From Methylocapsa aurea (GTDB taxonomy: Bacteria > Pseudomonadota > Alphaproteobacteria > Rhizobiales > Beijerinckiaceae), in assembly GCF_000746085.1 (NCBI RefSeq), contig NZ_KN050804.1, positions 347,064 to 411,063 of the forward strand: 64,000 nucleotides of DNA, in the 5' to 3' direction. The notes beneath the pieces are model-generated. The model was not told where the DNA came from and did not search any database. It worked only from the letters and a program-made list of their open reading frames with translations. The translations under genes were made by a program, and so were the position numbers. Of the stretch, positions 1 to 64,000 are shown piece after piece. Every line of letters begins with the position of its first letter. Position 1 is the stretch's first letter.

Positions 1-996
1 CTGGTAGCTCCTCATCCAGTCTTCGAGCTGCTTGAGATGTTCGGGGTTCTTGAAATCGTTGATCGGGACCTGATGCGCGCGCCAAGTGCCCTCAACCGGC
101 TTGTCGTCGACGCGTTTGGGTCCGGTCCAGCCCTTGGGCGTGCGCAAGACGATCATCGGCCAGCGCGGGCGCTCCGGCTCCGCCGCCTGCGGCGCGGCGC
201 GCGCCGCGGCCTGGATCGCGCGCAGCTTGGCGAGAACCGCATCCAGCGCGCTCGCCAAAAGCTGATGCATTGCGGCGGGGTCGTCGCCCTCGACGAAAAA
301 CGGCTCGTAGCCATAACCGCGCATGAGGTCGACAAGCTCGTCCCGGCTGATGCGCGCGAGGATTGTTGGATTGGCGATCTTGAAGCCGTTGAGGTGGAGA
401 ATGGGCAAGACGGCGCCGTCCCGCGCCGGATTGAGGAACTTATTGGAGTGCCAGCTCGCGGCGAGGGCGCCAGTCTCCGCCTCTCCGTCGCCGATGATGC
501 AAACGACGATCAAATCGGGATTGTCGAATGCGGCGCCAAAAGCGTGAAGCAAAGAATATCCAAGTTCGCCGCCTTCATGGATCGAGCCCGGGGTTTCAGG
601 CGCGACATGGCTCGGAACGCCATAAGGCCAGGAAAATTGCCGAAACAGCCGCATCAATCCGCTCCGGCTGCGTTCGATCGCCGGATAACGCTCCGTATAT
701 GACCCTTCGAGATAGGTATGCGCGACAAGGCCCGGCCCGCCATGGCCTGGACCGATGACGTTGATCATGTTGAGATCATTGTCCTTGATCAGCCGATTGA
801 GGTGAACATAGATGAAGTTCAACCCTGGCGTCGTGCCCCAATGCCCCAGCAAGCGAGGCTTGATATGCTCCAGCGTGAGCGGAAACTCGAGTAATGGATT
901 GTCCTGCAAATAGATCTGCCCGACAGAGAGATAATTTGCGGCGCGCCAGTAGGCGTGCATTTTCTGGAGAAGAGCAGGCGACAAAGGCGCGGGCAT
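1..996 (-). CDS. xfp: Phosphoketolase (xylulose-5-P / fructose-6-P), 5' part only
   Basis: The N-terminal 332 residues are present and the gene runs off the left edge. Phosphoketolase is a cytosolic thiamine-diphosphate enzyme that splits xylulose 5-phosphate or fructose 6-phosphate with phosphate to acetyl phosphate plus a triose or tetrose phosphate. Visible signatures are [20 protein letters not shown] near residue 50, GPGHGGPG near 84, the [11 protein letters not shown] cofactor-binding segment near 165, and [10 protein letters not shown] near 300. The family is about 790 residues, so over half is missing. The ATG follows GGAGG at good spacing. It is transcribed away from glucokinase. In methylotrophs and heterofermenters this enzyme shunts sugar phosphates to acetyl units; that role is inferred here. 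Confidence 0.93.
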
Positions 997-1301
997 TTGG
1001 ACCTCCAGGACGAATCGCGTTTTATACTTGGCTCATATGCAGGCAGCCGCATCGTAAATTCGCCGTGCGAATGTAGTGTGAGGGCCTTTTTCCGGCAACG
1101 CAGTTTTCTGTGAAGCGGATCCGTGGCGAGGCCGCCGAAGGGAGAGAGCGAACGCGGCCGGTCGACGCCGATCCGTCCCCATGATAATGCCTTTGTTGAG
1201 AGCATCGTCGCGCGAAGGGTCTTGATGCATCTGGAAATGCATCGCGCGTCGGGGCGGAGAAGCCAGATCGCGGCGCGGCGGCCACGAATGGGACGGCCCC
1301 G

Positions 1302-2294
1302 ATGCTGATCGCTGGAGACATAGGCGGGACCAAGACGATTCTGGCGCTTTACTGCGCCGAATCGGGTCCCCGCGCGCCGGTGGCCGAGGCGGAATTCGCC
1401 AGTGCCGATTATCGTGGGCTCGAGCCCATCGTGGCCGAATTCCTGGCGCGCTCGAACCAGCGCGCGGAGGTCGCCTGTTTCGACGTCGCGGGGCCTGTGA
1501 TCGGCGGCCGCGCTTACTTGACCAACTTGCCTTGGATCGTCGAGGAAGCCGCTGTGCGACGCAGCCTTGGCCTGCGGCGCGTCACTCTTTTGAACGATCT
1601 GAAGGCCATCGCCTATGCCGCGCCGCGGCTTCTGCCGATGGAGCGGCGCACCATCAATGCCGGCGCTCCAGAGCGCAATGGACCGCTCGCCATCATCGCG
1701 CCTGGAACAGGGCTTGGCGAGGCGTTTCTGATTTGGGACGGCTGCGACTATATCGCCTGCGCGTCCGAGGGCGGCCACGCGAGCTTCGCTGCGGCCGACG
1801 ACCGTCAATCCGACATGCGCCGCTTTTTGGCGAAATCGTTCGGACATGTGTCATTCGAGCGCGTCTGTTCAGGCCAGGGCATCGCCAATATCTACGACTT
1901 TCTGCGCGATGCGAACCCAGCCGCCGAGCCGCCGGGCTTTGCGGCGAGGCTTGCTCTGGCGGAAGATCGCACGCCGCTGATCGCAGAGGCGGCGCAGCAA
2001 GACCCCGCCGGCCATCCGCTATGCGCGCAGACGCTGGAGATGTTCGTATCGGTGCTCGGCCAGGAGGCGGGCAACCTTGCCCTCAAGGTGCTGGCGACGG
2101 GTGGAGTCTATCTGGCGGGCGGCATTCCGCCGCGGCTTCTGCCCAATCTGACCGACGGCCGCTTCATGCAAGCTTTCAGCGCCAAGGGACGATTCAGCGA
2201 GCTGCTGCGCGCCATCCCGGTGCATGTCGTGACGGCGCAGGCCGCCTTGCTCGGCGCGGCGCTTTACGGCCTCGACGAGATGCGCCGCTCATGA
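1302..2294 (+). CDS. glk: Glucokinase
   Basis: A 330-residue glucokinase of the E. coli Glk type, which phosphorylates glucose with ATP in the cytosol. The N-terminal phosphate-binding loop is GDIGGTKT (residues 5-12). TNLPW near 73 and LLNDLKAIAYA near 97 belong to the substrate site. APGTGLGEAF near 145 and EGGHASFA near 164 follow in family order, and GGVYLAGGIPP near 267 is the second nucleotide motif. Length is normal for the family (about 320). The ATG is preceded by a GC-rich leader with no strong ribosome site. A HAD phosphatase follows after 52 bases and is probably co-transcribed. The divergent phosphoketolase suggests a small sugar-use locus. Confidence 0.92.
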   Translation: MLIAGDIGGTKTILALYCAESGPRAPVAEAEFASADYRGLEPIVAEFLARSNQRAEVACFDVAGPVIGGRAYLTNLPWIVEEAAVRRSLGLRRVTLLNDLKAIAYAAPRLLPMERRTINAGAPERNGPLAIIAPGTGLGEAFLIWDGCDYIACASEGGHASFAAADDRQSDMRRFLAKSFGHVSFERVCSGQGIANIYDFLRDANPAAEPPGFAARLALAEDRTPLIAEAAQQDPAGHPLCAQTLEMFVSVLGQEAGNLALKVLATGGVYLAGGIPPRLLPNLTDGRFMQAFSAKGRFSELLRAIPVHVVTAQAALLGAALYGLDEMRRS

Positions 2295-2346
2295 TCGCCG
2301 CCGTTCCTTCGCTCTGCGTCAAGCGGTCGCAACGACGGCGCGCGCG

Positions 2347-3021
2347 ATGACGCAGCCTCATGACCTCGTAATCCTGTTCGACGTCGACAACACGCTGCTC
2401 GACAATGACCGCATCCAGGCGGATCTGAGCGAACATCTCGCCGCCTTCCATGGCCCGGCGGCGGCGGCGCGCTACTGGGCGATCTTCGAGCAATTGCGCG
2501 TCGAGCTTGGCTATGCCGACTATCTCGGGGCCGTCGAACGCTATCGTCTCGAGAATTTGCGCGACCCGCGCGTTCTGAGGCTCGCGAACTGGCTCGTGGA
2601 TTACCCTTTCGCCGACCGGCTGTATCCAGGCGCGCTGGACGCGGTGCGGCGCGCGGCGCAATGGGGGCCGATCGTCGTCTTGTCCGATGGCGATGCGGTG
2701 TTCCAACCACGCAAGATCGAGCGATCCGGTCTTTGGTCCCTTTTCGGCGACAATGTCCTCATCTTCATTCATAAAGAGTTGGAGCTGGACGAGGTCGAGC
2801 GGCGCTACCCCGCCAAGCGCTATGTCATGATCGACGACAAGCTGCGCGTCCTAGGTGCCATTAAGCACTCTTGGGGCGATCGCGTCGTCTCGGTGTTCGC
2901 TAGGCAAGGCCATTACGCGGCGGATCCTCAAATCCTGGCGAGCTACCCGAACGCGGACATTACAATCGATCAGATCGCCGAGCTGGTGAACTATGATCTG
3001 TCGGCGTTCCAAGCCAGCTGA
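2347..3021 (+). CDS. HAD-superfamily hydrolase
   Basis: A 224-residue cytosolic HAD phosphatase-like protein. Motif I is FDVDNTLLDND (residues 10-20) with the two catalytic aspartates. Motif II is VVLSDGD near 114. The late acidic motif is VMIDDK near 160. The helical cap region between them contains YPFADRLYPGALD. The substrate cannot be read from sequence; phosphosugars are a reasonable guess because glucokinase lies 52 bases upstream. Length and motif order fit an intact enzyme. It is followed by a 545-base region with a possible RNA gene. Confidence 0.85.
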   Translation: MTQPHDLVILFDVDNTLLDNDRIQADLSEHLAAFHGPAAAARYWAIFEQLRVELGYADYLGAVERYRLENLRDPRVLRLANWLVDYPFADRLYPGALDAVRRAAQWGPIVVLSDGDAVFQPRKIERSGLWSLFGDNVLIFIHKELELDEVERRYPAKRYVMIDDKLRVLGAIKHSWGDRVVSVFARQGHYAADPQILASYPNADITIDQIAELVNYDLSAFQAS

Positions 3022-3120
3022 TCGCAGAACGCCCGCGGCGCTCTCCCTTGCGCGGAAACGCCATCGAGAATAGCCGCGAATTAAATTTGACACATGCAGG
3101 GAACAGGCGTTTATTTGGTT

Positions 3121-3440
3121 TGCTTTCGCGATTGTCCCAAAGAGGTCGTCGAAAGCAAGCGCCTTCTGCCAAAGGCGTCAAGACTGCCGTAATGGAGAAG
3201 CCATGACTCCACCGGAGAAGTCCCACTGACCCTGACATGCTCGGGGTCACGGCGTCGCGAAATCCTCAAAATGCCGGGCCGAAACGGCGCCGTCGACAAT
3301 TTGAAATCATCGTGCGATAGCGGTTGCGAAGGCCAAGCAAGCGTTCGCTCGCACCAAGCACCTGTAGAAATCACAGATCGCTTCGAATGACGAAGCAAGG
3401 CCCCGCAGTCGCTTAAATGCACCGGGGCCGCTTCGTTTTT
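3121..3440 (+). ncRNA. Candidate structured small RNA
   Basis: A gene-free stretch carries several features of a small RNA gene. A promoter-like TTGACA (3087-3092) is followed after 17 bases by TTTATT. Right after it comes a hairpin with 9-bp arms (TTGCTTTCG at 3120-3128, CGAAAGCAA at 3150-3158), then CGCCTT/AAGGCG (3160-3177) and GACCC/GGGTC (3228-3248). It ends in a strong hairpin with a T run. It does not resemble 6S RNA, RNase P, SRP RNA or tmRNA in any motif I can recognise. Antisense or decayed sequence cannot be excluded. Confidence 0.3.
3392..3440 (+). terminator. Intrinsic terminator
   Basis: The stem GAAGC-AA-GGCCCCG pairs with CGGGGCC-GCTTC and is followed directly by GTTTTT. It is oriented to stop plus-strand transcripts. 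It lies 370 bases after the HAD gene stop, so it either ends a long leader or ends the candidate small RNA. Confidence 0.55.
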
Positions 3441-3566
3441 ATCGGCTCGCTTTTTTGGCTCAGCCGCGCGAGGCTTCAACAACCCGAGCCGCCGGAAGCG
3501 CCTATTGGCGCCTGAGCCCTGGATCGGCTACACCCCGGCTAAACTCTATTTGCCCGGACCGATCCA

Positions 3567-3809
3567 ATGACTGATGCGCCGCCAGATCGCCTCTCCAACG
3601 ACCCGAAGAGCCCCTATTATGACGCCGCCGCGCTCGAGCGCGGCGTTGGCGTGCGCTTCAAGGGCGTCGAGAAAAACAACATCGAAGAATATTGCGTCAG
3701 CGAGGGCTGGGTCCGATTGCCCGCTGGCGCGACCAAGGATCGCACCGGCAATCTTTTAATGATTAAGCTCCAAGGCGCCGTCGAGCCCTATTTCCGAGAT
3801 AGGCCGTGA
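3567..3809 (+). CDS. DUF3297 family protein
   Basis: An intact 80-residue soluble protein of the DUF3297 family, common in Alpha- and Gammaproteobacteria and of unknown function. Characteristic segments are DRLSNDPKSPYYD near residue 7, GVGVRFKGVEKNNIEEYC in the middle and TKDRTGNLLMIKLQG near the end. There is no signal peptide or membrane segment. Family members are sometimes labelled glutathione peroxidase without support. It stands alone, downstream of the terminator at 3392-3440 and convergent with the DUF983 gene. Confidence 0.85.
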   Translation: MTDAPPDRLSNDPKSPYYDAAALERGVGVRFKGVEKNNIEEYCVSEGWVRLPAGATKDRTGNLLMIKLQGAVEPYFRDRP

Positions 3810-3866
3810 CCTGAAAATTGCAGCCTTTTGGATGAGATCATGCTCTTGGGGACTGATTCGATCGCC

Positions 3867-4325
3867 TCACGACGGATCCTTTTTCCGCCCAGGCTGGGCC
3901 TCGGCGTCTAGAGCCGGCGAACCGCCCAGATTGTTCCCCCCGGCCTCGTCCTTCGCATCGGCGAGGATCAGATGGCCCTCCTCCGCCTTGTAGAAATATT
4001 GCGAGCACACAAGCCACCCCTTCAACGGCCGCAAAGGCGCGGCGCAGATGACAACCAGGAGAGGCAGGGTCGTGACCAGATGAACCCACCACGGCGGCTC
4101 ATGGGCGGCGTCGAACCAGAGGGCGAAGCCCACGATAGGAAAAGCCATCGCCGACATGGCGAAAAACGCCGGGCCATCCGCCGGATCGGCAAATCCATAA
4201 TCAAGCCCGCAGACATCGCAACGCGGCGCGAGCTTCAAGAAGCCGCGAAAGAGCTTGCCTTCGCCGCAGCGAGGGCATCGGCCTCGGATCCCGTTTGAGA
4301 GGGGGCTTTTTTCGCGGGGTTGCAT
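3867..4325 (-). CDS. DUF983 zinc-ribbon membrane protein
   Basis: A 152-residue DUF983 protein. The N-terminus has a zinc-ribbon-like CPRCGEG (residues 17-23) with a second pair CDVCG about 17 residues later. Two hydrophobic helices follow: FFAMSAMAFPIVGFALWF, and WVHLVTTLPLLVVICAAPL up to LRPLKG. Family function is unknown; alphaproteobacterial members often lie near cytochrome oxidase assembly or NUDIX genes, which is not the case here. An upstream ATG 54 bases earlier is possible, but the chosen ATG has GAGGAG at good spacing and matches the family N-terminus. Confidence 0.82.
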   Translation of the reverse strand: MQPREKSPLSNGIRGRCPRCGEGKLFRGFLKLAPRCDVCGLDYGFADPADGPAFFAMSAMAFPIVGFALWFDAAHEPPWWVHLVTTLPLLVVICAAPLRPLKGWLVCSQYFYKAEEGHLILADAKDEAGGNNLGGSPALDAEAQPGRKKDPS

Positions 4326-4486
4326 CTCTTGATCTCCTCTTGCGGGCGCCCCAATGGCAAGAAAGGCCAATGCAGCCAAAACGGCGAAGCCTCCGCAAAG
4401 GCGGACGCCGCGTTCGCCACGAGAGCATGCTCCAATTATAGCGCTGGCGCGATTTCTTAAATTTCAAATGCGGCGTCGTCCGCGCC

Positions 4487-4600
4487 GAGAGCATGTCCAT
4501 AAAAAGTTGATCGACTATTTCGATCAGAACATGCTCCAACTCCTTGAATCTGAGCGATTCCTTTTCGATCAAATGACTCCATCTGATCGGGCAACGCTCT
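4487..4600 (-). repeat. Mosaic intergenic repeat, family A
   Basis: A 114-base copy beginning AGAGCATGTCC and ending GCTCT. It contains the family-A blocks AAAGTTGATCGACT, ACATGCTCCAACT and TCATCTGATCGGG-like arms, but lacks the central block with the TTAGACATCGG dyad seen in the copies at 28052 and 35657. It lies between two convergent/tandem minus-strand genes and fills the gap of about 400 bases upstream of the DUF983 gene. A shorter AGAGCATGCTCCAA scrap lies at about 4422. Confidence 0.75.
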
Positions 4601-4727
4601 GGACCGCTCACGAAGGCGATGGAGCCCGCGCGAGGCTCCAGCCGCAATTGGGCCGTCGCCTGCTCAAGATCGGCCCAATAGATGGCCGCTCAACACGTGT
4701 CCTGAATCGGAAATTAGCGAATCACAT

Positions 4728-5141
4728 TCACAATTTCGCCGCGACCGCGACGCCGGCCTGGGCGATTTGCGCATCTTGCGAAGACTGCACGCCGGATACG
4801 CCGATGGCGCCGACGATGCGGCCTTCATTCAGCAAGGGAAGCCCGCCCTCGATCGGAGTGGCTCCGGGCAGCACCAGCATCGCCATGCGTCCGCCTGCGA
4901 CGAGCTCCTCGAAGCTCTTCGTCGGACGCTTGAACAGAAACGATGTGCGCGCCTTTTGCTGAGCAACGTCGACGGAGCCGACCGGCGCTTCATCCATCCG
5001 CTGCAGGTAGAGCAGATTTCCGCCGTCGTCGAGAACGGCGATCGTCACGCTCCACTGGTTATTCAAAGCTTCGCCTTCCGCGGCTGCGGCGATCTGCTTG
5101 GCGTCGGCTAGACTCAGGGATTTCTTTGCATACATCGCCAT
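4728..5141 (-). CDS. GlcG/HbpS family (DUF336) heme-binding-like protein
   Basis: A 137-residue GlcG/HbpS-type protein. The family fold is seen in the order SLADAKQIAAAAEGEA, VAVLDDGGNLLYLQRMDEAP-like strand-helix, RTSFLFKRPTKSFEE, PGATPIEGGLPLL and a closing GAIGVSG (residues about 113-119). Some members bind heme or act as redox sensors; others have unknown roles. There is no signal peptide, so it should be cytosolic, unlike the exported relative at 49947-50438. The ATG sits close behind AAGGAAA; the internal ATG six bases later is an alternative start. Confidence 0.85.
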   Translation of the reverse strand: MAMYAKKSLSLADAKQIAAAAEGEALNNQWSVTIAVLDDGGNLLYLQRMDEAPVGSVDVAQQKARTSFLFKRPTKSFEELVAGGRMAMLVLPGATPIEGGLPLLNEGRIVGAIGVSGVQSSQDAQIAQAGVAVAAKL

Positions 5142-5374
5142 ATTTTCCTTAAAACTCGCGCATCCGCAGCTTGCATCTTCCGCTCGACCTGATACGCCCG
5201 ATCATGGCTAGGCGCAGCTCAGCTTGATGCGGTCCTTTAGCGCACGAGGGCGCCCTTCCACAAGCCGTCCCTCCGCCAGCGGCCTCGGCGGGCGGGGAGA
5301 ACCGACCTGCCGCTATTTGGCATAAACCCACCGCCGTCATCCTTCAGACATGCGGCAAGACTATCGGGTTCCCG

Positions 5375-6325
5375 ATGGACGACTATCTGTTCAGTTACGC
5401 CGCGCCGACCGACCCGCCGGTCAAACGCAAGCTGATCCGATTAATGGAAAAGGCGACCGGCCAACCGGCCTTGAAGCGCCTTTACCTCGACAACCAGCGT
5501 CATCCGCGGCCAAGCGAAAGCTTCTGGGCCGCGGCGGTGCGCTCCTTGGCGCTCAACGTCCTTTATGACGAGGCGGCTCTGGCGCGGCTGCCGCGCACGG
5601 GCCCAGCCGTCTTTGTCGCCAACCATCCTTACGGCGTGCTCGACGGTCTGGTCATTTCCTGGCTCATCGAAAAGGTTCGGCCCGATTTTGTCGTGCTCAC
5701 CAACGCGGTTCTGATGCGCGCCGCGGAAGTTCGCGACTTCATTCTGCCGATTGATTTTTCGGATGCGCCGGCGGCGCGCGAAATCAACATCAAGTCGCGC
5801 GCCGCCGCCCGCGCCCAATTGGAGAAGGGCGGCGCGGTCGTGGTGTTTCCGGCGGGCGCGGTGTCGACGGCGCCCGATCGGCTGGGGCGCCGGCCGGCGG
5901 TCGATTCCCGCTGGCAACCCTTCGCCGCCCAGCTTATTCAGCGTTCCAGGGCGACCGTTGCTCCGATCTGGTTCGGCGGCCAGAACAGCCGCATCTTCCA
6001 GATCGCCAGCCATCTCAGCCAGACGCTGCGGCTTGCGCTGATTTTCCACGAAGTGAAGACCCGGATCGGCGCGACATTGCCGGTGGCGATCGGGCGGCCA
6101 ATTCCGTTCGAGGAAATCGCCCATCTCAAGGATCGCCAAGCCCTGGCCGACGCCTTGAGGGCGCGCACCTATGCGCTCGCGCTTCACCCGCCAAGGCCCG
6201 CCGCAGCCCATCGGGCAGGCCTTCCCGGCGCCATCCAACATGAAACGAAAAAAATGCTGGGGCGCTTCCCAATCAGATGGAATCATCCGATTGGGAAGCG
6301 CCCTAAGAGAAAGCTGAAATCATGA
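5375..6325 (+). CDS. PlsC-like lysophospholipid acyltransferase
   Basis: A 316-residue acyltransferase of the glycerolipid (PlsC) superfamily. The catalytic block is VANHPYGVLDG (residues about 86-96) with the His/Asp pair. The second block is VVFPAGAVST near 168, and VAPIWFGGQNS near 206 follows. It probably acylates a lysophospholipid or related lipid at the inner membrane. The last ~25 residues (from GRFPIRWNHPIGKRP) are encoded by a hairpin of the family-A intergenic repeat, so the natural stop appears to have been replaced. The gene overlaps pncB by 4 bases (ATGA), implying translational coupling. Confidence 0.82.
   Translation: MDDYLFSYAAPTDPPVKRKLIRLMEKATGQPALKRLYLDNQRHPRPSESFWAAAVRSLALNVLYDEAALARLPRTGPAVFVANHPYGVLDGLVISWLIEKVRPDFVVLTNAVLMRAAEVRDFILPIDFSDAPAAREINIKSRAAARAQLEKGGAVVVFPAGAVSTAPDRLGRRPAVDSRWQPFAAQLIQRSRATVAPIWFGGQNSRIFQIASHLSQTLRLALIFHEVKTRIGATLPVAIGRPIPFEEIAHLKDRQALADALRARTYALALHPPRPAAAHRAGLPGAIQHETKKMLGRFPIRWNHPIGKRPKRKLKS
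6260..6303 (+). repeat. Family-A repeat hairpin inside a coding tail
   Basis: Perfect 15-base arms GGGCGCTTCCCAATC and GATTGGGAAGCGCCC flank a 14-base loop AGATGGAATCATCC. The loop and stem match the first module of the copies at 35657 and 57792. Here it is translated as the C-terminus of the acyltransferase, just ahead of the pncB start, where the hairpin could modulate pncB expression. Confidence 0.75.
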
Positions 6326-7743
6326 CGCCGTCCGGAAAGCCCGCCGCGCCAAATTCAATCAGCGCGCTTTTCACGGACCTTTATGAACTCACGATGCTGC
6401 AAGCCTATTGGGATCTGGGCTTCACCGACAAAGCGGCGTTCAGTCTGTTCGCGCGTCGGCTGCCGCCGGAGCGCAACTATCTCATCGCCTGTGGGCTCGA
6501 CGGAGTGATCGACGCCCTCGAATCGCTCCGCTTCGACTCTGCTGACATCGCTTATCTTTCCCAGCTCGGAGCCTTCTCGGAGCGCACTCTGGAGCGGCTG
6601 CGCGGTTTCCGCTTTACCGGCGACGTCTATGCGATGGCTGAGGGGACGCCTTTTTTCCCCAATGAGCCAATCCTCGAAATCGAAGCGCCGATCGGAGAGG
6701 CCCAGATCGTCGAAACCCTGGTCATGAACCAGATCGGCTTGCAGACCATGCTCGCGTCGAAGGCCGCCCGCGTGGTCGAGGCCGCGCGCGGCCGGCCGGT
6801 CATGGATTTCGGCAGTCGCCGCGCGCAGGGGCTCGATGCGGCGCTAAAGGGCGCGCGGGCCTTTCACTTGGCCGGAGTCGCCTCGACATCCAACGTCATG
6901 GCTGGGCAGGTTTACGGGATGCCTGTCAGCGGCACCATCGCCCATAGTTTCATCGAGGCGTGCCCATCCGAATTGGAGGCGTTTCGCGCCTTCGTCTCCA
7001 TCTATCCCCAAACCACCCTTCTCATTGATACCTATGACACGCTGCAGGGCGCGCGCAACGTCGTCAAGCTCGCCGCAAAGCTCGGGGCCGAATTTCGGCT
7101 GCGCGCGGTCCGGCTCGATTCCGGCGACCTCTCTCAGCTTTCTCGCGGCGTTCGCGACATTCTCGACGGCGCCGGGCTCAACCAAGTCCAGATCGTGGCG
7201 AGTGGCGGGCTTGACGAATACAAAGTCGACCAGCTGCTTGCGGCCAAAGCTCCGATCGACAGCTTCGGGGTCGGCACCGACATGAGCATCTCGGCCGACG
7301 CCCCCGCGCTTGACCTCGTCTACAAACTGACCGAATACGCAAATGTCGGCCGCATGAAGCTCGCCGCCGGAAAGCGGACGCTACCTGGGCGAAAGCAGAT
7401 CTTCCGAGCGTTATCGGAGGGCGTCATGACCTCCGACATTCTTGCGCGCAGCTTCGAGCTTGAGGCTGGCGTCCCTCTCCTTGAATGCGTGATGCGAAAC
7501 GGGCGTCGTCTGGCGCGCGCAGGAACGCTTTCCGAGACGAGGCTTTATGCGCGCGAGAAGATCTCGCAATTGCCCGCCGCGCTTCGCTCGCTGCGGACGG
7601 CCGCCGAGCCTTATGGAGTCTTCGTTTCGCCAAGCCTGAGGGCCTATGAGCAAGAAGTCAGCGACGCCATCGCCCATCAGGCTGGCGCACATCTCAGCGA
7701 CGAGACGTCGGCCCATTCGAAATGGCAAGGGATCACGCAATAG
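6322..7743 (+). CDS. pncB: Nicotinate phosphoribosyltransferase
   Basis: A 473-residue nicotinate phosphoribosyltransferase. It makes nicotinate mononucleotide from nicotinate and PRPP, coupled to ATP, in NAD salvage. Family motifs in order are LFTDLYELTMLQAYW (residues 15-29), FFPNEPILEIEAPIGEAQ near 110, MDFGSRRAQG near 155 with the catalytic histidine region after it, GTIAHSFIEA near 202, LIDTYDT near 234, RLDSGDL near 266, VASGGLDEYKV near 291 and DSFGVGTDMS near 312. Its start overlaps the acyltransferase stop. Its 3' end overlaps the convergent nicotinamidase by 11 bases, so the two salvage enzymes lie tail to tail. Confidence 0.95.
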   Translation: MTPSGKPAAPNSISALFTDLYELTMLQAYWDLGFTDKAAFSLFARRLPPERNYLIACGLDGVIDALESLRFDSADIAYLSQLGAFSERTLERLRGFRFTGDVYAMAEGTPFFPNEPILEIEAPIGEAQIVETLVMNQIGLQTMLASKAARVVEAARGRPVMDFGSRRAQGLDAALKGARAFHLAGVASTSNVMAGQVYGMPVSGTIAHSFIEACPSELEAFRAFVSIYPQTTLLIDTYDTLQGARNVVKLAAKLGAEFRLRAVRLDSGDLSQLSRGVRDILDGAGLNQVQIVASGGLDEYKVDQLLAAKAPIDSFGVGTDMSISADAPALDLVYKLTEYANVGRMKLAAGKRTLPGRKQIFRALSEGVMTSDILARSFELEAGVPLLECVMRNGRRLARAGTLSETRLYAREKISQLPAALRSLRTAAEPYGVFVSPSLRAYEQEVSDAIAHQAGAHLSDETSAHSKWQGITQ

Positions 7744-8371
7744 CGTCGGATGCAATGCAAACAGCCCCCTTTGCCGCAAGGCTCCGGCGGGTGGCGGCCA
7801 CCGACCCCTCAATGTCGATTCCCCTGCAGGCGTCCTCGACGACGATGACGGAAAAGCCCTCGCGGCAGGCGTCCTCGGCCGAGTAGCGGACGCAGAAATC
7901 AAATGCGAGCCCGGTCACGAACACGCGCGTGAGGCCGCGCTCCCGCAGGTAGCCGACAAGCCCGGTCGGCGTCGCGCCATCATTTTCATAAAAGGCCGAG
8001 TAGGAGTCGATCAGGGGACGAAACCCCTTGCGAATCACCGCGGCCGCGTGAGGAATGCGCAGGTCCGCGTGGAACTCCGCCCCCGTCGTCTCCTGGAGGC
8101 AATGGTCGGGCCACAGCACTTGCGCGCCGTAGGCGAGGACAAGAGCTTCAAACGGCTGCCGGCCAGGATGCGTCGAGGCGAACGAGTGGTGACCGGGCGG
8201 GTGCCAATCCTGCGTCAACACCACATTTTGAAACCGCTCAGCCAGGCGGCTGATGATCGGCGCGACTTCGTGGCCGCGCGGAACCGCAAGGCCGCCCCCC
8301 GGACAGAAATCATTCTGAACGTCCACCACCAGCAGGACGTCAGCGGCGCCGATTGCGAGCCTGTCAGTCAT
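7733..8371 (-). CDS. pncA: Nicotinamidase (pyrazinamidase)
   Basis: A 212-residue isochorismatase-fold nicotinamidase that deamidates nicotinamide to nicotinate, the substrate of the adjacent PncB. The catalytic Asp is in LLVVDVQNDFCPGG (residues 13-26). The metal site is QDWHPPGHHSF (54-64), WPDHC follows near 87, the Lys is in VIRKGF near 112, and the nucleophile is Cys in TGLAFDFCVRYSAEDA near 160. Length and motif set are complete. Its start overlaps by 4 bases the stop of a short doubtful reading frame. Together with pncB it gives a full nicotinamide-to-NaMN salvage route. Confidence 0.95.
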   Translation of the reverse strand: MTDRLAIGAADVLLVVDVQNDFCPGGGLAVPRGHEVAPIISRLAERFQNVVLTQDWHPPGHHSFASTHPGRQPFEALVLAYGAQVLWPDHCLQETTGAEFHADLRIPHAAAVIRKGFRPLIDSYSAFYENDGATPTGLVGYLRERGLTRVFVTGLAFDFCVRYSAEDACREGFSVIVVEDACRGIDIEGSVAATRRSLAAKGAVCIASDAIA

Positions 8372-8596
8372 TGCTGTTTGCCAGAGGATTCCGGCGCAAC
8401 CAGCTGAAGCCCGGCACGTTGGAAAAAGGGAACCCGGAAGCTGAGCATTGCTGATTTTTTCAAGGCCGCCATGTCGATTGCGAGACTATCATCCTCTGTG
8501 TCCGCTGGCATCTCCGGCTCAAGCTCAGCTTGCGATATTTTGTTGAAATGAAGCCGGAGCGCGGCATTTTGCTGGCCGAAATGACAATTTGGCTGT

Positions 8597-9256
8597 TCAT
8601 CCCGACGCAGTCCTCGCGCCGTATTTTCCGAGCTTCCAGGTTGGCGCCATCTCATCCAAGACTTGGCGGATCGCCGGGTGTTGACTGCTGCTTGCGACAT
8701 AGCGGTCGATTTGTGGGTAGGCCTGGAGCAATTCGGGTTTGCCATGGGCGGCGGCAATCTTCGGGAGCATGAACAAAGCTGGCGCAAGCTCGCAGTCGGC
8801 CAGCGTCAACTGCGCGCCGGTCGCAAACGGTTCGTCGCCGACGTAGAGCTGCAGCGACGACAATCCCCGCACGAGCCGCGTCAGCCAAACAGCCGCGCTC
8901 GGATCCCCACTCGCAGGATCGGACTGCCGGGAGAGTTCAACCAATGGCGTCATAATCAGGAGTTCGCCGATGCGTTGCAGCAAACGCACCCGCGCCTTGT
9001 CTTCCGGCCCAGCCGGCCGCAATGGCGGCGCGGGAAATTTATCCTCCAGATATTCCATGATCGCAGCCGATTCCGGCAGCGGCGTTCCACTTTCGAGAAT
9101 AAGGCACGGAATCGTCCCGAGCGAATTGATGGCGTGGAACTTCGCCGACAGCAAACCGCCGGGCGGCGGTTCGATATCGATATTCAACCCCTTCGCATAG
9201 ATCGCGACTCGCACCGGGGCGGAGAAGGGCGAACTGTTTTCCGAATAGAGCTTCAT
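8597..9256 (-). CDS. Glutathione S-transferase family protein
   Basis: A 219-residue cytosolic GST. The thioredoxin-like N-terminal domain is MKLYSENSSPFSAPVRVAIYA (residues 1-20 region) with the active-site Ser area SSPFS. GTIPCLILESGTPLPESAAI contains the cis-Pro and the glutathione gamma-Glu contact ESAAI (near 65). The alpha-helical C-terminal domain has the usual LTLADC motif near 150. A longer form starting 45 bases upstream is possible, but the chosen ATG has AGAGG at proper spacing and matches the family N-terminus. The substrate is unknown. No partner gene is apparent. Confidence 0.87.
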   Translation of the reverse strand: MKLYSENSSPFSAPVRVAIYAKGLNIDIEPPPGGLLSAKFHAINSLGTIPCLILESGTPLPESAAIMEYLEDKFPAPPLRPAGPEDKARVRLLQRIGELLIMTPLVELSRQSDPASGDPSAAVWLTRLVRGLSSLQLYVGDEPFATGAQLTLADCELAPALFMLPKIAAAHGKPELLQAYPQIDRYVASSSQHPAIRQVLDEMAPTWKLGKYGARTASG

Positions 9257-9903
9257 GACGCCTCTGAGCGGAGGCAGTCCTCCGCCCAACGCGGGTATCA
9301 AGCTGGTGAGCCGGTGTCGAGCGAAACCATGCGGCCGCCCGACCCGGGCCGGCCAGAGCGCTTAAGGATCCAAGGAGGAGGACTGGCGCAATGGGGGCCG
9401 GGGCGCAGCCCCAACGGGGTCGCCGCTCGACTTTGCCGGATTGCCTGTGACGCGAATAGTCTTGATCAAAACGCCGCGCTTCAGTCTCTCGGATCCACTT
9501 TCCACTCTCAGAAGCTAGAAGAGGTCAGGGCGTCGCCATCGGCAGACGCGCCGCAGATGTTGTTCTTTGCGATAACTCAACCGTCGCACCGCTGCGTTCG
9601 AAGCCCACACAGGCCACGCATGCCGCAACCCTTGAGGGCTCCCCGAAGAGGAGGCCGTCCGGCGCTGTCGATGCGGCCGGCGTTAGAGCATTTTCAAGCG
9701 AAGTGGATACCGGTTTGCGTCAAGAAAATGCGATGAAATAAAGACCTAGAGCTGCCTTCCGATTCCGCGGAAACTGAAAGCGCTCTAGCAAAGGCTTATG
9801 GACAATTCATGCTTGCATGATGTATGGGCCAAGCGGCAATCGAGTCGCATTGTCTTGACAGCTCTATCCGGCCGATTGCAGACATCGTTGGAGGATTGAT
9901 TCG
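9257..9903. other. Intergenic region with family-B repeat
   Basis: About 650 bases without a credible gene. The left half has high GC and no conserved coding pattern on either strand. The centre holds a repeat with TAGAGC/GCTCTA ends, annotated separately. The right end carries the HU-gene leader with TTGACA (9855-9860) and GGAGGA (9890-9895). Confidence 0.6.
9684..9787 (+). repeat. Mosaic intergenic repeat, family B
   Basis: A 104-base element starting TAGAGCATTTTCAAGCGAAG and ending AAGCGCTCTA. It contains GTGGATACCGG and GTCAAGAAAATGCG, blocks commonly seen between genes of rhizobia. Its ends TAGAGC/GCTCTA are the same as those of family A. A decayed inverted copy occurs at 24754-24800. 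Confidence 0.7.
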
Positions 9904-10299
9904 GTGGTAGCCAAGAAATCTGTTGCGGTGAAGAAGGCGGGCGCCGTCGTAAAGAGCGAAAATAGCGCGAGCGCAAAAGCCACCACCGTCAAACCTGCGG
10001 CGGCGAAAGCCGCTCCGGCCCAGACAACGATCACGCTGAAGCAGATCGGCGCGCAACTCGCTGCAACACATGAGCTCCCGAAACAGCAAGTTGAAGCAAT
10101 ATTCAGCGACATGATCGAGACAATCATCAAACATCTCAAGAAAGGCGCGAAAGTTCGAATCAGCGGGATCGGCATTTTGCAGGTCAAGAAGCGCGCAGCG
10201 CGCATGGGGCGCAATCCGGCGACGGGCGAGAGCATGAAAATCAAGGCAAGCAAAAAAGTCTCTTTGCGCGTCGCCCAAGATCTCAAGGCCAAAATCTAG
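9904..10299 (+). CDS. HU-family DNA-binding protein with basic N-terminal tail
   Basis: A 131-residue HU/IHF-type nucleoid protein. Residues 42-131 form the HU domain: TLKQIGAQLAATHELPKQQV (helices), VRISGIGILQVKKRAARMGR (beta arm start) and NPATGESMKIKASKKVSLRV, with the diagnostic GRNPATGE. The first ~40 residues are an added Lys/Ala/Val-rich tail, reminiscent of histone H1-like or mycobacterial HU tails but at the other end. It starts with GTG, placed 8 bases after GGAGGA. It is probably an abundant nucleoid protein; the tail may add non-specific DNA contact, which is inference. Confidence 0.88.
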   Translation: MVAKKSVAVKKAGAVVKSENSASAKATTVKPAAAKAAPAQTTITLKQIGAQLAATHELPKQQVEAIFSDMIETIIKHLKKGAKVRISGIGILQVKKRAARMGRNPATGESMKIKASKKVSLRVAQDLKAKI

Positions 10300-10371
10300 A
10301 CCCTCGCTTGGAGGGGAGACGCCAACAGTCACGACCTTGGAATTGAGCCCCGCCTCCCTCTCACAAATTCT

Positions 10372-11811
10372 CTATTGGCGACAAGACAAGCGGCGAAATA
10401 GATCAAATATCCGATGCCTCGACCTTGCCTGATCAGGGGGCGACGCTCCACGCCTACTCACGGCCATCCAGATGCCGTGCTTGGGCCGCAGAGTTACCAG
10501 CCCGATCGGCTCAACCGTGCGGCCAGGCGCAGCGCGCAGGCGATAGCGTTGCGCGATTATCGCTAGGATCGTCAGCGACTCGGCCATGGCGAACCCACCG
10601 CCGATGCAGATGCGCGGCCCTCCGCCGAAGGGCAAATAGGCAAAGCGATGGCGGTTGGCGACCGCTTCGGGGGCGAAGCGCTCCGGATCGAAACGGTCCG
10701 GCTCTGGCCACAGGGTCGGATTGCGGTGCGTCACATAGATATTGATGAAGATCGCTGCGCCGCGCGGGATGCGCACGCCGCCAATCCAGTCCTCTTGGAC
10801 AGCCGTGCGCGAGATCGTATGCGCAGGCGGATAAAGGCGCATCGCCTCCTCGAAGACCATCCGTGTGTATTTGAGCTTGGCGAGGTCGGCGAAGTTGGGG
10901 GCGCGCCCGCCAAGAACCTGATCGAGCTCGGCATGTAGCTTGGCCTCGACCTCGGGATGCTGCGCCAAGAGATGCCAGGTCCAGCTCAGGGCATTGGCCG
11001 TGGTCTCGTGACCGGCGACGAAGATCGTGAGGATTTCGTCGCGCAATTGCTTGTCGCTCATTCCTTCGCTCGACTCCGGGTCGCGCGCGGCGAGCAGCAT
11101 CGAGAGAAGATCGCCACGGTCAAGCCCTTGGGCGCGGCGCTCGGCGATGATGCGGGCGACAAGCGCGTCAAAGGCTTGGATGGCGACGCGGTAGCCCTTA
11201 GAGTGGCGCCGGGGAAGCCATCGAGGCAAGCCGAAGAGATCTAGGAGATTGGGGCGCTGTGCGACGACTTCATCCATGAGCCGTCGCACTGTTTCGATGT
11301 CGGCGGCGACATCGCTTGAGAACATGGTGCGCGCGATGATCGAGAGCGTCAGCCCCATCATTTCAGTAGCAATGTCGCATGGCTCGCGCTTTTCTTGCCA
11401 ACAGGCCGCCATCGCCTCTGCTTCCGCAACCATCACATCGAGGAATCCGGCGATGCGTTTGGGTTGGAAGGCCGGCGCTGCAATGCCGCGCTGCCGGCGC
11501 CAGAAGGCGCCTTCGCTCAACAGCAGCCCGTTGCCGAGAAGCGGCCCCAACAATGTGCGTACAAAATGGCTTTTGACGTAGTTTTGCTGATTGGTCAGCA
11601 ACACATGCTCGATATATTCTGGTTTGTTCACCATGAAGGAGTCGAGGAAGAGTATGCGGTTGTAGATCAGATTGCGATGAAATACTTCCGGGGAAAAAAC
11701 GGAGAGCCGGTCCTTGCGCAAGCGACGAACAAATTCGATGAGCCCGAAACGCGGCGCGAGATAGGTATCCTCGACCGTGGGGGCGGCGACGGGGCCGCTT
11801 TTCTGCTCCAT
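10372..11811 (-). CDS. Cytochrome P450
   Basis: A 479-residue soluble P450 monooxygenase. The I-helix oxygen-binding motif is FVAGHETTANALSW (near residue 275). The ExxR motif is EEAMRLYPPAHTISR (near 325). The heme ligand Cys, about residue 402, lies in FGGGPRICIGGGFAMAE. There is no membrane anchor. The sequence type (AGHETT, long I-helix, CYP102/CYP4-like C-terminus) suggests a fatty acid or hydrocarbon-type substrate, but this is only a guess. No ferredoxin or reductase gene is adjacent. A TTG 18 bases upstream is an alternative start; the chosen ATG has GGGAG seven bases before it. Confidence 0.93.
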   Translation of the reverse strand: MEQKSGPVAAPTVEDTYLAPRFGLIEFVRRLRKDRLSVFSPEVFHRNLIYNRILFLDSFMVNKPEYIEHVLLTNQQNYVKSHFVRTLLGPLLGNGLLLSEGAFWRRQRGIAAPAFQPKRIAGFLDVMVAEAEAMAACWQEKREPCDIATEMMGLTLSIIARTMFSSDVAADIETVRRLMDEVVAQRPNLLDLFGLPRWLPRRHSKGYRVAIQAFDALVARIIAERRAQGLDRGDLLSMLLAARDPESSEGMSDKQLRDEILTIFVAGHETTANALSWTWHLLAQHPEVEAKLHAELDQVLGGRAPNFADLAKLKYTRMVFEEAMRLYPPAHTISRTAVQEDWIGGVRIPRGAAIFINIYVTHRNPTLWPEPDRFDPERFAPEAVANRHRFAYLPFGGGPRICIGGGFAMAESLTILAIIAQRYRLRAAPGRTVEPIGLVTLRPKHGIWMAVSRRGASPPDQARSRHRIFDLFRRLSCRQ

Positions 11812-12403
11812 GCTCGTCTCCCTCTTCAATTTCTTAGCTTAGGCGATGTCAGCGAATATCTGAAGCATTTGTCTTATGATGAGTACGCGCTAAACGGCAC
11901 AGCGGCGACTCGCCATTTGCCGGCGCAGGATCTCCGCTGCCAACGGTCGCCGGATCTCACCGGCTTTGAGTTGCTTGGCCTCGGCTTCCTCCTGCAACGC
12001 GTCGTATAGATCGGCGGCTTGGAGACAGTAAAGGTTAGCCATCTCCGAGTGCGAAGAGGCTTGCGTCCTCCGCATTGACGAAGAATATTTCCACCTGCTT
12101 CCTGCAACCTTCCGGCTGGTCCATTTTCGTCTCTATCTTTTCCGGCGCGCATTTTTGGACCCATATGAAACGAGTCGGCGCCCAAACGGCTGAGTGACGC
12201 CGTGGCCTCTGGTTGGGATCCATGATCGCCCCGCGAAATGAGCGTCGAACGCCATCGACCCGCAGCCAAGCCGATGTTTTGGACCTCTGGCCAAATCATC
12301 AGTCAGCGCGCCAAGGCGACCCGCGAAATATTTCTCACATTCATCGGAATAAAACGCGATCCACCCGAGTCTTAACCTATGATGCCGGAGAGCGCCGGCG
12401 CAT
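11812..12403. other. Intergenic region, no convincing gene
   Basis: About 590 bases between divergent genes. Short minus-strand frames exist, for example about 50 residues beginning MANLYCLQAADLYDAL near 12040. None has a properly spaced ribosome site or a recognisable family. The right end serves as leader for the phosphoesterase gene. Confidence 0.5.
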
Positions 12404-13366
12404 ATGGAGCGCAAGACGATGTCCTATAAGCGAGTTGGGGATATGAGCCGCCGCGGCGTGCTTGAGTGTATGGCATGGGCTGGCGCAGGGGTTGTGTGGA
12501 CGGTTTCCGGCGGCGTTCCGAAGTCGTCGCAAATATTGGGCGTCGGCGAGGCGAAGGCGGCCGAAGGCGGCTTCAGCTTTCTTCAGATATCCGACACGCA
12601 TATCGGCTTCGCCAAACCCGCCAACCCAAACGCGGCCGCAACGGCGCAGGAGGCGGTCGCGAAAATCAACGCCTTAAGCGCCAAGCCTGAATTTCTGATT
12701 CACACCGGGGATATTACGCATCTCGCCAAACCGGGCGAATTCGACGATGCCGATCAGATCATCGGCAAGGCCGGCCTCGTCACGCATTACGTCCCTGGCG
12801 AACATGACGTCGTAGATGAGAATTCCGGCAAGGCCTATTTCGAACGCTATGCCAAGAAATCAGGCGGCAAAGGCTGGGGCTGGTATTCGTTCGACCATTC
12901 CGGCGTCCATTTCGTTGCGCTGGTCAATGTTGTTGAATTGAAGAAAAATGGAGCAGGCTCGCTCGGGGCCGATCAACTCGCTTGGCTTACGGAAGATCTG
13001 AAGGGAAAGAGCCATTCGACGCCGATTGTCGTCTTCACCCATATTCCGCTTTGGGCGATTTATCCGGAATGGGGTTGGAGCACCGAAGACTCCGCGCAGG
13101 CGCTTAAGCTCCTAAAGCCCTTCGGCTCGGTCACGGTGCTTAACGGCCATATTCATCAGATAGTCCAAAAGGTGGAAGGCCGCGTCACCTTTCATACCGC
13201 TCGCTCGACCGCCTTTCCTCAGCCGGAGCCGGGAAAGGCCCCAACCGCCGGACCGATGTTGGTTCCGGCGGACAAGCTACGCTCCGTGCTAGGCGTCACC
13301 GACGTTGTCTACAGCCAAAGCAACCGCCGGCTCGCAACGACGGATGTAGCGCTTTCCGACGGGTGA
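12404..13366 (+). CDS. Tat-exported calcineurin-like metallophosphoesterase
   Basis: A 320-residue periplasmic metallophosphoesterase. The N-terminus carries a twin-arginine signal MSRRGVLECMAWAGAG. Metal-binding motifs appear in order: ISDTHIGF (near 62), HTGDITH (near 98), GEHD (near 127, the catalytic His region in place of GNHD), THIPLW (near 211) and NGHIHQ (near 250). The substrate is unknown. The in-frame ATG 15 bases later has GGAG nine bases before it and may be the true start. A cytochrome c gene follows within 65 bases, then the ECF sigma/anti-sigma pair, a gene order that suggests one stress-related unit. Confidence 0.88.
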   Translation: MERKTMSYKRVGDMSRRGVLECMAWAGAGVVWTVSGGVPKSSQILGVGEAKAAEGGFSFLQISDTHIGFAKPANPNAAATAQEAVAKINALSAKPEFLIHTGDITHLAKPGEFDDADQIIGKAGLVTHYVPGEHDVVDENSGKAYFERYAKKSGGKGWGWYSFDHSGVHFVALVNVVELKKNGAGSLGADQLAWLTEDLKGKSHSTPIVVFTHIPLWAIYPEWGWSTEDSAQALKLLKPFGSVTVLNGHIHQIVQKVEGRVTFHTARSTAFPQPEPGKAPTAGPMLVPADKLRSVLGVTDVVYSQSNRRLATTDVALSDG

Positions 13367-13429
13367 CGCGCCCAACCGTTTCATGGGGACGCCGTGGCGG
13401 CGTCAGCAATGCTTCAAGGAATGTTCAAG

Positions 13430-13855
13430 ATGCAAAATCCGGTGGCTTCTTTTACGCGCGAGAAACGCGGCGCGAACAGAATGTTTCCCCCAGCCATGCT
13501 TCGAACTGGCGGCATGAGCGCGCTTCTTCTTCTGGCCGGGCTCCCTTGTTATGCGGCTGGCGATCCGGTCCGCGGCGAAGCTCTGTATCAGGGCTGCACC
13601 GATTGCCATTCCATCGAGCAGAATGATGTCGGCCCCAAACACGGCGGCGTTTTCGGCAGAAAGGCCGGCGCCGTTTCAGATTATTCCTATTCTTCGGCGC
13701 TGAAAAATTCCGGGATTGTCTGGAACGAGGAAACACTGGACAAGTGGCTGATGGATCCGCAGGGCCTCGTTCCCGGAGCCAAGATGTTTTTTACGGTCAC
13801 GAATCTGCAGGACAGGTCAGATATTATCGCCTTCTTGCGAGCGCAGAGCAAATAA
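13430..13855 (+). CDS. Periplasmic class I cytochrome c
   Basis: A 141-residue exported monoheme cytochrome c. The hydrophobic export stretch is GGMSALLLLAGLPCYAAG. The heme motif is CTDCH in YQGCTDCHSIEQNDVGPKHG, and the distal Met ligand is in PGAKMFFTV. The fold matches the c552/c550-type (FGRKAGAV and YSSALKNSGIVW are typical). The chosen ATG lies nine bases after AAGGA; an upstream GTG and an internal ATG (start MFPPAMLR) are alternatives. It sits between a phosphoesterase and the sigma factor, and may supply or accept electrons for a periplasmic stress enzyme. Confidence 0.87.
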   Translation: MQNPVASFTREKRGANRMFPPAMLRTGGMSALLLLAGLPCYAAGDPVRGEALYQGCTDCHSIEQNDVGPKHGGVFGRKAGAVSDYSYSSALKNSGIVWNEETLDKWLMDPQGLVPGAKMFFTVTNLQDRSDIIAFLRAQSK

Positions 13856-14029
13856 CTGCAACAGTCATTCTCTCGGCGGCTTTGGCGAAGCCTTCCATTC
13901 GGAGGCGTTGGATGTAAACAACTGTTTCGACTCACTTTCAACGGGGCCGAGACGTATAAAAACGCTTGACGTCTCCGTTCGCAGTTCAAAGGCCCAATGA
14001 TCGTCGAATCTTGATTGGACGCAAAGCGA

Positions 14030-14572
14030 ATGCAGGCAGAAGCCGCTCTGGCGAAACAGCGTCTCTTCGAAGAGGTGATCTCGCCCCATCTCGACGACGC
14101 CTATTCTCTGGCGCGTTGGCTTACTGGCAACGCGACGGACGCTGAGGACGTCGTGCAGGATGCATGTCTTCGCGCGTTCAAGGGCCTGGATGGATTCGCC
14201 GGCGGCAATAGCCGGGCCTGGCTGCTGACAGTCGTGCGCAACGCCGCACATACCTGGATTTCAAAGAACAGGCCCAAGACCGTGATCATTGCTGACGACC
14301 TGGAGGACGCCGAACGCAGGATGCCTGACCATGAGGTCAGAACCGCGACGCCCGAGTCGGAACTCATCGCCAACGTCGAGGCCAAACGACTGGAGGATGC
14401 GGTTTCAAGGCTGCCGCTGCTCTTCAAGGAAGTTATCGTCATGCGCGAGATCAACGGCGCCAGCTATCGCGAAATTTCGGAGGTTCTGCAGGCGCCAATC
14501 GGCACAGTCATGTCTCGCCTCGCAAGGGGACGCGCCCTGTTGATTCGCTCATTGGCGGAGACGCCGGCATGA
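14030..14572 (+). CDS. ECF-type RNA polymerase sigma factor
   Basis: A 180-residue sigma-70 family factor of the ECF class. Region 2 is HLDDAYSLARWLTGNATDAEDVVQ-like, with DAEDVVQDACLRAFKGLDGF and SRAWLLTVVRNAAH. Region 4 is LPLLFKEVIVMREINGASYR followed by EISEVLQAPIGTVMSRLARG, the -35 binding helix-turn-helix. A TTG 15 bases upstream is an alternative start; neither has a strong ribosome site. The stop overlaps the next gene by ATGA, the standard layout for a sigma factor and its antagonist. Targets are unknown but probably include the neighbouring phosphoesterase-cytochrome and molybdoenzyme genes. Confidence 0.92.
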   Translation: MQAEAALAKQRLFEEVISPHLDDAYSLARWLTGNATDAEDVVQDACLRAFKGLDGFAGGNSRAWLLTVVRNAAHTWISKNRPKTVIIADDLEDAERRMPDHEVRTATPESELIANVEAKRLEDAVSRLPLLFKEVIVMREINGASYREISEVLQAPIGTVMSRLARGRALLIRSLAETPA

Positions 14573-15339
14573 CGACGCAAGATCATGACGACTTAAGGCT
14601 TCTCATGCAGGCGGCGCTCGACGGAGAGCTCGACGCAGCGGGCCAGCTGGAAATTGAAAAGAAGATTGCGCAAGACCCGACTCTCGCCGCCGAATGGAAT
14701 CAGCTGACCGCCCTTCGAACAGCCATTCGAAGGGCTCTGCCGCGCGGGCGGGCGCCGCAGGAGCTGCGGACCCGTCTTGCCGCTGAAGCCGCGAACGAGG
14801 CCCCGCGCTCGTTGCGCCTCCCACCCCGCCCAAGCTGGTTCGCGCTGGCGGCCTCGGTTGTTGTCAGCGTCGGTTTGACGGGAGCGCTCGTCCCACAATT
14901 CATTGCTGATCGGACTCCGTCCATCAGCGAAACATTGGTCTTTGATCATATGCGCAGTTTGCTAGCGGCCCGCCCTGTCGATATCGCCTCAACGGATCGG
15001 CATGCGGTCAAGCCTTGGTTTGATGCGCGTCTTGCATTTTCACCGCCGGTTGTTGACCTCGCAGAACGCGGCTATGTCCTCGTTGGCGGGCGGGTCGACG
15101 TCATCGATGGCGCGCCGGCGCCGGCGCTGGTCTATCAACTGCGCAACCATTTGATAAGCTTGACCGCATTGCCGGCCAGGCTGGCGCCGTCCATCTCCGC
15201 AACCTCGCTCAGAGGTTTCAGCCTCATGCGATGGACGGAACAGGATCTCGTCTATTGCGCGGTATCCGACGTGCCCAATGAGGACCTCGACTCCTTTGCG
15301 CGTGAATTCCGAGCCAAAGCGTTCGGGAGGGGTCAGTGA
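14569..15339 (+). CDS. Membrane anti-sigma factor
   Basis: A 256-residue anti-sigma factor. The cytoplasmic N-terminal helical domain (MQAALDGELDAAGQLEIEKK, AEWNQLTALRTAIRRALPRG) precedes one membrane segment (WFALAASVVVSVGLTGALVP, about residues 90-110) and a periplasmic domain of ~145 residues. The zinc HxxxCxxC signature of ZAS-type anti-sigmas is absent. The gene overlaps the sigma gene by 4 bases, so the two are almost surely co-translated. The periplasmic part (RGYVLVGGRVDVIDGAPAPA, LVYCAVSDV) resembles the common 'transmembrane transcriptional regulator' type of rhizobia. It probably senses envelope or oxidative stress. Confidence 0.85.
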   Translation: MTTQDHDDLRLLMQAALDGELDAAGQLEIEKKIAQDPTLAAEWNQLTALRTAIRRALPRGRAPQELRTRLAAEAANEAPRSLRLPPRPSWFALAASVVVSVGLTGALVPQFIADRTPSISETLVFDHMRSLLAARPVDIASTDRHAVKPWFDARLAFSPPVVDLAERGYVLVGGRVDVIDGAPAPALVYQLRNHLISLTALPARLAPSISATSLRGFSLMRWTEQDLVYCAVSDVPNEDLDSFAREFRAKAFGRGQ

Positions 15340-15367
15340 CAATAAGCAACTGCGACGCGCATCCGGT

Positions 15368-16147
15368 TCAGATCCCCGCGTACCACTCATAGCCTCGGTC
15401 AGGCCAGAACCCGCCTTGTCCACGTCCGAACCTATCGAGACGATCGGTCAGTTCGATTCGCATTACATATTTTGCGTGCTTGTAGCCAAGTTGGCGCTCG
15501 ACCCGCAGCCGCAATGGAGCGCCGTGGCCAACGGAAAGCGGCGCGTCGTTGAGACTATGCGCAAGAATGGTTTGCGGATGGAAAGCGTCGACCAAGTCGA
15601 TGCTTTCGTAATATTGCCCCGTCCCGTCTAGCGCCCGCTCATAAACATCGGCGCAGTGGAAAACGACAAACCGCGCAGTAGGAAGAAGGGACGCATGCTG
15701 CAGCACAATGGCGAGCGGAACGCCCCGCCATTTGCCAATCGCGCTCCATCCTTCGACGCAATCATGGCGCGTGATCTGCGTCCGCTGCGGCAGGTTGCGC
15801 AGATCCTCAAGCGATAAATCCAGCGGATTGGCGACCAGCCCCTCGACGCGCAAGCGCCAGTCGACAAAATTGCCTTCCAGCAAGGCTGCATATTCCTCGC
15901 CCTCGGGCATGCTGCTGCCATTCACCTTAAACACTGGCGAGAGATCAGCGACGGTGAATTCGCGCGCCAGCGCATCGCGCCCGCCGAGCAGACGCTGAAC
16001 GCGATAGGTCAGCGACTCCGCTGAGAAAAGGACATCCTGGACTGCCGGGGTCTCGGAGAGCCGGTCGCAGCCGGCGAGCAGCGCGCCGCCGAGCCCCGCC
16101 GCGCTCAGAGCCAAAAACCGGCGCCGAGGGAGTTGGATTCTACTCAT
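15368..16147 (-). CDS. Periplasmic molybdopterin-dependent oxidoreductase
   Basis: A 259-residue sulfite-oxidase-fold molybdoenzyme. The N-terminus has a lipobox-like or Tat-like signal RRRFLALSAAGLGGALLAGC, ending in Cys24. The molybdenum-ligand Cys lies in ITRHDCVEGWSAIGKWRGVP (near 130). Other family segments are VFHCADVYE and GHGAPLRLRVERQLGYKHAK near the C-terminus. Relatives include MsrP/YedY protein-methionine-sulfoxide reductase, but this one pairs with a b561-type cytochrome rather than MsrQ. It overlaps the cytochrome b gene by 8 bases, so they form a two-gene unit: the cytochrome feeds or takes electrons. The substrate is unknown. Confidence 0.88.
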   Translation of the reverse strand: MSRIQLPRRRFLALSAAGLGGALLAGCDRLSETPAVQDVLFSAESLTYRVQRLLGGRDALAREFTVADLSPVFKVNGSSMPEGEEYAALLEGNFVDWRLRVEGLVANPLDLSLEDLRNLPQRTQITRHDCVEGWSAIGKWRGVPLAIVLQHASLLPTARFVVFHCADVYERALDGTGQYYESIDLVDAFHPQTILAHSLNDAPLSVGHGAPLRLRVERQLGYKHAKYVMRIELTDRLDRFGRGQGGFWPDRGYEWYAGI

Positions 16148-17009
16148 GTTTATCCTCGACAGAAATAAGCAATCGTCCGGTGATCATCGAGCGCAGTTCA
16201 TTCACCGGTCCGGCCAGAAGCACCATCGCGACATGAACGCAAACGAACAGCACAATCAGACTGGCTGCGATGAAATGGATGGTCCGCGCGGATTGGCGTC
16301 CGCCGAACATATCGACGAGCCACGGCAGGATAGCGTCCATCCCCGGCGACATGGCGAGGCCAGTCAAAATCATTGCCGGCAATAGCAGGCCGATGACGCC
16401 CAGATAGGTCAACTTCTGGAGCGGATTGTAATGGCGCGCCTCTTCCCCGCGCGGAAATTTCAGCCGAAGATGGTCGACGATATCCTGGAGCAAAGCCCCT
16501 GGCCGCAACTGCCGCCGGCTAGGCGCGAGGTCGCGCCTAAGATGCCCATTGGCGAGTCCGGCCACAACATAAACTAGGAGGTTGCCGACAAACAGCCAAG
16601 CAAAGAAGAAATGCCACCGGCGCCCCATGGCAAGATCGCGCCAGCTTGGAAGCGTCAACCACGCCGGGAAGCCGCGCTGCGCGAATTCGCCGCTGGCGTT
16701 GCGCGAAAGGCCGAAGATCCCAGTTGTTTCGAAAGTTGACGAACCAATCCTGGCGAACCCGGCCGGCGGACCGGGCCGCGATTCATCGGCTCCAAGCTCG
16801 AATATCGAAGGATCGGAGTCCGCGCCAAACTGCCCCCAATACAGAGCCGGATGGGCGTTGAAGATCTGCAGGCCGCTAAACAACAGCATGCTCACGCAGA
16901 GGAAATTGATCCAATGGGTCAACCGGGTGACGCGCGCATGCCGGTAAACAGCCAGCCGACGCGGCGTCTGCGAGGGCGTCGCCAAGCCTGTTTCTGGAGT
17001 TTCACTCAT
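16140..17009 (-). CDS. Membrane cytochrome b (b561 domain)
   Basis: A 289-residue di-heme cytochrome b. About four membrane helices are visible: THWINFLCVSMLLFSGLQIF, WHFFFAWLFVGNLLVYVVAG, LTYLGVIGLLLPAMILTGLA and HFIAASLIVLFVCVHVAMVL. Heme-ligand histidines occur in the first, second and fourth. A periplasmic insertion of about 80 residues lies between helices 1 and 2. The gene is immediately upstream of, and overlaps, the molybdenum oxidoreductase. The arrangement matches membrane anchors that link the quinone pool to a periplasmic SUOX-fold enzyme. Confidence 0.9.
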   Translation of the reverse strand: MSETPETGLATPSQTPRRLAVYRHARVTRLTHWINFLCVSMLLFSGLQIFNAHPALYWGQFGADSDPSIFELGADESRPGPPAGFARIGSSTFETTGIFGLSRNASGEFAQRGFPAWLTLPSWRDLAMGRRWHFFFAWLFVGNLLVYVVAGLANGHLRRDLAPSRRQLRPGALLQDIVDHLRLKFPRGEEARHYNPLQKLTYLGVIGLLLPAMILTGLAMSPGMDAILPWLVDMFGGRQSARTIHFIAASLIVLFVCVHVAMVLLAGPVNELRSMITGRLLISVEDKHE

Positions 17010-17340
17010 GACCGCTCCCCGGCTTTCTTCGCCTGTTTAGCCCGCGAGGTCCGCTCCGACGCAGTGGAGCAAGCTTTTTATCGGGCAAGTTAGTGTCCTG
17101 CGCCGCCCGGAGACTGCAGAGCCGGCGTCTTGAGGATTTACGCGAGACGAACCGAAATAGTTTCGTGGGCCTGGAGGTTACAAAAAAGAGGCTAAAATTG
17201 CGCAAGGCCACGCGCGACCGCCGCGCCAGTAAATCTCAATTGCTTCAACCCAGACGGGATCCTATATCGTCGATCCACGAAATTTGCAGCGCGCGAACAT
17301 GCCTTGCGCAGTCGCACGCCTAGGACAGAGGAAAACAGCC
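17010..17340. other. Intergenic region, nothing recognised
   Basis: About 330 bases between the divergent cytochrome b and hypothetical genes. It presumably contains both promoters. No repeat, hairpin terminator or coding pattern was recognised; an AGAGGA ribosome site for the rightward gene lies near 17326. Confidence 0.5.
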
Positions 17341-17757
17341 ATGCCGCGATCGCATACCGCCTTTCTCAATCGCGCGGATGCGCCCACGCGACCGGCCTTG
17401 CAACAAGCCATAGACGGACTGAAGTTCAAGCTCACGCTCGACGACGCCTATGTTCCTCTCAAGACCTCAGGCTATCTGCCCTGCACTCTGGATGGAGAAG
17501 ACGCCGGTTTCGACATTCGCTTTCAGGATGTCGATGCACAGAGCCCATCGCCCGCCTTGCAATCGCACATAGGAGGGAAGGACGTCGCGATCGTCTTTCG
17601 CTGGAGCGGAGACGTGCGTGAACTCGCCAGCGCCATGATCGTTAGCGCGGCGCTGGCCAGGAATTTTGGCGCCATGGTGTATGACCCCGACAGCGATATT
17701 GTTTACAACGCCGAGCAGCTTATCGAAAAGGCGCGCGCCGCAGTCGAGTCTTTGTAG
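17341..17757 (+). CDS. Hypothetical protein, about 138 residues
   Basis: A soluble protein with no recognised family. The middle is acidic and structured looking: LKFKLTLDDAYVPLKTSGYL, GEDAGFDIRFQDVD. An amphipathic C-terminal half follows (AIVFRWSGDVRELASAMIVS, FGAMVYDPDSDIVYNAEQLI). No signal peptide or membrane helix. The start has AGAGGA about ten bases upstream; a longer frame starting 57 bases earlier lacks support. Codon use and GC match neighbours, so it looks real. It stands alone between the molybdoenzyme pair and the TetR regulator. Confidence 0.65.
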   Translation: MPRSHTAFLNRADAPTRPALQQAIDGLKFKLTLDDAYVPLKTSGYLPCTLDGEDAGFDIRFQDVDAQSPSPALQSHIGGKDVAIVFRWSGDVRELASAMIVSAALARNFGAMVYDPDSDIVYNAEQLIEKARAAVESL

Positions 17758-17888
17758 GTCAAGAAACGAGCGAAAGCGCATAAGCAATGGATCACGGGCC
17801 CAGCATCTGGCGAGCAGCGGGCCCAGGCCATTGCCGCCACATGCTGGGCGCATCGTTCAGCGTCGGGAATTTTGTTCAAGAGCGCCCA

Positions 17889-18557
17889 TCAGGGTTCCGC
17901 TTTTTTATTCGCCAGACAACCATTCAGGAATTGGACGACGGCGCCTTGGACAATCGTTTCGATTTCGCCCTGAGTCGGCGGCTCGCGCAGGCCGATCAGG
18001 CATTGTAGCCGCACGGTCCCCGACAGCATGTCCAGAAAATGGTCCGCTCCGGCCCAGCTATCGCGCATTTGCAGCGCGCCTCGCGCGATCTGGCGGTCGA
18101 AGAATTCGGCCAAGAAGGCCCGGCTGCGGCCCGGGCCCAATTTCCAATATTGCCGCACGAGTTCGGGCATGCGCGGCGCCTCCGCGACAATCAGGCGGTG
18201 TAGGTTGAGGCACTCCTGGCCGGTCACGATCGCGACATAGCGGATGCCGACCTCGCGCAGCACCGCGTCCGGCGCGAGCGGCGCTAGCTGTTCGGGAGTC
18301 AAACCCCGAAAGATGGTCTCGCAGGCGTCGGTCACGATTGCTTCAAAAAGGCCCTGCTTGCCGCCGAACAAGGCATAAAGCGTTTGCCGGGATCCGCCGG
18401 ACCTGGCGATTACGTCGTCCAGCGTGGCTTCGGCATAGCCCTTCTCCTGAAACACGTCCCGAGCCGCCGCCAGGAAGGCGTCCCGCCGCGCGGTCAAGCG
18501 CTTGCTGGGCGGTCGGGAGGGGGCAGTCAAGGCTACGCCTGGAGGGATTGTATTCAT
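17889..18557 (-). CDS. TetR/AcrR-family repressor
   Basis: A 222-residue TetR-type regulator. The N-terminal DNA-binding domain is RDAFLAAARDVFQEKGYAEA, TLDDVIARSGGSRQTLYALF and GGKQGLFEAI (residues about 24-75). The C-terminal ligand domain (LNLHRLIVAEAPRMPELV, GALQMRDSWAGADHFLDML) resembles the AefR-like class. It is divergent from an RND efflux operon, and a perfect operator-like dyad lies in the 84-base gap. It most likely represses the pump and itself, released by a toxic or lipophilic ligand. Confidence 0.92.
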   Translation of the reverse strand: MNTIPPGVALTAPSRPPSKRLTARRDAFLAAARDVFQEKGYAEATLDDVIARSGGSRQTLYALFGGKQGLFEAIVTDACETIFRGLTPEQLAPLAPDAVLREVGIRYVAIVTGQECLNLHRLIVAEAPRMPELVRQYWKLGPGRSRAFLAEFFDRQIARGALQMRDSWAGADHFLDMLSGTVRLQCLIGLREPPTQGEIETIVQGAVVQFLNGCLANKKAEP

Positions 18558-18594
18558 TCACAACCTAGTGAGCTGCGTCGGAAGCCCTTGATAT

Positions 18595-18613
18595 GTACTG
18601 TACCATACAGTAC
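18595..18613. promoter_or_regulatory. TetR operator between regulator and RND pump
   Basis: The perfect inverted repeat GTACTGTACCATACAGTAC has 8-base arms and a 3-base spacer. It lies 38 bases upstream of the TetR start and 28 bases before the RND start, the expected place for repression of both. Similar TACTGTA/TACAGTA operators are known for AcrR-type repressors. Confidence 0.75.
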
Positions 18614-18641
18614 GCCAAGACTCGACCTTACGGAGTTGGTC

Positions 18642-21600
18642 ATGGGCATTGTCGGCTTTGCGCTTCGCTTCCGCCACACGTTTTACGTGCTTGCGCTCAT
18701 GATGCTGTTTCTTGGCGTCAGCGCAATCCTTGTGACGCCCAAGGATATTTTTCCAAACATCAACATACCGGTCGTCACTGTAATCTGGCAATATACCGGG
18801 CTGACGCCGGAGGAAATGGAGCAGCGCGTCACCACTTATAGCGAATATTCGATCAGCTCCAACGTCAGCGACATTCGCAACATCGAAAGCCAGACGCTGT
18901 CGGGCGTCGCGGTGGAGAAAATCTTTTTCCAGCCGAATGTGAATGTTGATCTGGCGATCAGCCAGATCGTATCCGCCTCCAATGCGATCCGCGCGCTGAT
19001 GCCCCCGGGCATTCAACCGCCAGTCATCGTTCAATTCAACGCGTCATCCGTCCCGGTGCTCCAACTCAGCTTGAGTTCTGATACGCTGAACGAGCAGCAG
19101 CTTTACGATTACGGCATCTATCAGATGCGCCAGGCGCTGGCGCCCATTCCAGGCATCACCCTGCCGACGCCCTATGGCGGCAAGTATCGTCAAATCATGG
19201 TCGACATCGACCCCGACGCGCTCAAGGCGCGCGCGCTTACGCCCAACGATGTGGTCAAGGCGGTCAACGCCCAAAGCCTGACATTGCCGTCCGGGGACGC
19301 GAAAATGGGCGATAAGCAATTTATCGTTCGCGTCAACAGTATGCCTCAGTCGATCGAGCAACTCAACCGGCTGCCGATCAAACAGTCCGGCGGCGCGACC
19401 GTTTATCTCTCCGATGTCGCCCATGTCCGCGATGGCTGGGCCGTGCAGCAGAACATCGTGCGCGCCGAAGGCAAGCGCTCCGCCCTGTTGACGATCATCA
19501 AGAACGGCAACGCCTCCACCCTCGACGTGGTCAATCGGGTAAAGGCGGCATTGCCCGAAATTCAGAAGGCGGCGCCGCCTGGCATGAACATACAGATGCT
19601 GTTCGACCAGTCGGTGTTCGTGCAGAATGCGATCAGCGGCGTGCTGCACGAAGGCGCGATCGCCGCCGGCTTGACCGCGCTGATGATCCTGATTTTTCTT
19701 GGCTCCTGGCGCTCCACGCTCGTCGTGATGCTGTCGATCCCGCTCTCGATCCTGACCTCGATCGCCGTGCTCTCGGCGCTCGGCCAGACGATCAACACCA
19801 TGACGCTCGGCGGCCTCGCCCTCGCCGTCGGGATTCTCGTCGACGACAGCACGGTCACGATCGAGAACACCCATAGGCTCCTGGAGGAAGACGAGCCCTT
19901 TGACGCGGCCGTTCTCGAGGGAGCGGCGGGGATCGCCGTGCCGACCCTGATCTCGACCCTCGCCATCTGCTGCGTGTTCGTTTCGGTTTTCTTCCTGCAA
20001 GGCGCCGCGCGCTACCTGTTCACGCCTCTGGCCATGGCGGTTGTGTTCGCCATGCTCGCTTCCTACGGCATTTCCCGCACCCTGACCCCGATCATGATCG
20101 GTCTCCTGCTGCGCAAGGAGCACGAGCGGCGCGGCGTCGCGACCGGCTGGCTGCCTCGTTTCCACGCGGCGTTCAATGCCCAATTCAATCGATTTCGGGA
20201 CTTTTACGGCTGGCTGCTCGCCGGAATTCTACGGCGCCGCTTTCTCACCCCCATCGTCGCCGCGATCGTCATGATCAGCGCGGGCGTCCTGTCCCTCTTC
20301 GTCGGCTCGGATTTCTTTCCCAGCGTCGACGCGGGCCTTATCCAACTCCACGTCCGCGCGCCGGCGCGCACCCGGATCGAACGCACGGAACAGATTTTTC
20401 AAGCGATCGAGGACAATATCCGCACCGAGATCCCGGCCAAGGACCTGAAGCTCATCCTCGATAATATCGGATTGCCGGCGCGCACCTATAATCTCGCCTT
20501 CACCGATGGGAGCGCGATCGGGGTCAATGACGGCGTCATCCAGATCGAACTCGCAGAAGGCCACGAGCCGACCGCCGAGATCATCAAGAAGCTGCGCGCC
20601 AAATTGCCGGCCGCCTTTCCAGATGTGCTGTTTTATTTCCAGCCCGCCGATCTCGTCACGCAAGTGCTCAATTTCGGCACGCCGACGCAGATCGACGTCC
20701 AGGTGCAAGGGCGCGATCGCGAAACCAACAAAGCGATCGCCGCGCAGTTGCAGAAAAAGCTGGCCGATGTTCCAGGACTCGTCGACATCCATATTCAGCA
20801 GGAGCTCGACGCGCCGGAGCTGCTTTATGCGATCGACCGCACTCGCGCTCAGGAGCTTGGGCTGAACATGCAGGAGGCGGCCAATAATCTCAACATCAGC
20901 TTGAGTTCGTCGCAGCAAGTCTCTCCCAATTTCTGGACTGATCCAAAGAACGGCATTCCCTATTATTTTGCCGTGCAAACGCCAGAATATCGCATCGCCA
21001 ACAAGAACCAGCTCGACAATACGCCGCTTGCGAGCAGCATCGACGTCAGCGGCGCGCCCATTCCGACCATGCTTGGCAGCATCGCCGCCGCGAAGCGACT
21101 CGACGTTCAATCGGTCTTCAACCAGTCCAACATCCAGGCTGCTTATGATGTCTTCGGCAGCGTGCAGAACAGCGATCTCGGCAGCGCAGCGCGTGCGATC
21201 CAGCAGATTGTCGCCGAGGTCGAGCCTCAACTCAAGCCCGGCAATCATATCGTCATTCGCGGACAGATCGAAAGCATGCAGGGGGCCTTCTTCGACCTGC
21301 AGCTTGGGCTCTTGTTCGCCGCGGTCTTCGTCTATGCGCTGATGGTCGTCAATTATCAGAGCTTCCTCGATCCGCTCGCCGTCATCCTCGCCTTGCCGGG
21401 CGCCGGAGCCGGCATCTTGCTGATGCTCTTCGTCACCGGAACGACATTGAGCGTGCCATCCTTGATGGGAGCGATCATGGCAGTGGGCGTCGCCTCGGCG
21501 AACTCCATTCTGCTCGTTACATTCGCCCGGGAGCAGCGCGAGGCGGGGTTGAGCGCCTTCGAGGCCGCATTGTCGGCCGGGACGACGCGGCTCCGGCCGG

Positions 21601-21827
21601 TTCTGATGACGGCGGCGGCGATGATCGTCGGCATGATCCCCATGGCGATCGGCGGCCCGGGAGCGGAGCAGAACGCCGTGCTGGCGCGCGCCGTCATCGG
21701 CGGCGTCGCCGTCGGCACTCTCACCACGCTTTTGTTCGTTCCCTACCTCTATTCAGTGATCGGCCGGTTTGAACGGACGGCCGCCGCATTGCCTGCGCGA
21801 AGGGCCAACGAAGGATTGTCGTCATGA
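18642..21827 (+). CDS. RND efflux transporter, inner-membrane pump
   Basis: A 1061-residue RND pump (AcrB/MexF-like superfamily). Twelve membrane helices are expected; the first is FYVLALMMLFLGVSAILV. The helix-4 proton-relay motif is GILVDDSTVTIENTHRLLEE with the double Asp. Conserved SSWRS/FLGSWRST precedes TM2, and the second half repeats with PSLMGAIMAVGVASANSILL. Large periplasmic loops are complete. A longer in-frame reading that starts inside the TetR gene is rejected: the true ATG is in the intergenic region. It overlaps the adaptor gene by 4 bases. No outer-membrane channel gene is adjacent. Drug, solvent or metal export is plausible. Confidence 0.95.
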   Translation: MGIVGFALRFRHTFYVLALMMLFLGVSAILVTPKDIFPNINIPVVTVIWQYTGLTPEEMEQRVTTYSEYSISSNVSDIRNIESQTLSGVAVEKIFFQPNVNVDLAISQIVSASNAIRALMPPGIQPPVIVQFNASSVPVLQLSLSSDTLNEQQLYDYGIYQMRQALAPIPGITLPTPYGGKYRQIMVDIDPDALKARALTPNDVVKAVNAQSLTLPSGDAKMGDKQFIVRVNSMPQSIEQLNRLPIKQSGGATVYLSDVAHVRDGWAVQQNIVRAEGKRSALLTIIKNGNASTLDVVNRVKAALPEIQKAAPPGMNIQMLFDQSVFVQNAISGVLHEGAIAAGLTALMILIFLGSWRSTLVVMLSIPLSILTSIAVLSALGQTINTMTLGGLALAVGILVDDSTVTIENTHRLLEEDEPFDAAVLEGAAGIAVPTLISTLAICCVFVSVFFLQGAARYLFTPLAMAVVFAMLASYGISRTLTPIMIGLLLRKEHERRGVATGWLPRFHAAFNAQFNRFRDFYGWLLAGILRRRFLTPIVAAIVMISAGVLSLFVGSDFFPSVDAGLIQLHVRAPARTRIERTEQIFQAIEDNIRTEIPAKDLKLILDNIGLPARTYNLAFTDGSAIGVNDGVIQIELAEGHEPTAEIIKKLRAKLPAAFPDVLFYFQPADLVTQVLNFGTPTQIDVQVQGRDRETNKAIAAQLQKKLADVPGLVDIHIQQELDAPELLYAIDRTRAQELGLNMQEAANNLNISLSSSQQVSPNFWTDPKNGIPYYFAVQTPEYRIANKNQLDNTPLASSIDVSGAPIPTMLGSIAAAKRLDVQSVFNQSNIQAAYDVFGSVQNSDLGSAARAIQQIVAEVEPQLKPGNHIVIRGQIESMQGAFFDLQLGLLFAAVFVYALMVVNYQSFLDPLAVILALPGAGAGILLMLFVTGTTLSVPSLMGAIMAVGVASANSILLVTFAREQREAGLSAFEAALSAGTTRLRPVLMTAAAMIVGMIPMAIGGPGAEQNAVLARAVIGGVAVGTLTTLLFVPYLYSVIGRFERTAAALPARRANEGLSS

Positions 21828-23077
21828 ACTATGCGCCAATGAAACGCGCATTTCACGAAGATGCGCATAGCAAGGCCGACCTTGATCGGCGCCGCCGGGC
21901 CGCCCGCGCGATCGCAATTGGGGCCATCGCCATCGTGGCGATATTGGTTGGTTTCGGGGCCTGGAGCCAGGCGAGCCGAAGGGCGGAAGCCATTGCCGTG
22001 TTGGAGGCCCGCAAAAACGCCGCGCCAAGCGTGCGCACCCTGATTGTCGAGGAGGACGCAAGACCGCGCATGATCGAGCTGCCGGGCACCATGGCGCCGT
22101 TCGAGAACGCCACGGTCTTTGCTCGCGCCACTGGCTATATCGCCGTCCGAAATGTCGATATCGGCGACAAAGTGCGCAAGGGCGACGTGCTCGCGGTGAT
22201 AGCGGCGCCCGATCTCGATCAACAGCTCGTCCAGGCGAAGGCGCAGCTTGTCCAGCTCGAGGCGGCGGTCCAACAGGCGCAAGCCGACGCCGATCTCGGT
22301 CGCGTGACGAACCAAAGGACATCGCGCCTCGTCTCTCAAGGGTGGTCGAGCCTGCAGCAGGGCGATCAGGATCGCTTGACATTCGCCTCCCGCACGGCGG
22401 CTCTTGCGGTCGCACACGCGAATATCGCCGTGCAGCAGGCGGCGGTGAACCGCCTTGCGCAGCTGACCGCCTTCGAGCAGATCACGGCGCCCTTCGATGG
22501 CGTGGTCACCAGTCGTCTGGTCGAAGTCGGCAGCCTCGTCGCGGCCGACGCGAACAGCGGAACCCCATTGTTCTCGATTGCGCGAACCGACGTCTTGCGC
22601 GTGCAGGTCTTCGTGCCGCAAACGGTCTATTTCGGCGTCAAGGATGGCGATCTCGCGACAGTCACTGTGCCGGAGCTGCCGAACCGAACCTTCGAAGGCA
22701 AGGTTGCGCGCAATGCGCAGGCGCTTGCCGCCGGCAGCCGCACGTTGCTCACGGAGGTTGACGTCGGCAATAAGGACGGCGTGCTGGCGGCCGGGCTCTA
22801 CTGCACGCTCCACCTTCACATCAATCGATCAGGCCCAATCATGGTCATCCCATCACAGGCGGTGATCTTCAGTAAGGACGGCCTCAACGCCGCCGTCGTC
22901 CTAGACGGCAAAGTTGTGCTGCGCAAGCTCGATCTCGAAGCCGACAATGGCGCCAATGTCGAGGTGCGCGCCGGCTTGCGGCCAGGCGATCGCGTCATCA
23001 TCAGCCCGCCAGCGAACGTCGTCGACGGCATGCGCGTTAAGACCGCCGAACCGGCGGAGGCTGTCGCCCGCAGTTGA
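21824..23077 (+). CDS. RND periplasmic adaptor (membrane fusion protein)
   Basis: A 417-residue HlyD/AcrA-type adaptor. A membrane anchor near residues 24-45 (AIAIGAIAIVAILVGFGAWS) is followed by the first lipoyl/barrel half (ATGYIAVRNVDIGDKVRKGD, VLAVIAAPDLDQQL), a coiled-coil hairpin (about 125-205, rich in Gln/Ala) and the second half TAPFDGVVTSRLVEVGSLV. The beta-barrel continues with LRVQVFVPQTVYFGVKDGD. It bridges the RND pump to an unidentified outer-membrane channel. It starts within the pump stop (ATGA), so expression is coupled and under the upstream TetR operator. Confidence 0.94.
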   Translation: MNYAPMKRAFHEDAHSKADLDRRRRAARAIAIGAIAIVAILVGFGAWSQASRRAEAIAVLEARKNAAPSVRTLIVEEDARPRMIELPGTMAPFENATVFARATGYIAVRNVDIGDKVRKGDVLAVIAAPDLDQQLVQAKAQLVQLEAAVQQAQADADLGRVTNQRTSRLVSQGWSSLQQGDQDRLTFASRTAALAVAHANIAVQQAAVNRLAQLTAFEQITAPFDGVVTSRLVEVGSLVAADANSGTPLFSIARTDVLRVQVFVPQTVYFGVKDGDLATVTVPELPNRTFEGKVARNAQALAAGSRTLLTEVDVGNKDGVLAAGLYCTLHLHINRSGPIMVIPSQAVIFSKDGLNAAVVLDGKVVLRKLDLEADNGANVEVRAGLRPGDRVIISPPANVVDGMRVKTAEPAEAVARS

Positions 23078-23137
23078 GCGCCAGAGACGCAGCGGCGCTG
23101 GCCAAGGATTTTGCTTACTCTGATCAAAGAGGCAACG

Positions 23138-24151
23138 ATGCAAGACGCAACAGTCGCAACCAACATTGAACTTGCCGACATTGCTGGCGCAGAGCTGAAG
23201 GTTTCGCGCGTGGCGATCGGAACCTGGGCTATGGGCGGCTGGATGTGGGGTGGAACGGATGAAGCCGACTCAATTGCAACGATCCGCGCCGCGCTGGAGC
23301 ATGGCGTCAATCTCATCGATACGGCCCCGGTCTATGGCTTCGGCCGCTCCGAGGAGATTGTCGGCAAGGCCATCGCGGAAGGGCGCCTGCGCTCGCGGTT
23401 CGTGATCGCGACCAAGGTCGGGCTCGAATGGCGCGACGGCAAGATATTTCGCAATGCAAGCCGCGATCGGATCATGCGCGAAATCGAGGACTCCTTGCGC
23501 CGGCTGCAGACGGATCGCATCGACATTTACCAAGTCCATTGGCCGGACCCGTTGACGCCGATCGAGGAAACAGCAGAGGCGATGCATGCGCTCTTGAAGC
23601 AAGGTAAGATCAGCGCCATCGGCGTCAGCAATTTCTCCGTCGAACAGATGGAGCGGTTTCGCCGGGTTGCGCCGATCCATGTGCTTCAGCCGCCCTATAA
23701 TTTGTTCGAGCGCGAGATCGAAGCGGAGATTCTCCCCTATTGCCGCAAGAACAATATCGCGATTTTCGGCTATGGCGCCTTGTGCCGAGGCCTCCTCTCT
23801 GGGCGGATGCGGCCGGACACCGTTTTCGAGGGCGATGATTTGCGCCGCGTCGATCCGAAGTTCCAACAGCCGCGGTTCGGGCAGTATCTCGCCGCCGTGG
23901 AGCGCCTCGACCGGCTCGCGGGGGATCGCTTCGGCAAACGCGCCATTCATCTTGCGGTCCGGTGGTTGCTAGATCAAGGCGTCACGACGGCGTTATGGGG
24001 GGCGCGTCGTCCCGAACAGCTACAGCCAATCGATGGCGTCTCCGGCTGGTCGCTCGACGATGCCGCAAAAGCCGAGATCGATCGGATCTTGCGCGAGTCG
24101 ATCGCCGATCCGGTCGGCCCGGAATTCATGGCGCCGCGAGCGCGTTCTTGA
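23138..24151 (+). CDS. Aldo/keto reductase
   Basis: A 337-residue NAD(P)H-dependent aldo/keto reductase with a TIM-barrel fold, cytosolic. The catalytic tetrad is visible: Asp and Tyr in LIDTAPVYGFGRSE, Lys in VIATKVGLEW, and His in IYQVHWPDPLTPIEET. GVSNFSVEQMERF and the C-terminal nucleotide-binding loop ALWGARRPEQL follow. The start codon lies five bases after AGAGG; an in-frame TTG 27 bases upstream is less likely. It follows the efflux pair by 60 bases and may belong to the same detoxification unit, acting on a carbonyl compound. Confidence 0.92.
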   Translation: MQDATVATNIELADIAGAELKVSRVAIGTWAMGGWMWGGTDEADSIATIRAALEHGVNLIDTAPVYGFGRSEEIVGKAIAEGRLRSRFVIATKVGLEWRDGKIFRNASRDRIMREIEDSLRRLQTDRIDIYQVHWPDPLTPIEETAEAMHALLKQGKISAIGVSNFSVEQMERFRRVAPIHVLQPPYNLFEREIEAEILPYCRKNNIAIFGYGALCRGLLSGRMRPDTVFEGDDLRRVDPKFQQPRFGQYLAAVERLDRLAGDRFGKRAIHLAVRWLLDQGVTTALWGARRPEQLQPIDGVSGWSLDDAAKAEIDRILRESIADPVGPEFMAPRARS

Positions 24152-25343
24152 GCGGACCGCCAAAGCGCGCTTCGCCTCCGGCCGCCGACTATGCTGACGC
24201 TGGTTGAGCCCGCAGTCACGATGCTGCAACGGGTCCCGTGCGGCCAATCTAATTGGGCCTCGCGCAAGACTTAGCGCTATAGTTTGGCGACGCCTATGAT
24301 TTTAGGCCATAGCTTATTATTGTGAATAGACCAACATTACAAGAAATATAGAGCACCAACCAAAAAATGTATATTGCCGCAAATTTTATGTTGGTCACCA
24401 TCTCGTATAAGAAAGACACTTCATATTCCCTTTTTTGGACTATGGATTTCGACGGATACCGGCCGTCGTCGGATTTCGAAAAAACGACCACGGCGAGCGC
24501 TCGCGCCGACGGTCGGTAGATAAGTCATGACATCGCCGTTGCCGGCGACATTGCAGAAGATGCTCATGGATTAGAGCATGATGCGAGCTTGAGGTTCAAT
24601 TCCGCTCTCGACAAGCAGGAATCACGCCAAAATAAACCCACCAGCATCGATTGGCCGATGGGGCCCCTCCCTCGATCATCCAAGGCATAGCTTGTCCCGA
24701 TAGCGCCGGGATCAAAGTGCGCTTTCAGCTTCCGTAGAGCCAAAGAGCAGCTATCGCATTTTCTTAACGCGACCCAGTTTCTACTTCGCTCGAAAATGCA
24801 CTAGGGCAGCTTTAGGTGGGCAACCCGCGCTCTGTCAAAGGGCCCATCCGCGGCTTAACGCCACGGCATGAGCATCCCCGAGCAAGACTTGATCCTGAAT
24901 TTGCACTGTCGTTTGCGCATTCCTATGATTTGCCTGTGATTTTCAAATCCGCACGCTTGAGCGGCGGCTTTGATCAGCGCGACGAACCCGCGTCCCATGG
25001 ATTTCGCTGCATCGAGCTTGGCGAATGCGCGTTTTTTTTTTGTTGGATTGGCGCGGCGCAGTCGCCCTCGCCGATCAAAACGCGACGTAGCGCGGAAAGA
25101 ACACGATCGCTTCCAATTTGCGAAAACGCCGCGTCACACTTGATGCGAGCTGTTGCGCCCGTAAAGGTCTCTTGGTAGACGTAAGCTAAGCATAACACCG
25201 ACCCAAGTCGGAGCTCGGCTTCGAGAGCGGATCGCCGAGTCGCTCGCAGATCCGATCTCCTTGCAGTCGCCGGGCGGGCGGGTCGCGGGATGGGCAATCG
25301 AGCGTCATCCAAGGATTTGTCGCCCGGATGGGATGCCGCGCCT
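24152..25343. other. Gene-poor, repeat-littered region
   Basis: About 1.2 kb with no convincing gene. An AT-rich patch (about 24290-24450) contrasts with the flanks. A TAGAGCATGATG scrap (about 24575) and a decayed family-B repeat (24754-24800) follow. Frames of 60-180 residues exist on both strands from 24800 to 25330, but none shows a family motif or ribosome site. The region looks like a graveyard of inserted elements. Confidence 0.55.
24754..24800 (-). repeat. Decayed family-B repeat copy
   Basis: The segment begins CGCATTTTCTTAACGCGACC and ends CTTCGCTCGAAAATGC. It matches the reverse complement of the family-B element at 9684-9787 over about 45 bases with several changes. The TAGAGC end is lost. 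Confidence 0.5.
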
Positions 25344-26066
25344 ATGAACCTTGGGCTGATCATTAGTTCAATCGCGCTCGGGATCTCCCTCACGGCCTCC
25401 GCGATCAAGCTCGTCGATTGGTTGATCGGCGCCGATCCGCGCGTCGTGATTCGGATGGGCCGATCCCTGCTGTTTGTCCTCGCCATCGGCTCGCTCCCCT
25501 GCCTCATCATCCTGCTTATCTACCAGCAATGGACCATGGCCATGGCGCTCGGCGCCGGCATGTTGATCGTCCCAACATTGTTCAACTGGCGAGCGATCCT
25601 CCCGCGTCCGACGTTTCGCCCTAATTGGACCGAGGACGATCCCCTTGATGGGTTGCGCGGCGATTTCGGTCAGCCACCGCCCGGCCCAGAGCTCGCGCAT
25701 CGCGCCGCCATCGTGCTGGAGGACTATCTTATGCATATCGGCCATCCCGGGACCCACGCGCGGATTGGCCATCAGCGGCCGGTCTCGCAGGAGACGCCGA
25801 CGCCCTCAAGGCAGGATAGGGCAATGAGCGCCGAGGAAGCGCTGGAAATTCTCGGCATCAAGCCCGGCGCCGCCCCCACCGCAATCCAGGCCGCGCATCG
25901 CCGCCTGCAGCAGCTCGTCCATCCAGATCGCGGGGGCACAAACTACCTCGCCGCGCAGATCGACAGGGCCAAAAAGACGCTGCTGGCCGAGGCCGCCCGC
26001 GAACCCCATGCGTCGATGCGCAATGGCGCCAGCGCGGCAGCCATGCGAGCCGCCGAGGACGAATGA
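25344..26066 (+). CDS. Membrane protein with C-terminal J domain
   Basis: A 240-residue protein. Two or three membrane helices occupy the N-terminus (LGLIISSIALGISLTASAIK, LLFVLAIGSLPCLIILLIY and MALGAGMLIVPTLFNW). A linker of about 60 residues (PFDGLRGDF-like, His/Pro rich) precedes the J-like domain near 178-235, with MSAEEALEILGIKPGAAPTA, then HPDRGG (the HPD triad) and LAAQIDRAKKTLL. This is like the TIM14/DjlA-type membrane co-chaperones and similar to predicted rhizobial proteins. An earlier ATG 54 bases upstream is unlikely. Only 91 bases separate it from the copper-propeller gene, so it may assist folding or export of that protein. Confidence 0.82.
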   Translation: MNLGLIISSIALGISLTASAIKLVDWLIGADPRVVIRMGRSLLFVLAIGSLPCLIILLIYQQWTMAMALGAGMLIVPTLFNWRAILPRPTFRPNWTEDDPLDGLRGDFGQPPPGPELAHRAAIVLEDYLMHIGHPGTHARIGHQRPVSQETPTPSRQDRAMSAEEALEILGIKPGAAPTAIQAAHRRLQQLVHPDRGGTNYLAAQIDRAKKTLLAEAAREPHASMRNGASAAAMRAAEDE

Positions 26067-26157
26067 GACAGCTGGAGGCGGCCTGCGCGTCGCTGATGCA
26101 ACCGACATTTTGAAAGGCCGCGCGACGACGCCACGCGCTGAACGGCGAAGGGGGATC

Positions 26158-28002
26158 ATGAACCAGTCCGGAAAACCAGCGACCATGAAGGACGCGCAAG
26201 AGACCGATATAAATCCTCCCCTTGCGCCGGCGGCGAACGCTCCTCTAGTAGGAAGCCGAACCCAGATCGACGCTTTCATCGCCCGCCGCGCGGAGATCGC
26301 CAAGTCCGACCACGAGGAATTCCAGGAGTATCTGCGCGAGAAGCAGGCTCATGCGCTGGCCAGCCGGGTCGAGGCTCCGCCGCCCGCGGAGAAGGCGACG
26401 ACGAAGATCACGCGACGCGGCGCACTAAAGGTTGCGGCCGGCACGGCGATTGTCGGCGAAACCGCGGCGCTCGGCTACAATGCGGTGCATAGCGGCGCCT
26501 TCGGCGCACTCGGAGCCGGCGGCGATCACGGCCTCGCCCCCGACGGCGCGGTCGTCGCGCAAGCGCAGCGTCGTCCGATCGCCCGCGAATTGATCGACTC
26601 CAAGGCTGATGTCGGCGGTCGAAGCCTCGGCAAATGGATCGCTCTGTTGCCCACGAAGCTCGGCGGCGGCTGCTATGCGCTCGATCTCAACACCAACCGG
26701 GTGCTCGCATCGGTCTGGTATTGGACCTACGGCGACTACAACCCGATCGCGCATCACCTGTGCGCATTTCCGAGCGCCGATCCCTACAATGGCTTCGAAT
26801 TCATCAACAGCACGCAGGGCGGCAAAAACTGCCTGATCTACGGCATTCCGACCAACATCACGGAACCGGCGCCGGGAACCAACATCTACCGCGTCCGCTA
26901 CGATGGCGCGCAGATGCAGGTCATGGAGAATGTTTCCGAAGAGACCGGCCTCGGCCTCGGCGTGCATGTCACGATCAATCCAAAGGACGCCCAGTCTTAC
27001 TTCGTCACCGATGGGCAAAAAGACATCGCCGCTTGCTTCGATCGCGCCACCTCGCGGGTCAAGGCCGCGCTGAAGTTCGATTGGGAGCCGAACGTGCGCG
27101 AGTTGTCGCGCGCCTGGCAAGATGGCGGCGTCCTCAAGATTTCCAGACTGCATCCCGACCCGGCGACCGGGAAATATGACTACCTCGGCACGAAGGGCGT
27201 GAAGATCGAATGGGAAATGGTCCCGATGGGCGAGCTCTTTGTCGAGGAGGGAACCCTGCCGGGCGACGATCCTTTCAGCTTGACCGGCGCCGATGGCACC
27301 ATCTGGCATCCGAGCGGACGCTGGGCGGCGACGGTCGTCCGCCTTTGCGGCGGCATCGCTATTCTCGACGCGGAGCGCAATTTCGAGCCGGTCGCCTTTC
27401 TCCAGTTCAACGCGAACTCACAGGACCAATATGAGGTCGTGAAAGCAGCTGATGATCATTGGGAGGTGACGTTCGACAAGATCCACTCTCCTGGCCACGA
27501 GATCGGCTTTTCGCCCGACGGCCGCTTCCTCTGCATGATGAACAATCTCAGGGAGAACAACTGTTCGGTGTTCTCGACGGAGGATCCCGATCCCGGCAAG
27601 TGGCGGAAGATCGCCCATGTCGAGGACCCGCTGTGGAGGGGCAAATACCCCAATCCCTTCCACATGGTCTTTTCGCTCGACTCCAAAAAGCTCTATCTCT
27701 CGGTGCTGCATCCTTCGCCGGCCGCAAGCGGCGTCATGGTCGTCGATACCGATACCTGGACCATCCGCAAGGAGATCCAGGGGATAGGCCCGGATCTGCA
27801 AACCCCGGCGATCACCTATGACGGAAAATATGTGGTGGCGCCGTTCAGCGGCTTCCAGCGCCTGTCGAGCGGCATCGCGGTGATCGAGACGGCGACCGAT
27901 ACTTTGATCGGCATCCTGCCGAGCGCGGGCGGGCACCACGACTGCGTCATCGTCCCTACCGAACTCGCCCATATGAAGCATACCCGCTCGTGCACGCTGT
28001 GA
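26158..28002 (+). CDS. Tat-exported beta-propeller, nitrous-oxide-reductase / thiocyanate-dehydrogenase-like
   Basis: A 614-residue exported protein. Residues 1-80 are hydrophilic; a Tat-like signal ITRRGALKVAAGTAIVG starts only at residue 84, an unusually late position. The mature part looks like a seven-bladed propeller with histidines placed as in copper-site propellers: IAHHLCAFPSADPY (199-200), GLGLGVHVTINP (270), IWHPSGRW (384), IHSPGHEIGFSPDG (443, 447), NPFHMVFSLDSKK (502), and GGHHDCVIVP plus HMKHTRSC near the end. The C-terminal CuA cupredoxin domain of true NosZ is absent, so it is not a classic N2O reductase. Thiocyanate dehydrogenase is a single-domain relative of NosZ and a possible match. 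The substrate is unproven. Confidence 0.55.
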   Translation: MNQSGKPATMKDAQETDINPPLAPAANAPLVGSRTQIDAFIARRAEIAKSDHEEFQEYLREKQAHALASRVEAPPPAEKATTKITRRGALKVAAGTAIVGETAALGYNAVHSGAFGALGAGGDHGLAPDGAVVAQAQRRPIARELIDSKADVGGRSLGKWIALLPTKLGGGCYALDLNTNRVLASVWYWTYGDYNPIAHHLCAFPSADPYNGFEFINSTQGGKNCLIYGIPTNITEPAPGTNIYRVRYDGAQMQVMENVSEETGLGLGVHVTINPKDAQSYFVTDGQKDIAACFDRATSRVKAALKFDWEPNVRELSRAWQDGGVLKISRLHPDPATGKYDYLGTKGVKIEWEMVPMGELFVEEGTLPGDDPFSLTGADGTIWHPSGRWAATVVRLCGGIAILDAERNFEPVAFLQFNANSQDQYEVVKAADDHWEVTFDKIHSPGHEIGFSPDGRFLCMMNNLRENNCSVFSTEDPDPGKWRKIAHVEDPLWRGKYPNPFHMVFSLDSKKLYLSVLHPSPAASGVMVVDTDTWTIRKEIQGIGPDLQTPAITYDGKYVVAPFSGFQRLSSGIAVIETATDTLIGILPSAGGHHDCVIVPTELAHMKHTRSCTL

Positions 28003-28051
28003 CGCGCGACGAACAGGCTCAGTCCGCGAAGGCGGGCGCTCGCCTTGCGCC

Positions 28052-28197
28052 TAGAGCATGTCCCGAAAAAGTTGACCGACTTTTTCGATATTTAGACATC
28101 GGATATACCCGATGTCTCATCAGGACATGCTCCAACTTTTTGATTTTGAGCGAGTCCTTGTCGATCACATGATTCCATGTGATCGGGACACGCTCTA
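28052..28197 (-). repeat. Mosaic intergenic repeat, family A, full-length
   Basis: A 146-base element bounded by TAGAGC and GCTCTA. It has two modules. The first, read from its right end, holds the GTGATCGA/TCGATCAC-like dyad around ATGATTCCAT. The second holds a TTAGACATCGG/CCGATGTC dyad and a GAAAAAGT/ACTTTTTC dyad. It sits 50 bases after the propeller stop and 18 bases before the ABC permease. Confidence 0.8.
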
Positions 28198-28214
28198 GCG
28201 GGATCTGAAACGCT

Positions 28215-29447
28215 ATGGCGAGCCCGTCCGTTCCGCGCTGGCTGCTCGGCAGTCTGGCGCTCCAAAATCTTGGCCGCCGCAAGGCGCGCACGAGCCTGCT
28301 CGTCCTGGCGGTGGCGATCAGCGGCGCCATCGCGTTCGCCGGCGTCGTCATGATGCGCAGCATCGAGGCGAGCATAACGGTGGGATTCAGCCGGCTTGGC
28401 GCTGACCTGATGGTGGTGGCGCAGGACGCGCTCGCCAACATCACGGCGGCCCTGCTCGTGGTTGAGCCCACCGACCAGACGCTCGATGCGAACCTGCTGG
28501 CGCAGGCGCGCATCGCCGGAATCGGCCGCGCCGCGTCCCAGCGCATCTTTCGTTCCGAGCAATCGGGCTTCGGCGGCCATGCCGAGAGCGTCGATCTCAT
28601 CGGGTTCGATCCGGAACGCGACTTCACCATCCAGCCCTGGATCTCCGAGCGTCTCAACCGCCCCATGCAGCCTGGCGACGCCATTCTAGGGGCCGCCCGC
28701 GACCTGCCGCTCGGATCAGAGATCGCGCTGTACGGAAGGCCGTTCCGCGTCTATGCGAAGCTCGGCCGGACCGGAGTGGGAACGCATGAGCGCGGCGTGT
28801 TCATGGCCACTTCAAGTCTCCTGGCGCTCGCGCCGGGGATCCGCGAGCGCACCGGACAAACGCCGCCGATGCTCGAACCGGATAAGGTCTCTGGCTTTCT
28901 CATTGAACTCGCACCCGGCGCCACTGAATTGCAGGCGCGGTTCGCCCTTCTCTCTCATCTTTCCGGCATCAAGGCGGTGTCCGCAGGATCGCTGCTGACC
29001 GGAATCCGTCAAGGCCTCACGGCGCTCCTTGGCGGCGTCCTCGCTCTTGTCTCGATGATGTTCGCCAGCACCGCCGTGATGGTGAGCGTTCTCTTTTCGG
29101 CGATCGTCGCCGAGCGCCGCAACGAGATCGGCCTCCTCAAGGCGATCGGCGCGCGACGGGCGCAGATTGTTGGATTATTGCTAATCGAGGCGATCGGCGT
29201 GACCAGCGCAGGCGGCGCCATTGGCGTCGCGTTGGGGGCGCTGCTGCTGCGCTTGTTCGAGCATTCGCTTGTCTACTATCTGACCCAGATGGGCATCCCC
29301 TTTCTCTGGCTTGACAGGACAAATATGGTCTTTATTGCGGCCGCCTGCGTCTTTGGAGCGGCTTTGATCGGCGCCGTCGGCGCATTGGCGCCGGCTTGGC
29401 GGGTTAGTCGCCAAGATGCCTATGACCTGATCCGCGGCGAGGGCTGA
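28215..29447 (+). CDS. ABC transporter permease, FtsX/MacB type
   Basis: A 410-residue permease. An N-terminal helix (TSLLVLAVAISGAIAFAGVV) is followed by a periplasmic domain of about 200 residues and three C-terminal helices (LLGGVLALVSMMFASTAVMV, IEAIGVTSAGGAIGVALGAL, FIAAACVFGAALIGAVGALA). The FtsX core motif ERRNEIGLLKAIGARRAQI lies near residue 305. Together with the ATPase two bases downstream it forms an export or mechanotransmission complex of the MacB/LolCDE class. Lying directly after the copper-type propeller, it may help metal-site maturation or lipoprotein release; that is inference. Confidence 0.9.
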   Translation: MASPSVPRWLLGSLALQNLGRRKARTSLLVLAVAISGAIAFAGVVMMRSIEASITVGFSRLGADLMVVAQDALANITAALLVVEPTDQTLDANLLAQARIAGIGRAASQRIFRSEQSGFGGHAESVDLIGFDPERDFTIQPWISERLNRPMQPGDAILGAARDLPLGSEIALYGRPFRVYAKLGRTGVGTHERGVFMATSSLLALAPGIRERTGQTPPMLEPDKVSGFLIELAPGATELQARFALLSHLSGIKAVSAGSLLTGIRQGLTALLGGVLALVSMMFASTAVMVSVLFSAIVAERRNEIGLLKAIGARRAQIVGLLLIEAIGVTSAGGAIGVALGALLLRLFEHSLVYYLTQMGIPFLWLDRTNMVFIAAACVFGAALIGAVGALAPAWRVSRQDAYDLIRGEG

Positions 29448-29449
29448 CG

Positions 29450-30118
29450 ATGCTGAGCTGCCGCGGCGTTGGAAGGACCTATCAGACGGACCGCGGCCCC
29501 GTCGATGCGGTTCGCCGCATCGATCTCGAGGCGCCTGACGGGCGCTTCGTCGCCGTGATCGGCCGGTCGGGCTCGGGAAAGTCCACTTTGATGGCGATGA
29601 TCGGCGGATTAATTCGGCCGACCATCGGGTCCATCCTGATCGACGGCGTCGACATCTGGGCGTTGGACGACAACGCCATGGCGCGGTTCCGCAACAGACG
29701 CATCGGCTATGTCTTCCAGTTTGCGAGCCTGCTGCCGACGCTGCGCGCTATCGACAATGTAGCGCTTCCCGCATTGCTCGATCGCCGCCATGCAGCCGCC
29801 GAGGCGTATGATCGCGCCGCGCAGCTTCTGGCGGACGTCGAGTTGGGGACCCACCTCGACGCCTATCCATCGGAAATGTCGGCCGGCGAGCAGCGCCGCG
29901 CCGTGATCGCGCGGGCGCTCATCAATGACCCGATTCTGCTGCTTGCGGACGAGCCGACGTCTGATCTCGATGAACAAACCGAACGCGAGATCATGGCGCT
30001 TTTTTTGAGCGTCAACCGCGAGCGCGGAACGACGCTGATGCTCGTGACCCATAATCTCGCGCTTGCCAGCGAGGCGGAGCAGGTGGTGCAGATCGCGGAT
30101 GGAGCGATCGTCCCATGA
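29450..30118 (+). CDS. ABC transporter ATP-binding protein
   Basis: A 222-residue ATPase partner of the upstream FtsX-type permease (MacB/LolD-like). Walker A is GRSGSGKST (near 39). The Q-loop region is FQFASLLPT, and the signature is MSAGEQRR, a variant of LSGGQ. Walker B is ILLLADEPTSDLDEQTE, and the H-loop is LVTHNLALA. It starts two bases after the permease stop. The next gene begins 24 bases later, so the three are most likely one transcript. Confidence 0.94.
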   Translation: MLSCRGVGRTYQTDRGPVDAVRRIDLEAPDGRFVAVIGRSGSGKSTLMAMIGGLIRPTIGSILIDGVDIWALDDNAMARFRNRRIGYVFQFASLLPTLRAIDNVALPALLDRRHAAAEAYDRAAQLLADVELGTHLDAYPSEMSAGEQRRAVIARALINDPILLLADEPTSDLDEQTEREIMALFLSVNRERGTTLMLVTHNLALASEAEQVVQIADGAIVP

Positions 30119-30142
30119 CTTCGCCATTGTGAGGGGCGCATC

Positions 30143-31018
30143 ATGAAGCGCCCGCCCTCGCTCCCAGACCTCAACGCGCTTACCGAGGCGCAGAAAGACG
30201 AACTGATCGTCGGCCTTTGGAAAGCCCTGGTCGCGATCGAAGGGAGCGACGAGGCAACTTGGTCAGCTGGAGCCGCTTCAGACCAGACGCCCCAGAACTC
30301 AGCGCCGCCGCCATCGACCGGCGAGTTGCGCGAACGCATTCGGCGGGCTGCGCCATCGCGGCGCGCGCAAGCGCGAGCGGACGTCCCTGCCCGGCTCGGC
30401 CGCCGCTTCGAATTTCTGGGGTCCAAGGCCCTGCGCGTCGCGCTCATCGTCATCGGCCTCGGTTTCCTCGCTGATTTCGGCGTCTCCTGGAATCAGCAAC
30501 GCATCCTTGCCGCACGCGACAAGACCGCTCTGGAGCTTAAGAACGCCGCCTTCGCAGGGCTTTATGTCGAGCTGCTCCGCATCGCCTACGAACCCGACGG
30601 AAAATCCTACCGGGCAACTTTGAACATGCAGAATGCGAACCCCGACGCGCCCCTTTATGTGATGCTCAATCCGGTGCGCGTGTTCGAACAGACCGGGATG
30701 ACCTGGCAGGAAACGCCCTCGCAGGCTCCGAGCGGGCCCGGTGGGAGCGTGGTCAAATTGGATGGCGCCCGCGAATATTCGGTGGTGTTTCAGGCTGACG
30801 TCAAAGACTGGGCCGAGCTGATCCCCGGCTATATGCATGTGCGGATTCAGAGCGACATGCTGATCAGCCAGAGCAGCGAGCCGAAGGATGACATTGTCGA
30901 ACGCAACAATCGCTTCTACGTCTACCTGAAGCCGCAGGGTTCGGACGACGCCGAGATCAAACGCCGCTCAAAATTTTCCGGCGCGCCGCCGATCTTCATT
31001 CCGATGCCGCCGCATTGA
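30143..31018 (+). CDS. Membrane-anchored hypothetical protein
   Basis: A 291-residue protein of no recognised family. It begins with a cytosolic helical segment (LPDLNALTEAQKDELIVGLW), a Ser/Pro/Arg-rich linker and one membrane helix (LRVALIVIGLGFLADFGVSW, about residues 97-115). The remaining ~175 residues are periplasmic and beta-rich, with YRATLNMQNANPDAPLYVML and VERNNRFYVYLKPQG. It ends Pro-rich. Context suggests it is the third part of the ABC exporter unit. Codon use matches neighbours. Confidence 0.65.
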   Translation: MKRPPSLPDLNALTEAQKDELIVGLWKALVAIEGSDEATWSAGAASDQTPQNSAPPPSTGELRERIRRAAPSRRAQARADVPARLGRRFEFLGSKALRVALIVIGLGFLADFGVSWNQQRILAARDKTALELKNAAFAGLYVELLRIAYEPDGKSYRATLNMQNANPDAPLYVMLNPVRVFEQTGMTWQETPSQAPSGPGGSVVKLDGAREYSVVFQADVKDWAELIPGYMHVRIQSDMLISQSSEPKDDIVERNNRFYVYLKPQGSDDAEIKRRSKFSGAPPIFIPMPPH

Positions 31019-31285
31019 ATCGGGTCGGCTGCGGAAAATCCTGCGGAGACAAACTCGTTGGAGGAAGCAGGATACAGCCCGATTCCTAGCGTCCTCACCG
31101 ATGACCCGCGCCTCGCTGGCGACAAGCTGTCCGACATAAGATCGTCAAGACAAGGCCGACCATCGCCGCTGGACTCATTTTGCGCCGCCAGAGGAAACTC
31201 GCCGGGCATTTTTCGACTTCCGATCATTTCGCGCAACCCGGCGCATAGGAAATGCGTTTGAAGGGGAGCCGAAACCGAGGCGCTC

Positions 31286-32200
31286 ATGACCGACAACATC
31301 GATGCGTGGCCGAGTCTGCCCTTCGCGGAGTGGCGGGACACCCGCGCGACGCTGCATCTCTGGATGCAGGGGGGGGGGAAAAATCGCCTCGCCCAAGCGC
31401 CAATGGCCAATCATTGGTGGCAGGCGACGCTCTACGTCACCGCCCGCGGGCTGACGACCTCCCCTATCCCGTTCGGCCATCGGACCTGCCAAATCGACTT
31501 CGATTTCATCGACCATAGGCTCCTTATCGCCAGCAGTGATGGCAGGACCGCGAGCCTCGCGCTGGAGCCTCGCTCGGTCGCCGACTTTTATGCCGAGGTC
31601 ATGGCGGGGCTCGCTTCGCTCGACTTCGCGGTGAAGATATGGACGACGCCAGTTGAAATCCCGAATGCGATTCCCTTCGAGAAGGATCACATGCATGCAT
31701 CCTACGATAAGGAATTCGCCAACCGGTTCTGGCGCATTCTGGCGCAATGCGATCGAGTCTTAAACGCGTTCCGCTCGCGGTTCATCGGCAAGGCGAGCCC
31801 GGTCCATTTTTTCTGGGGCAGCTTCGATCTCGCCGTCACCCGCTTTTCCGGCCGCCGGGCGCCAGACTATCTTGGAGCTGCGCCCAATCTCAGCGACTGG
31901 GTCATGCGCGAGGCCTATTCCCACGAGGTCAGCAGCTGCGGATTCTGGCCTGGCGACGATTTTTTTTCAGCCCCTGCGTTCTACTCCTATGCCTACCCTG
32001 CGCCGCCTGGCTTCGCCGATGCGGCGGTTCGGCCGAGCGGCGCCTATTGGCATCGGGATCTCAAGGAATTTATCCTGCCTTATGACGCGGCAAGGAGAGA
32101 TGGCCCAGTCGATGATCGGCTGCTCGAATTCATCGAGAGCGTCTATGCTTGCGCCGCGGATCTTGGACATTGGGACCGCGCTGCGTTGGAGCGGGGTTGA
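31286..32200 (+). CDS. DUF5996 family protein
   Basis: A 304-residue soluble protein of the DUF5996 family, widespread in rhizobia and of unknown function. Family landmarks are WPSLPFAEWRDTRATLHLW at the start, NHWWQATLYVTARGLTTSPI, FDFIDHRLLI, FFWGSFDLAVTRFSGRRAP and HEVSSCGFWPG. A run of ten G at about 31369-31378 encodes QGGG where relatives usually read QIVGK. The frame survives, but the segment KNR differs from the expected KIR. The run could be a sequencing artefact or a slippage site. The gene stands alone, 267 bases after the hypothetical protein. Confidence 0.85.
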   Translation: MTDNIDAWPSLPFAEWRDTRATLHLWMQGGGKNRLAQAPMANHWWQATLYVTARGLTTSPIPFGHRTCQIDFDFIDHRLLIASSDGRTASLALEPRSVADFYAEVMAGLASLDFAVKIWTTPVEIPNAIPFEKDHMHASYDKEFANRFWRILAQCDRVLNAFRSRFIGKASPVHFFWGSFDLAVTRFSGRRAPDYLGAAPNLSDWVMREAYSHEVSSCGFWPGDDFFSAPAFYSYAYPAPPGFADAAVRPSGAYWHRDLKEFILPYDAARRDGPVDDRLLEFIESVYACAADLGHWDRAALERG

Positions 32201-32317
32201 TATGCATGAATGCGCATGCAGTTGACGACATCGTCGGGCGCCCTTTCGAGCGCAGGGTGGCTATTCAACGGTCGGGCGATCATCGATCAGGACTGCTAAG
32301 ACGAGGACGGCTTCCCC

Positions 32318-33304
32318 ATGACTAATGAAAGCGTTTCCTTCGTCACATCGGCGCGCCGCATTTGTCTGGTCGCCATTCTCGCCGGAGGAGGGGCCATAGC
32401 CGCAAACGCCACGCCGGCGGTCATCGAACTTCCGAGCGATCGCGCCTTTCCAGAAAGCGTCACGTCGACATCGGATGGAGCGCTCTATATCGGGAGCATA
32501 GTCAACGGCGGCGTTCTTCGCGTTCCCCCTGGTCAAACGGATGCGGAGCCTTGGATCAAATCCGGAGCCTATGATAGCCGCTCGACATTTGGCCTGCTTG
32601 CCGACGAGCGATCGAATACGCTCTGGGTCTGCTCGAACGATGCCTCTGCTTTGGGGACGCCCGGTCCGAATTCTGTCCAGGGAAGCTTTCTGAAGGGATT
32701 TGATCTCCGCACCGGCGAGGGCAAGGCCAGCGCCGCCTTGCCGGGCGCGCGCACGCTTTGCAACGATATGACGCTTGGTCCGGACGGGTCGGTCTACGTG
32801 ACCAATTCTTTGGCCGCGCAGATCCTGCGGTTGAGGCCCGGCGGCGCCCAGTTGGATGTGTGGCTGACCGATTCGCGTTTCGAGCCGCCCAAGGATGGCG
32901 TAGGCCTTGACGGGATCGCCTTCGGCGGCGACGGGAATCTTTACGTCAACACGTTTACCTCGGGCGAGCTTTTTCGAATAGACGTCAAAGATGGGGCGCC
33001 TGGAAAAGTCACGAAGTTGAAGACGTCGCGGCCCCTCTCGTTGCCGGACGCTCTTCGGGCGCTTCACGGCAATGATTTCTTGATGATCGAAGGCGCGGGC
33101 AGTCTGGATCGCGTGAGCATAGCCGAAGATAGCGCTTCGATCGAAACCATTAAGGATGGGTTCTTACAACCCACTGGCGTCGCAAGCGTCGGAAACACCG
33201 CATGGGTGGCGGAAGGCCAACTCTCCCGCCTGGCCTATCCGGCCAAGGGGCCAGCGCCGCGGCTTCCGTTCCGCGTTTTTGCGGTCCCACTTTCCGAGCG
33301 CTAA
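32318..33304 (+). CDS. Secreted SMP-30/gluconolactonase-like beta-propeller
   Basis: A 328-residue exported protein. The signal peptide is ICLVAILAGGGAIAANA, cleaved near residue 32. Repeats typical of six-bladed propellers follow: FPESVTSTSDGALYIGSIVNG, CNDMTLGPDGSVYVTNS, GLDGIAFGGDGNLYVNTFTSG and LQPTGVASVGNTAWVAEGQ. This is the SMP-30/lactonase fold; a lactone or sugar-acid substrate is possible but metal-ligand residues cannot be confirmed. It is the first of three consecutive secreted-protein genes and may act with them. Confidence 0.72.
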   Translation: MTNESVSFVTSARRICLVAILAGGGAIAANATPAVIELPSDRAFPESVTSTSDGALYIGSIVNGGVLRVPPGQTDAEPWIKSGAYDSRSTFGLLADERSNTLWVCSNDASALGTPGPNSVQGSFLKGFDLRTGEGKASAALPGARTLCNDMTLGPDGSVYVTNSLAAQILRLRPGGAQLDVWLTDSRFEPPKDGVGLDGIAFGGDGNLYVNTFTSGELFRIDVKDGAPGKVTKLKTSRPLSLPDALRALHGNDFLMIEGAGSLDRVSIAEDSASIETIKDGFLQPTGVASVGNTAWVAEGQLSRLAYPAKGPAPRLPFRVFAVPLSER

Positions 33305-33445
33305 AATAGGTGCGCCTTGCTGGATCGTCACCTGCCTTTCCCGCAGGCGCCTGACTAGCGCATCACAATAATTTACTTACACTATAAATTAAATAGTCTA
33401 ATATCGCTAGGCGCCTTGAGCCCGCTCCGCACGGAGACCCTTGCG

Positions 33446-34864
33446 ATGATTATACGAAGGAATCCCCCCGCTTCACCCGCCAAAAACAAGAGCCCGCGTT
33501 CATGGAGCATCGCGCTTCTTGCAGTTGCTGGCGGCGTTCTCGGATGCGCCGCCGCCGCCAGCCCCAGCGTCTTCCCAACCGGCACGACGCGCTACGAACT
33601 GGCTAAGGCCTATAATTCCTTCGTGCTCTTTACCGGCGGAGACGAGATCACGCGATTGATCGACCTCAATGGCGCTGTCGTCCATGAATGGAAATATCGC
33701 GGGTTCCCCCCGGTCTTTCTCGATCCGGCGCTCGTCGACGGCAAGCGGGGCCATGTCCTGCTCACTCTCGCCACGGTCGAGGGCAGCGGCGCCGATCTCG
33801 TGCCCGGACGCGTCAGTCCGCGCATTGCCAAGACCATCGGCGAAGTGGATTGGGAAGGCAAGACGCTCTGGACATTTGACGACAGGGCCCCGGGCGGCCG
33901 CGCCCAGCAGCATCACGATCTCGCCCGCCTGCCCGGCGGCAACACGATCGTGCTCGCCAAAATCTCCCATCCGGTCAAGGGATTCGACCAGCCCCTCGTG
34001 CTCGATGACGTTGTCTATGAAGTCGATCCCAAAGGCCAAATCGTCTGGTCATGGACGGCCTCCGAACATCTTGAGGAATTCGGCTTCTCCCCGGAGGAGC
34101 TGAAGCTCGTGCGCGCATCGACATCCGCCGATTATCTGCACGTCAACAATCTGAAGCCCATCGGCCCCAACCACTGGTTCGATGCAGGCGACAAGCGGTT
34201 CGATCCGGAAAATCTCATCTTCGATTCAAGAAGCGCCAATTTCGTCGCGATTATCGAGAAGAAGACCGGCAAGATTGTCTGGACGCTCGGGCCGCATTTT
34301 CCGCCCATTCCAGAAACAGGGACGACGACGAACCGCGCCGTCCCGCGCCCCGTCGATCAGATTTCCGGCCAGCACGACGCTCATTTCATCCCGGCCGGCT
34401 TGCCCGGCGCCGGCAATCTCCTGCTTTTCGACAATCAGGGCGAAGGAGGCTATCCGCCGGCGGCGCTCACCGTCACCGGCGGCTCGCGCGTTCTCGAGAT
34501 CGATCCGATCAAAAAGGAAATCGTCTGGCAATATATCGGCCCCGATTCCGGCGACCCCGGCTGGACTTTCAAGAGCACCCACATCAGCAATGCGCGCCGC
34601 CTGCCGAACGGCAACACCTTCATCAACGAAGGGCAATATGGCCGCTTCTTTCAGGTCACGCCAAAGGGCGAGATCGTGTGGGAATATATCAATCCTTTTC
34701 CGCGCCGCGCCACGGACGCGGATGGACGCGTCAATGTGAACTACCAAGTCTATCGCGCGCAGCCCGTGCCTTATGACTGGGCGCCGGCGGGAACGCCCCA
34801 TTCGGAAGCAGCCGTTGCGACCCCGGACAATGCAACCTTCCGGATCCCGGCGACAACCCATTGA
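33446..34864 (+). CDS. Arylsulfotransferase-like (ASST) secreted protein
   Basis: A 472-residue exported propeller protein of the arylsulfotransferase-2 type. After a signal segment (WSIALLAVAGGVLGCAAAAS) it shows repeated blade motifs: ITRLIDLNGAVVHEWKYRGF, AQQHHDLARLPGGNTIVLA, VYEVDPKGQIVWSWTAS, ISGQHDAHFIPAGLPGAGNL, STHISNARRLPNGNTFINEG and VTPKGEIVWEYINPF. Histidines in the first motif of blades are characteristic of the family. Some members transfer sulfate between phenols; many are untested. The chosen ATG has GGAG nine bases upstream; an in-frame TTG 30 bases earlier is less likely. Confidence 0.82.
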   Translation: MIIRRNPPASPAKNKSPRSWSIALLAVAGGVLGCAAAASPSVFPTGTTRYELAKAYNSFVLFTGGDEITRLIDLNGAVVHEWKYRGFPPVFLDPALVDGKRGHVLLTLATVEGSGADLVPGRVSPRIAKTIGEVDWEGKTLWTFDDRAPGGRAQQHHDLARLPGGNTIVLAKISHPVKGFDQPLVLDDVVYEVDPKGQIVWSWTASEHLEEFGFSPEELKLVRASTSADYLHVNNLKPIGPNHWFDAGDKRFDPENLIFDSRSANFVAIIEKKTGKIVWTLGPHFPPIPETGTTTNRAVPRPVDQISGQHDAHFIPAGLPGAGNLLLFDNQGEGGYPPAALTVTGGSRVLEIDPIKKEIVWQYIGPDSGDPGWTFKSTHISNARRLPNGNTFINEGQYGRFFQVTPKGEIVWEYINPFPRRATDADGRVNVNYQVYRAQPVPYDWAPAGTPHSEAAVATPDNATFRIPATTH

Positions 34865-34955
34865 ATGGCGGTCCGAAGCCAAAGAGCGACTCGCGCAAGA
34901 TGCAACCGCCTGAGCATTCATGCGCCATGTTTGCACCCTGCCAATGGAGAACGAT

Positions 34956-35441
34956 GTGACACCCATCAGCGCCGCAATCCGCGGCACAATTCCTCTTGCC
35001 GTCGCCGCTTGCCTGACAGCGGCCGCGCAGGCCGACGACGGCTTCATCCGAATGACGCCGGAGCAGGTCCCCTTCAAGAGCCCTCTTGGCGTCGGCCCCC
35101 AGCAGGCGATCCTGTTCGGCGATCCTTCGAAGCCAGGCGTTTATGTCATCCGAGTCAAATTTCCGCCTGGCGCCCATTCGAACCCTCATTTTCACTCGCA
35201 GGATCGCCATGCGACGGTGATCAAGGGGGTCTGGTGGAATGGCGTGGGCGAGGAACTGGATTTCAACAAGGCCGTTCCGATGCAGACCGGCTCTTATGTT
35301 TTGCATCCTGCGGGGGCGGTCCATTGGGACGGCGCCGGAGATGAGGAGGCAATCGTCCAGATCATCGGAACGGGCCCCGTCGAAACGGTTCCCGTCGGCC
35401 CGACGGGCGCCCCAACCGGCTACTGGCCGAAGCCGAAATAG
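34956..35441 (+). CDS. Secreted cupin-domain protein
   Basis: A 161-residue exported cupin. The signal peptide is TIPLAVAACLTAAAQADDG. The cupin metal motif is PGAHSNPHFHSQDRHATVI, with two His spaced HxH, and the second motif is HPAGAVHWDG. The GTG start has GGAG six bases upstream; in-frame ATGs 12 and 36 bases earlier give a longer N-terminus with poor ribosome sites. The family includes dioxygenase-like and non-catalytic metal-binding proteins. It completes a run of three secreted proteins. It may be an oxidoreductase or metal-binding accessory. Confidence 0.78.
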   Translation: MTPISAAIRGTIPLAVAACLTAAAQADDGFIRMTPEQVPFKSPLGVGPQQAILFGDPSKPGVYVIRVKFPPGAHSNPHFHSQDRHATVIKGVWWNGVGEELDFNKAVPMQTGSYVLHPAGAVHWDGAGDEEAIVQIIGTGPVETVPVGPTGAPTGYWPKPK

Positions 35442-35656
35442 CGCCGCCGAGGCAACACGCGGCGCCATGCGAACGCGTCCTGGCAAACGGTCTATGCGGC
35501 GAGCTCGCGGGCCAAGGCGCCTATCCAAAACCGGGTCCGCGAAAGCCGCGAGTTTCGACGGCCTTCTGGGTCAATCGGCGGCTGATCGATCCTGTCGAGA
35601 GCGGGCCTGATTCGATCACGAAAAGGCGGGCCATTCCGTCCCTTGGCCGATCCGCC

Positions 35657-35803
35657 TAGAGCGCTTCCCGATCAGATGGAATCATCTGATCGAAAAGGAA
35701 TCGCTTAAGATCAAAGGGTTGGAGCATGTTCTGATGAGACATCGGATATATCCGATGTCTAAATATCGAAAAAGTCGATCAACTTTTTCGGAACATGCTT
35801 TAG
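35657..35803 (+). repeat. Mosaic intergenic repeat, family A, full-length
   Basis: A 147-base copy in the opposite orientation to the one at 28052. It starts TAGAGCGCTTCCCGATCAGA and ends ACATGCTTTAG. Both modules are present, including GACATCGGATATATCCGATG-type dyad. Its right edge provides the stop codon of the serine acetyltransferase gene. The gap of about 215 bases between the cupin gene and this repeat contains nothing recognisable. Confidence 0.8.
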
Positions 35804-36756
35804 ATCCCCCCGCCATCCACGAAAGCGTCGCTGCGCGCCTGGGCCTGAGTGATGCTGCTTCCTGGAGGAACGCTGCGCGTCAGCCAGACATTCCCGCCGA
35901 TGGTCGAACCGCGGCCGATGGTGATCCGGCCAAGGATGGTCGCCCCGGCGTAGATCACAACGTCATCCTCGATGATGGGGTGCCGCGCCCCTCCCTTGAC
36001 CAGGGCGCCGGCGTCGTCCACGGCGAAACGCTTCGCCCCCAGCGTCACCGCCTGATATAGTCGGACATTCCGGCCAATGATCGCGGTTTCGCCGATGACG
36101 ACGCCGGTCCCGTGGTCGATGAAGAAGCTGCCGCCGATCTTCGCCCCTGGATGGATGTCGATGCCCGTGGCGGAGTGGGCAATCTCCGAAATGATGCGGG
36201 CGAGCAGAGGAGCGCCCAGTTGATAGAGCTCATGCGCGAGCCGGTGCCGCGTGATCGCAACAATTCCTGGATAACAGAACAGCACTTCATCGACGCTCCG
36301 CGCGGCGGGGTCGCCCTCATAGGCGGCAAGAATATCGCTTTCAAGCAGGGCCCGCGCTTTTGGCAAATTGGCGGCGAAGGCACGAACGATCTCGCCAGCT
36401 TCCTCCTCCTGCCGAGCGCTGCTCTTTCCAGGCGTTCCGGCGACAAGCCGCAATTCTCGGCCCACCTGTTCGAGAAGCAATCGCAGCGCTCCATCGAGCG
36501 AGCGCCCAACGAATTGATCGACTCCTTCCTCGCTCAGACCGGAAGGACCCAAATGCCTTGGAAAAAGCGCCGCGGACACCCCATCGAGAATGTCCGACAG
36601 CGCTTCTTGCGATGGCAGTTCGTAGGTCACTCCGTCGGGCTTTGTGTTTTGTCGCCACTCGGCGCGCAAGGTGCGCAGCTCCGCAACGATTCGATCAAGC
36701 TCCCACAGCGATGGCGTGAGAGCATCTCTATCTGGCGCCTGAACTTGATAGTTCAT
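35800..36756 (-). CDS. cysE: Serine O-acetyltransferase
   Basis: A 318-residue serine acetyltransferase of the EpsC-like long type, making O-acetylserine for cysteine synthesis. The N-terminal helical domain leads to DEVLFCYPGIVAITRHRLAH, then the hexapeptide left-handed helix: SATGIDIHPGAKIGGSFFID, HGTGVVIGETAIIGRNVRLY, IIEDDVVIYAGATILGRI and GGNVWLTRSVPPGS. The His of DIHPGA and HGTG are catalytic region residues. The ATG follows AGGAGG. It lies 137 bases after the cargo desulfurase on the same strand and is a known genetic partner of Family 2A encapsulins. Both ends abut family-A repeats. Confidence 0.9.
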   Translation of the reverse strand: MNYQVQAPDRDALTPSLWELDRIVAELRTLRAEWRQNTKPDGVTYELPSQEALSDILDGVSAALFPRHLGPSGLSEEGVDQFVGRSLDGALRLLLEQVGRELRLVAGTPGKSSARQEEEAGEIVRAFAANLPKARALLESDILAAYEGDPAARSVDEVLFCYPGIVAITRHRLAHELYQLGAPLLARIISEIAHSATGIDIHPGAKIGGSFFIDHGTGVVIGETAIIGRNVRLYQAVTLGAKRFAVDDAGALVKGGARHPIIEDDVVIYAGATILGRITIGRGSTIGGNVWLTRSVPPGSSITQAQARSDAFVDGGGI

Positions 36757-36787
36757 GTTGGAACCTCCTCCGCGTCGCGGGTCGCGC

Positions 36788-36863
36788 TGGAGCGCCTCCC
36801 GGTCGGATGGAATCATTTGATCTATAAGGAATCGCTTAGATTGCGAAGGGTTGTGGCATGTTC
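36788..36863 (+). repeat. Family-A repeat, first module only
   Basis: A 76-base partial copy reading GGAGCGCCTCCCGGTCGGAT, then AATCATTTGATC and GGCATGTTC at the end. It lies between the cysteine desulfurase cargo and the acetyltransferase, in the same orientation as the copy at 35657, so the acetyltransferase gene is bracketed by direct repeats. Confidence 0.7.
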
Positions 36864-36893
36864 CGCTCGGAGCGAATGAAATGCGCGCGGCTT

Positions 36894-39230
36894 TTACCGC
36901 GCGCGATAGGATTTCTGAGTCTGGATGCGATGCAGAGCGACGACAAGGGCGTCTATGTCTTCATAGGTGTTGTAGAGCGCCAGCGACGGCCGCACGGTCG
37001 TCTCCAGCCCGAAGCGGCGCAGGATCGGCTGAGCGCAATGATGGCCGGCGCGCACCGCAATGCCTTCGCGGTCGAGCGCGGCGCCGACATCCTCGCTGCG
37101 GCAGCCGTCGAGGACGAAGGAGATCACGCCGGCCTTCTCTTTCGCCGTCCCGATGATCGTCAGGCCCGGCACCCCGAGAAGCCCCTGCGTCGCATAGTTG
37201 AGCAGCTCATGCTCATAGGCCGCGATATTGGCCATGCCGATGCGGTCGAGATAGTCGATCGCGGCGCCGAGCCCGACCGCGTCGGCGATATTGCCGGTGC
37301 CGGCCTCAAAGCGCAGAGGCGGCGCCTGATAGACGGTCTTCTCGAAAGTGACGTCGGCGATCATATTGCCGCCGCCCTGCCACGGCGGCATGGCGGCGAG
37401 GACGTCGGGCTTGCCGTAAAGTGCGCCGATGCCGGTCGGGCCGAAAACCTTGTGCCCGGAAAAGACATAGAAGTCGCAGTCAAGCGCCTGGACATCGACC
37501 GGCATATGCGACACCGCCTGTGCGCCGTCGACGAGCACGCAGGCGCCGTGACGATGGGCGATCGCGACCATCTCCTGCGCCGGCGTCACCGTGCCGAGCG
37601 CGTTCGAGACTTGCGGGAGGGAGACGATGCGCGTTCTGGGCCCGAGCAGCTTCGCATATTCGTCCAAAAGCACCTGCCCGCTATCGTCGACCGGGGCGAC
37701 GCGCAGCACGGCGCCCGTCTCGGCGCAGAGCATCTGCCAGGGCACGATATTGGCGTGATGTTCGAGCCAGGTGATGACGATCTCGTCGCCCTCGCGGACA
37801 TTGCGGCGGCCCCAGGCTTGGGCGACGAGGTTGATCGCTTCGGTCGCGCCGCGCGTGAAAACGATGTCATTTGCCGAATCCGCGCCGAGGAAGCGACGGA
37901 CTTTCTCGCGCGCCGCCTCATAAGCGTCGGTCGCGCGCGCGGCGAGCGCGTGGGCGGCGCGATGGATGTTGGAGTTTTCGGTCTCATAGAACAGCGCGAG
38001 CCGATCGATCACCGCCTGCGGCTTCTGCGTCGTCGCGGCGTTGTCGAGCCAGATCAGCGGCTTGCCATGGACCTGCTGGCGCAGGATGGGAAAGTCGCGC
38101 TTGATCGAAGCGGCGTCGAAGGCGCGCGTCCCCGATAGCAGCTCGGGAGCGAGCAGAGGCTGAAGCTGCGGCGCCACAGGCGCGAAATGCGGAGTTTGGG
38201 CGGCCCCATTCGGGGCTGCGGCAGGCGCGGCGGCGGCTTGGGCGTCGTTGAAGAAATACAAGCTTTCGCCGGGAATTGCCGGGTAACCTGTGGGAGCGGA
38301 CGCGTGCGAAAATCCCGAAGGAGCCGCGGTTGAGCCAAACGATTGCGCATCGCCGAGTCCCTGTGGACGCAAGTCGGTCTCGGTGGGAAAATTCGGGGCG
38401 AAATTTGGACTCTGCTCGATGGAAGGACCGGGAGCGCCGGCAGCGGCGGGCAGGCTGGAGGCGAGATTTTGGTGCGGCAAAGCGGGACTGAAGGAGGCGC
38501 CCGGAAGGCCCGTCCCCAGCGCCGCCGCAGCCGCGCTAGGAGCAGTTGGCGCCGTGGCGGGCCGCGTCGGCGCGACAGCCGTCCCCGCTTCATCGAGAAA
38601 ATAGAGGGATTCGCCTAAACCGGCCGGCGGGCCAGCAGGGAAAAACCCAGGCGTAGATCCCGCCGGCGCAAAGTTTGAACCAGGGGCGCCCGGCGCGAGG
38701 GATGTCGTTTGGCCAAGACTCAGCGGCAGCGCGGCAAGATCCGCTTCGCTCAGGACGCCTTGGTGGGATGTTTGGCCCTTTTCCGCCGAAGGACCGTTGA
38801 ACGGAGCAAGGGGGATGGGAGCAGGATTTTCGGCGGCGCCCGCGGGGATGCCGGTCACGCTGGTGGCGAGTCCCGCGGCGGGAATATGTTGCGCCGGCGC
38901 TCTGCCTGCATCCGTCGAATGGCCCGGCAGTTCGGTGACGAAGGGAACCGATTGTGCGCCTGGCGCGCTTGTCGCCGGCGCGGCGGCGGCGGCGCCGATC
39001 GCGCCTGGCAAGGACGTCGGCGGCGACGGCGGCCGCTCTTGCATTGCGGCGAAGTTCGCCAGCGCCTGCGGATCCACCGCTTGCCCCGGCGCGCCGTTGA
39101 AAAATGCGTTCGCCAGATGCGCGATCAGACCGGGGTCGATGACGGAAGGCCCCTGGCCCCCCCATTGGGGGGCCGGAGGGGTTGCAACCGGCGCTGTGGC
39201 CGCTGCATGGCGGGGATCAGGGATATTCAT
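36894..39230 (-). CDS. Cysteine desulfurase encapsulin cargo with long disordered N-terminus
   Basis: A 778-residue protein in two parts. Residues about 371-778 are a SufS/CsdA-type class II cysteine desulfurase, with PLP Lys594 in SGHKVFGPTG, the His in WLEHHANIVPW, and the catalytic Cys732 in VRAGHHCAQPI. It removes sulfur from cysteine as persulfide. Residues 1-370 are Ala/Pro/Gly-rich and predicted disordered, with a helix-like DPGLIAHLANAFFNGAPG at 32-49 and the motif GESLYF repeated at 206 and 321. Normal SufS is about 410 residues. The start overlaps the shell gene stop (ATGA). This layout is the established signature of Family 2A encapsulin cargo. Confidence 0.93.
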   Translation of the reverse strand: MNIPDPRHAAATAPVATPPAPQWGGQGPSVIDPGLIAHLANAFFNGAPGQAVDPQALANFAAMQERPPSPPTSLPGAIGAAAAAPATSAPGAQSVPFVTELPGHSTDAGRAPAQHIPAAGLATSVTGIPAGAAENPAPIPLAPFNGPSAEKGQTSHQGVLSEADLAALPLSLGQTTSLAPGAPGSNFAPAGSTPGFFPAGPPAGLGESLYFLDEAGTAVAPTRPATAPTAPSAAAAALGTGLPGASFSPALPHQNLASSLPAAAGAPGPSIEQSPNFAPNFPTETDLRPQGLGDAQSFGSTAAPSGFSHASAPTGYPAIPGESLYFFNDAQAAAAPAAAPNGAAQTPHFAPVAPQLQPLLAPELLSGTRAFDAASIKRDFPILRQQVHGKPLIWLDNAATTQKPQAVIDRLALFYETENSNIHRAAHALAARATDAYEAAREKVRRFLGADSANDIVFTRGATEAINLVAQAWGRRNVREGDEIVITWLEHHANIVPWQMLCAETGAVLRVAPVDDSGQVLLDEYAKLLGPRTRIVSLPQVSNALGTVTPAQEMVAIAHRHGACVLVDGAQAVSHMPVDVQALDCDFYVFSGHKVFGPTGIGALYGKPDVLAAMPPWQGGGNMIADVTFEKTVYQAPPLRFEAGTGNIADAVGLGAAIDYLDRIGMANIAAYEHELLNYATQGLLGVPGLTIIGTAKEKAGVISFVLDGCRSEDVGAALDREGIAVRAGHHCAQPILRRFGLETTVRPSLALYNTYEDIDALVVALHRIQTQKSYRAR

Positions 39231-40171
39231 AACGGATAGTCATAGTAGTGGCCGACCTCGACGTTCTCCAGAACGCCGAGCGCATCCGGAGTGAGGATCG
39301 CCGATGAGCAATAGAGCGAGATCAGATAGGAGGCGATCGCCTTGCGGTTGATTCCCATGAAGCGGACCGAAAGACTCGGCGTCACTTCCCCCGGCACGCC
39401 GGGCTGGAAGAGGCCGATGACGCCCTGTTTCTTTTCGCCTGTGCGCAATAGCAGGATCGAGGTCTTGCCGGTCCCGTTGCCGGAATCGGTAATCTTCAGC
39501 TTGTCGCTCGGAACCAACGGAATGCCGCGCCAGGTGATGAAGGGCGTGCCGAACAGGTTGATGGTTGGCGGCGGAACGCCGCGCTGCGTGCATTCGCGTC
39601 CGAAAGCGGCGATGGCGCGCGGATGGGCGAGGAAGAAGGCCGGCTCTTTCCAGACCTTGGCGATCAATTCATCGAAATCGTCGGGCGTCGGCGGCCCGCG
39701 GCGCGTGTTGATCTTCATCGAGGGCGCGGCATTGGTGAGGAGGCCGTAATTTGCGTTGTAGATCAGCTCCGATTCTTGGCGCTCCTTGACCTTCTCGATC
39801 AGTAGGCGAAGCTGCTCCTGGATTTGATCATAGGGCTGATTGTAGAGATCCGACACGCGGGTCTGGACGTCGAGGACGGTGGTCACCGCATTCAGGAAAT
39901 ATTCGCGCGGAGCGGTCTCATAGTCGACGAAAGTTTCCGGAAGATCGGCGTCGCGCTCCCAGCTCGGGCTGCACTCGACGTCGCTTTGACCCTCGACCTC
40001 TTTAACCCGGTTCAGCCGGAAAATGCCGGCTTCGACCGGCACCCACGGCAAAAAGGAAACCAGCCAGCGCGGCGTGATCCCCGACCATTGCGCCCGGGTC
40101 TTCGTCGCATTGGCAAGCTGCCGGGCGGCCGGCTCGCTCAGCGTCCTGCGGACCTCGACTTCATCAGGCAT
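39227..40171 (-). CDS. Family 2A encapsulin shell protein
   Basis: A 314-residue HK97-fold protein of the SrpI-type Family 2A encapsulins. Characteristic stretches are NATKTRAQWSGITPRWLVSF near residue 21, LPWVPVEAGIFRLNRVKEV, the long helix LYNQPYDQIQEQLRLLIEKV, ELIYNANYGLLTNA, VWKEPAFFLAHPRAIAAFGR and the C-terminal GVLENVEVGHYYDYPL. Length is standard for this family; no cyclic-nucleotide-binding domain is fused, which separates 2A from 2B. AGGAGG precedes the ATG closely. It should self-assemble into a shell enclosing the desulfurase encoded next. In cyanobacteria and Acinetobacter such shells store elemental sulfur; the same role is inferred here. Confidence 0.95.
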   Translation of the reverse strand: MPDEVEVRRTLSEPAARQLANATKTRAQWSGITPRWLVSFLPWVPVEAGIFRLNRVKEVEGQSDVECSPSWERDADLPETFVDYETAPREYFLNAVTTVLDVQTRVSDLYNQPYDQIQEQLRLLIEKVKERQESELIYNANYGLLTNAAPSMKINTRRGPPTPDDFDELIAKVWKEPAFFLAHPRAIAAFGRECTQRGVPPPTINLFGTPFITWRGIPLVPSDKLKITDSGNGTGKTSILLLRTGEKKQGVIGLFQPGVPGEVTPSLSVRFMGINRKAIASYLISLYCSSAILTPDALGVLENVEVGHYYDYPL

Positions 40172-40355
40172 ATGAACACCTCCTTGGCTGAATTTGGAGC
40201 CTCAACATCGGCTCCCGATTGCTCGCTTAGGTCGTGTAGCATTGGCCTTGGAGAATGTTTTTCTCTTTTTAGCGTTGTGACAAAAATACGCATAAATATA
40301 TAACTTCTATTTGGTATCCCATGTTAACTCTATAAGTATACGATTACGATATACA
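40172..40355 (-). promoter_or_regulatory. AT-rich promoter region of the encapsulin operon
   Basis: About 180 bases with marked A/T bias (about 40240-40350) against a GC-rich background. It contains a dyad GTATA-N9-TATAC at 40336-40354 (written CGATTACGA in the spacer), a possible regulator site, and several T/A-rich -10-like segments on the minus strand. AGGAGGTG lies just before the start codon. The boundary with the transposase remnant is about 40380. Confidence 0.45.
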
Positions 40356-40382
40356 TTATCATCTGTTCGACGCGCCATCACT

Positions 40383-40555
40383 GGAAGACAACGACCTTCG
40401 CCGCCGCCGCCTTGCGGCTTGGCGCGCGCATCGCCACCCGAACGGCGCAGCGCGTGCCAGCGAATCGCGCTCGACGCGCTGATCCAGAGCCTGACGGAGC
40501 GAAACCCTTCGTCAATGGCGGCCAGGACACGGGACCGAAGATCGTAAAGAAAGAG
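40383..40555 (-). pseudogene. IS630-family transposase fragment
   Basis: The minus-strand frame reads LFLYDLRSRVLAAIDEGF, then ISASSAIRWHALRRSGGDA and RAKPQGG. This matches the N-terminal helix-turn-helix part of IS630-type transposase OrfA (DLR-RV-AAI, S-SSA-RW, KPQGG), with a small internal deletion and no downstream catalytic region. Both ends are lost and no inverted repeats remain. It lies about 210 bases upstream of the encapsulin gene, evidence of past insertion activity at this locus. Confidence 0.55.
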
Positions 40556-40641
40556 ACGCGGGCATCAAGGCCGGCCCCTTCGCCAGCCCTCATCGTGAAT
40601 CAGATCAAGGCCGATTCGGGCAACCCCCAAAACCGATTCAA

Positions 40642-41241
40642 TCAGACCGAATTCCGCTCTAGAGCGTGGATGCGATCGTCGCGTTCAGCGAGTGCGGCGG
40701 CGACATCGGCGGCCTCGAATCGCTGCGGGATATGTTGCGGGCAATTCGAGTCCCAGGCGGAAACCGCGAACAGGATCACCTGCTCGGGGCGCGCCTTGTA
40801 GCCTTGCGGCATTAACGTCGCCATCAACTCGGCGTCGCCTTCGACGACGCGAGCCCTGCCCCAGATCTTGATCCGCCGCCGGTGCGCATAGTCGATCAAG
40901 AAGAGAAAGGCCTTGGGGTTGTCCGCGAGATTGCCGAGAGTGATATATTGCCGGTTGCCGACGAAATCGGCAAAGCCAAGGGTCTTGTCATCGAGCGCCT
41001 TGAGAAAGCCGGGAGGGCCGCCACGGTGCTGAATATAGGGCTGCCCCTCCGCGTTGGCTGTGGCGAGAAAGATGCTTGTTTGCGCTTCGACGAAGGCCTT
41101 GAGATCGGGGGTGATGTGGGTCTGCCACGAGCCGCCCTCTTCCATGTGCTCGTAGGATTGCCTGGAGCCCTTGCGGGCTTGAATCGCCTTAACGGAGGGC
41201 GTGAAGGCGACATCGCTGGGATAGATCTGTTTGGCGTCCAT
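40642..41241 (-). CDS. Pyridoxamine 5'-phosphate oxidase-family protein
   Basis: A 199-residue FMN-binding split-barrel protein. Family segments are FLATANAEGQPYIQHRGGPP (residues 58-77), TLGFADFVGNRQYITLGNLA, NPKAFLFLIDYAHRRRIKIW and GRARVVEG. It is not a pyridoxine-pathway PdxH: sequence type fits general FMN-dependent oxidoreductases or heme-utilisation-type members. The tail includes ALERNSV, partly coincident with a CTCTAGAG-bearing intergenic scrap. It closes a three-gene minus-strand unit with NTF2-like and AhpD-like genes, divergent from LysR, so probably redox or detoxification related. Confidence 0.88.
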   Translation of the reverse strand: MDAKQIYPSDVAFTPSVKAIQARKGSRQSYEHMEEGGSWQTHITPDLKAFVEAQTSIFLATANAEGQPYIQHRGGPPGFLKALDDKTLGFADFVGNRQYITLGNLADNPKAFLFLIDYAHRRRIKIWGRARVVEGDAELMATLMPQGYKARPEQVILFAVSAWDSNCPQHIPQRFEAADVAAALAERDDRIHALERNSV

Positions 41242-41251
41242 GATTGCACTC

Positions 41252-41722
41252 TTACAGTCCGAGTTCGCTCAATGTCGGATGATCGTCGGGGCGCCGGCCA
41301 AGCGCCCAGTGGAATTTGCGCTCGCCGTCCTTGATTGGGGCGTCGTTGATGCTGGCAAGGCGCAGCCGCATCAGACCATGTTCGTCGAATTCCCAGTTTT
41401 CATTGCCATAGCTGCGGAACCAATTGCCGGAGTCGTCGCGCCACTCATAGGCGAAGCGCGCTGCGATGCGGTTGTCGAGAAAGGCCCAGACTTCCTTGAT
41501 CAGACGGTAGTCGAGTTCGCGCCGCCATTTGAGCGTCAAAAAGGCCTCTATCGCGTCGCGCCCTTGCAGGAACTCGGCGCGGTTCCGCCAACGGCTGTCG
41601 ACCGTGTAGACGAGCGCGACCTTGGCCGGGTCGCGCGTATTCCATGCGTCTTCCGCCATGCGCGCCTTCTGCGCGGCGGTTTCAGCGGTGAAGGGCGGAA
41701 GCGGCGGTCGGCTCACGATCAT
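41252..41722 (-). CDS. NTF2-like (DUF1348) protein
   Basis: A 156-residue SnoaL/NTF2-like fold protein of the DUF1348 family. Markers are [20 protein letters not shown] at the helical start, [40 protein letters not shown] and [19 protein letters not shown]. No signal peptide. It is ten bases downstream of nothing on its 3' side and shares the operon with flanking genes. Function in the family is unassigned; cone-shaped folds of this type often bind small hydrophobic molecules. Confidence 0.85.
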
Positions 41723-41780
41723 GCTCCTTGGCTAGCGCTTGCAGCCGAATGACCGCCGGCGCAATGGATCCCCAGCGCCA

Positions 41781-42332
41781 TCATGCCGCGTTTCGGGCGG
41801 CGACAACCGGAAAGTCGATGTCCGTCTTGGCGACCTCGTTGATATAGTTGGTCCAGGTGTTCAGGGCGACGTGGAGCACAATCTCGATGACCTGCGCATC
41901 ATCGTAGCCCGCCAGCTGGACGGCGCGGAAATCGTCTTCCCCCACATGGCCACGCTCGCCCGCCACCTTGGCGGCGAAGCGAACGGCCGCGTCCGCCTTG
42001 GGGTCATTAGAGCCGCCCTTGCGATTGGCGGCGATTTCGGCGTCATCGAGCTTGGCGAGGGTCTTGCCCAAATAGGCGGCGGCCGACCGACAATAGTCGC
42101 AACCGTTGACCTCGGCGACGGCCAGCGCGATGCGCTCCCGCGTCGCGGCGGGCAAGGCGCCCTTGTTCAGGGCGTCGGAGAGACCGAGATAGCCTTCGAG
42201 CGCGGCCGGGCTGTTGGAGACAAGGCGGAACAGGTTCGGAACGAGGCCGAGCTGCTTCTTGACAGATTCAAGCAATGGCTGGGAAGCGACGGGAGCGTCG
42301 CCGATTGTGGCCGGGGTTGGGATGCGGGACAT
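41781..42332 (-). CDS. Carboxymuconolactone decarboxylase-family (AhpD-like) protein
   Basis: A 183-residue all-helical AhpD/CMD protein. The redox motif is AEVNGCDYCRSAAAYLGKTL, with CxxC at the usual site followed by a helix, and upstream LGLVPNLFRLVSNSPAALEG. It may act as an alkylhydroperoxidase-type disulfide reductase. It is the first gene of the minus-strand unit and is divergent from a LysR regulator 117 bases away. That architecture suggests LysR-driven induction by an oxidant or electrophile. Confidence 0.9.
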   Translation of the reverse strand: MSRIPTPATIGDAPVASQPLLESVKKQLGLVPNLFRLVSNSPAALEGYLGLSDALNKGALPAATRERIALAVAEVNGCDYCRSAAAYLGKTLAKLDDAEIAANRKGGSNDPKADAAVRFAAKVAGERGHVGEDDFRAVQLAGYDDAQVIEIVLHVALNTWTNYINEVAKTDIDFPVVAARNAA

Positions 42333-42432
42333 AATGGCTGCCTTTCGATGTTGGCCGGAGCGGCCTGACGCCTGAATCCCTAGCTCCTTCCATAGAAATG
42401 AGGTAGATGGTAATATTGGAAGTTATCCTCCC

Positions 42433-42446
42433 ATATTTTGGAATAT
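42433..42446. promoter_or_regulatory. LysR-type operator dyad
   Basis: The dyad ATATT-TTGG-AATAT lies three bases before the LysR start codon and about 100 bases upstream of the AhpD-like gene. Its T-rich/A-rich arms fit a LysR binding box. The close position suggests autorepression. A second TAATATTGG-like half-site lies near 42409. Confidence 0.55.
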
Positions 42447-42449
42447 TAA

Positions 42450-43355
42450 ATGGATCGTCTTGAATCCATGTCGATCCTGCTGGAGGCGGTCGAAGCCGGC
42501 AGCCTGTCGGCTGCGGCTCGCCGCCTCGGCATGCCGCTCGCGACGGTCAGCCGCAAGGTTTCAGAACTCGAGGCGCATCTCAAAACTCGGCTTTTCACTC
42601 GGTCCGCACGCCGCCTCGCGCTGACCGACGCCGGCAGCTCTTACGCCATTGCTTGCAAACGCATTCTTGAGGACGTTAATGAGGCCGAGCGCGCGGCGTC
42701 CGGCGAGTACAGCGCGCCGAAAGGCGACTTGATAATCACCGCGCCGATCGTCTTCGGCCGTCTGCACGTCCTGCCCGTGGCGATGGACTTCCTCAATGCC
42801 TATAGCGACATTAGCATCCGAATCGTCCAGACCGACCGCGTGATCGACCTCCTGGACGATCATGTCGACCTCGCCGTCAGAATCGGCGAGCTGCCCGACA
42901 GCAGCCTTGTCGCCGCCAAGGTCGGCTCGATCCGCCTCGTGACATGCGCAAGCCCAGCCTATTTCGCCAAGAGAGGCGCGCCGCGCGGCCCCGATGAGCT
43001 TAGCGCCCATGAATGCGTCACCTTCGACAGGCTGATGTCTCCGGACGCCTGGACCTTTAGGATTGGGAAATCCAATGCGCCCTTCGCGATCCGCTCCCGG
43101 CTTGTCGTAGACACAGCTGAAGCCGCCATCGACGCCGCGATTGCGGGAATTGGAATCACGCGGGTGCTCTCCTATCAAATCGCCAATGCCGTACAGGTCG
43201 GCGCGCTCGCTATGACGCTCCAGGAGTTCGAGCCCGCGCCCTGGCCCGTTAGCCTCGTCTATACTCGTCAGCGGCTCCTGCCGCTCAAGTTGCGCGCTTT
43301 CCTCGATTTCGCAGCGCCTCGGCTGAAAGCGCGGCTCTTGCAGGACGCATTGTAG
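42450..43355 (+). CDS. LysR-family transcriptional regulator
   Basis: A 301-residue LysR regulator. The N-terminal winged helix-turn-helix is SILLEAVEAGSLSAAARRLG and MPLATVSRKVSELEAHLKTR (residues 8-50). The C-terminal effector domain has GDLIITAPIVFGRLHVLPVA, DLAVRIGELPDSSLVAAKVG and AIDAAIAGIGITRVLSYQIA. Length is standard. The divergent layout with the AhpD-like, NTF2-like and pyridoxamine-oxidase-like genes, and the dyad just before its start, indicate it controls that unit. Effector unknown. Confidence 0.93.
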   Translation: MDRLESMSILLEAVEAGSLSAAARRLGMPLATVSRKVSELEAHLKTRLFTRSARRLALTDAGSSYAIACKRILEDVNEAERAASGEYSAPKGDLIITAPIVFGRLHVLPVAMDFLNAYSDISIRIVQTDRVIDLLDDHVDLAVRIGELPDSSLVAAKVGSIRLVTCASPAYFAKRGAPRGPDELSAHECVTFDRLMSPDAWTFRIGKSNAPFAIRSRLVVDTAEAAIDAAIAGIGITRVLSYQIANAVQVGALAMTLQEFEPAPWPVSLVYTRQRLLPLKLRAFLDFAAPRLKARLLQDAL

Positions 43356-43424
43356 ATTCCTGACGAAATGAAGGCCGCTTCGGGGAATGCCTGAGTTTCG
43401 GAGTTCTCATCAACTTGCGAGAAA

Positions 43425-43557
43425 TCACGCCTCCTGATCACAGATAAAATCTGGCGCCTCCTCTGCAACGAAATGCCCGCTGCCTTCTGTGACGACCGCG
43501 GTGAGCGCCTCCGCCTCGCTCTCAATCAGATCCGCGAGCTTAGTCCCCGCACGTTGG
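43425..43557 (-). pseudogene. C-terminal remnant of an alpha/beta hydrolase
   Basis: The minus-strand frame reads LADLIESEAEALTAVVTEGS, GHFVAEEAPDFICDQEA and a stop. The GSGHFVAEEAP block looks like the catalytic-His tail of epoxide-hydrolase or haloalkane-dehalogenase-type enzymes. No start codon or N-terminal part remains. It lies just downstream of the VOC gene at 43561. Confidence 0.4.
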
Positions 43558-43560
43558 CGC

Positions 43561-44043
43561 TTAATGGCCCTCATAGGCGGCTTCGAGCTTGGCGATGTCG
43601 AGTTTGCTCATCTTGAGCATGGCCTCCATCGCCCGCTTGGCGCCTGCGGCGTCCGGGCCGCTCAGGAGTTTGGGAAGCCGAGAGGGAACGAGCTGCCAGG
43701 AAAGGCCATAGCGGTCTTTGAGCCAGCCGCAGTGGCTATGCGCGCCGCCAGCGCCGAGCGCATCCCACAATGCGTCGAGCTCGGCCTGGCTTTGACAATC
43801 GACTGACAGCGAGATCGCCTCGCTGAACTTGAAATGCGGGCCGCCGTTGAGCCCGATGAACTGCGCGCCGGCAAGTTCGAAACTCACCGCCAGGACCGAG
43901 CCCGGCTTTCCCGGCCCGGCATCGCCATAGTGGGACATCTCGAGGATTCGCGAGCCGGGAAACAAGGAAATGTAGAAATTCGCCGCTTCCTCGGCCTCAT
44001 GGTCGAACCAGAGACATGGGCGGATCTTCTGCGATGCGATCAT
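43561..44043 (-). CDS. VOC-family (PhnB-like) protein
   Basis: A 160-residue vicinal-oxygen-chelate protein of the PhnB / 3-demethylubiquinone-methyltransferase-like type. Markers are IRPCLWFDHEAEEAANFYIS, LFPGSRILEMSHYG, FELAGAQFIGLNGGPHFKFS and AHSHCGWLKDRYGLSWQLVP. Annotations of this type as methyltransferase are not supported by fold. The start with AGAGGA is preferred over an upstream ATG 147 bases away. It is the last intact gene of a minus-strand run that begins with an ArsR regulator. Confidence 0.88.
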   Translation of the reverse strand: MIASQKIRPCLWFDHEAEEAANFYISLFPGSRILEMSHYGDAGPGKPGSVLAVSFELAGAQFIGLNGGPHFKFSEAISLSVDCQSQAELDALWDALGAGGAHSHCGWLKDRYGLSWQLVPSRLPKLLSGPDAAGAKRAMEAMLKMSKLDIAKLEAAYEGH

Positions 44044-44063
44044 GGGCGTTGTCCTCTTTTGAC

Positions 44064-44603
44064 TCAGGCCTCGGCCCGCGATTTCAAATCGGCGAGGCCG
44101 GCTTCGAATGCGCCGCCGACCATCTTGTCCATGCTGATGAAAATGCTCATCAGCTTGCCGATAAATGGCTGGGGCCCACTCATTGTCCAAGTGACATCCG
44201 TGGCGACATCGGCGCCGTTTGGTTGCGGCGCAAGGGTGAACTCAACACGGTTCCGGCATTTCATCGGGCGATCCATCTGCAGTGCCATGACCAGCTTCGT
44301 TGGAGCGATCGATTCGACGATCTCCGCCTGGCCAGAGCCGACCTTGCCATTGCCCTCGAAAGTATTGACCGCTCCGACGCCGCGGGCGGGGCCGCTATAG
44401 GCGAGTTTGATATTTGGGTCGACCTTCACGAAGGGGTTCCATGCGTTCATGGCGCGAAGATCGTCGATAAGAGGGAAAATCCGCTCAGGCGGCGCCGCAA
44501 TGCGGATAGAGCGCGCAAACTGGCAGGCGCCGGGTTTCGACGCGGCATAGAGCAGCAGGGCGGCGAGAGCAGCCGCGAGGCCGATCGCGATGGTCATGAA
44601 CAT
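44064..44603 (-). CDS. Membrane-anchored SRPBCC (START-like) protein
   Basis: A 179-residue protein with an N-terminal membrane helix (MTIAIGLAAALAALLLYAAS) followed by a SRPBCC domain: SIRIAAPPERIFPLIDDLRA, MNAWNPFVKVDPNIKLAYSG, STTFEGNGKVGSGQ-like loop and VTWTMSGPQPFIGKLMSIFI. It should sit on the membrane with the ligand-binding domain probably outside or at the face. It is 20 bases upstream of the VOC gene on the same strand. Ligand unknown. Confidence 0.85.
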   Translation of the reverse strand: MFMTIAIGLAAALAALLLYAASKPGACQFARSIRIAAPPERIFPLIDDLRAMNAWNPFVKVDPNIKLAYSGPARGVGAVNTFEGNGKVGSGQAEIVESIAPTKLVMALQMDRPMKCRNRVEFTLAPQPNGADVATDVTWTMSGPQPFIGKLMSIFISMDKMVGGAFEAGLADLKSRAEA

Positions 44604-44654
44604 GGCGAGTATCCTTGAAACGGCAGGAGAGCGATCATCAAGCGAAAGGCGCCG

Positions 44655-45068
44655 TCAGGCCGGGACGATCACCATCCAGGAGACGCCGAAGCGGTCGGCC
44701 GTCATGCCGAACCGCGGCGAAAAAAACGTCTTCCCCATCGGCATTTGCACCGCGCCGCCGTCGGAAAGCGCTTCGAACGCACGGTCCGCGTCCGCCGCGT
44801 CCTTTGCAGCGTAACACAGCGAGACGCCCTGAAAGCTGGGTGCGCCCGAGCAGCGGCCGTCCGACGCCATGACGACCGAATCGCCGATTTTCATGCTCAT
44901 ATGCATGACCTTGTTTTCCGCTCCAGGAGGGATCATCCCCTCGGGACAAGGATCCGGACTGTCCTTGAAGCGCAGGAGCGCCTGCACCTCGGCGCCGAGA
45001 ACTTTCTGGTAGAACGCGGCGGCTTCTTCGGCGCGCCCTTCGAAAAACAAATAAGGCTGGATCGTCAT
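44655..45068 (-). CDS. VOC-family (PhnB-like) protein
   Basis: A 137-residue VOC protein. Segments are QPYLFFEGRAEEAAAFYQKV, LGAEVQALLRFKDSPDPCPE and GKTFFSPRFGMTADRFGVSW. It is the second PhnB-like gene in the operon and distinct from the one at 43561. Soluble and intact. The start lies before a purine-rich ribosome site (AGGAGGAATAT). Together with the START-domain proteins it suggests a small-molecule binding or modification unit under ArsR. Confidence 0.88.
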   Translation of the reverse strand: MTIQPYLFFEGRAEEAAAFYQKVLGAEVQALLRFKDSPDPCPEGMIPPGAENKVMHMSMKIGDSVVMASDGRCSGAPSFQGVSLCYAAKDAADADRAFEALSDGGAVQMPMGKTFFSPRFGMTADRFGVSWMVIVPA

Positions 45069-45114
45069 ATATTCCTCCTCTGATGATGAAACGAGCGGCG
45101 GACCGGCGCCGCGA

Positions 45115-46095
45115 TCACCGGCTGGCGAGATATTCGGCGAGTTGGTCGAGCGTGCCGCCCCAGCCCTGTTTCATGCTCTCCATCCCCGCGGCGAAGGTCG
45201 CGCGCTCCTCGTCCGTGGCGTCGATCGGCAGCGAGCGGATGGTCAATTTCGTCCGCTGTCCCTCGGTTTCCAGCGAGAAGACGGTGAGCATTTCGAGCGG
45301 CCAGGTCGGGCTCATCGGGTGGCGGCCAAGGCCGCCATTCTCGTCGGAGAATGAAACGACGGCGACGATCCGCAACGGCTCTGCAATCTCCCGGTAAATG
45401 AACCGCCCCCACATCACGCCGCCGTCGGGGATCTTCATGCCGTAGAGGTAACTGCCGCCCACGCGGAAATCCATTTTCGCGGCGGCGATGGGAAATCCCT
45501 TCGGTCCCCACCATTTGGCCATGCGGTCCGGCTCGGTCAGCGCCTTCCAGAGCAGCGCGCGCGGCGCGTCAAAGGTGCGGGAGATGACGAACGCCTGCTC
45601 GCCCGTTGCGGCGACAAAAGCGTCGAGTCGCGCCAGGGTCTGACGGCCGCCCTCCGCGGCGCCATATTCGCCATCGATGCGGTCGCGTTCGGCAATCGTC
45701 CCAAAACGCATGCGCAGCGTCAGCCGCGTCTTTCCTTCTTCCTCGACGAAGGAGACCGTCACGTCCATGCGGACGGGTTCGGCGCCGTCGTCTCCCGGAT
45801 GGACATAGGAAATCCGCTCCGGCCGGACGATCTCGCGAAAGACGATCTTGTTGTTATAGTCCCGCCCGTCCGGCCCGTGCATGATGAACCGCCAGACGCC
45901 CTCGGGCGCGAAGGTCATTTCGTGCGTGGTGAGGGTGAAGCCCGTCGGTCCCCACCAATTCGCGAGGCGGCCCGGCGCGCTGAAGGCGTCGAAAACAAGG
46001 TCGCGCGGCGCGTCGATCAGACGCGATATCGTGAGTTCCGGAACGTCGGCGGGCACGGAGGCTTGAGACTCGGAGACTTGGGAAAGGGCTGGCAT
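45115..46095 (-). CDS. Tandem AHSA1/SRPBCC-domain protein
   Basis: A 326-residue protein made of two AHSA1-type START-like domains. Domain 1 (about 22-160) opens with LTISRLIDAPRDLVFDAFSA and LANWWGPTGFTLTT; domain 2 (about 168-322) with FVISRTFDAPRALLWKALTE and MAKWWGPKGFPIAAAKMDF. Both show the WWGP motif. This appears to be a fusion, since single-domain members are about 150 residues. It is co-directional with the upstream tandem gene, ten bases away. The family binds hydrophobic ligands; no enzymatic role is established. Confidence 0.9.
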   Translation of the reverse strand: MPALSQVSESQASVPADVPELTISRLIDAPRDLVFDAFSAPGRLANWWGPTGFTLTTHEMTFAPEGVWRFIMHGPDGRDYNNKIVFREIVRPERISYVHPGDDGAEPVRMDVTVSFVEEEGKTRLTLRMRFGTIAERDRIDGEYGAAEGGRQTLARLDAFVAATGEQAFVISRTFDAPRALLWKALTEPDRMAKWWGPKGFPIAAAKMDFRVGGSYLYGMKIPDGGVMWGRFIYREIAEPLRIVAVVSFSDENGGLGRHPMSPTWPLEMLTVFSLETEGQRTKLTIRSLPIDATDEERATFAAGMESMKQGWGGTLDQLAEYLASR

Positions 46096-46104
46096 GATGT
46101 TCTC

Positions 46105-47040
46105 TCAAGGGTTGGCCTGGGCGAGCGCGATTGCGAGGCGCGCCAGATTGTCGAAGGCGCCGGTCCAGCCGCCCTTATGCGAAAGGGCGGATTCGACGCT
46201 GCCGAGGCCAGCCTGGACGAAGATCATATCGGTCCGTCCATCCCGCTCGTTCAGCGTGACCGTTATCTCTGTCGTGACACGCGGCTCGAGGTCGTTGCTT
46301 TCCCATTTGTGGGTAAGGACGAGCCGCGACGGCCGATCGATTTCCCTATATTCGCCGCCGGCGACATATTCGTTTCCGTCCGGCGAGCGCATGCCGGAGC
46401 GCCATTTGCCGCCGGTCCTGAGATCAACCTCGGCGAACAGCACTTTGAACCCGGCGGGACAGAGCCAGCGCATCATGTGTTCGGCCTCAGTCCAGGCTTT
46501 CCAGACGAGAACCCCCGGCGCATCGAAGCTGCGATGGAGGATCAACGTATGGCCGTTTCCCGGCTCGCCGGTCGCCCGGGCCAGCCCTTCCAGAATGCTC
46601 TCCCATCCGGCCCGGATGCTGGCGCTTTGCGCTGACCATTCCGCATTGAGCAGATGGGTCAGCGTCAGCAGGCTGCCGCCGTCCCCGTCGGGCTGGATCT
46701 CCACCGTCACGATGGTCGAACTCGCTTGGATCGAACTCCCTGGAGTGGAGCGCGCCTGCTGGTCGGTCCCGAACGTGAAGACGATCCGGCGCGGACGGAC
46801 GATTTCGAGATAGGCGCCAAAATGCGTCGCCAGCGACTCGCCGCGCTGCTCGTGGATCGCGAAGCCGCCGCCGACGCGAGCGTCGATCTCGACATGTTTC
46901 GAAACCCCGCCCGGCGTCGAAAACAGCCAAGCGCCCACGGCGTTGGGATCGAACCAGGCGTCGAACACTCGTTCCGGCGCCGCCGCGAAGCGGCGCGAGA
47001 CGACCAGCGTCAGGCTGGACGGGTCAGCTGCTAGACGCAT
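46105..47040 (-). CDS. Tandem AHSA1/SRPBCC-domain protein
   Basis: A 311-residue protein with two AHSA1-type domains. The first (about 10-150) begins TLVVSRRFAAAPERVFDAWF and GAWLFSTPGG; the second (about 160-305) LILHRSFDAPGVLVWKAWTE and MMRWLCPAGFKVLFAEVDLR. The chosen ATG overlaps the ArsR stop by 17 bases; a longer in-frame reading through the ArsR gene is rejected. It is paralogous to the next gene. Such ArsR-plus-AHSA1 operons are common in rhizobia. Inferred role: ligand binding or cargo protection. Confidence 0.9.
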   Translation of the reverse strand: MRLAADPSSLTLVVSRRFAAAPERVFDAWFDPNAVGAWLFSTPGGVSKHVEIDARVGGGFAIHEQRGESLATHFGAYLEIVRPRRIVFTFGTDQQARSTPGSSIQASSTIVTVEIQPDGDGGSLLTLTHLLNAEWSAQSASIRAGWESILEGLARATGEPGNGHTLILHRSFDAPGVLVWKAWTEAEHMMRWLCPAGFKVLFAEVDLRTGGKWRSGMRSPDGNEYVAGGEYREIDRPSRLVLTHKWESNDLEPRVTTEITVTLNERDGRTDMIFVQAGLGSVESALSHKGGWTGAFDNLARLAIALAQANP

Positions 47041-47368
47041 CGGGATCGCCTTTCTGCAAATCCTTGAGATAGGCGTCGAGCCGGTCGAAGCTCTCTTCCC
47101 AAAAACGCCGGTAATTCTCCAGCCAGCCCGCCAAGTCCTGCAGCGGCGCGGCCTCGAGACGACAAGGCCGCCACTGAGCCTCCCGCCCGCGACTGATAAG
47201 GCCGGCGCGCTCCAGCACCTTGAGATGCTTCGAAATCGCGGGCTGGCTGATGGAAAATGGCGCCGCAAGTTCGCCGACCGTGGCTTCGCCCTGCACGAGC
47301 CGCGCGAGGATCGCCCGCCGGGTCGGGTCGGCGAGAGCGGACAGCGTCATGCTGAGCGGATCGGGCAT
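47024..47368 (-). CDS. ArsR-family transcriptional regulator
   Basis: A 114-residue winged helix-turn-helix regulator (SdpR-like ArsR). Motifs are LSALADPTRRAILARLVQGE, ATVGELAAPFSISQPAISKH and LKVLERAGLISRGREAQWRP. Metal-binding Cys clusters of arsenic or zinc sensors are absent, so an organic signal is more likely. It leads a six-gene minus-strand run with START-like and VOC proteins and overlaps the first by 17 bases. Palindromic operators lie 12-33 bases upstream. Confidence 0.93.
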   Translation of the reverse strand: MPDPLSMTLSALADPTRRAILARLVQGEATVGELAAPFSISQPAISKHLKVLERAGLISRGREAQWRPCRLEAAPLQDLAGWLENYRRFWEESFDRLDAYLKDLQKGDPDASSS

Positions 47369-47380
47369 GTCGAACCTATC

Positions 47381-47401
47381 AGTTATATAACTTATTAGTT
47401 A
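47381..47401 (-). promoter_or_regulatory. ArsR autoregulatory operator
   Basis: The perfect palindrome AGTTATATAACT (47381-47392) overlaps a second dyad TAACT-TATT-AGTTA (47388-47401). Both lie 12-33 bases upstream of the ArsR start. Paired dyads of this type fit repression of the operon by ArsR. The remaining ~280 bases up to the helicase gene carry no other recognised element. Confidence 0.65.
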
Positions 47402-47684
47402 AGTATACGGCGCGCAACGGCCCGTCAAGCCCGCAACGACGTGGGAAGCGTTCGCCGGTCGGCTTCGGCGCGCTGCCGTCGGTCTCAGGAAAGGAAGGCC
47501 TTCCGTGAGGTCTTCCCAGCGCATTTCCAGAGTGATACGTTCATTAAATGTTCCTAGCGAATCATGCGAGTCAGTCCGCCGCTCGCTCTTCGCCCTCACC
47601 GCCGCAGGCCGTAACGCTTGGCGCGGTGGAACGCGAAGGACGCCGCCTGATATTCAACAATAACTGCAGCATGTCGGGGCATCG

Positions 47685-49754
47685 GTGAACGCGGCGCATC
47701 TGGAGAAATTGAACAGCGAACAACGCCGCGCCGTGGAGCATGGGGTTGGGCTCGCAGATGGAGCGATCGGCGGTCCGCTGCTGATCATCGCGGGGGCGGG
47801 TTCGGGCAAGACAAACACGCTGGCGCATCGCGTCGCCCATCTGATCGTCAGCGGCGCGGATCCTCGCCGCATCCTGCTGATGACCTTTTCCCGCCGGGCG
47901 GCCGCCGAAATGAGCCGACGCGTCGAGCGCATCTGCGCCAAGGTTCTTGGGAGCAACGCCGGCGTCATGACCGATGCACTTGCATGGGCGGGGACGTTTC
48001 ACGGGATCGGCGCCCGGCTGCTGCGCGACTACGCCGAGCAAATCGGCCTCGATCCGGCTTTCACGATCCACGACCGGGAAGATAGCGCCGATCTCATGAA
48101 CCTTGTCCGGCACGAACTCGGCTTCTCAAAGATGGAAAGCCGGTTTCCGACCAAAGGGACTTGCCTTTCGATCTACTCCCGCGCCGTCAATGCGGAACTG
48201 CCGCTGGAAGAGGCGCTGCGCGGCTCCTATCCTTGGTGCGCGGGATGGGGCGGGCAATTGCGCGAGCTGTTCGCGGGCTACGTCGAGGCCAAGCAGGCGC
48301 AAAATATTCTCGATTACGACGATCTCCTGCTCTACTGGGCGCAGACAGTCAGCGATCCGCTGCTCGCAGACGATATCGGCGGCCGGTTTGACCATGTGTT
48401 GGTGGACGAATATCAGGACACAAACCGTCTTCAGGCCTCGATCCTCATGGCGCTGAAGCCCGGCGGCAAAGGCCTCACTGTCGTCGGCGATGACGCGCAG
48501 TCGATCTATTCCTTCCGCGCCGCGTCGGTGCGCAACATTCTCGATTTTCCAACCGGCTTCACCCCGCCGGCCGACGTTATCACGCTCGATCGCAACTACC
48601 GCTCGACCCAACCGATCCTTGCGGCCGCCAATGGCGTCATCGATCTCGCCTCCGAACGCTTCACCAAGAATCTCTGGACCGAGCGCCAGTCAGCGGATCG
48701 CCCCCGGCTCGTCAACGTCCGCGACGAGGCCGATCAGGCGCGCTACGTCGTCGAGAGGGTTCTGGAAAACCGCGAGTGCGGCGCGGCGCTGAAGCAGCAG
48801 GCCGTCTTGTTCCGCGCGTCCCATCACAGCGGCCCGCTCGAGGTCGAACTGACCCGCCGCAATATTCCCTTCGTCAAATTCGGCGGCCTCAAATTCCTCG
48901 ACAGCGCCCATGTCAAGGACATGCTGGCGATGCTGCGCTTTACGCTGAACCCGCGCGACCGGATCGCCGGCTTCCGCCTCCTGCAACTTCTGCCAGGCGT
49001 CGGGCCAGCCTCAGCTCGGCGGGCTCTCGACCTGATGGCGGATCGGCCGGATCCACTGTCCGCACTCGCGGACAGTCCGCCGCCGGCGCGCGCTGGCGCC
49101 GCCTGGATCGACTTCGTGCAAATCTTGCAGCAATTATGCGCCGGTCAGGCCGGATGGCCCGCGGAGATCGCGCATGCGCGGCGCTGGTACGAGCCCCACC
49201 TCGCCCGCATCCACGAAGACGCTTCCCTCCGCCAAGCCGACCTCCTGCAGCTCGAGCAGATCGCGTCCGGCTATCCCTCCCGCGAGCGCTTCTTGACCGA
49301 GCTGACGCTCGACCCGCCGGACGCTGTAAGCGATCAAGCCGGCGCGCCGCACCTCGACGAGGACTACCTGATCCTGTCCACCATCCATTCCGCCAAAGGG
49401 CAGGAATGGAAATCGGTGTTTCTCCTCAATGTCGTCGACGGCTGCATTCCTTCCGATCTCGGCGCGGGAACAACCGCCGAAATTGAGGAGGAGCGGCGCC
49501 TTCTCTACGTCGCCATGACGCGGGCGAAAGACGATCTGCATCTCGTCTTGCCGCAGCGCTTCTTCACTCATGGCCAGAACGCGCAAGGCGACCGTCATGT
49601 CTATGCCTCGCGCACGCGTTTCATTCCAGCGACGCTTTTGCAGCTTTTCGAGATCTGCGCATGGCCTCCAGCGACGGCCGCCGCTGACGGCCGGCTTGAC
49701 GCGAGGCAAGTCCGCGTCGATGTCGGCGCGCGCATGCGCGGCATGTGGCGGTAG
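47685..49754 (+). CDS. UvrD/Rep-family ATP-dependent DNA helicase
   Basis: A 689-residue superfamily-1A helicase acting in DNA repair or replication. Motifs in order are IIAGAGSGKTNTLAHRVAHL (Walker A, ~35), TFSRRAAAEM (Ia), VLVDEYQDTN (II), VGDDAQSIYSFRAA (III), NYRSTQPIL (IV) and STIHSAKGQEWKSVFLLN (V), then VAMTRAKDDLHLVLP (VI). It is slightly shorter than UvrD (about 720). Start codon GTG, with poor ribosome site. No neighbour suggests a special role; it is a stand-alone helicase. Confidence 0.94.
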   Translation: MNAAHLEKLNSEQRRAVEHGVGLADGAIGGPLLIIAGAGSGKTNTLAHRVAHLIVSGADPRRILLMTFSRRAAAEMSRRVERICAKVLGSNAGVMTDALAWAGTFHGIGARLLRDYAEQIGLDPAFTIHDREDSADLMNLVRHELGFSKMESRFPTKGTCLSIYSRAVNAELPLEEALRGSYPWCAGWGGQLRELFAGYVEAKQAQNILDYDDLLLYWAQTVSDPLLADDIGGRFDHVLVDEYQDTNRLQASILMALKPGGKGLTVVGDDAQSIYSFRAASVRNILDFPTGFTPPADVITLDRNYRSTQPILAAANGVIDLASERFTKNLWTERQSADRPRLVNVRDEADQARYVVERVLENRECGAALKQQAVLFRASHHSGPLEVELTRRNIPFVKFGGLKFLDSAHVKDMLAMLRFTLNPRDRIAGFRLLQLLPGVGPASARRALDLMADRPDPLSALADSPPPARAGAAWIDFVQILQQLCAGQAGWPAEIAHARRWYEPHLARIHEDASLRQADLLQLEQIASGYPSRERFLTELTLDPPDAVSDQAGAPHLDEDYLILSTIHSAKGQEWKSVFLLNVVDGCIPSDLGAGTTAEIEEERRLLYVAMTRAKDDLHLVLPQRFFTHGQNAQGDRHVYASRTRFIPATLLQLFEICAWPPATAAADGRLDARQVRVDVGARMRGMWR

Positions 49755-49946
49755 GACGATCGCCGACGCGAAACCTTTGTTCATTGACCGAAGGCGGCCA
49801 GCAGGCGGTCCGCGCGATGGGCGGCCGGACGGGCAGCCAGCCGCCTTTCCTGGAATTTTCCCGATTGCGCGGCTTCGGCCGACGATAAAGCGCCGTAGCA
49901 TGCAGCGCGCCAGATTGCGACGCGAGACCGCAATTTTTGGCCGACC

Positions 49947-50438
49947 TTATTTGAGCTGAGCGGCCACCTTGTCGATGCCTGCTTTGGAGCAAGCTTCATC
50001 CTTGTCTCCGCCGGGAGCGCCGGAAACGCCAACCGCGCCGACGACCTCATCGCCGACCTTGATCGGGAGAGCGCCCTGCAAAGCGATCACGTTGGCAAGG
50101 TGAACGACGCCCAGCGTCGGATTATCTTTCACGCGCTGCGCGAAGTCTCCTGATGGCGTCCTGAAGGTGCGCGCCGTGTAGGCCTTCCGCAAACTGTTTT
50201 CCAATGTATGCGGCGACGAACCATCCCCACGAATGGCGACCAAGGGTTGCCCCTCTCTACCAACCACATGCACCGACACGTGATAGCCTTGCTGCGCACA
50301 GGCGTCGTAAGCGCTTTGGGCGATGGACAGAGCGATCTCGGTCGATAGGCTTTTTTCGTTGCGAAGTTCCGCATTTGCCGGGAACGCGACTGCGGTTGCA
50401 AGACTCGCGGCAGCTATGCATTTCAACAAGGTTGACAT
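49947..50438 (-). CDS. Exported GlcG/HbpS-family protein
   Basis: A 163-residue protein with a signal peptide (KCIAAASLATAVAFPANA) and the GlcG/HbpS fold: SLSTEIALSIAQSAYDACAQ, GREGQPLVAIRGDGSS, LENSLRKAYTARTFRTPSGD and closing VGAVGVSGAPGGDKDEACSK. Some exported relatives bind heme. It is paralogous to the cytosolic one at 4728. The ATG is chosen because it begins the signal peptide; a longer frame from 50615 lacks support. It is the last of four minus-strand genes for exported proteins and may act in the same periplasmic redox group. Confidence 0.85.
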   Translation of the reverse strand: MSTLLKCIAAASLATAVAFPANAELRNEKSLSTEIALSIAQSAYDACAQQGYHVSVHVVGREGQPLVAIRGDGSSPHTLENSLRKAYTARTFRTPSGDFAQRVKDNPTLGVVHLANVIALQGALPIKVGDEVVGAVGVSGAPGGDKDEACSKAGIDKVAAQLK

Positions 50439-50514
50439 GGGGCTTATCCAGATTTTGATTGGAATTGCTTTGGGGAGGCTTGCAGCGAAATTGAACGACG
50501 CGGCGCTCCTTGCT

Positions 50515-51069
50515 TCAGTTCTTGACGTGATCGCGCCACTGCCGCACAATCGCCAGGGTGTTTTCGATATGCTTGTCGGGCACGGAGTCAGTGTAGGCGT
50601 AGATAACCTTGCCATCCGGCGCGATTACATAGGATATCCTGTCCGACACGGTTTCGCCCGAGGCCGTCGCTCCAATCCTGACGGCGTCATAGGCGCGAAT
50701 GACCGATAGCGTCGGATCTGCGGCGACCGGGAACTTGTCACGGCATTCCTCTGTCGAGAATTTATGTTGCGTTTCGATTGTGTCCTTCGACATGCCGATC
50801 AGAGTCGCTCCTGCTTCCGTGAAGCTCTCCGCTGCATCAGCGAATTGATGGGCTTCGATGGTGCAGCCTCTGGTGAATGACTTTGGATAGAAGTAGAGAA
50901 CCACTGGCCCCCGCTTCAGCGCCTCGGCCAAGGAAAAGGTGAAATCCTTTCCGCCCACAGACGCCTGCGCCGTAAAATCCGGCGCGGCGTCGCCCGGCTT
51001 CAATCCCGCCCAAACAGGCGTGGCAAGAAGCCCCCCAAAAACAAGGACCCAGACTGCCAAGCGTTTCAT
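50515..51069 (-). CDS. Exported peroxiredoxin (BCP/PrxQ-type)
   Basis: A 184-residue thiol peroxidase with a signal peptide (LAVWVLVFGGLLATPVWA). The thioredoxin-fold core holds the peroxidatic Cys69 in SFTRGCTIEAHQFADA and a likely resolving Cys109 in STEECRDKFPVAADPTLSVI. YFYPKSFTRG is the family signature. It should reduce peroxides in the periplasm. The start follows a purine-rich site. The rhodanese gene is immediately upstream and the HbpS-like gene downstream on the same strand. Confidence 0.9.
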   Translation of the reverse strand: MKRLAVWVLVFGGLLATPVWAGLKPGDAAPDFTAQASVGGKDFTFSLAEALKRGPVVLYFYPKSFTRGCTIEAHQFADAAESFTEAGATLIGMSKDTIETQHKFSTEECRDKFPVAADPTLSVIRAYDAVRIGATASGETVSDRISYVIAPDGKVIYAYTDSVPDKHIENTLAIVRQWRDHVKN

Positions 51070-51164
51070 ATCGCCTCCCCTTTTTTTCACACTTCTGAGA
51101 TGATGCCGGCGATGTTTCACACGGCTATGCTTACCGCGAGCGGCCTTGAGAGCGCCGCGATGAT

Positions 51165-51653
51165 TCAACGCTTCTCCGGTTCGGATGTCTTCGGCGCCGG
51201 CGGGACAATTTTGGTCAATGCGCCGCCTTCGGATTCGTAGTTCTGAACCCCGATGGCGCCAGCTACCTTGAAGCCGTGCGCGGTCAAAAGATCGGCGGCA
51301 ACCCCGGCGCGCCCCGCGTGATTCGAGACGGTCACGATCACCCGTTCCTTGGGGATGAAGGCCAGCTTATTTTCGAGGTCCTTCGCCTGAACGCTCAGAT
51401 AGACGGGCAAACCGCCGATTGCCGTCAACTCATCGGGACGCCGGACGTCAATGATGAGCAAGCTTTCAGGCTTGGCCAGCAAGGCGTCGAGATCAGCGCG
51501 CTTGAGCTGCGGCGACTTGGACTTGTATTCAGCAGGAGCCGGCTGCGCGGGCGCGGCGGCTTTCGCGGCGTCGCCCTGCTCCGCAGCCAGAGCAAAGGAA
51601 GACGATAGAATTATCGCTGCCGTGACGCAGGTAAGAAGCTTGCGCATTGTCAT
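51165..51653 (-). CDS. Exported rhodanese-like protein without catalytic cysteine
   Basis: A 162-residue protein with a signal peptide (LLTCVTAAIILSSSFALAAE), a short Ala/Pro linker and a rhodanese domain: ADLDALLAKPESLLIIDVRR, PDELTAIGGLP and VIVTVSNHAGRAGVAADLLT. The usual CxxGxR active-site loop reads SNHAGR, so the catalytic Cys is replaced by Ser110. It is therefore unlikely to be a sulfurtransferase and may be a binding or sensing module. It sits between the hydrolase and peroxiredoxin genes. Confidence 0.85.
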   Translation of the reverse strand: MTMRKLLTCVTAAIILSSSFALAAEQGDAAKAAAPAQPAPAEYKSKSPQLKRADLDALLAKPESLLIIDVRRPDELTAIGGLPVYLSVQAKDLENKLAFIPKERVIVTVSNHAGRAGVAADLLTAHGFKVAGAIGVQNYESEGGALTKIVPPAPKTSEPEKR

Positions 51654-51725
51654 GCTAACCTTTTGCTGGATTGGCTCGAGAAAAAGCGCCGACTGCTTTA
51701 GATTCGGCTATTCCGGGTGGGTGTG

Positions 51726-52613
51726 TTAGGTCGAGAGATGAGCGTTGAAGAATTCGATGGTGCGTCGCCAAGCCAGTTTTGCGGCCGCTTCATCATAGCG
51801 TGGCGTGGTGTCGTTGTTGAATCCGTGCTGAACGCCCGGATAGATGTAGGCCTGGTAGGTGACGCCGTTGGCTTTTAGGGCCGCCTCGAAGGCTGGCCAT
51901 CCGGCATTGATTCGATCGTCCACACCGGCGTAATGGATTAGGAGCGGAGCCTTTATTTTCGCTGTGTCTTCTGCTGTCGGCTGGGCCCCGTAGAAGGGCG
52001 CCGCCGCGGCCAAATCGGGAAGCTGCGTGGCCAAGAAATTGGCGATGCCTCCGCCGTAGCAAAATCCAACTACCCCCACCTTGCCATTGCCCTCCGGCAA
52101 GCTCTTCAACAGTTGGGTCGCCGCGATAAAGTCATTGCGGGTCTTAGCCTGATCGAGCTTTGGAAAAAGCTCGCGCGCCTTGTCCTCGTCGCCAGGGTAA
52201 CCGCCCAGCGGAGAGAGCGCGTCCGGGGCCAATGCGATGAAATGATCCAGCGCAAGCCGCCGGGAGATATCTTCAATATGCGGATTGAGGCCCCGATTCT
52301 CGTGCACGACCAGCACTGTTGGAAGTTTCCCGTCCGCGTGCGCCGGCTTCGCCAGATAGCCGCGCAGGCTGCCATAGCCGTCCGGCGACGGATAGTTCAG
52401 ATAACTTGCCGTGATGCGCGGGTCATCCTTAGGGACCTGTTCAGCTTCTGCAAAGCGAGGGCTGAGAGCCTCAAGCAAGCCCGCCGCCGCGACGCTGCCC
52501 GCAATTTTGGCGACTCCATCCAGAAACCCTCTACGGCTGGTCAAGCCATGAACGTAAAGGTCGAAAAGCTTCAATACTTCCGGATCAAAGTCATTGGCGG
52601 CCTTGCGTGTCAC
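51726..52613 (-). CDS. Tat-exported dienelactone hydrolase-family protein
   Basis: A 295-residue alpha/beta hydrolase with a twin-arginine signal (GLTSRRGFLDGVAKIAGSVA, Arg27-Arg28). The dienelactone hydrolase core is intact: LVVHENRGLNPHIED, IALAPDALSPLGGYPGDEDK, nucleophile Cys in GVVGFCYGGGIANF, Asp in IHYAGVDDRINAG and His in YPGVQHGFNNDT. The GTG start with GGGAG nine bases upstream is preferred; a longer reading is possible. It leads the four-gene minus-strand group of exported proteins. Actual substrate unknown. Confidence 0.88.
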   Translation of the reverse strand: MTRKAANDFDPEVLKLFDLYVHGLTSRRGFLDGVAKIAGSVAAAGLLEALSPRFAEAEQVPKDDPRITASYLNYPSPDGYGSLRGYLAKPAHADGKLPTVLVVHENRGLNPHIEDISRRLALDHFIALAPDALSPLGGYPGDEDKARELFPKLDQAKTRNDFIAATQLLKSLPEGNGKVGVVGFCYGGGIANFLATQLPDLAAAAPFYGAQPTAEDTAKIKAPLLIHYAGVDDRINAGWPAFEAALKANGVTYQAYIYPGVQHGFNNDTTPRYDEAAAKLAWRRTIEFFNAHLST

Positions 52614-53087
52614 GACATTGTCTCCCTGTGAGTTTTGTTCAGGCGAAAAGCTATGAGAACTTCTCGGCAACGGTGGCGGCGCCAACCCTCAAAGATGCGG
52701 ATGGACCGAATTTAAGCTGGATCGCATGCGCGGAGAAAATCGCGCGGCGCTTTGGATGAACCCGCGAGGGCGAGCCCCTGGTTCAGGTGGGGGTTTTTAT
52801 AACACCCTATCTATTCAGTCAATTGACTTTCTCCATCAACTTAATAGACTGATATGTGAATTCACCGCCATTTGGTGCGTCATGGGCCTAGACCGCCGCT
52901 ATAAACCTATCATATAACTAGAGATATAGGCACGACTGCGGGCTCCGGCGACCGCCAATCTGTCAGTCGTTCCAACAGACCCGCCGCGCGCAGCGAATGG
53001 GTTTGGCGAATCTGACCTGTAGCCTCCAGGGCGATAATGACAGGCGCAAACGATGGTCTCGGACATTCTTAATGTTGGGGTTAGGCA
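52614..53087. other. Regulatory region ahead of the DUF1549/DUF1553 gene
   Basis: About 470 bases. It includes a GATGCGGATGGACCGAATTT block near 52694 that is echoed as GATGCGGACCGGACCCAATT near 61488, and the conserved 30-base block annotated separately. It also has an AT-rich stretch (about 52795-52930) and a purine-rich site before the gene. Confidence 0.5.
52821..52850 (+). promoter_or_regulatory. Conserved 30-base block, copy 1
   Basis: The block opens AATTGACTTTCTCC and closes ATCAACTTAATAGACT. It matches the block at 63301-63330 at 24 of 30 positions. TTGACT is a -35-like element; the conserved CCATC-ACTTAATAGA part may be an operator. A palindrome GTCAATTGAC (52818-52827) overlaps its left end. 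It lies about 240 bases upstream of the DUF1549/DUF1553 gene. Confidence 0.55.
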
Positions 53088-55553
53088 ATGAAGAGAACAA
53101 TGAAGAAGGCATCTTTGGGGGTCGTGCTAGGCCTTTCGGTTGCGGCCGCAATGGCGGACGACAAGCGCATTGACAACGAGGCCAAGGCGGCTGGCGAGGC
53201 GGCTCAAAGCGCTGCAGCGCAAAAGCCGGAAGTTGCAAGCGCTGCTGCTTCAAGTGCGGCGCCTGAGACCGCCGCTCCAGTGCGCAACGCCGAAGCGGCG
53301 AGCGCGCCCGCAGCAAGCGCAGCCGCGCTGACGGCGGCCGCGCCGAGCGCCGCCTCGCGACTGCCTTATGGGTGGCAGCCATTGCAGAGAGCCGCGGAAC
53401 CTTCGGTCAAGCAAAGAGACTGGGTGCGGACGCCGATCGACGCTTTTATCCTGGCGAAATTGGAAGCCAAGGAACTGAAGCCCTCCGCTGACGCTGATCG
53501 AGGCGCCTTCGTCCGCCGCGCGACGCTCGATGCCTGGGGCCTTATCCCAACGCCAGAGGAAGTCGCCGCATTTGTGAACGACGGTTCTCCGGACGCTTAC
53601 GAAAAGCTAGTGGATCGTCTGCTGGCGTCGCCACATTACGGGGAGCGCCAAGCGCGCCGTTGGCTTGACTTGGCCCGCTACGCGGACAGCGCCGGGTTCC
53701 AAACGGATCAGACGCGGGCGAACATGTGGCGCTACCGCGATTATGTGATCAACGCGTTCAATCAGGACAAGCCATATTCCCGCTTCATCCAGGAGCAGTT
53801 GGCTGGCGACGAGTTGGTTCCGGGCAACCAGGACGTTCTGGTCGCCACTGGATTCTTGACGGGGTATCCCGACAATTATAACTCTCGTGACCTTGTTCAG
53901 AGGAAATATCAAATCACCACAGATATTACCGATACGGTTGGTCAGGCAATCCTGGGGACCACAGTCGGTTGCGCGCGGTGTCATAACCACAAGACAGATA
54001 AGTTCACCCAGAAGGACTACTTTTCTTTCCAGGCCTTTTTTGCCAATACAAGCGAAGACTTCAAGACCCATGCAATCAAAGGAGAGGTCGAGCGCGACTA
54101 CGATAAGCAGTGGGCCAAATGGGAGGAGGCGACCAAGGAAATCCGGGAAAAGCGAGCGGCGCTGTCCGATCCTGTCAAAGAGAAAGCTCTAAAATATCAC
54201 AAGGAGCGCTACCTGACAGATAGCCGCGCATCAATTTTCAAGCCCGACAGCGAGTGGACGCCGCACGATCGATGGATCAATCACCGCCTTGACAACGTCA
54301 CAACAGACGCCGATCTGGCGGGATATATCCGGGACGCCGGAGAGAATAAGGCGAATCCCGATTACAGCGCTGAAAATGTGGAGAGATGGGAGCAATACAA
54401 AAAGCTCGGAGAAGAACTGAAGAAATTCGATAAGCTCAAGCCCGCTAAGGGCTCCAACGCCTATACGACCGTGACCGAACTCGGTCATCCCGATGCTCCT
54501 CCTAGCTACATTTTTTCCGGCGGCAATCACGAAAAGCCTCTGGAGGAAGTCCAGCCCGCCTTTCCCGAAGCCCTGACCGCTGAGAAGCCGGTGATTGCGC
54601 CGACATCGACTTCATCCGGCCGCCGGACGGCCCTGGCGAACTGGCTCACCAGCCCGCAAAATCCCCTGACGGCGCGAGTCTACGTGAACCGGGTTTGGAA
54701 CGAATACTTCGGCAAAGGCATAGTGGCGACGGTTAGCGATTTCGGAAAAGCCGGCGACAAGCCGACGAATCCCGAGTTGTTGGACTACCTCGCCGACACC
54801 TTCGTCAAGAATGGCTGGAGCGTCAAAACTCTGCACCGCCAGATCCTTCTCTCGAGCGTCTACCGCCAATCGTCGGCCTATCGTGAAGATGCGTATAAGG
54901 CGGATCCCGAAAATAAGCTGCTGGCGGTGTTCCCCCGGAAGCGTCTGGATGCCGAAGAAATTCGCGACTCGCTGCTGGTGGCGTCTGGGAAGCTTGAAAA
55001 TAAGGTGGGCGGCCCGAGCGTTTTCCCTCCGGTTCCGTCGAACCTGAATGCTGGAGCTCTCTGGGAGGTGTCGAAGGATCCTCAAGATCACAACCGGCGG
55101 AGCCTGTACATCTTCACCCGGCGCAGCGTTCCCTATCCCCTGCTCGAATCGTTCGATATGGCTTCCGCGCAACAGATCCATAGCAAACGCGATGTAACCA
55201 CCACGCCGTTGCAGGCGCTTACTCTGTTTAACAGTGAAGTGGTGTTCGGATGGTCGCAGGCCTTGGCCGGCAGGCTTATTCGCGAAGCCGGCCCCAATGA
55301 ATCAGCCCAACTGAATCGCCTCTACCAGATCTTGTTCGCGCGCAATCCGGATGAATCCGAGAAGGCGACATTGCTGTCGTTCCTGGCGAGCCATGAAGAG
55401 GTCATCACGCAGAAGGCGGAAGACGGCAAGCTATCGATCGCAATCCCGATCGGCTTGAGCGATAGAGCCACATTGAATCCGATTCGGGCCGCCGCGCTCG
55501 TTGCGCTGGTTCACGTGGTCGTGAACTCGAACGACTTCAGCTACCGGTTTTAA
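53088..55553 (+). CDS. Exported DUF1549/DUF1553 (PSD1-type) protein
   Basis: An 821-residue exported protein. A signal segment (LGVVLGLSVAAAMADD) is followed by an Ala/Glu/Pro-rich linker (29-90), the DUF1549 domain (~112-320) with PIDAFILAKLEAKELKPSAD and CARCHNHKTDKF (CxxCH at 295-299), and DUF1553 (~505-770) with TSPQNPLTARVYVNRVWNEY and RRSVPYPLLESFDMASAQQI. Domains of this type are abundant in Planctomycetes, where they sit beside DUF1501 genes. The N-terminal PSCyt1 domain found there is absent. The CxxCH can bind heme or metal. Inferred role: periplasmic polymer or ether degradation; unproven. Confidence 0.85.
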   Translation: MKRTMKKASLGVVLGLSVAAAMADDKRIDNEAKAAGEAAQSAAAQKPEVASAAASSAAPETAAPVRNAEAASAPAASAAALTAAAPSAASRLPYGWQPLQRAAEPSVKQRDWVRTPIDAFILAKLEAKELKPSADADRGAFVRRATLDAWGLIPTPEEVAAFVNDGSPDAYEKLVDRLLASPHYGERQARRWLDLARYADSAGFQTDQTRANMWRYRDYVINAFNQDKPYSRFIQEQLAGDELVPGNQDVLVATGFLTGYPDNYNSRDLVQRKYQITTDITDTVGQAILGTTVGCARCHNHKTDKFTQKDYFSFQAFFANTSEDFKTHAIKGEVERDYDKQWAKWEEATKEIREKRAALSDPVKEKALKYHKERYLTDSRASIFKPDSEWTPHDRWINHRLDNVTTDADLAGYIRDAGENKANPDYSAENVERWEQYKKLGEELKKFDKLKPAKGSNAYTTVTELGHPDAPPSYIFSGGNHEKPLEEVQPAFPEALTAEKPVIAPTSTSSGRRTALANWLTSPQNPLTARVYVNRVWNEYFGKGIVATVSDFGKAGDKPTNPELLDYLADTFVKNGWSVKTLHRQILLSSVYRQSSAYREDAYKADPENKLLAVFPRKRLDAEEIRDSLLVASGKLENKVGGPSVFPPVPSNLNAGALWEVSKDPQDHNRRSLYIFTRRSVPYPLLESFDMASAQQIHSKRDVTTTPLQALTLFNSEVVFGWSQALAGRLIREAGPNESAQLNRLYQILFARNPDESEKATLLSFLASHEEVITQKAEDGKLSIAIPIGLSDRATLNPIRAAALVALVHVVVNSNDFSYRF

Positions 55554-55587
55554 ATGCTTCAATGAATTCTAGAAAAGGAACAAACGC

Positions 55588-57036
55588 ATGAGGACGCAGT
55601 CACGCCGTGAATGGCTCTTCAATACAGTATATGGCTTGGGCGGGCTAACGCTTGCCGCGCAGTTACCCGGGGGCGGCATATTCGCTGCGCCCGCCCTGGC
55701 GGACGCTCTCGCAGATCCTTTAGCGCCAAAGCAGCCGCACTTTTCGCCCAAAGTCAAATCGGTGATTTGGCTCCACATGGACGGGGCGCCCAGCACGCTC
55801 GACTTATATGACTACAAGCCGGAGCTCATCAAGCTTGCCGGCCAGGAAGCGCCAGCCTCTTTCCTCAATGGCATCAAGACAAGCACGCAAGGCGGCGTCG
55901 GCAAGCTCTTTGCATCCAATCGAAGCTGGAAGCAGTATGGCGAGAGCGGGGCATGGTTCTCCGATCTGTTGCCCAATCTGGCGCAGCACGCCGACAAGAT
56001 TGCGTTCATAAAGTCCAGCACGACCATTGGCGCCACGCACGATATTTCGATCCTAAAGCTGAACACCGGCGACACCTCTCCTGGGCGCCCCTCCCTCGGC
56101 GCGTGGGTGACATACGCGCTCGGATCCGCCAACCCGGATTTGCCCGCTTATGTCGTGCTCTATAGCGGCAAGAAGGAACCGACAGGCGGGTCGGTGAACT
56201 GGAGTTCCGGATTCCTGCCCGCCGTCTACCAAGGCACGGCGTTCCGCCCGGGCGCTTCGCCTATCCTCCATCTTGATCGCCCCGAATTGATTGCCTTGTC
56301 GGAACAACGAGACGGCCTTGATCTTCTGAAGCGCCTCAATGAACAGCGAGCGGCGCTGCATCCCGAGGACACTGAACTCCAGGCGCGCATTCGATCCTAC
56401 GAATTGGCCTATCGCATGGAGGCCACTGCGCCTGAAGCTGTTGATCTCACCAAGGAAACAGACGCCACTAAGACGCTTTATGGCCTGGATGATCCCGCAA
56501 GTAAGGATTACGGCACTTCCTTGTTGCGCGCCCGACGCCTCGTGGAGCGCGATGTGCGCTTCATCCAAGTTGTTTCGGGGCCGATCGAGGCTGCTGGAAA
56601 CGAAGACGCCAGAAACTGGGATGCGCATCAAGACCTCGAAAAAAATCATGGCGCGCACGCCAAGGCCGTCGACAAGCCTATCGCGGGGTTGCTCGCCGAT
56701 CTCAAGGCGCGCGGGCTGCTGGACTCCACTCTCGTAGTGTGGACCTCGGAATTCGGCCGCACCTCCTACGGTCAAAGCGGCAATGGCCGCGACCATAATC
56801 CGTGGGGTTACACCCAATGGATTGCCGGCGGCGGCGTCAAGGCTGGCTCGACTTTCGGCGAAACGGACGAAATCGGCTTGCAGGCGGTCGGCAAGAAAGT
56901 CGACACCTACGACCTCCACGCAACCGTCCTTCAACTGTTGGGGCTTGACCACCTGAAGACCGTGTTCTTGAAAGCTGGCCGGGCGGAACGTCCGACCGTG
57001 GTCTACGGCGAAGTTGTTAAAGAGCTTCTCGCATAA
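55588..57036 (+). CDS. Tat-exported DUF1501 protein
   Basis: A 482-residue protein of the alkaline-phosphatase/sulfatase-like superfamily. A Tat signal SRREWLFNTVYGLGG leads the chain. Core motifs are SVIWLHMDGAPSTLDLYDYK, NPDLPAYVVLYSGKKEP, VWTSEFGRTSYGQSGNGRDH and NPWGYTQWIAGGGVKAGST, with metal-type Asp/His residues. It is the constant partner of DUF1549/DUF1553 proteins. It follows that gene by 34 bases, with AAGGA before the ATG, so they form one operon. Exact hydrolase activity unknown. Confidence 0.88.
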   Translation: MRTQSRREWLFNTVYGLGGLTLAAQLPGGGIFAAPALADALADPLAPKQPHFSPKVKSVIWLHMDGAPSTLDLYDYKPELIKLAGQEAPASFLNGIKTSTQGGVGKLFASNRSWKQYGESGAWFSDLLPNLAQHADKIAFIKSSTTIGATHDISILKLNTGDTSPGRPSLGAWVTYALGSANPDLPAYVVLYSGKKEPTGGSVNWSSGFLPAVYQGTAFRPGASPILHLDRPELIALSEQRDGLDLLKRLNEQRAALHPEDTELQARIRSYELAYRMEATAPEAVDLTKETDATKTLYGLDDPASKDYGTSLLRARRLVERDVRFIQVVSGPIEAAGNEDARNWDAHQDLEKNHGAHAKAVDKPIAGLLADLKARGLLDSTLVVWTSEFGRTSYGQSGNGRDHNPWGYTQWIAGGGVKAGSTFGETDEIGLQAVGKKVDTYDLHATVLQLLGLDHLKTVFLKAGRAERPTVVYGEVVKELLA

Positions 57037-57073
57037 TCAACGCTCCGCGCGATCATCGACGGCCACAATGGCG

Positions 57074-57102
57074 CCGGGAGGCCTAAGGCCTTCCGGACCT
57101 TT
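57074..57102 (+). terminator. Intrinsic terminator after the DUF1501 gene
   Basis: The stem CCGGGAGGCC and GGCCTTCCGG (one G-T pair) around TAA is followed by ACCTTTTGCATTTTT. It ends the two-gene DUF1549-DUF1501 transcript. Confidence 0.7.
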
Positions 57103-57247
57103 TGCATTTTTGCTTCAGCCATCCTCCCGCACACGAAGCAAAGAACGCGGATTTTTGTTGAGCGCATCAGGCTCCTGAGCGAACGGCTCAACTCCCATCC
57201 CGAACATCATCGCGGTGCGCCCGCCCTAGCCTAACGGAACAGTATTC

Positions 57248-57655
57248 ATGATGCCTAAGCTGGTCATTGTCTTAACAATCGGAGCTGCAATATTGGCCAC
57301 CTCCGCAAATGCTGAGCGGCGGACTATTGATCTACACGATTATGACGATGACTTAATGCGAGATCTCGACAAGACGATTAAGTATTTTGAACCCGACATC
57401 ACCGCCAAGAATGTCCAGGGCGCCCTGGACGACGCCGCGGTGCTTCAGGATGGCTTCAAGTACACAGAAGACTATTTTGCGAAGAAAGGCGGCGCGGACG
57501 ACGCCGTTCTCATCTCCAAGGAGGGCCTCAATTATATTGCTGCTGCAATAAAATCGGTATCCGCGAACGATTTCGATTCCGCGGCCGAGGCGGCCAGGGG
57601 AGCAGCGAAGACATGCCGCGCATGCCATGATATCTATAAGCCGCTTAAGAAATGA
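57248..57655 (+). CDS. Exported c'-type cytochrome
   Basis: A 135-residue exported cytochrome. The signal peptide is LVIVLTIGAAILATSANAE. The C-terminal heme motif is CRACHDIYKPLKK, as in cytochrome c' and c556, after a four-helix-bundle-like body (YDDDLMRDLDKTIKYFEPDI, GLNYIAAAIKSVSANDFDSA). Heme is at the C-terminus, typical of that fold, which binds NO or passes electrons. It is separate from the paralogue at 58706. It probably supports the neighbouring exported enzymes. Confidence 0.85.
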   Translation: MMPKLVIVLTIGAAILATSANAERRTIDLHDYDDDLMRDLDKTIKYFEPDITAKNVQGALDDAAVLQDGFKYTEDYFAKKGGADDAVLISKEGLNYIAAAIKSVSANDFDSAAEAARGAAKTCRACHDIYKPLKK

Positions 57656-57791
57656 CGATTTCTAAATGCGCATTGGCGGAAAGGACGGCGCCCGTTCTAT
57701 GGCTGCCGAATGGCGAACGCTGACGCGCATTTTGGGGAACAAAAAGAGGGCGCAAGCCTCACCCCCCCCTCTCTCCGGCCTACACACCTCC

Positions 57792-57864
57792 TAGAGCGCT
57801 TCCCGATCAGATGGAATCATTTGATCGGGAAGCGCTCAAATTCAATGAGTTGGAGCATGTTTTA
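57792..57864 (+). repeat. Family-A repeat, first module only
   Basis: A 73-base copy beginning TAGAGCGCTTCCCGATCAGA, with arms TTGATCGGGAAGCGCT and ending GGAGCATGTTTTA. Its right edge supplies the stop codon of the b561 cytochrome gene, as the copy at 35657 does for the acetyltransferase. Confidence 0.75.
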
Positions 57865-58587
57865 GTATAAGCCGTCATCCGCGGGCGTCGGCGCGTGAGT
57901 CACCAACCAGGCGAGCCCACCGGCAAGCGCGATAGTCAACAGCGCGGCGAGCCACGTGCGTGATGAGGCGATGCTGTCGGCTTCCTCCACGCTATGCCGC
58001 GGCTTGCGGCCGGTAATCATGGCGCGCACCAAGTGACCTTGCTCAAATGCATGATGGGCGATCACGGCGAGGATGTGCATGGCAATCGCCCCTATGATCC
58101 AATAAAAAAGGCGACGATGTATGGAGGTCAGCTGTAGGCTCAGGTCCTTGCTTACATATCCTGCAAGTGGACCAAGATTGAAAATCTCGTCGTTGCCGAA
58201 CAAGCCAAGAGTGGCCTCCGTGGCCAATGCAGCCAAGAGGGTCACCACCATCCAGGCGCCTAGCGGATTGTGGCCAGCATAACGCGCGGGACGCCCTCGC
58301 AACAAGCCAACTGCGTATTTCAGCGTAGCCGCTGGGCTGCGCACAAAATTCCAGAACTGCGCGTGGCGCGTGCCGACAAAGCCCCATACGATGCGAAACA
58401 AGACCAGGACGATAACGGCATAACCACACCAAACATGATATTTGAAGTAGCTTACGCCCAGCCTGTTGGTCACGAAGGCTCCCATAATGGCCACAACAAG
58501 CGCCCAATGAAACACCCGGACTGGCAGGTCCCATACTTGCCGATGCTCAACAGCTGACGCTCGGGTCGCCTCTTCGATGGTCGTCAT
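57862..58587 (-). CDS. Cytochrome b561-type membrane protein
   Basis: A 241-residue membrane cytochrome b. Helices include VFHWALVVAIMGAFVTNRLG, FKYHVWCGYAVIVLVLFRIV, LGAWMVVTLLAALATEATLG and HRRLFYWIIGAIAMHILAVI, each with candidate heme-ligand His. It ends with a helix (AALLTIALAGGLAWLVT). It is co-directional with the c' cytochrome 118 bases upstream, and their pairing is well known: the b561 passes quinol electrons to the periplasmic c'. The TTG two codons earlier is an alternative start. Confidence 0.9.
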   Translation of the reverse strand: MTTIEEATRASAVEHRQVWDLPVRVFHWALVVAIMGAFVTNRLGVSYFKYHVWCGYAVIVLVLFRIVWGFVGTRHAQFWNFVRSPAATLKYAVGLLRGRPARYAGHNPLGAWMVVTLLAALATEATLGLFGNDEIFNLGPLAGYVSKDLSLQLTSIHRRLFYWIIGAIAMHILAVIAHHAFEQGHLVRAMITGRKPRHSVEEADSIASSRTWLAALLTIALAGGLAWLVTHAPTPADDGLY

Positions 58588-58672
58588 AAGCAAAGCTCTT
58601 CGGAAATGCGTTCAGATTTAGTGATACGGGAGTGAGAAAGCGCTTTAACGGTGGCGCTAACAGCGGGCCTGC

Positions 58673-58701
58673 GGGGCCGCTCGCGTTGAGCGAGCGGCCC
58701 C
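58673..58701 (-). terminator. Strong hairpin after the cytochrome c' gene
   Basis: The arms GGGGCCGCTCGC and GCGAGCGGCCCC (12 bp, perfect) enclose a 5-base loop GTTGA. It lies four bases past the minus-strand cytochrome c' stop. No T run follows on that strand, so it may be an attenuator or mRNA stabiliser between the c' and b561 genes. Confidence 0.6.
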
Positions 58702-58705
58702 GGGC

Positions 58706-59227
58706 TTACTTGGCTTTGTAGGTATCGTGGCACGCCTTGCAGTCTTGACCCACCTGCGCGGCGGCCGTCTTGAAGGCCTCTGTCGGACCCTTCTCGGCAT
58801 CGTTCACTTGCTGAAGGGCAACAAGGTGGGTTTGAAAATCCTTCACTTTCTGATCAAAGTCCGCGCGATTAGTCCAGACATCTGCCTTGGCCTTGGTGTC
58901 CGGCTCACCGACGTTGGAAACCTCGGGAAATCCTTCGCTCACCAAGTCGGAAAGAAAGACAAGCCGGGCAATGTTCTTTTGGACTGTAGCTGCATCATAT
59001 GGCGCGCTGCCTTTCAACACATTGCCAAGAAGCCGGAAATTGGCGCCGATCAACGTATAGACGGCTTTGCGGTACTCGATGGCTGTGCGGGCAGGCGAAG
59101 GCCCCGCTGCCGGCGACGCGCCGGCAGGTGGCGTTTGGGAATGGGCGGAAACAGCCAGGCCCGCGCCAAGGATCAGAGCCCCGCCCATAGCCATAGCGCG
59201 ACGGGCGGTCATCAACTTCCAACTCAT
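58706..59227 (-). CDS. Exported cytochrome c'
   Basis: A 173-residue exported cytochrome with a Tat/Sec-like signal (AMAMGGALILGAGLAVSAHS), an Ala/Pro linker and a four-helix c' body ending in the heme motif CKACHDTYKAK. Similar helices are KAVYTLIGANFRLLGNVLKG and RADFDQKVKDFQTHLVALQQ. Cytochrome c' proteins bind NO and protect respiration. It precedes the b561 gene on the same strand. A second C-terminal-heme cytochrome is encoded at 57248. Confidence 0.9.
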   Translation of the reverse strand: MSWKLMTARRAMAMGGALILGAGLAVSAHSQTPPAGASPAAGPSPARTAIEYRKAVYTLIGANFRLLGNVLKGSAPYDAATVQKNIARLVFLSDLVSEGFPEVSNVGEPDTKAKADVWTNRADFDQKVKDFQTHLVALQQVNDAEKGPTEAFKTAAAQVGQDCKACHDTYKAK

Positions 59228-59367
59228 ATTTATACTCTCCCGATTGCTTATCTTGTTGAGCCGTGCCGCGATGCATGGCCCGTGCGAATAAAGATCGACG
59301 GACGCTCTCAGCGTCCGAGCCCAGCCAAATAAGTGAGCGTTGACGGCGGCGGCATGTGGAGATCAGG

Positions 59368-59829
59368 CTATGGCGACGCGCTTGGCGATATTGCTTTGGA
59401 TGAGGAGGACGAAGAGCTCGATTCCGACACTAGCGCGACCTTCGTATAGCCGGCGGAATTGATCAGGCCCATAACCTCGATGACTTTGCCATAGGCGATA
59501 GCTTTATCGCCGCGCACGTGAATGCGGCGCTCCTTGCTGTCTGCATTCTCGCTAAGGACCATGACGATCTCGTCCGCGGCGACTTCCCGCTGATCGACGA
59601 AATACCGCCCATCTGCGCCAATGCTCACTGCGATAGGCTGCTTCTGTTCGACCAAAGGCTTTGCTTGCGCTTTAGGCAAATCTACTGGGACCCCGGCGGC
59701 CATGAGTGGCGCCGCCACCATAAACACAATGAGAAGGACCAGCATCACGTCGACGAGCGGGGTGACATTCATATCGCTCATCGGCGGCGCGTCGAATTCG
59801 CTATCGTGTTTACGCAGCGCGAAGGCCAT
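59368..59829 (-). CDS. exbD: TonB-system energiser ExbD
   Basis: A 153-residue ExbD/TolR protein. One membrane helix (LVDVMLVLLIVFMVAAPLMA) follows the start, with the essential Asp in MSDMNVTPLVDVMLV, and a periplasmic domain of about 110 residues with VDLPKAQAKPLVEQKQPIAV and HVRGDKAIAYGKVIEVMGLI. The C-terminus has a run of Ser (SESSSSSSSSKAISPSASP), an odd tail. It overlaps ExbB by 20 bases. With ExbB and TonB it powers outer-membrane receptors. Confidence 0.92.
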   Translation of the reverse strand: MAFALRKHDSEFDAPPMSDMNVTPLVDVMLVLLIVFMVAAPLMAAGVPVDLPKAQAKPLVEQKQPIAVSIGADGRYFVDQREVAADEIVMVLSENADSKERRIHVRGDKAIAYGKVIEVMGLINSAGYTKVALVSESSSSSSSSKAISPSASP

Positions 59830-60553
59830 TGCGATCTCCTTTCTTTGACAACTGGCGGGACAATTCGATTTCGAAGACGCCGATAAAGGCGTTGAGGCGC
59901 TTGCCGTATCGCCCGATGTCGGCGCCGATGCGATTGTAGAAGACCACCGCGGGAATCGCGGCGACGAGACCAAGGGCGGTCGCAAACAGGGCTTCGGCGA
60001 TGCCTGGCGCAACGACGGCGAGGCTAGTGTTATTGGCGGCGGCAATGCCTTGGAACGAGTTCATAATGCCCCAGACGGTGCCAAACAGGCCAACGAAAGG
60101 CGCCACAGCGCCAATCGTCGCCAAGGCGGGCAACCGGCTCTGCAAATGGTCGAGCGCTTCGGCGCTGGCCAACTGACCTACCCGATGCACGCGCTCTTGA
60201 AGACTGTCTCTTTGGGATTCGGAAAAGACGAGGTCGGAGGAGCGGGTGTGCTCTTCGACCATCGCCTTGTAGACCGTGACGAAAGGGTCCGTCGGGGAGG
60301 CGTTTTCGAAGCTTTCGGCAACTGACGCGACAGGCAGGCCAGCCTGAATGCTGGTCACCAGCTTACCCGCGCGCTTCTGCAGCAGGTGCAGCCGAACGAG
60401 CTTATCCAGAATGACCGCCCAGCTCCATGCGGATGCTAGGATCAGGATAATCATAACAGCCTTTACGACGGTATCGGCTTGCAGGAATAGGTCGATTGGG
60501 GACATGGCGTGGGCTGCGGCTGCCGCTACTGCGGGGTCAATGGAATCTGCCAT
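59810..60553 (-). CDS. exbB: TonB-system energiser ExbB
   Basis: A 247-residue MotA/TolQ/ExbB proton channel with three membrane helices: AVMIILILASAWSWAVILDK, FVGLFGTVWGIMNSFQGIAA and ALFATALGLVAAIPAVVFYN. The FGTVWGIM and LGLVAAIPA motifs are diagnostic. The start lies close to AAGG. It uses the proton gradient to energise TonB. It overlaps ExbD and follows TonB on the minus strand, so TonB-ExbB-ExbD is one operon opposite the Rrf2/XRE pair. Confidence 0.94.
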   Translation of the reverse strand: MADSIDPAVAAAAAHAMSPIDLFLQADTVVKAVMIILILASAWSWAVILDKLVRLHLLQKRAGKLVTSIQAGLPVASVAESFENASPTDPFVTVYKAMVEEHTRSSDLVFSESQRDSLQERVHRVGQLASAEALDHLQSRLPALATIGAVAPFVGLFGTVWGIMNSFQGIAAANNTSLAVVAPGIAEALFATALGLVAAIPAVVFYNRIGADIGRYGKRLNAFIGVFEIELSRQLSKKGDRNGLRAA

Positions 60554-60605
60554 CGCAAGGCTCTCCTGGTTGATGAAAATAGGGTTGCTTTTGGGACTGC
60601 TCTGC

Positions 60606-61382
60606 CTATCGGAAGACGATGGCTCCAGATAAGGAGGCAGGGCGCGACATTCCCGTTGCGGGGAACGGCGCGGCGCGCGCCAGGGCCTGCGAGGCCGCCG
60701 TATCAAACGCGGCATTGCCGGAGGGAGAAATGCTCTGTGAGATCACCGAACCCGAAGGCGAGATGACGATGTGATAGCCAACGCGGCCGGTTTCGTGGCG
60801 CGCCAGCGCGGCGCGTGGAACGGTGCTGGCCGCGGCGCGGGCAATTCTCGCGTGCACCTGATTCGCATACCCGGAGGCCATCGCGTTTGGCGGAACGGTC
60901 GTCGGCCCGGTGCGCGTTGGGGCTGCGGATTGGGGAGCATGGCGCGGTTTCTCGGCCGGAGCTTTTGGTTCGACGACTTTGGGCTTCGGAATTGGTTTTG
61001 GCTTCGGAATTGGTTTTGGCTCTACCGGCGCGACCGCAGGCTCCTCGGCGACCGGCGGGGGGGCCTCCTCCACAATCTCGGGCGGGATTTCCTCGGCGAC
61101 CGGCGGCGGCTCTTCGATTGCCGGCGGCTGTTCCTCGGGCGCCAGAGGCGGCAACATTACCAGCTCCAAAGCCTCTTCCTGCACCGGCGGCGCCGGACGC
61201 GCCGTATAAGTCACCGCCGCGGCAAGCGCCAACGCATAGAGGGTGAGAGCAGCGCCTTGCGGCCAATAGGATGGCTTCCCGCGTCGAGGCGCTAGAAGCG
61301 TTTGCGCTCCTGGCGTGGAAATTAGGGGTTGCGGCTCAATGTCGTAGAGTCCTAGGCCTGCGGAAGCGAGAGCTGAGCTCAT
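60606..61382 (-). CDS. tonB: TonB energy-transducing protein
   Basis: A 258-residue TonB. The N-terminal anchor is ALTLYALALAAAVTYTA near residues 45-60. It is followed by a Pro/Glu-rich periplasmic spacer (PPAIEEPPPVAEEIPPEIVE) and a Pro/Lys repeat PKPIPKPKPIPKPK. The C-terminal TonB domain holds VGYHIVISPSGSVISQSISP and ASQALARAAPFPAT. It physically couples ExbBD to the TonB-dependent receptor at the right edge. A promoter lies 51-78 bases upstream. Confidence 0.9.
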   Translation of the reverse strand: MSSALASAGLGLYDIEPQPLISTPGAQTLLAPRRGKPSYWPQGAALTLYALALAAAVTYTARPAPPVQEEALELVMLPPLAPEEQPPAIEEPPPVAEEIPPEIVEEAPPPVAEEPAVAPVEPKPIPKPKPIPKPKVVEPKAPAEKPRHAPQSAAPTRTGPTTVPPNAMASGYANQVHARIARAAASTVPRAALARHETGRVGYHIVISPSGSVISQSISPSGNAAFDTAASQALARAAPFPATGMSRPASLSGAIVFR

Positions 61383-61432
61383 TGCGGCGCCTTTTAAGTT
61401 GGGATCGGCCGCGCGGGCCTTGTAGTAGTTAA

Positions 61433-61460
61433 TCTATAAATAGACTAGAAAAATGGTCAA
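61433..61460 (-). promoter_or_regulatory. TonB operon promoter with dyad
   Basis: On the minus strand TTGACC (from GTCAA at 61456-61460) is followed, 16-17 bases on, by TATAGAT, a good -35/-10 pair. The -10 overlaps the near-palindrome TCTATAAATAGA (61433-61444), whose ATAGA half also occurs in the blocks at 52821 and 63301. This suggests control by the neighbouring Rrf2 or XRE regulator. Confidence 0.55.
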
Positions 61461-61676
61461 CTCCTTTTTCGCCCGGTCAACCGACAGGATGCGGACCGGA
61501 CCCAATTTAAGATCGCGTCGTTAATCGGAGGCCGATCTGGGCGCTTTGTGAGGAGACGGAAATGCAGGCAAATTGCGAGCGTCGCCAATCTCCACTATGA
61601 ATTGGAGTTGTAACCGGCTCGGCGGGCAATGGAGGCATTCGGCGCATGCGCCGGCGCCTAAGCTTCAAGTGGATCC

Positions 61677-62111
61677 ATGCTGTCGAACAAAGGAAAATAT
61701 GGCCTCAAGGCGCTGATGCATTTGGCGACGTTCGAGGGTCCCTGCCTTGCAGCCGAGATTGCCGCTCAAAACCAGATCCCGCGTAAATTCCTCGACGCCA
61801 TCCTGCTCGAACTGAAGAATGCCGGCATCTTGACCAGCAAGAAAGGCAAGGGCGGCGGGTATCATTTGGCGCGTCCAAGCGATAAAATTACCGTTGGCCA
61901 AATAATTCGTATTTTGGATGGACCTCTGGCGCCGATCGCTTGCGCCAGCCGCACCGCCTACCGCAAATGCGCCGATTGTCCGGACGAGGACGCCTGCGCC
62001 GTCCGTAATTTGATGCTCGACGTGCGCGACGCCATAGGGCTTATTCTCGATCGCACGAGCATCGCCTCCTTGTGCACGCGAGGCGACCGAGACAAGCAGC
62101 CGCTTCGATGA
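61677..62111 (+). CDS. Rrf2-family regulator with four cysteines
   Basis: A 144-residue Rrf2 protein. The winged helix-turn-helix is YGLKALMHLATFEGPCLAAE, IAAQNQIPRKFLDAILLELK and AGILTSKKGKGGGYHLARPS. Conserved Cys89, 98, 101 and 107 (CASRTAYRKCADCPDEDACA) could hold an iron-sulfur cluster, as in IscR, NsrR or RirA, though the spacing differs. It therefore may sense iron, NO or redox and control the nearby TonB, cytochrome and DUF1549 genes. It is divergent from tonB; a 295-base gap separates them. Confidence 0.9.
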   Translation: MLSNKGKYGLKALMHLATFEGPCLAAEIAAQNQIPRKFLDAILLELKNAGILTSKKGKGGGYHLARPSDKITVGQIIRILDGPLAPIACASRTAYRKCADCPDEDACAVRNLMLDVRDAIGLILDRTSIASLCTRGDRDKQPLR

Positions 62112-62223
62112 TGGCCTGGCTTTCTCAATTCCCCACCGAAATATTGCGTTAGCTCTGGGGGGTTCAGAAATTCGTAGACCAGAGAGCGATCCGCTTGACG
62201 CCGAGGGGAAGCGCGCGTTATTC

Positions 62224-62242
62224 GTCTATAAATAATATAGAC
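62224..62242 (+). promoter_or_regulatory. Perfect dyad upstream of the XRE-cupin gene
   Basis: GTCTATAAATAATATAGAC has perfect 7-base arms (GTCTATA, TATAGAC) around AATAA, 36 bases before the start codon. Its halves resemble the TCTAT/ATAGA half-sites near the TonB and receptor genes. It is a probable operator, either autoregulatory or bound by the Rrf2 protein. Confidence 0.55.
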
Positions 62243-62278
62243 TTTATGAGATATCTCCCCTTTTTCCCCTTAGAGGCG

Positions 62279-62875
62279 ATGCGGATAACTGGCGATTCCA
62301 AAACAGGCAATTACGACGCAGGCATCGGAGATCGGCTGCGCAGGTTGATGTTGCGCCAAGGAGGGTCCCTTGAAAAGCTGGCTGCGTTGTCGGGACTTGG
62401 GGAGAAAAAGCTCACCGCGATCGCCCTGGGGGAAATGGCCCCGACAATCAATCTTCTATGGAAAATCGCCAACGCCCTTGGCGTTCCCTTTGGCAGCTTG
62501 ATTTCGGCGCGTCATCGTCGCGGCGCGTTTGTTCTGAGAAAAGATCAACAGAAAGTCATCTCTTCGAACGATGGACTTTTCACCTCTCGCCCCCTGTTTC
62601 TTGACGATTCCCAGCGGCTGGTCGAATTTTATGAATTGACCCTTGCGCCGCATCACGCCGTGCGCTCCGAGGCGCACAGCCCAGGAACTCTGGAAAGCCT
62701 TGTCGTCGTCCGCGGGCACATCGAAATCACGGCGGGCAAAGACCCGACGCAACGACTTGGGGAGGGCGACGCACTGGTCTTCGACGGCGACGTTCCGCAT
62801 ACATACCGAAATCTGGGATCGTCTGAAGCCCTTCTCTATCTCGTCATGTCCTACGTTGATTTGACCGAGGCCTGA
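62279..62875 (+). CDS. XRE-family regulator with cupin sensor
   Basis: A 198-residue regulator. The N-terminal XRE helix-turn-helix is LRRLMLRQGGSLEKLAALSG, LGEKKLTAIALGEMAPTINL and LWKIANALGVPFGSLI (residues about 18-78). A small cupin follows, with TLAPHHAVRSEAHSPGTLES, LVVVRGHIEITAG and LGEGDALVFDGDVPHTYRNL. Related regulators bind sugar or cysteine-like ligands. The ATG has AGAGG upstream; in-frame TTG and ATG up to 84 bases earlier are less likely. It lies between the Rrf2 gene and the TonB receptor and probably senses the receptor's substrate. Confidence 0.85.
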   Translation: MRITGDSKTGNYDAGIGDRLRRLMLRQGGSLEKLAALSGLGEKKLTAIALGEMAPTINLLWKIANALGVPFGSLISARHRRGAFVLRKDQQKVISSNDGLFTSRPLFLDDSQRLVEFYELTLAPHHAVRSEAHSPGTLESLVVVRGHIEITAGKDPTQRLGEGDALVFDGDVPHTYRNLGSSEALLYLVMSYVDLTEA

Positions 62876-63427
62876 ACCTCGCGACCACATCAATGTCCGA
62901 ACCCCGAGATCATTGGCGTCAATTGCCTCAATAGCGCGCCGCAACCCGACCGTCGGGGGCGCCCGCCAATTGAAACCGGAAACGCGCGCTCCGCACTTGG
63001 CATTCGGATGGTCACCCTTACTGAGGGATGCAAGTCCCTTATCGCCGCTTGCGGAATGGGCCGCGCCCGCACGACGCCTTTCCTGCGGCGTTTGGCGTCT
63101 GACATCGCCCGCCACGAAAGCGCAAGAAATCCCGCATTCAGTCCGCCGATCCGCGAGGCGCGCCGACCCAAAACCCTCAGACGCCGGCGATTCTACTGCA
63201 TCGATTCTGCTCGAAAGATCGGATCGAGGACGGATGCACGGCGCCCGCTGTGGCATTTTTGCACGCATATTTTGAGATCGACGGCGCGCCGCGCTTTCTA
63301 AATTGACACTATCCATCGACTTAATAGAGATTTGTTAAATCCTACGATTTTGATCGATAGATCTTCAGGCCATCTCCAATAGCAACGCCGCGACTCGCGG
63401 CTGTGCCAATACCCACGGAACGCCATC
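62876..63427. other. Leader region of the TonB receptor
   Basis: About 550 bases with no credible gene on either strand. The left two-thirds is GC-rich and shows only short shadow frames. The right third holds the conserved 30-base block and an AT-rich leader. No riboswitch was recognised; cobalamin-type boxes were looked for and not found. Confidence 0.5.
63301..63330 (+). promoter_or_regulatory. Conserved 30-base block, copy 2
   Basis: The block opens AATTGACACTATCC and closes ATCGACTTAATAGAGA. It matches the copy at 52821-52850 at 24 of 30 positions with the same spacing between TTGAC and ATAGA. It lies about 98 bases upstream of the receptor start. Confidence 0.55.
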
Positions 63428-64000
63428 ATGAAAACAAAAAAGTCACCGCGACTAGCCCAGCGCATCAGCCTGCCTGTCTACCTTAGCCTAACCGCTTCCA
63501 CCGCCGCTTGGGGGCAAGCCGCTGTCGAGGGCCATGTCGAGGACGTGGTGGTCACTGCGCCGGCGGCGGACACAGTGGAGGCCATCTCGCAGGAACAGGC
63601 GACGGCATTCCAATCTACGCCTCAAGCTGTGTCTGTGGTCACCAAGCAGCAAATCCAGGACCTGAACATCACCAATCTTCTGCAAGCGCAGAAACTCGCG
63701 CCCAGCCTGCAAATCAAGTTCTCCAACGTCCGCAACCTCACCGTCAATATTCGCGGATTTGGCGCCGCCACCTCCAACGCGACCGACTCCATTTTCGGCG
63801 GCGTGCCGATTTACATAGACGGCGTCTACCAACCGCGCCCCGGCCAAGCGATCTTCGATATTCCAGACCTAGAGGGCATCCAGGTGCTGAAGGGGCCTCA
63901 ATCCACCTCCGGCGGCCAGGACAGCACCGGCGGCGCCGTCTACATCACCACGGCGCTGCCGAGTTTCGTCGCGCAGGAAACCGCCGAAGTGTCCTATGGC
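63428..64000 (+). CDS. TonB-dependent outer-membrane receptor, 5' part
   Basis: The first 191 residues of a TonB-dependent receptor, cut by the right edge. A signal peptide (ISLPVYLSLTASTAAWGQAA) is followed by a TonB box EDVVVTAP (residues 38-45) and the plug domain: STPQAVSVVTKQQIQDLNIT, NLTVNIRGFGAATSNATDSI and VLKGPQSTSGGQDSTGGAVY. The barrel is off the window, so the substrate cannot be read. It shares a 30-base upstream block with the DUF1549 operon, hinting at a common inducer. Related receptors carry siderophores, vitamin B12, glycans or metals. Confidence 0.92.
   Translation, partial: MKTKKSPRLAQRISLPVYLSLTASTAAWGQAAVEGHVEDVVVTAPAADTVEAISQEQATAFQSTPQAVSVVTKQQIQDLNITNLLQAQKLAPSLQIKFSNVRNLTVNIRGFGAATSNATDSIFGGVPIYIDGVYQPRPGQAIFDIPDLEGIQVLKGPQSTSGGQDSTGGAVYITTALPSFVAQETAEVSYG

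Follow-up and report, generated by a model that had tools for sequence, protein, structure and literature searches.

Organization of the encapsulin operon

The window analyzed here is a 64-kb stretch of the Methylocapsa aurea genome. On its minus strand, from position 40171 down to 35800, three co-directional genes follow one another: a Family 2A encapsulin shell gene (39227..40171, 314 aa), the gene for an encapsulin cargo cysteine desulfurase (36894..39230, 778 aa) and a serine O-acetyltransferase gene, EpsC-type by model (35800..36756, 318 aa from a re-set start). The stop codon of the shell gene and the start codon of the cargo gene share the bases ATGA at 39227-39230. A preliminary description of this DNA had given the same gene order and coordinates and a 4-base overlap between shell and cargo, all of which were confirmed. 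The shell and cargo proteins both score over curated cut-offs, so this gene set is not a chance assembly. No Rfam family matched positions 35500-40700 at gathering thresholds.

About 0.9 kb past the end of the operon, on the other strand, lies a gene for an arylsulfotransferase-like protein (33416-34864; PF05935, 76.4 bits), possibly another sulfur gene. Elsewhere in the window (53088-57036), DUF1549/DUF1553 and DUF1501 genes are adjacent in this alphaproteobacterium, a pair known mainly from planctomycetes.

Shell protein

The shell protein was assigned to Family 2A by the NCBIfam model NF041162 (encap_f2a), which it matched with 507.9 bits where 380 are required, and PF19307 (361.1 bits) was the sole Pfam family found in it. 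The Pfam scan gave no match to a cNMP-binding domain in the 314 residues, which bears out the earlier reading of a Family 2A shell lacking this domain. The Family 2B model is likewise passed (436.8 bits against 400); however, the 2A score is the higher of the two, the protein has only 314 aa, the best 2B stretch spans just model positions 206-450 and the cNMP-binding domain is missing from the scan, so that membership in Family 2B has a vanishingly small probability.

The nearest solved chains by phmmer were 8t6r (2.2e-133, 447.4 bits) and SrpI of Synechococcus elongatus PCC 7942 (6x8m, 1.3e-127), the latter with 428.5 bits over residues 10-312. Among the "Major membrane protein I" shells of Family 2A (8t6r, 8wol, 9ksl), which were compared by sequence alone, 8t6r is the best solved relative. 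The solved 2A shells align with residues 9-314 of the M. aurea protein, and a putative HK97 fold with an N-arm is assigned from these matches to solved structures; the predicted structure of the shell itself had low confidence values, with a pTM of 0.48 and a pLDDT averaging 51.9.

The HK97 fold is common to encapsulins and phage capsids, as stated in PMC8346489, and the shell gene could in principle be the leftover of a prophage, with its present neighbors there by chance. Against this, encapsulin-specific models are passed by both the shell and the cargo, and phage structural families are absent among the 27 other proteins of the window in the Pfam scan. Furthermore, among the best 80 of 574 relatives, all loci in named genomes, the desulfurase gene lies 3' of the shell gene in 74, within 300 bases in 71 of them and 1.1 kb away in three (L057, L058 and L060). 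The six loci without it all terminate 63-911 bases past the shell, and the pairing is thus found in 74 of the 74 loci that extend more than 1 kb beyond the shell, in several phyla. This conserved pairing refutes the prophage reading in practice, leaving it next to no probability.

Cargo desulfurase and its N-terminal arm

The model for Family 2 encapsulin cargo NF041166 (f2_encap_cargo1) matched the desulfurase with 856.5 bits, above its curated cut-off of 800, in agreement with the proposal that the enzyme is the dedicated cargo of the shell. The SufS model TIGR01979 was also passed (580.1 bits against 475.1), and the nearest solved enzyme is the cysteine desulfurase 8kg1. The SufS-like catalytic part begins at about residue 370. 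The active-site residues named beforehand were found at exactly those places, Lys594 in GHKVF and Cys732 in HHCAQ, both invariant across 20 aligned cargo proteins. The N-terminal extension of about 370 residues was also correctly recognized; it measures 368 residues, or 376 to a motif-based boundary.

This arm (residues 1-368; 38127..39230, minus strand) is rich in proline and alanine, with Pro, Ala, Gly, Ser and Thr making up 63.6% of its residues, and it contains no cysteine. It carries motifs of the published types, LIAHLANAFF at residues 35-44, ESLYFL from residue 207 and ESLYFF from residue 322. In the SrpI system, Nichols and colleagues (PMC8049743) named the cargo-arm motifs LARLANEFFS and AASPYYFLDG and reported that the whole arm loads the cargo, whereas a fragment with the second motif alone did not load. 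The two systems thus share a desulfurase with a long N-terminal arm bearing LARLANEFFS-like and YFL motifs, as far as that one is described in PMC8049743 (CyD; 6x8m, 6x8t); they differ in that the arm has about 370 residues in M. aurea and 225 there, and that the YFL-type motif occurs twice in M. aurea.

In each of 72 arms, that of M. aurea included, a loose pattern finds the LANxFF-type motif once and only once, and 42 have a YF motif. These arms come from 75 rows, without L070 and L076 (fragmentary cargo) and L072 (arm end not located), and were read from the first methionine of the open frame, so that some are possibly too long. The arms hold about a tenth as much cysteine (20 of 21,279 residues) as the catalytic portions (278 of 28,339); low cysteine is common in disordered regions generally. 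Loading in M. aurea would probably proceed chiefly through the LANAFF motif. An experiment isolating the LANxFF motif was not found in the literature, as far as the available text of the papers goes.

Serine O-acetyltransferase

The third gene had been described as a serine O-acetyltransferase, which holds at the level of the EpsC model NF041874 (166.4 bits against 150, scored on the longer open reading frame); the cysE model TIGR01172 stayed below its cut-off (172.8 bits against 210.65), and the start had to be re-set. The listed reading frame begins at 36816. The ATG at 36756 has a strong Shine-Dalgarno sequence, GGAGGAGG, in front of it, and a paralogue elsewhere in the same genome begins near the equivalent position; because of these two observations, the start is probably 36756 rather than 36816, giving a protein of 318 aa and a gap of 137 bp after the cargo gene. 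The closest solved acetyltransferases are 3f1x, 6lcn and 9u39 (265.2, 225.1 and 225.4 bits, respectively).

The gene is found in only part of the related loci. Five other loci of the same genus were retrieved with wider flanks. In two of them (L142 and L144) the acetyltransferase gene comes after the cargo gene; no copy was detected close to the encapsulin in the remaining three (L140, L141 and L143) or in L002 and L003, and L004 has one. Its absence from several loci indicates that it is an accessory of the system and not essential to it. In the best 80 of 574 relatives, some of whose loci end early, an acetyltransferase like that of the window (at least 150 bits) occurs in 33, on the shell strand in 17 and on the opposite strand in 16, and an open reading frame family interpreted by its sequence as cysteine synthase occurs in 22. 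In L007, L010, L015, L017 and L020, the acetyltransferase gene is divergent from the shell gene.

The M. aurea genome has five cysE-type matches of at least 160 bits, including the operon copy. A second serine acetyltransferase on contig C7 (L138:4808-6369) is 66% identical to that of the operon and overlaps a cysteine-synthase reading frame of just 203 aa; a tblastn search at this place with a relative's cysteine synthase matched only residues 161-343 of the query.

Host genome and distribution

The host genome (4.0 Mb in 34 contigs) contains a match to the AMO/pmoA family of 366.8 bits, and the closest named shell among the best 80 of 574 relatives is that of Methylocapsa palsarum, with 91% identity. 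Both observations fit the methylotroph-like host that had been suspected from the window alone. In the host's family, 48 of 199 genomes passed the 2A model; ten were removed as 2B-like, with an alignment starting only at about profile position 50 and a frame of 471-523 aa, and 38 remain, one of them partial. Within the genus, the shell is present in seven of ten genomes, the host included. Two genomes, G161 and G187, each have two full-length Family 2A shells.

The operon type is already known, since 1281 Family 2A operons with a cysteine desulfurase were reported in 2021 in the survey PMC8346489, and the M. aurea operon is a further example. According to the same survey, serine O-acetyltransferases and rhodaneses are the most enriched accessories. 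The M. aurea operon shares its cargo type with this class, as described there, and differs from it in having no rhodanese. The acetyltransferase gene comes directly after the cargo gene in M. aurea. An open-access library, a weak guide to what is in print elsewhere, gave no paper combining encapsulin, cysteine desulfurase and methanotroph.

Proposed function

Here it is proposed, with high confidence, that the three genes form a Family 2A encapsulin operon in which an arm-loaded desulfurase would build up a sulfur store, while the acetyltransferase would help to return sulfide to cysteine. Copies of the shell protein would form a T=1 shell of the HK97 fold, and the N-terminal arm would draw the desulfurase inside, probably chiefly via LANAFF. 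Cysteine would enter via the pores and be split, giving alanine and leaving a persulfide on Cys732; sulfur would accumulate inside as a protected store. The acetyltransferase would make O-acetylserine, a role suggested by the published literature, with which sulfide could be fixed back into cysteine. Assembly, arm loading, higher activity in the shell, induction under sulfur starvation and storage of elemental sulfur are carried over by analogy from published work on relatives and would apply to M. aurea to the extent that its shells behave alike. In the SrpI system, PMC8049743 reported that sulfate starvation induces the system and that the desulfurase is about seven times as active in the shell. 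The title of the 2024 paper of Benisch and colleagues states that such shells store elemental sulfur, and sulfur storage is stated again in PMC12407261; sulfur storage in the M. aurea shells may be expected on the strength of these papers.

Alternatively, shell and desulfurase could form a faster, insulated enzyme that passes sulfur on to a cytoplasmic acceptor such as a rhodanese, and no store would be built. A hand-over to co-regulated rhodaneses was proposed in PMC8346489, and the host genome has five rhodanese-domain matches above the Pfam cut-off; however, none of the five lies in or beside the operon, the only rhodanese-like match of the window (51165-51653) stays short of the 22.2-bit cut-off, at 20.8-21.6 bits, and sulfur storage is what the above title and the later text name. 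The hand-over is hence considered improbable, though it keeps some weight beside storage, the preferred reading.

Upstream sequence and candidate operator

To our knowledge, no publication explains how expression of Family 2A encapsulins is induced in these bacteria, and no account was found in the open-access literature, judged by its listings. Upstream of the shell gene, 80 bases before its start, lies a candidate operator, AGAAAAACATTCT (40252..40264, minus strand), which agrees with the palindrome AGAAT-N3-ATTCT in nine of ten positions and is the only site of at least 9/10 across the 64-kb window. A second conserved element, TGCTACA (40235..40241, minus strand), stands eight bases after ATTCTCC in the Methylocapsa-type loci and is possibly a -10 region. 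In an alignment of nine near loci, eight have AAAAAGAAAAACATTCTCC-N8-TGCTACA, or a version of this sequence, before the shell gene, L004 being the one without it.

Sites of at least 9/10 occur in 18 of the 39 Hyphomicrobiales-type upstream regions, each of 250 bases, while 40 shuffles gave 0.5 on average and at most 2. The observed count is an in-sample figure, as the group was picked after the motif had been seen and includes several close kin. In the same sequences, such a site is present in 3 of 1658 other 250-base tiles, and in 1 of 45 among tiles with a GC content of up to 52%. The remaining 46 loci have two sites against 0.5 expected (shuffle maximum 2). In a held-out test, 6 of 10 upstream regions reach 9/10, whereas 60 shuffles averaged 0.17 and never exceeded 2; these ten are what is left of 30 loci (L082-L111) after removal of 20 resembling training or kept regions. 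In a palindrome screen, AGAAT-N3-ATTCT was tied second with five loci (control mean 0.05), behind a GC-rich palindrome with seven, and the highest count for any palindrome in the shuffles was four. An 8-mer screen of the upstream regions was dominated by GC-rich words. The motif is thus a well-supported sequence feature, conserved in part of these loci and missing from about half of them, and it may be bound by a regulator and act as an operator of the shell gene. In the host genome, the Methylocapsa form has three matches with at most two mismatches (control 0), and the best of them, with one mismatch, is the shell promoter.

A wider regulon was looked for and found no support: among the 199 family genomes, the strict form TAGAATNNNATTCTA turned up in 5 and the backwards control in 6, and none of the five sites is at a listed shell. 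An Irr operator was rejected, the Irr box being GAA-N3-TTC, while the spacing here is GAA-N5-TTC. A sigma-70-like scan gave 1 match against 1.0 by chance, and a terminator-like scan 1 against 4.9.

In 5 of the 23 loci whose first site is at least 8/10 (L006, L011, L025, L030 and L035), a second site of at least 7/10 is exactly 21 bases off, and L090 has a double site with the same spacing. Upstream of the shell in L025, two perfect AGAAT-N3-ATTCT sites are 21 bases apart, and the pairs in L006, L011, L030, L035 and L090 are weaker. A fixed second site at 21 bases was rejected as a general feature: the mean over the 23 loci shows no peak at 21, and the window has none. L007, L010, L015, L017 and L020, with their divergent acetyltransferase, lack a site of at least 8/10 upstream of the shell and have TCTAT(C/A)GACAA-N2-TATAG in common there.

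Candidate regulators

At 21 kb from the operon, the plus strand of the window carries a gene for a CymR-like Rrf2 regulator (61677..62111; PF02082, 122.4 bits), for which the best named equivalog model was CymR, with 80.9 bits, under the cut-off of 195. Adjoining it is the gene for an XRE-cupin regulator with HTH_3 and Cupin_2 domains (62195..62875, plus strand), and beyond this are genes for a TonB-dependent receptor and an outer-membrane protein, the receptor running past the end of the window. In M. palsarum (L002), relatives of the Rrf2, XRE-cupin, receptor and outer-membrane genes immediately precede the shell and cargo genes, with identities of 86% (over 94 residues), 64, 62 and 59%, respectively. 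Two Methylosinus loci (L013 and L016) have an XRE gene before the shell and an Rrf2 gene after the cargo, and tblastn also placed XRE relatives close to the encapsulins of Azospirillum, Magnetospirillum and a myxobacterium. A second Rrf2 protein is encoded in the host genome and resembles the Methylocystis protein more closely (63%, compared with 53% for the first). No site of at least 9/10 lies in L158, the stretch containing the Rrf2 and XRE genes, and across the loci the motif did not coincide cleanly with Rrf2 or XRE neighbors. As it tracks neither regulator cleanly, no single binder is assigned to it.

Tentatively, and with less than even chances, the Family 2A encapsulins of Hyphomicrobiales might have their own AGAAT-N3-ATTCT operator, in some cases as a pair with a 21-base spacing, and a regulator that senses cysteine or sulfur would bind it, most likely a CymR-like Rrf2 or an XRE-cupin protein. 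The encapsulins might then belong to one program with a TonB-dependent receptor for the uptake of sulfur compounds. The bacteria with sulfur-related nanocompartments gain a methane-oxidizing Methylocapsa relative through this operon, and the palindrome, together with the linked regulators, would make the switching of Family 2A encapsulins testable by gel shift and reporter assays.
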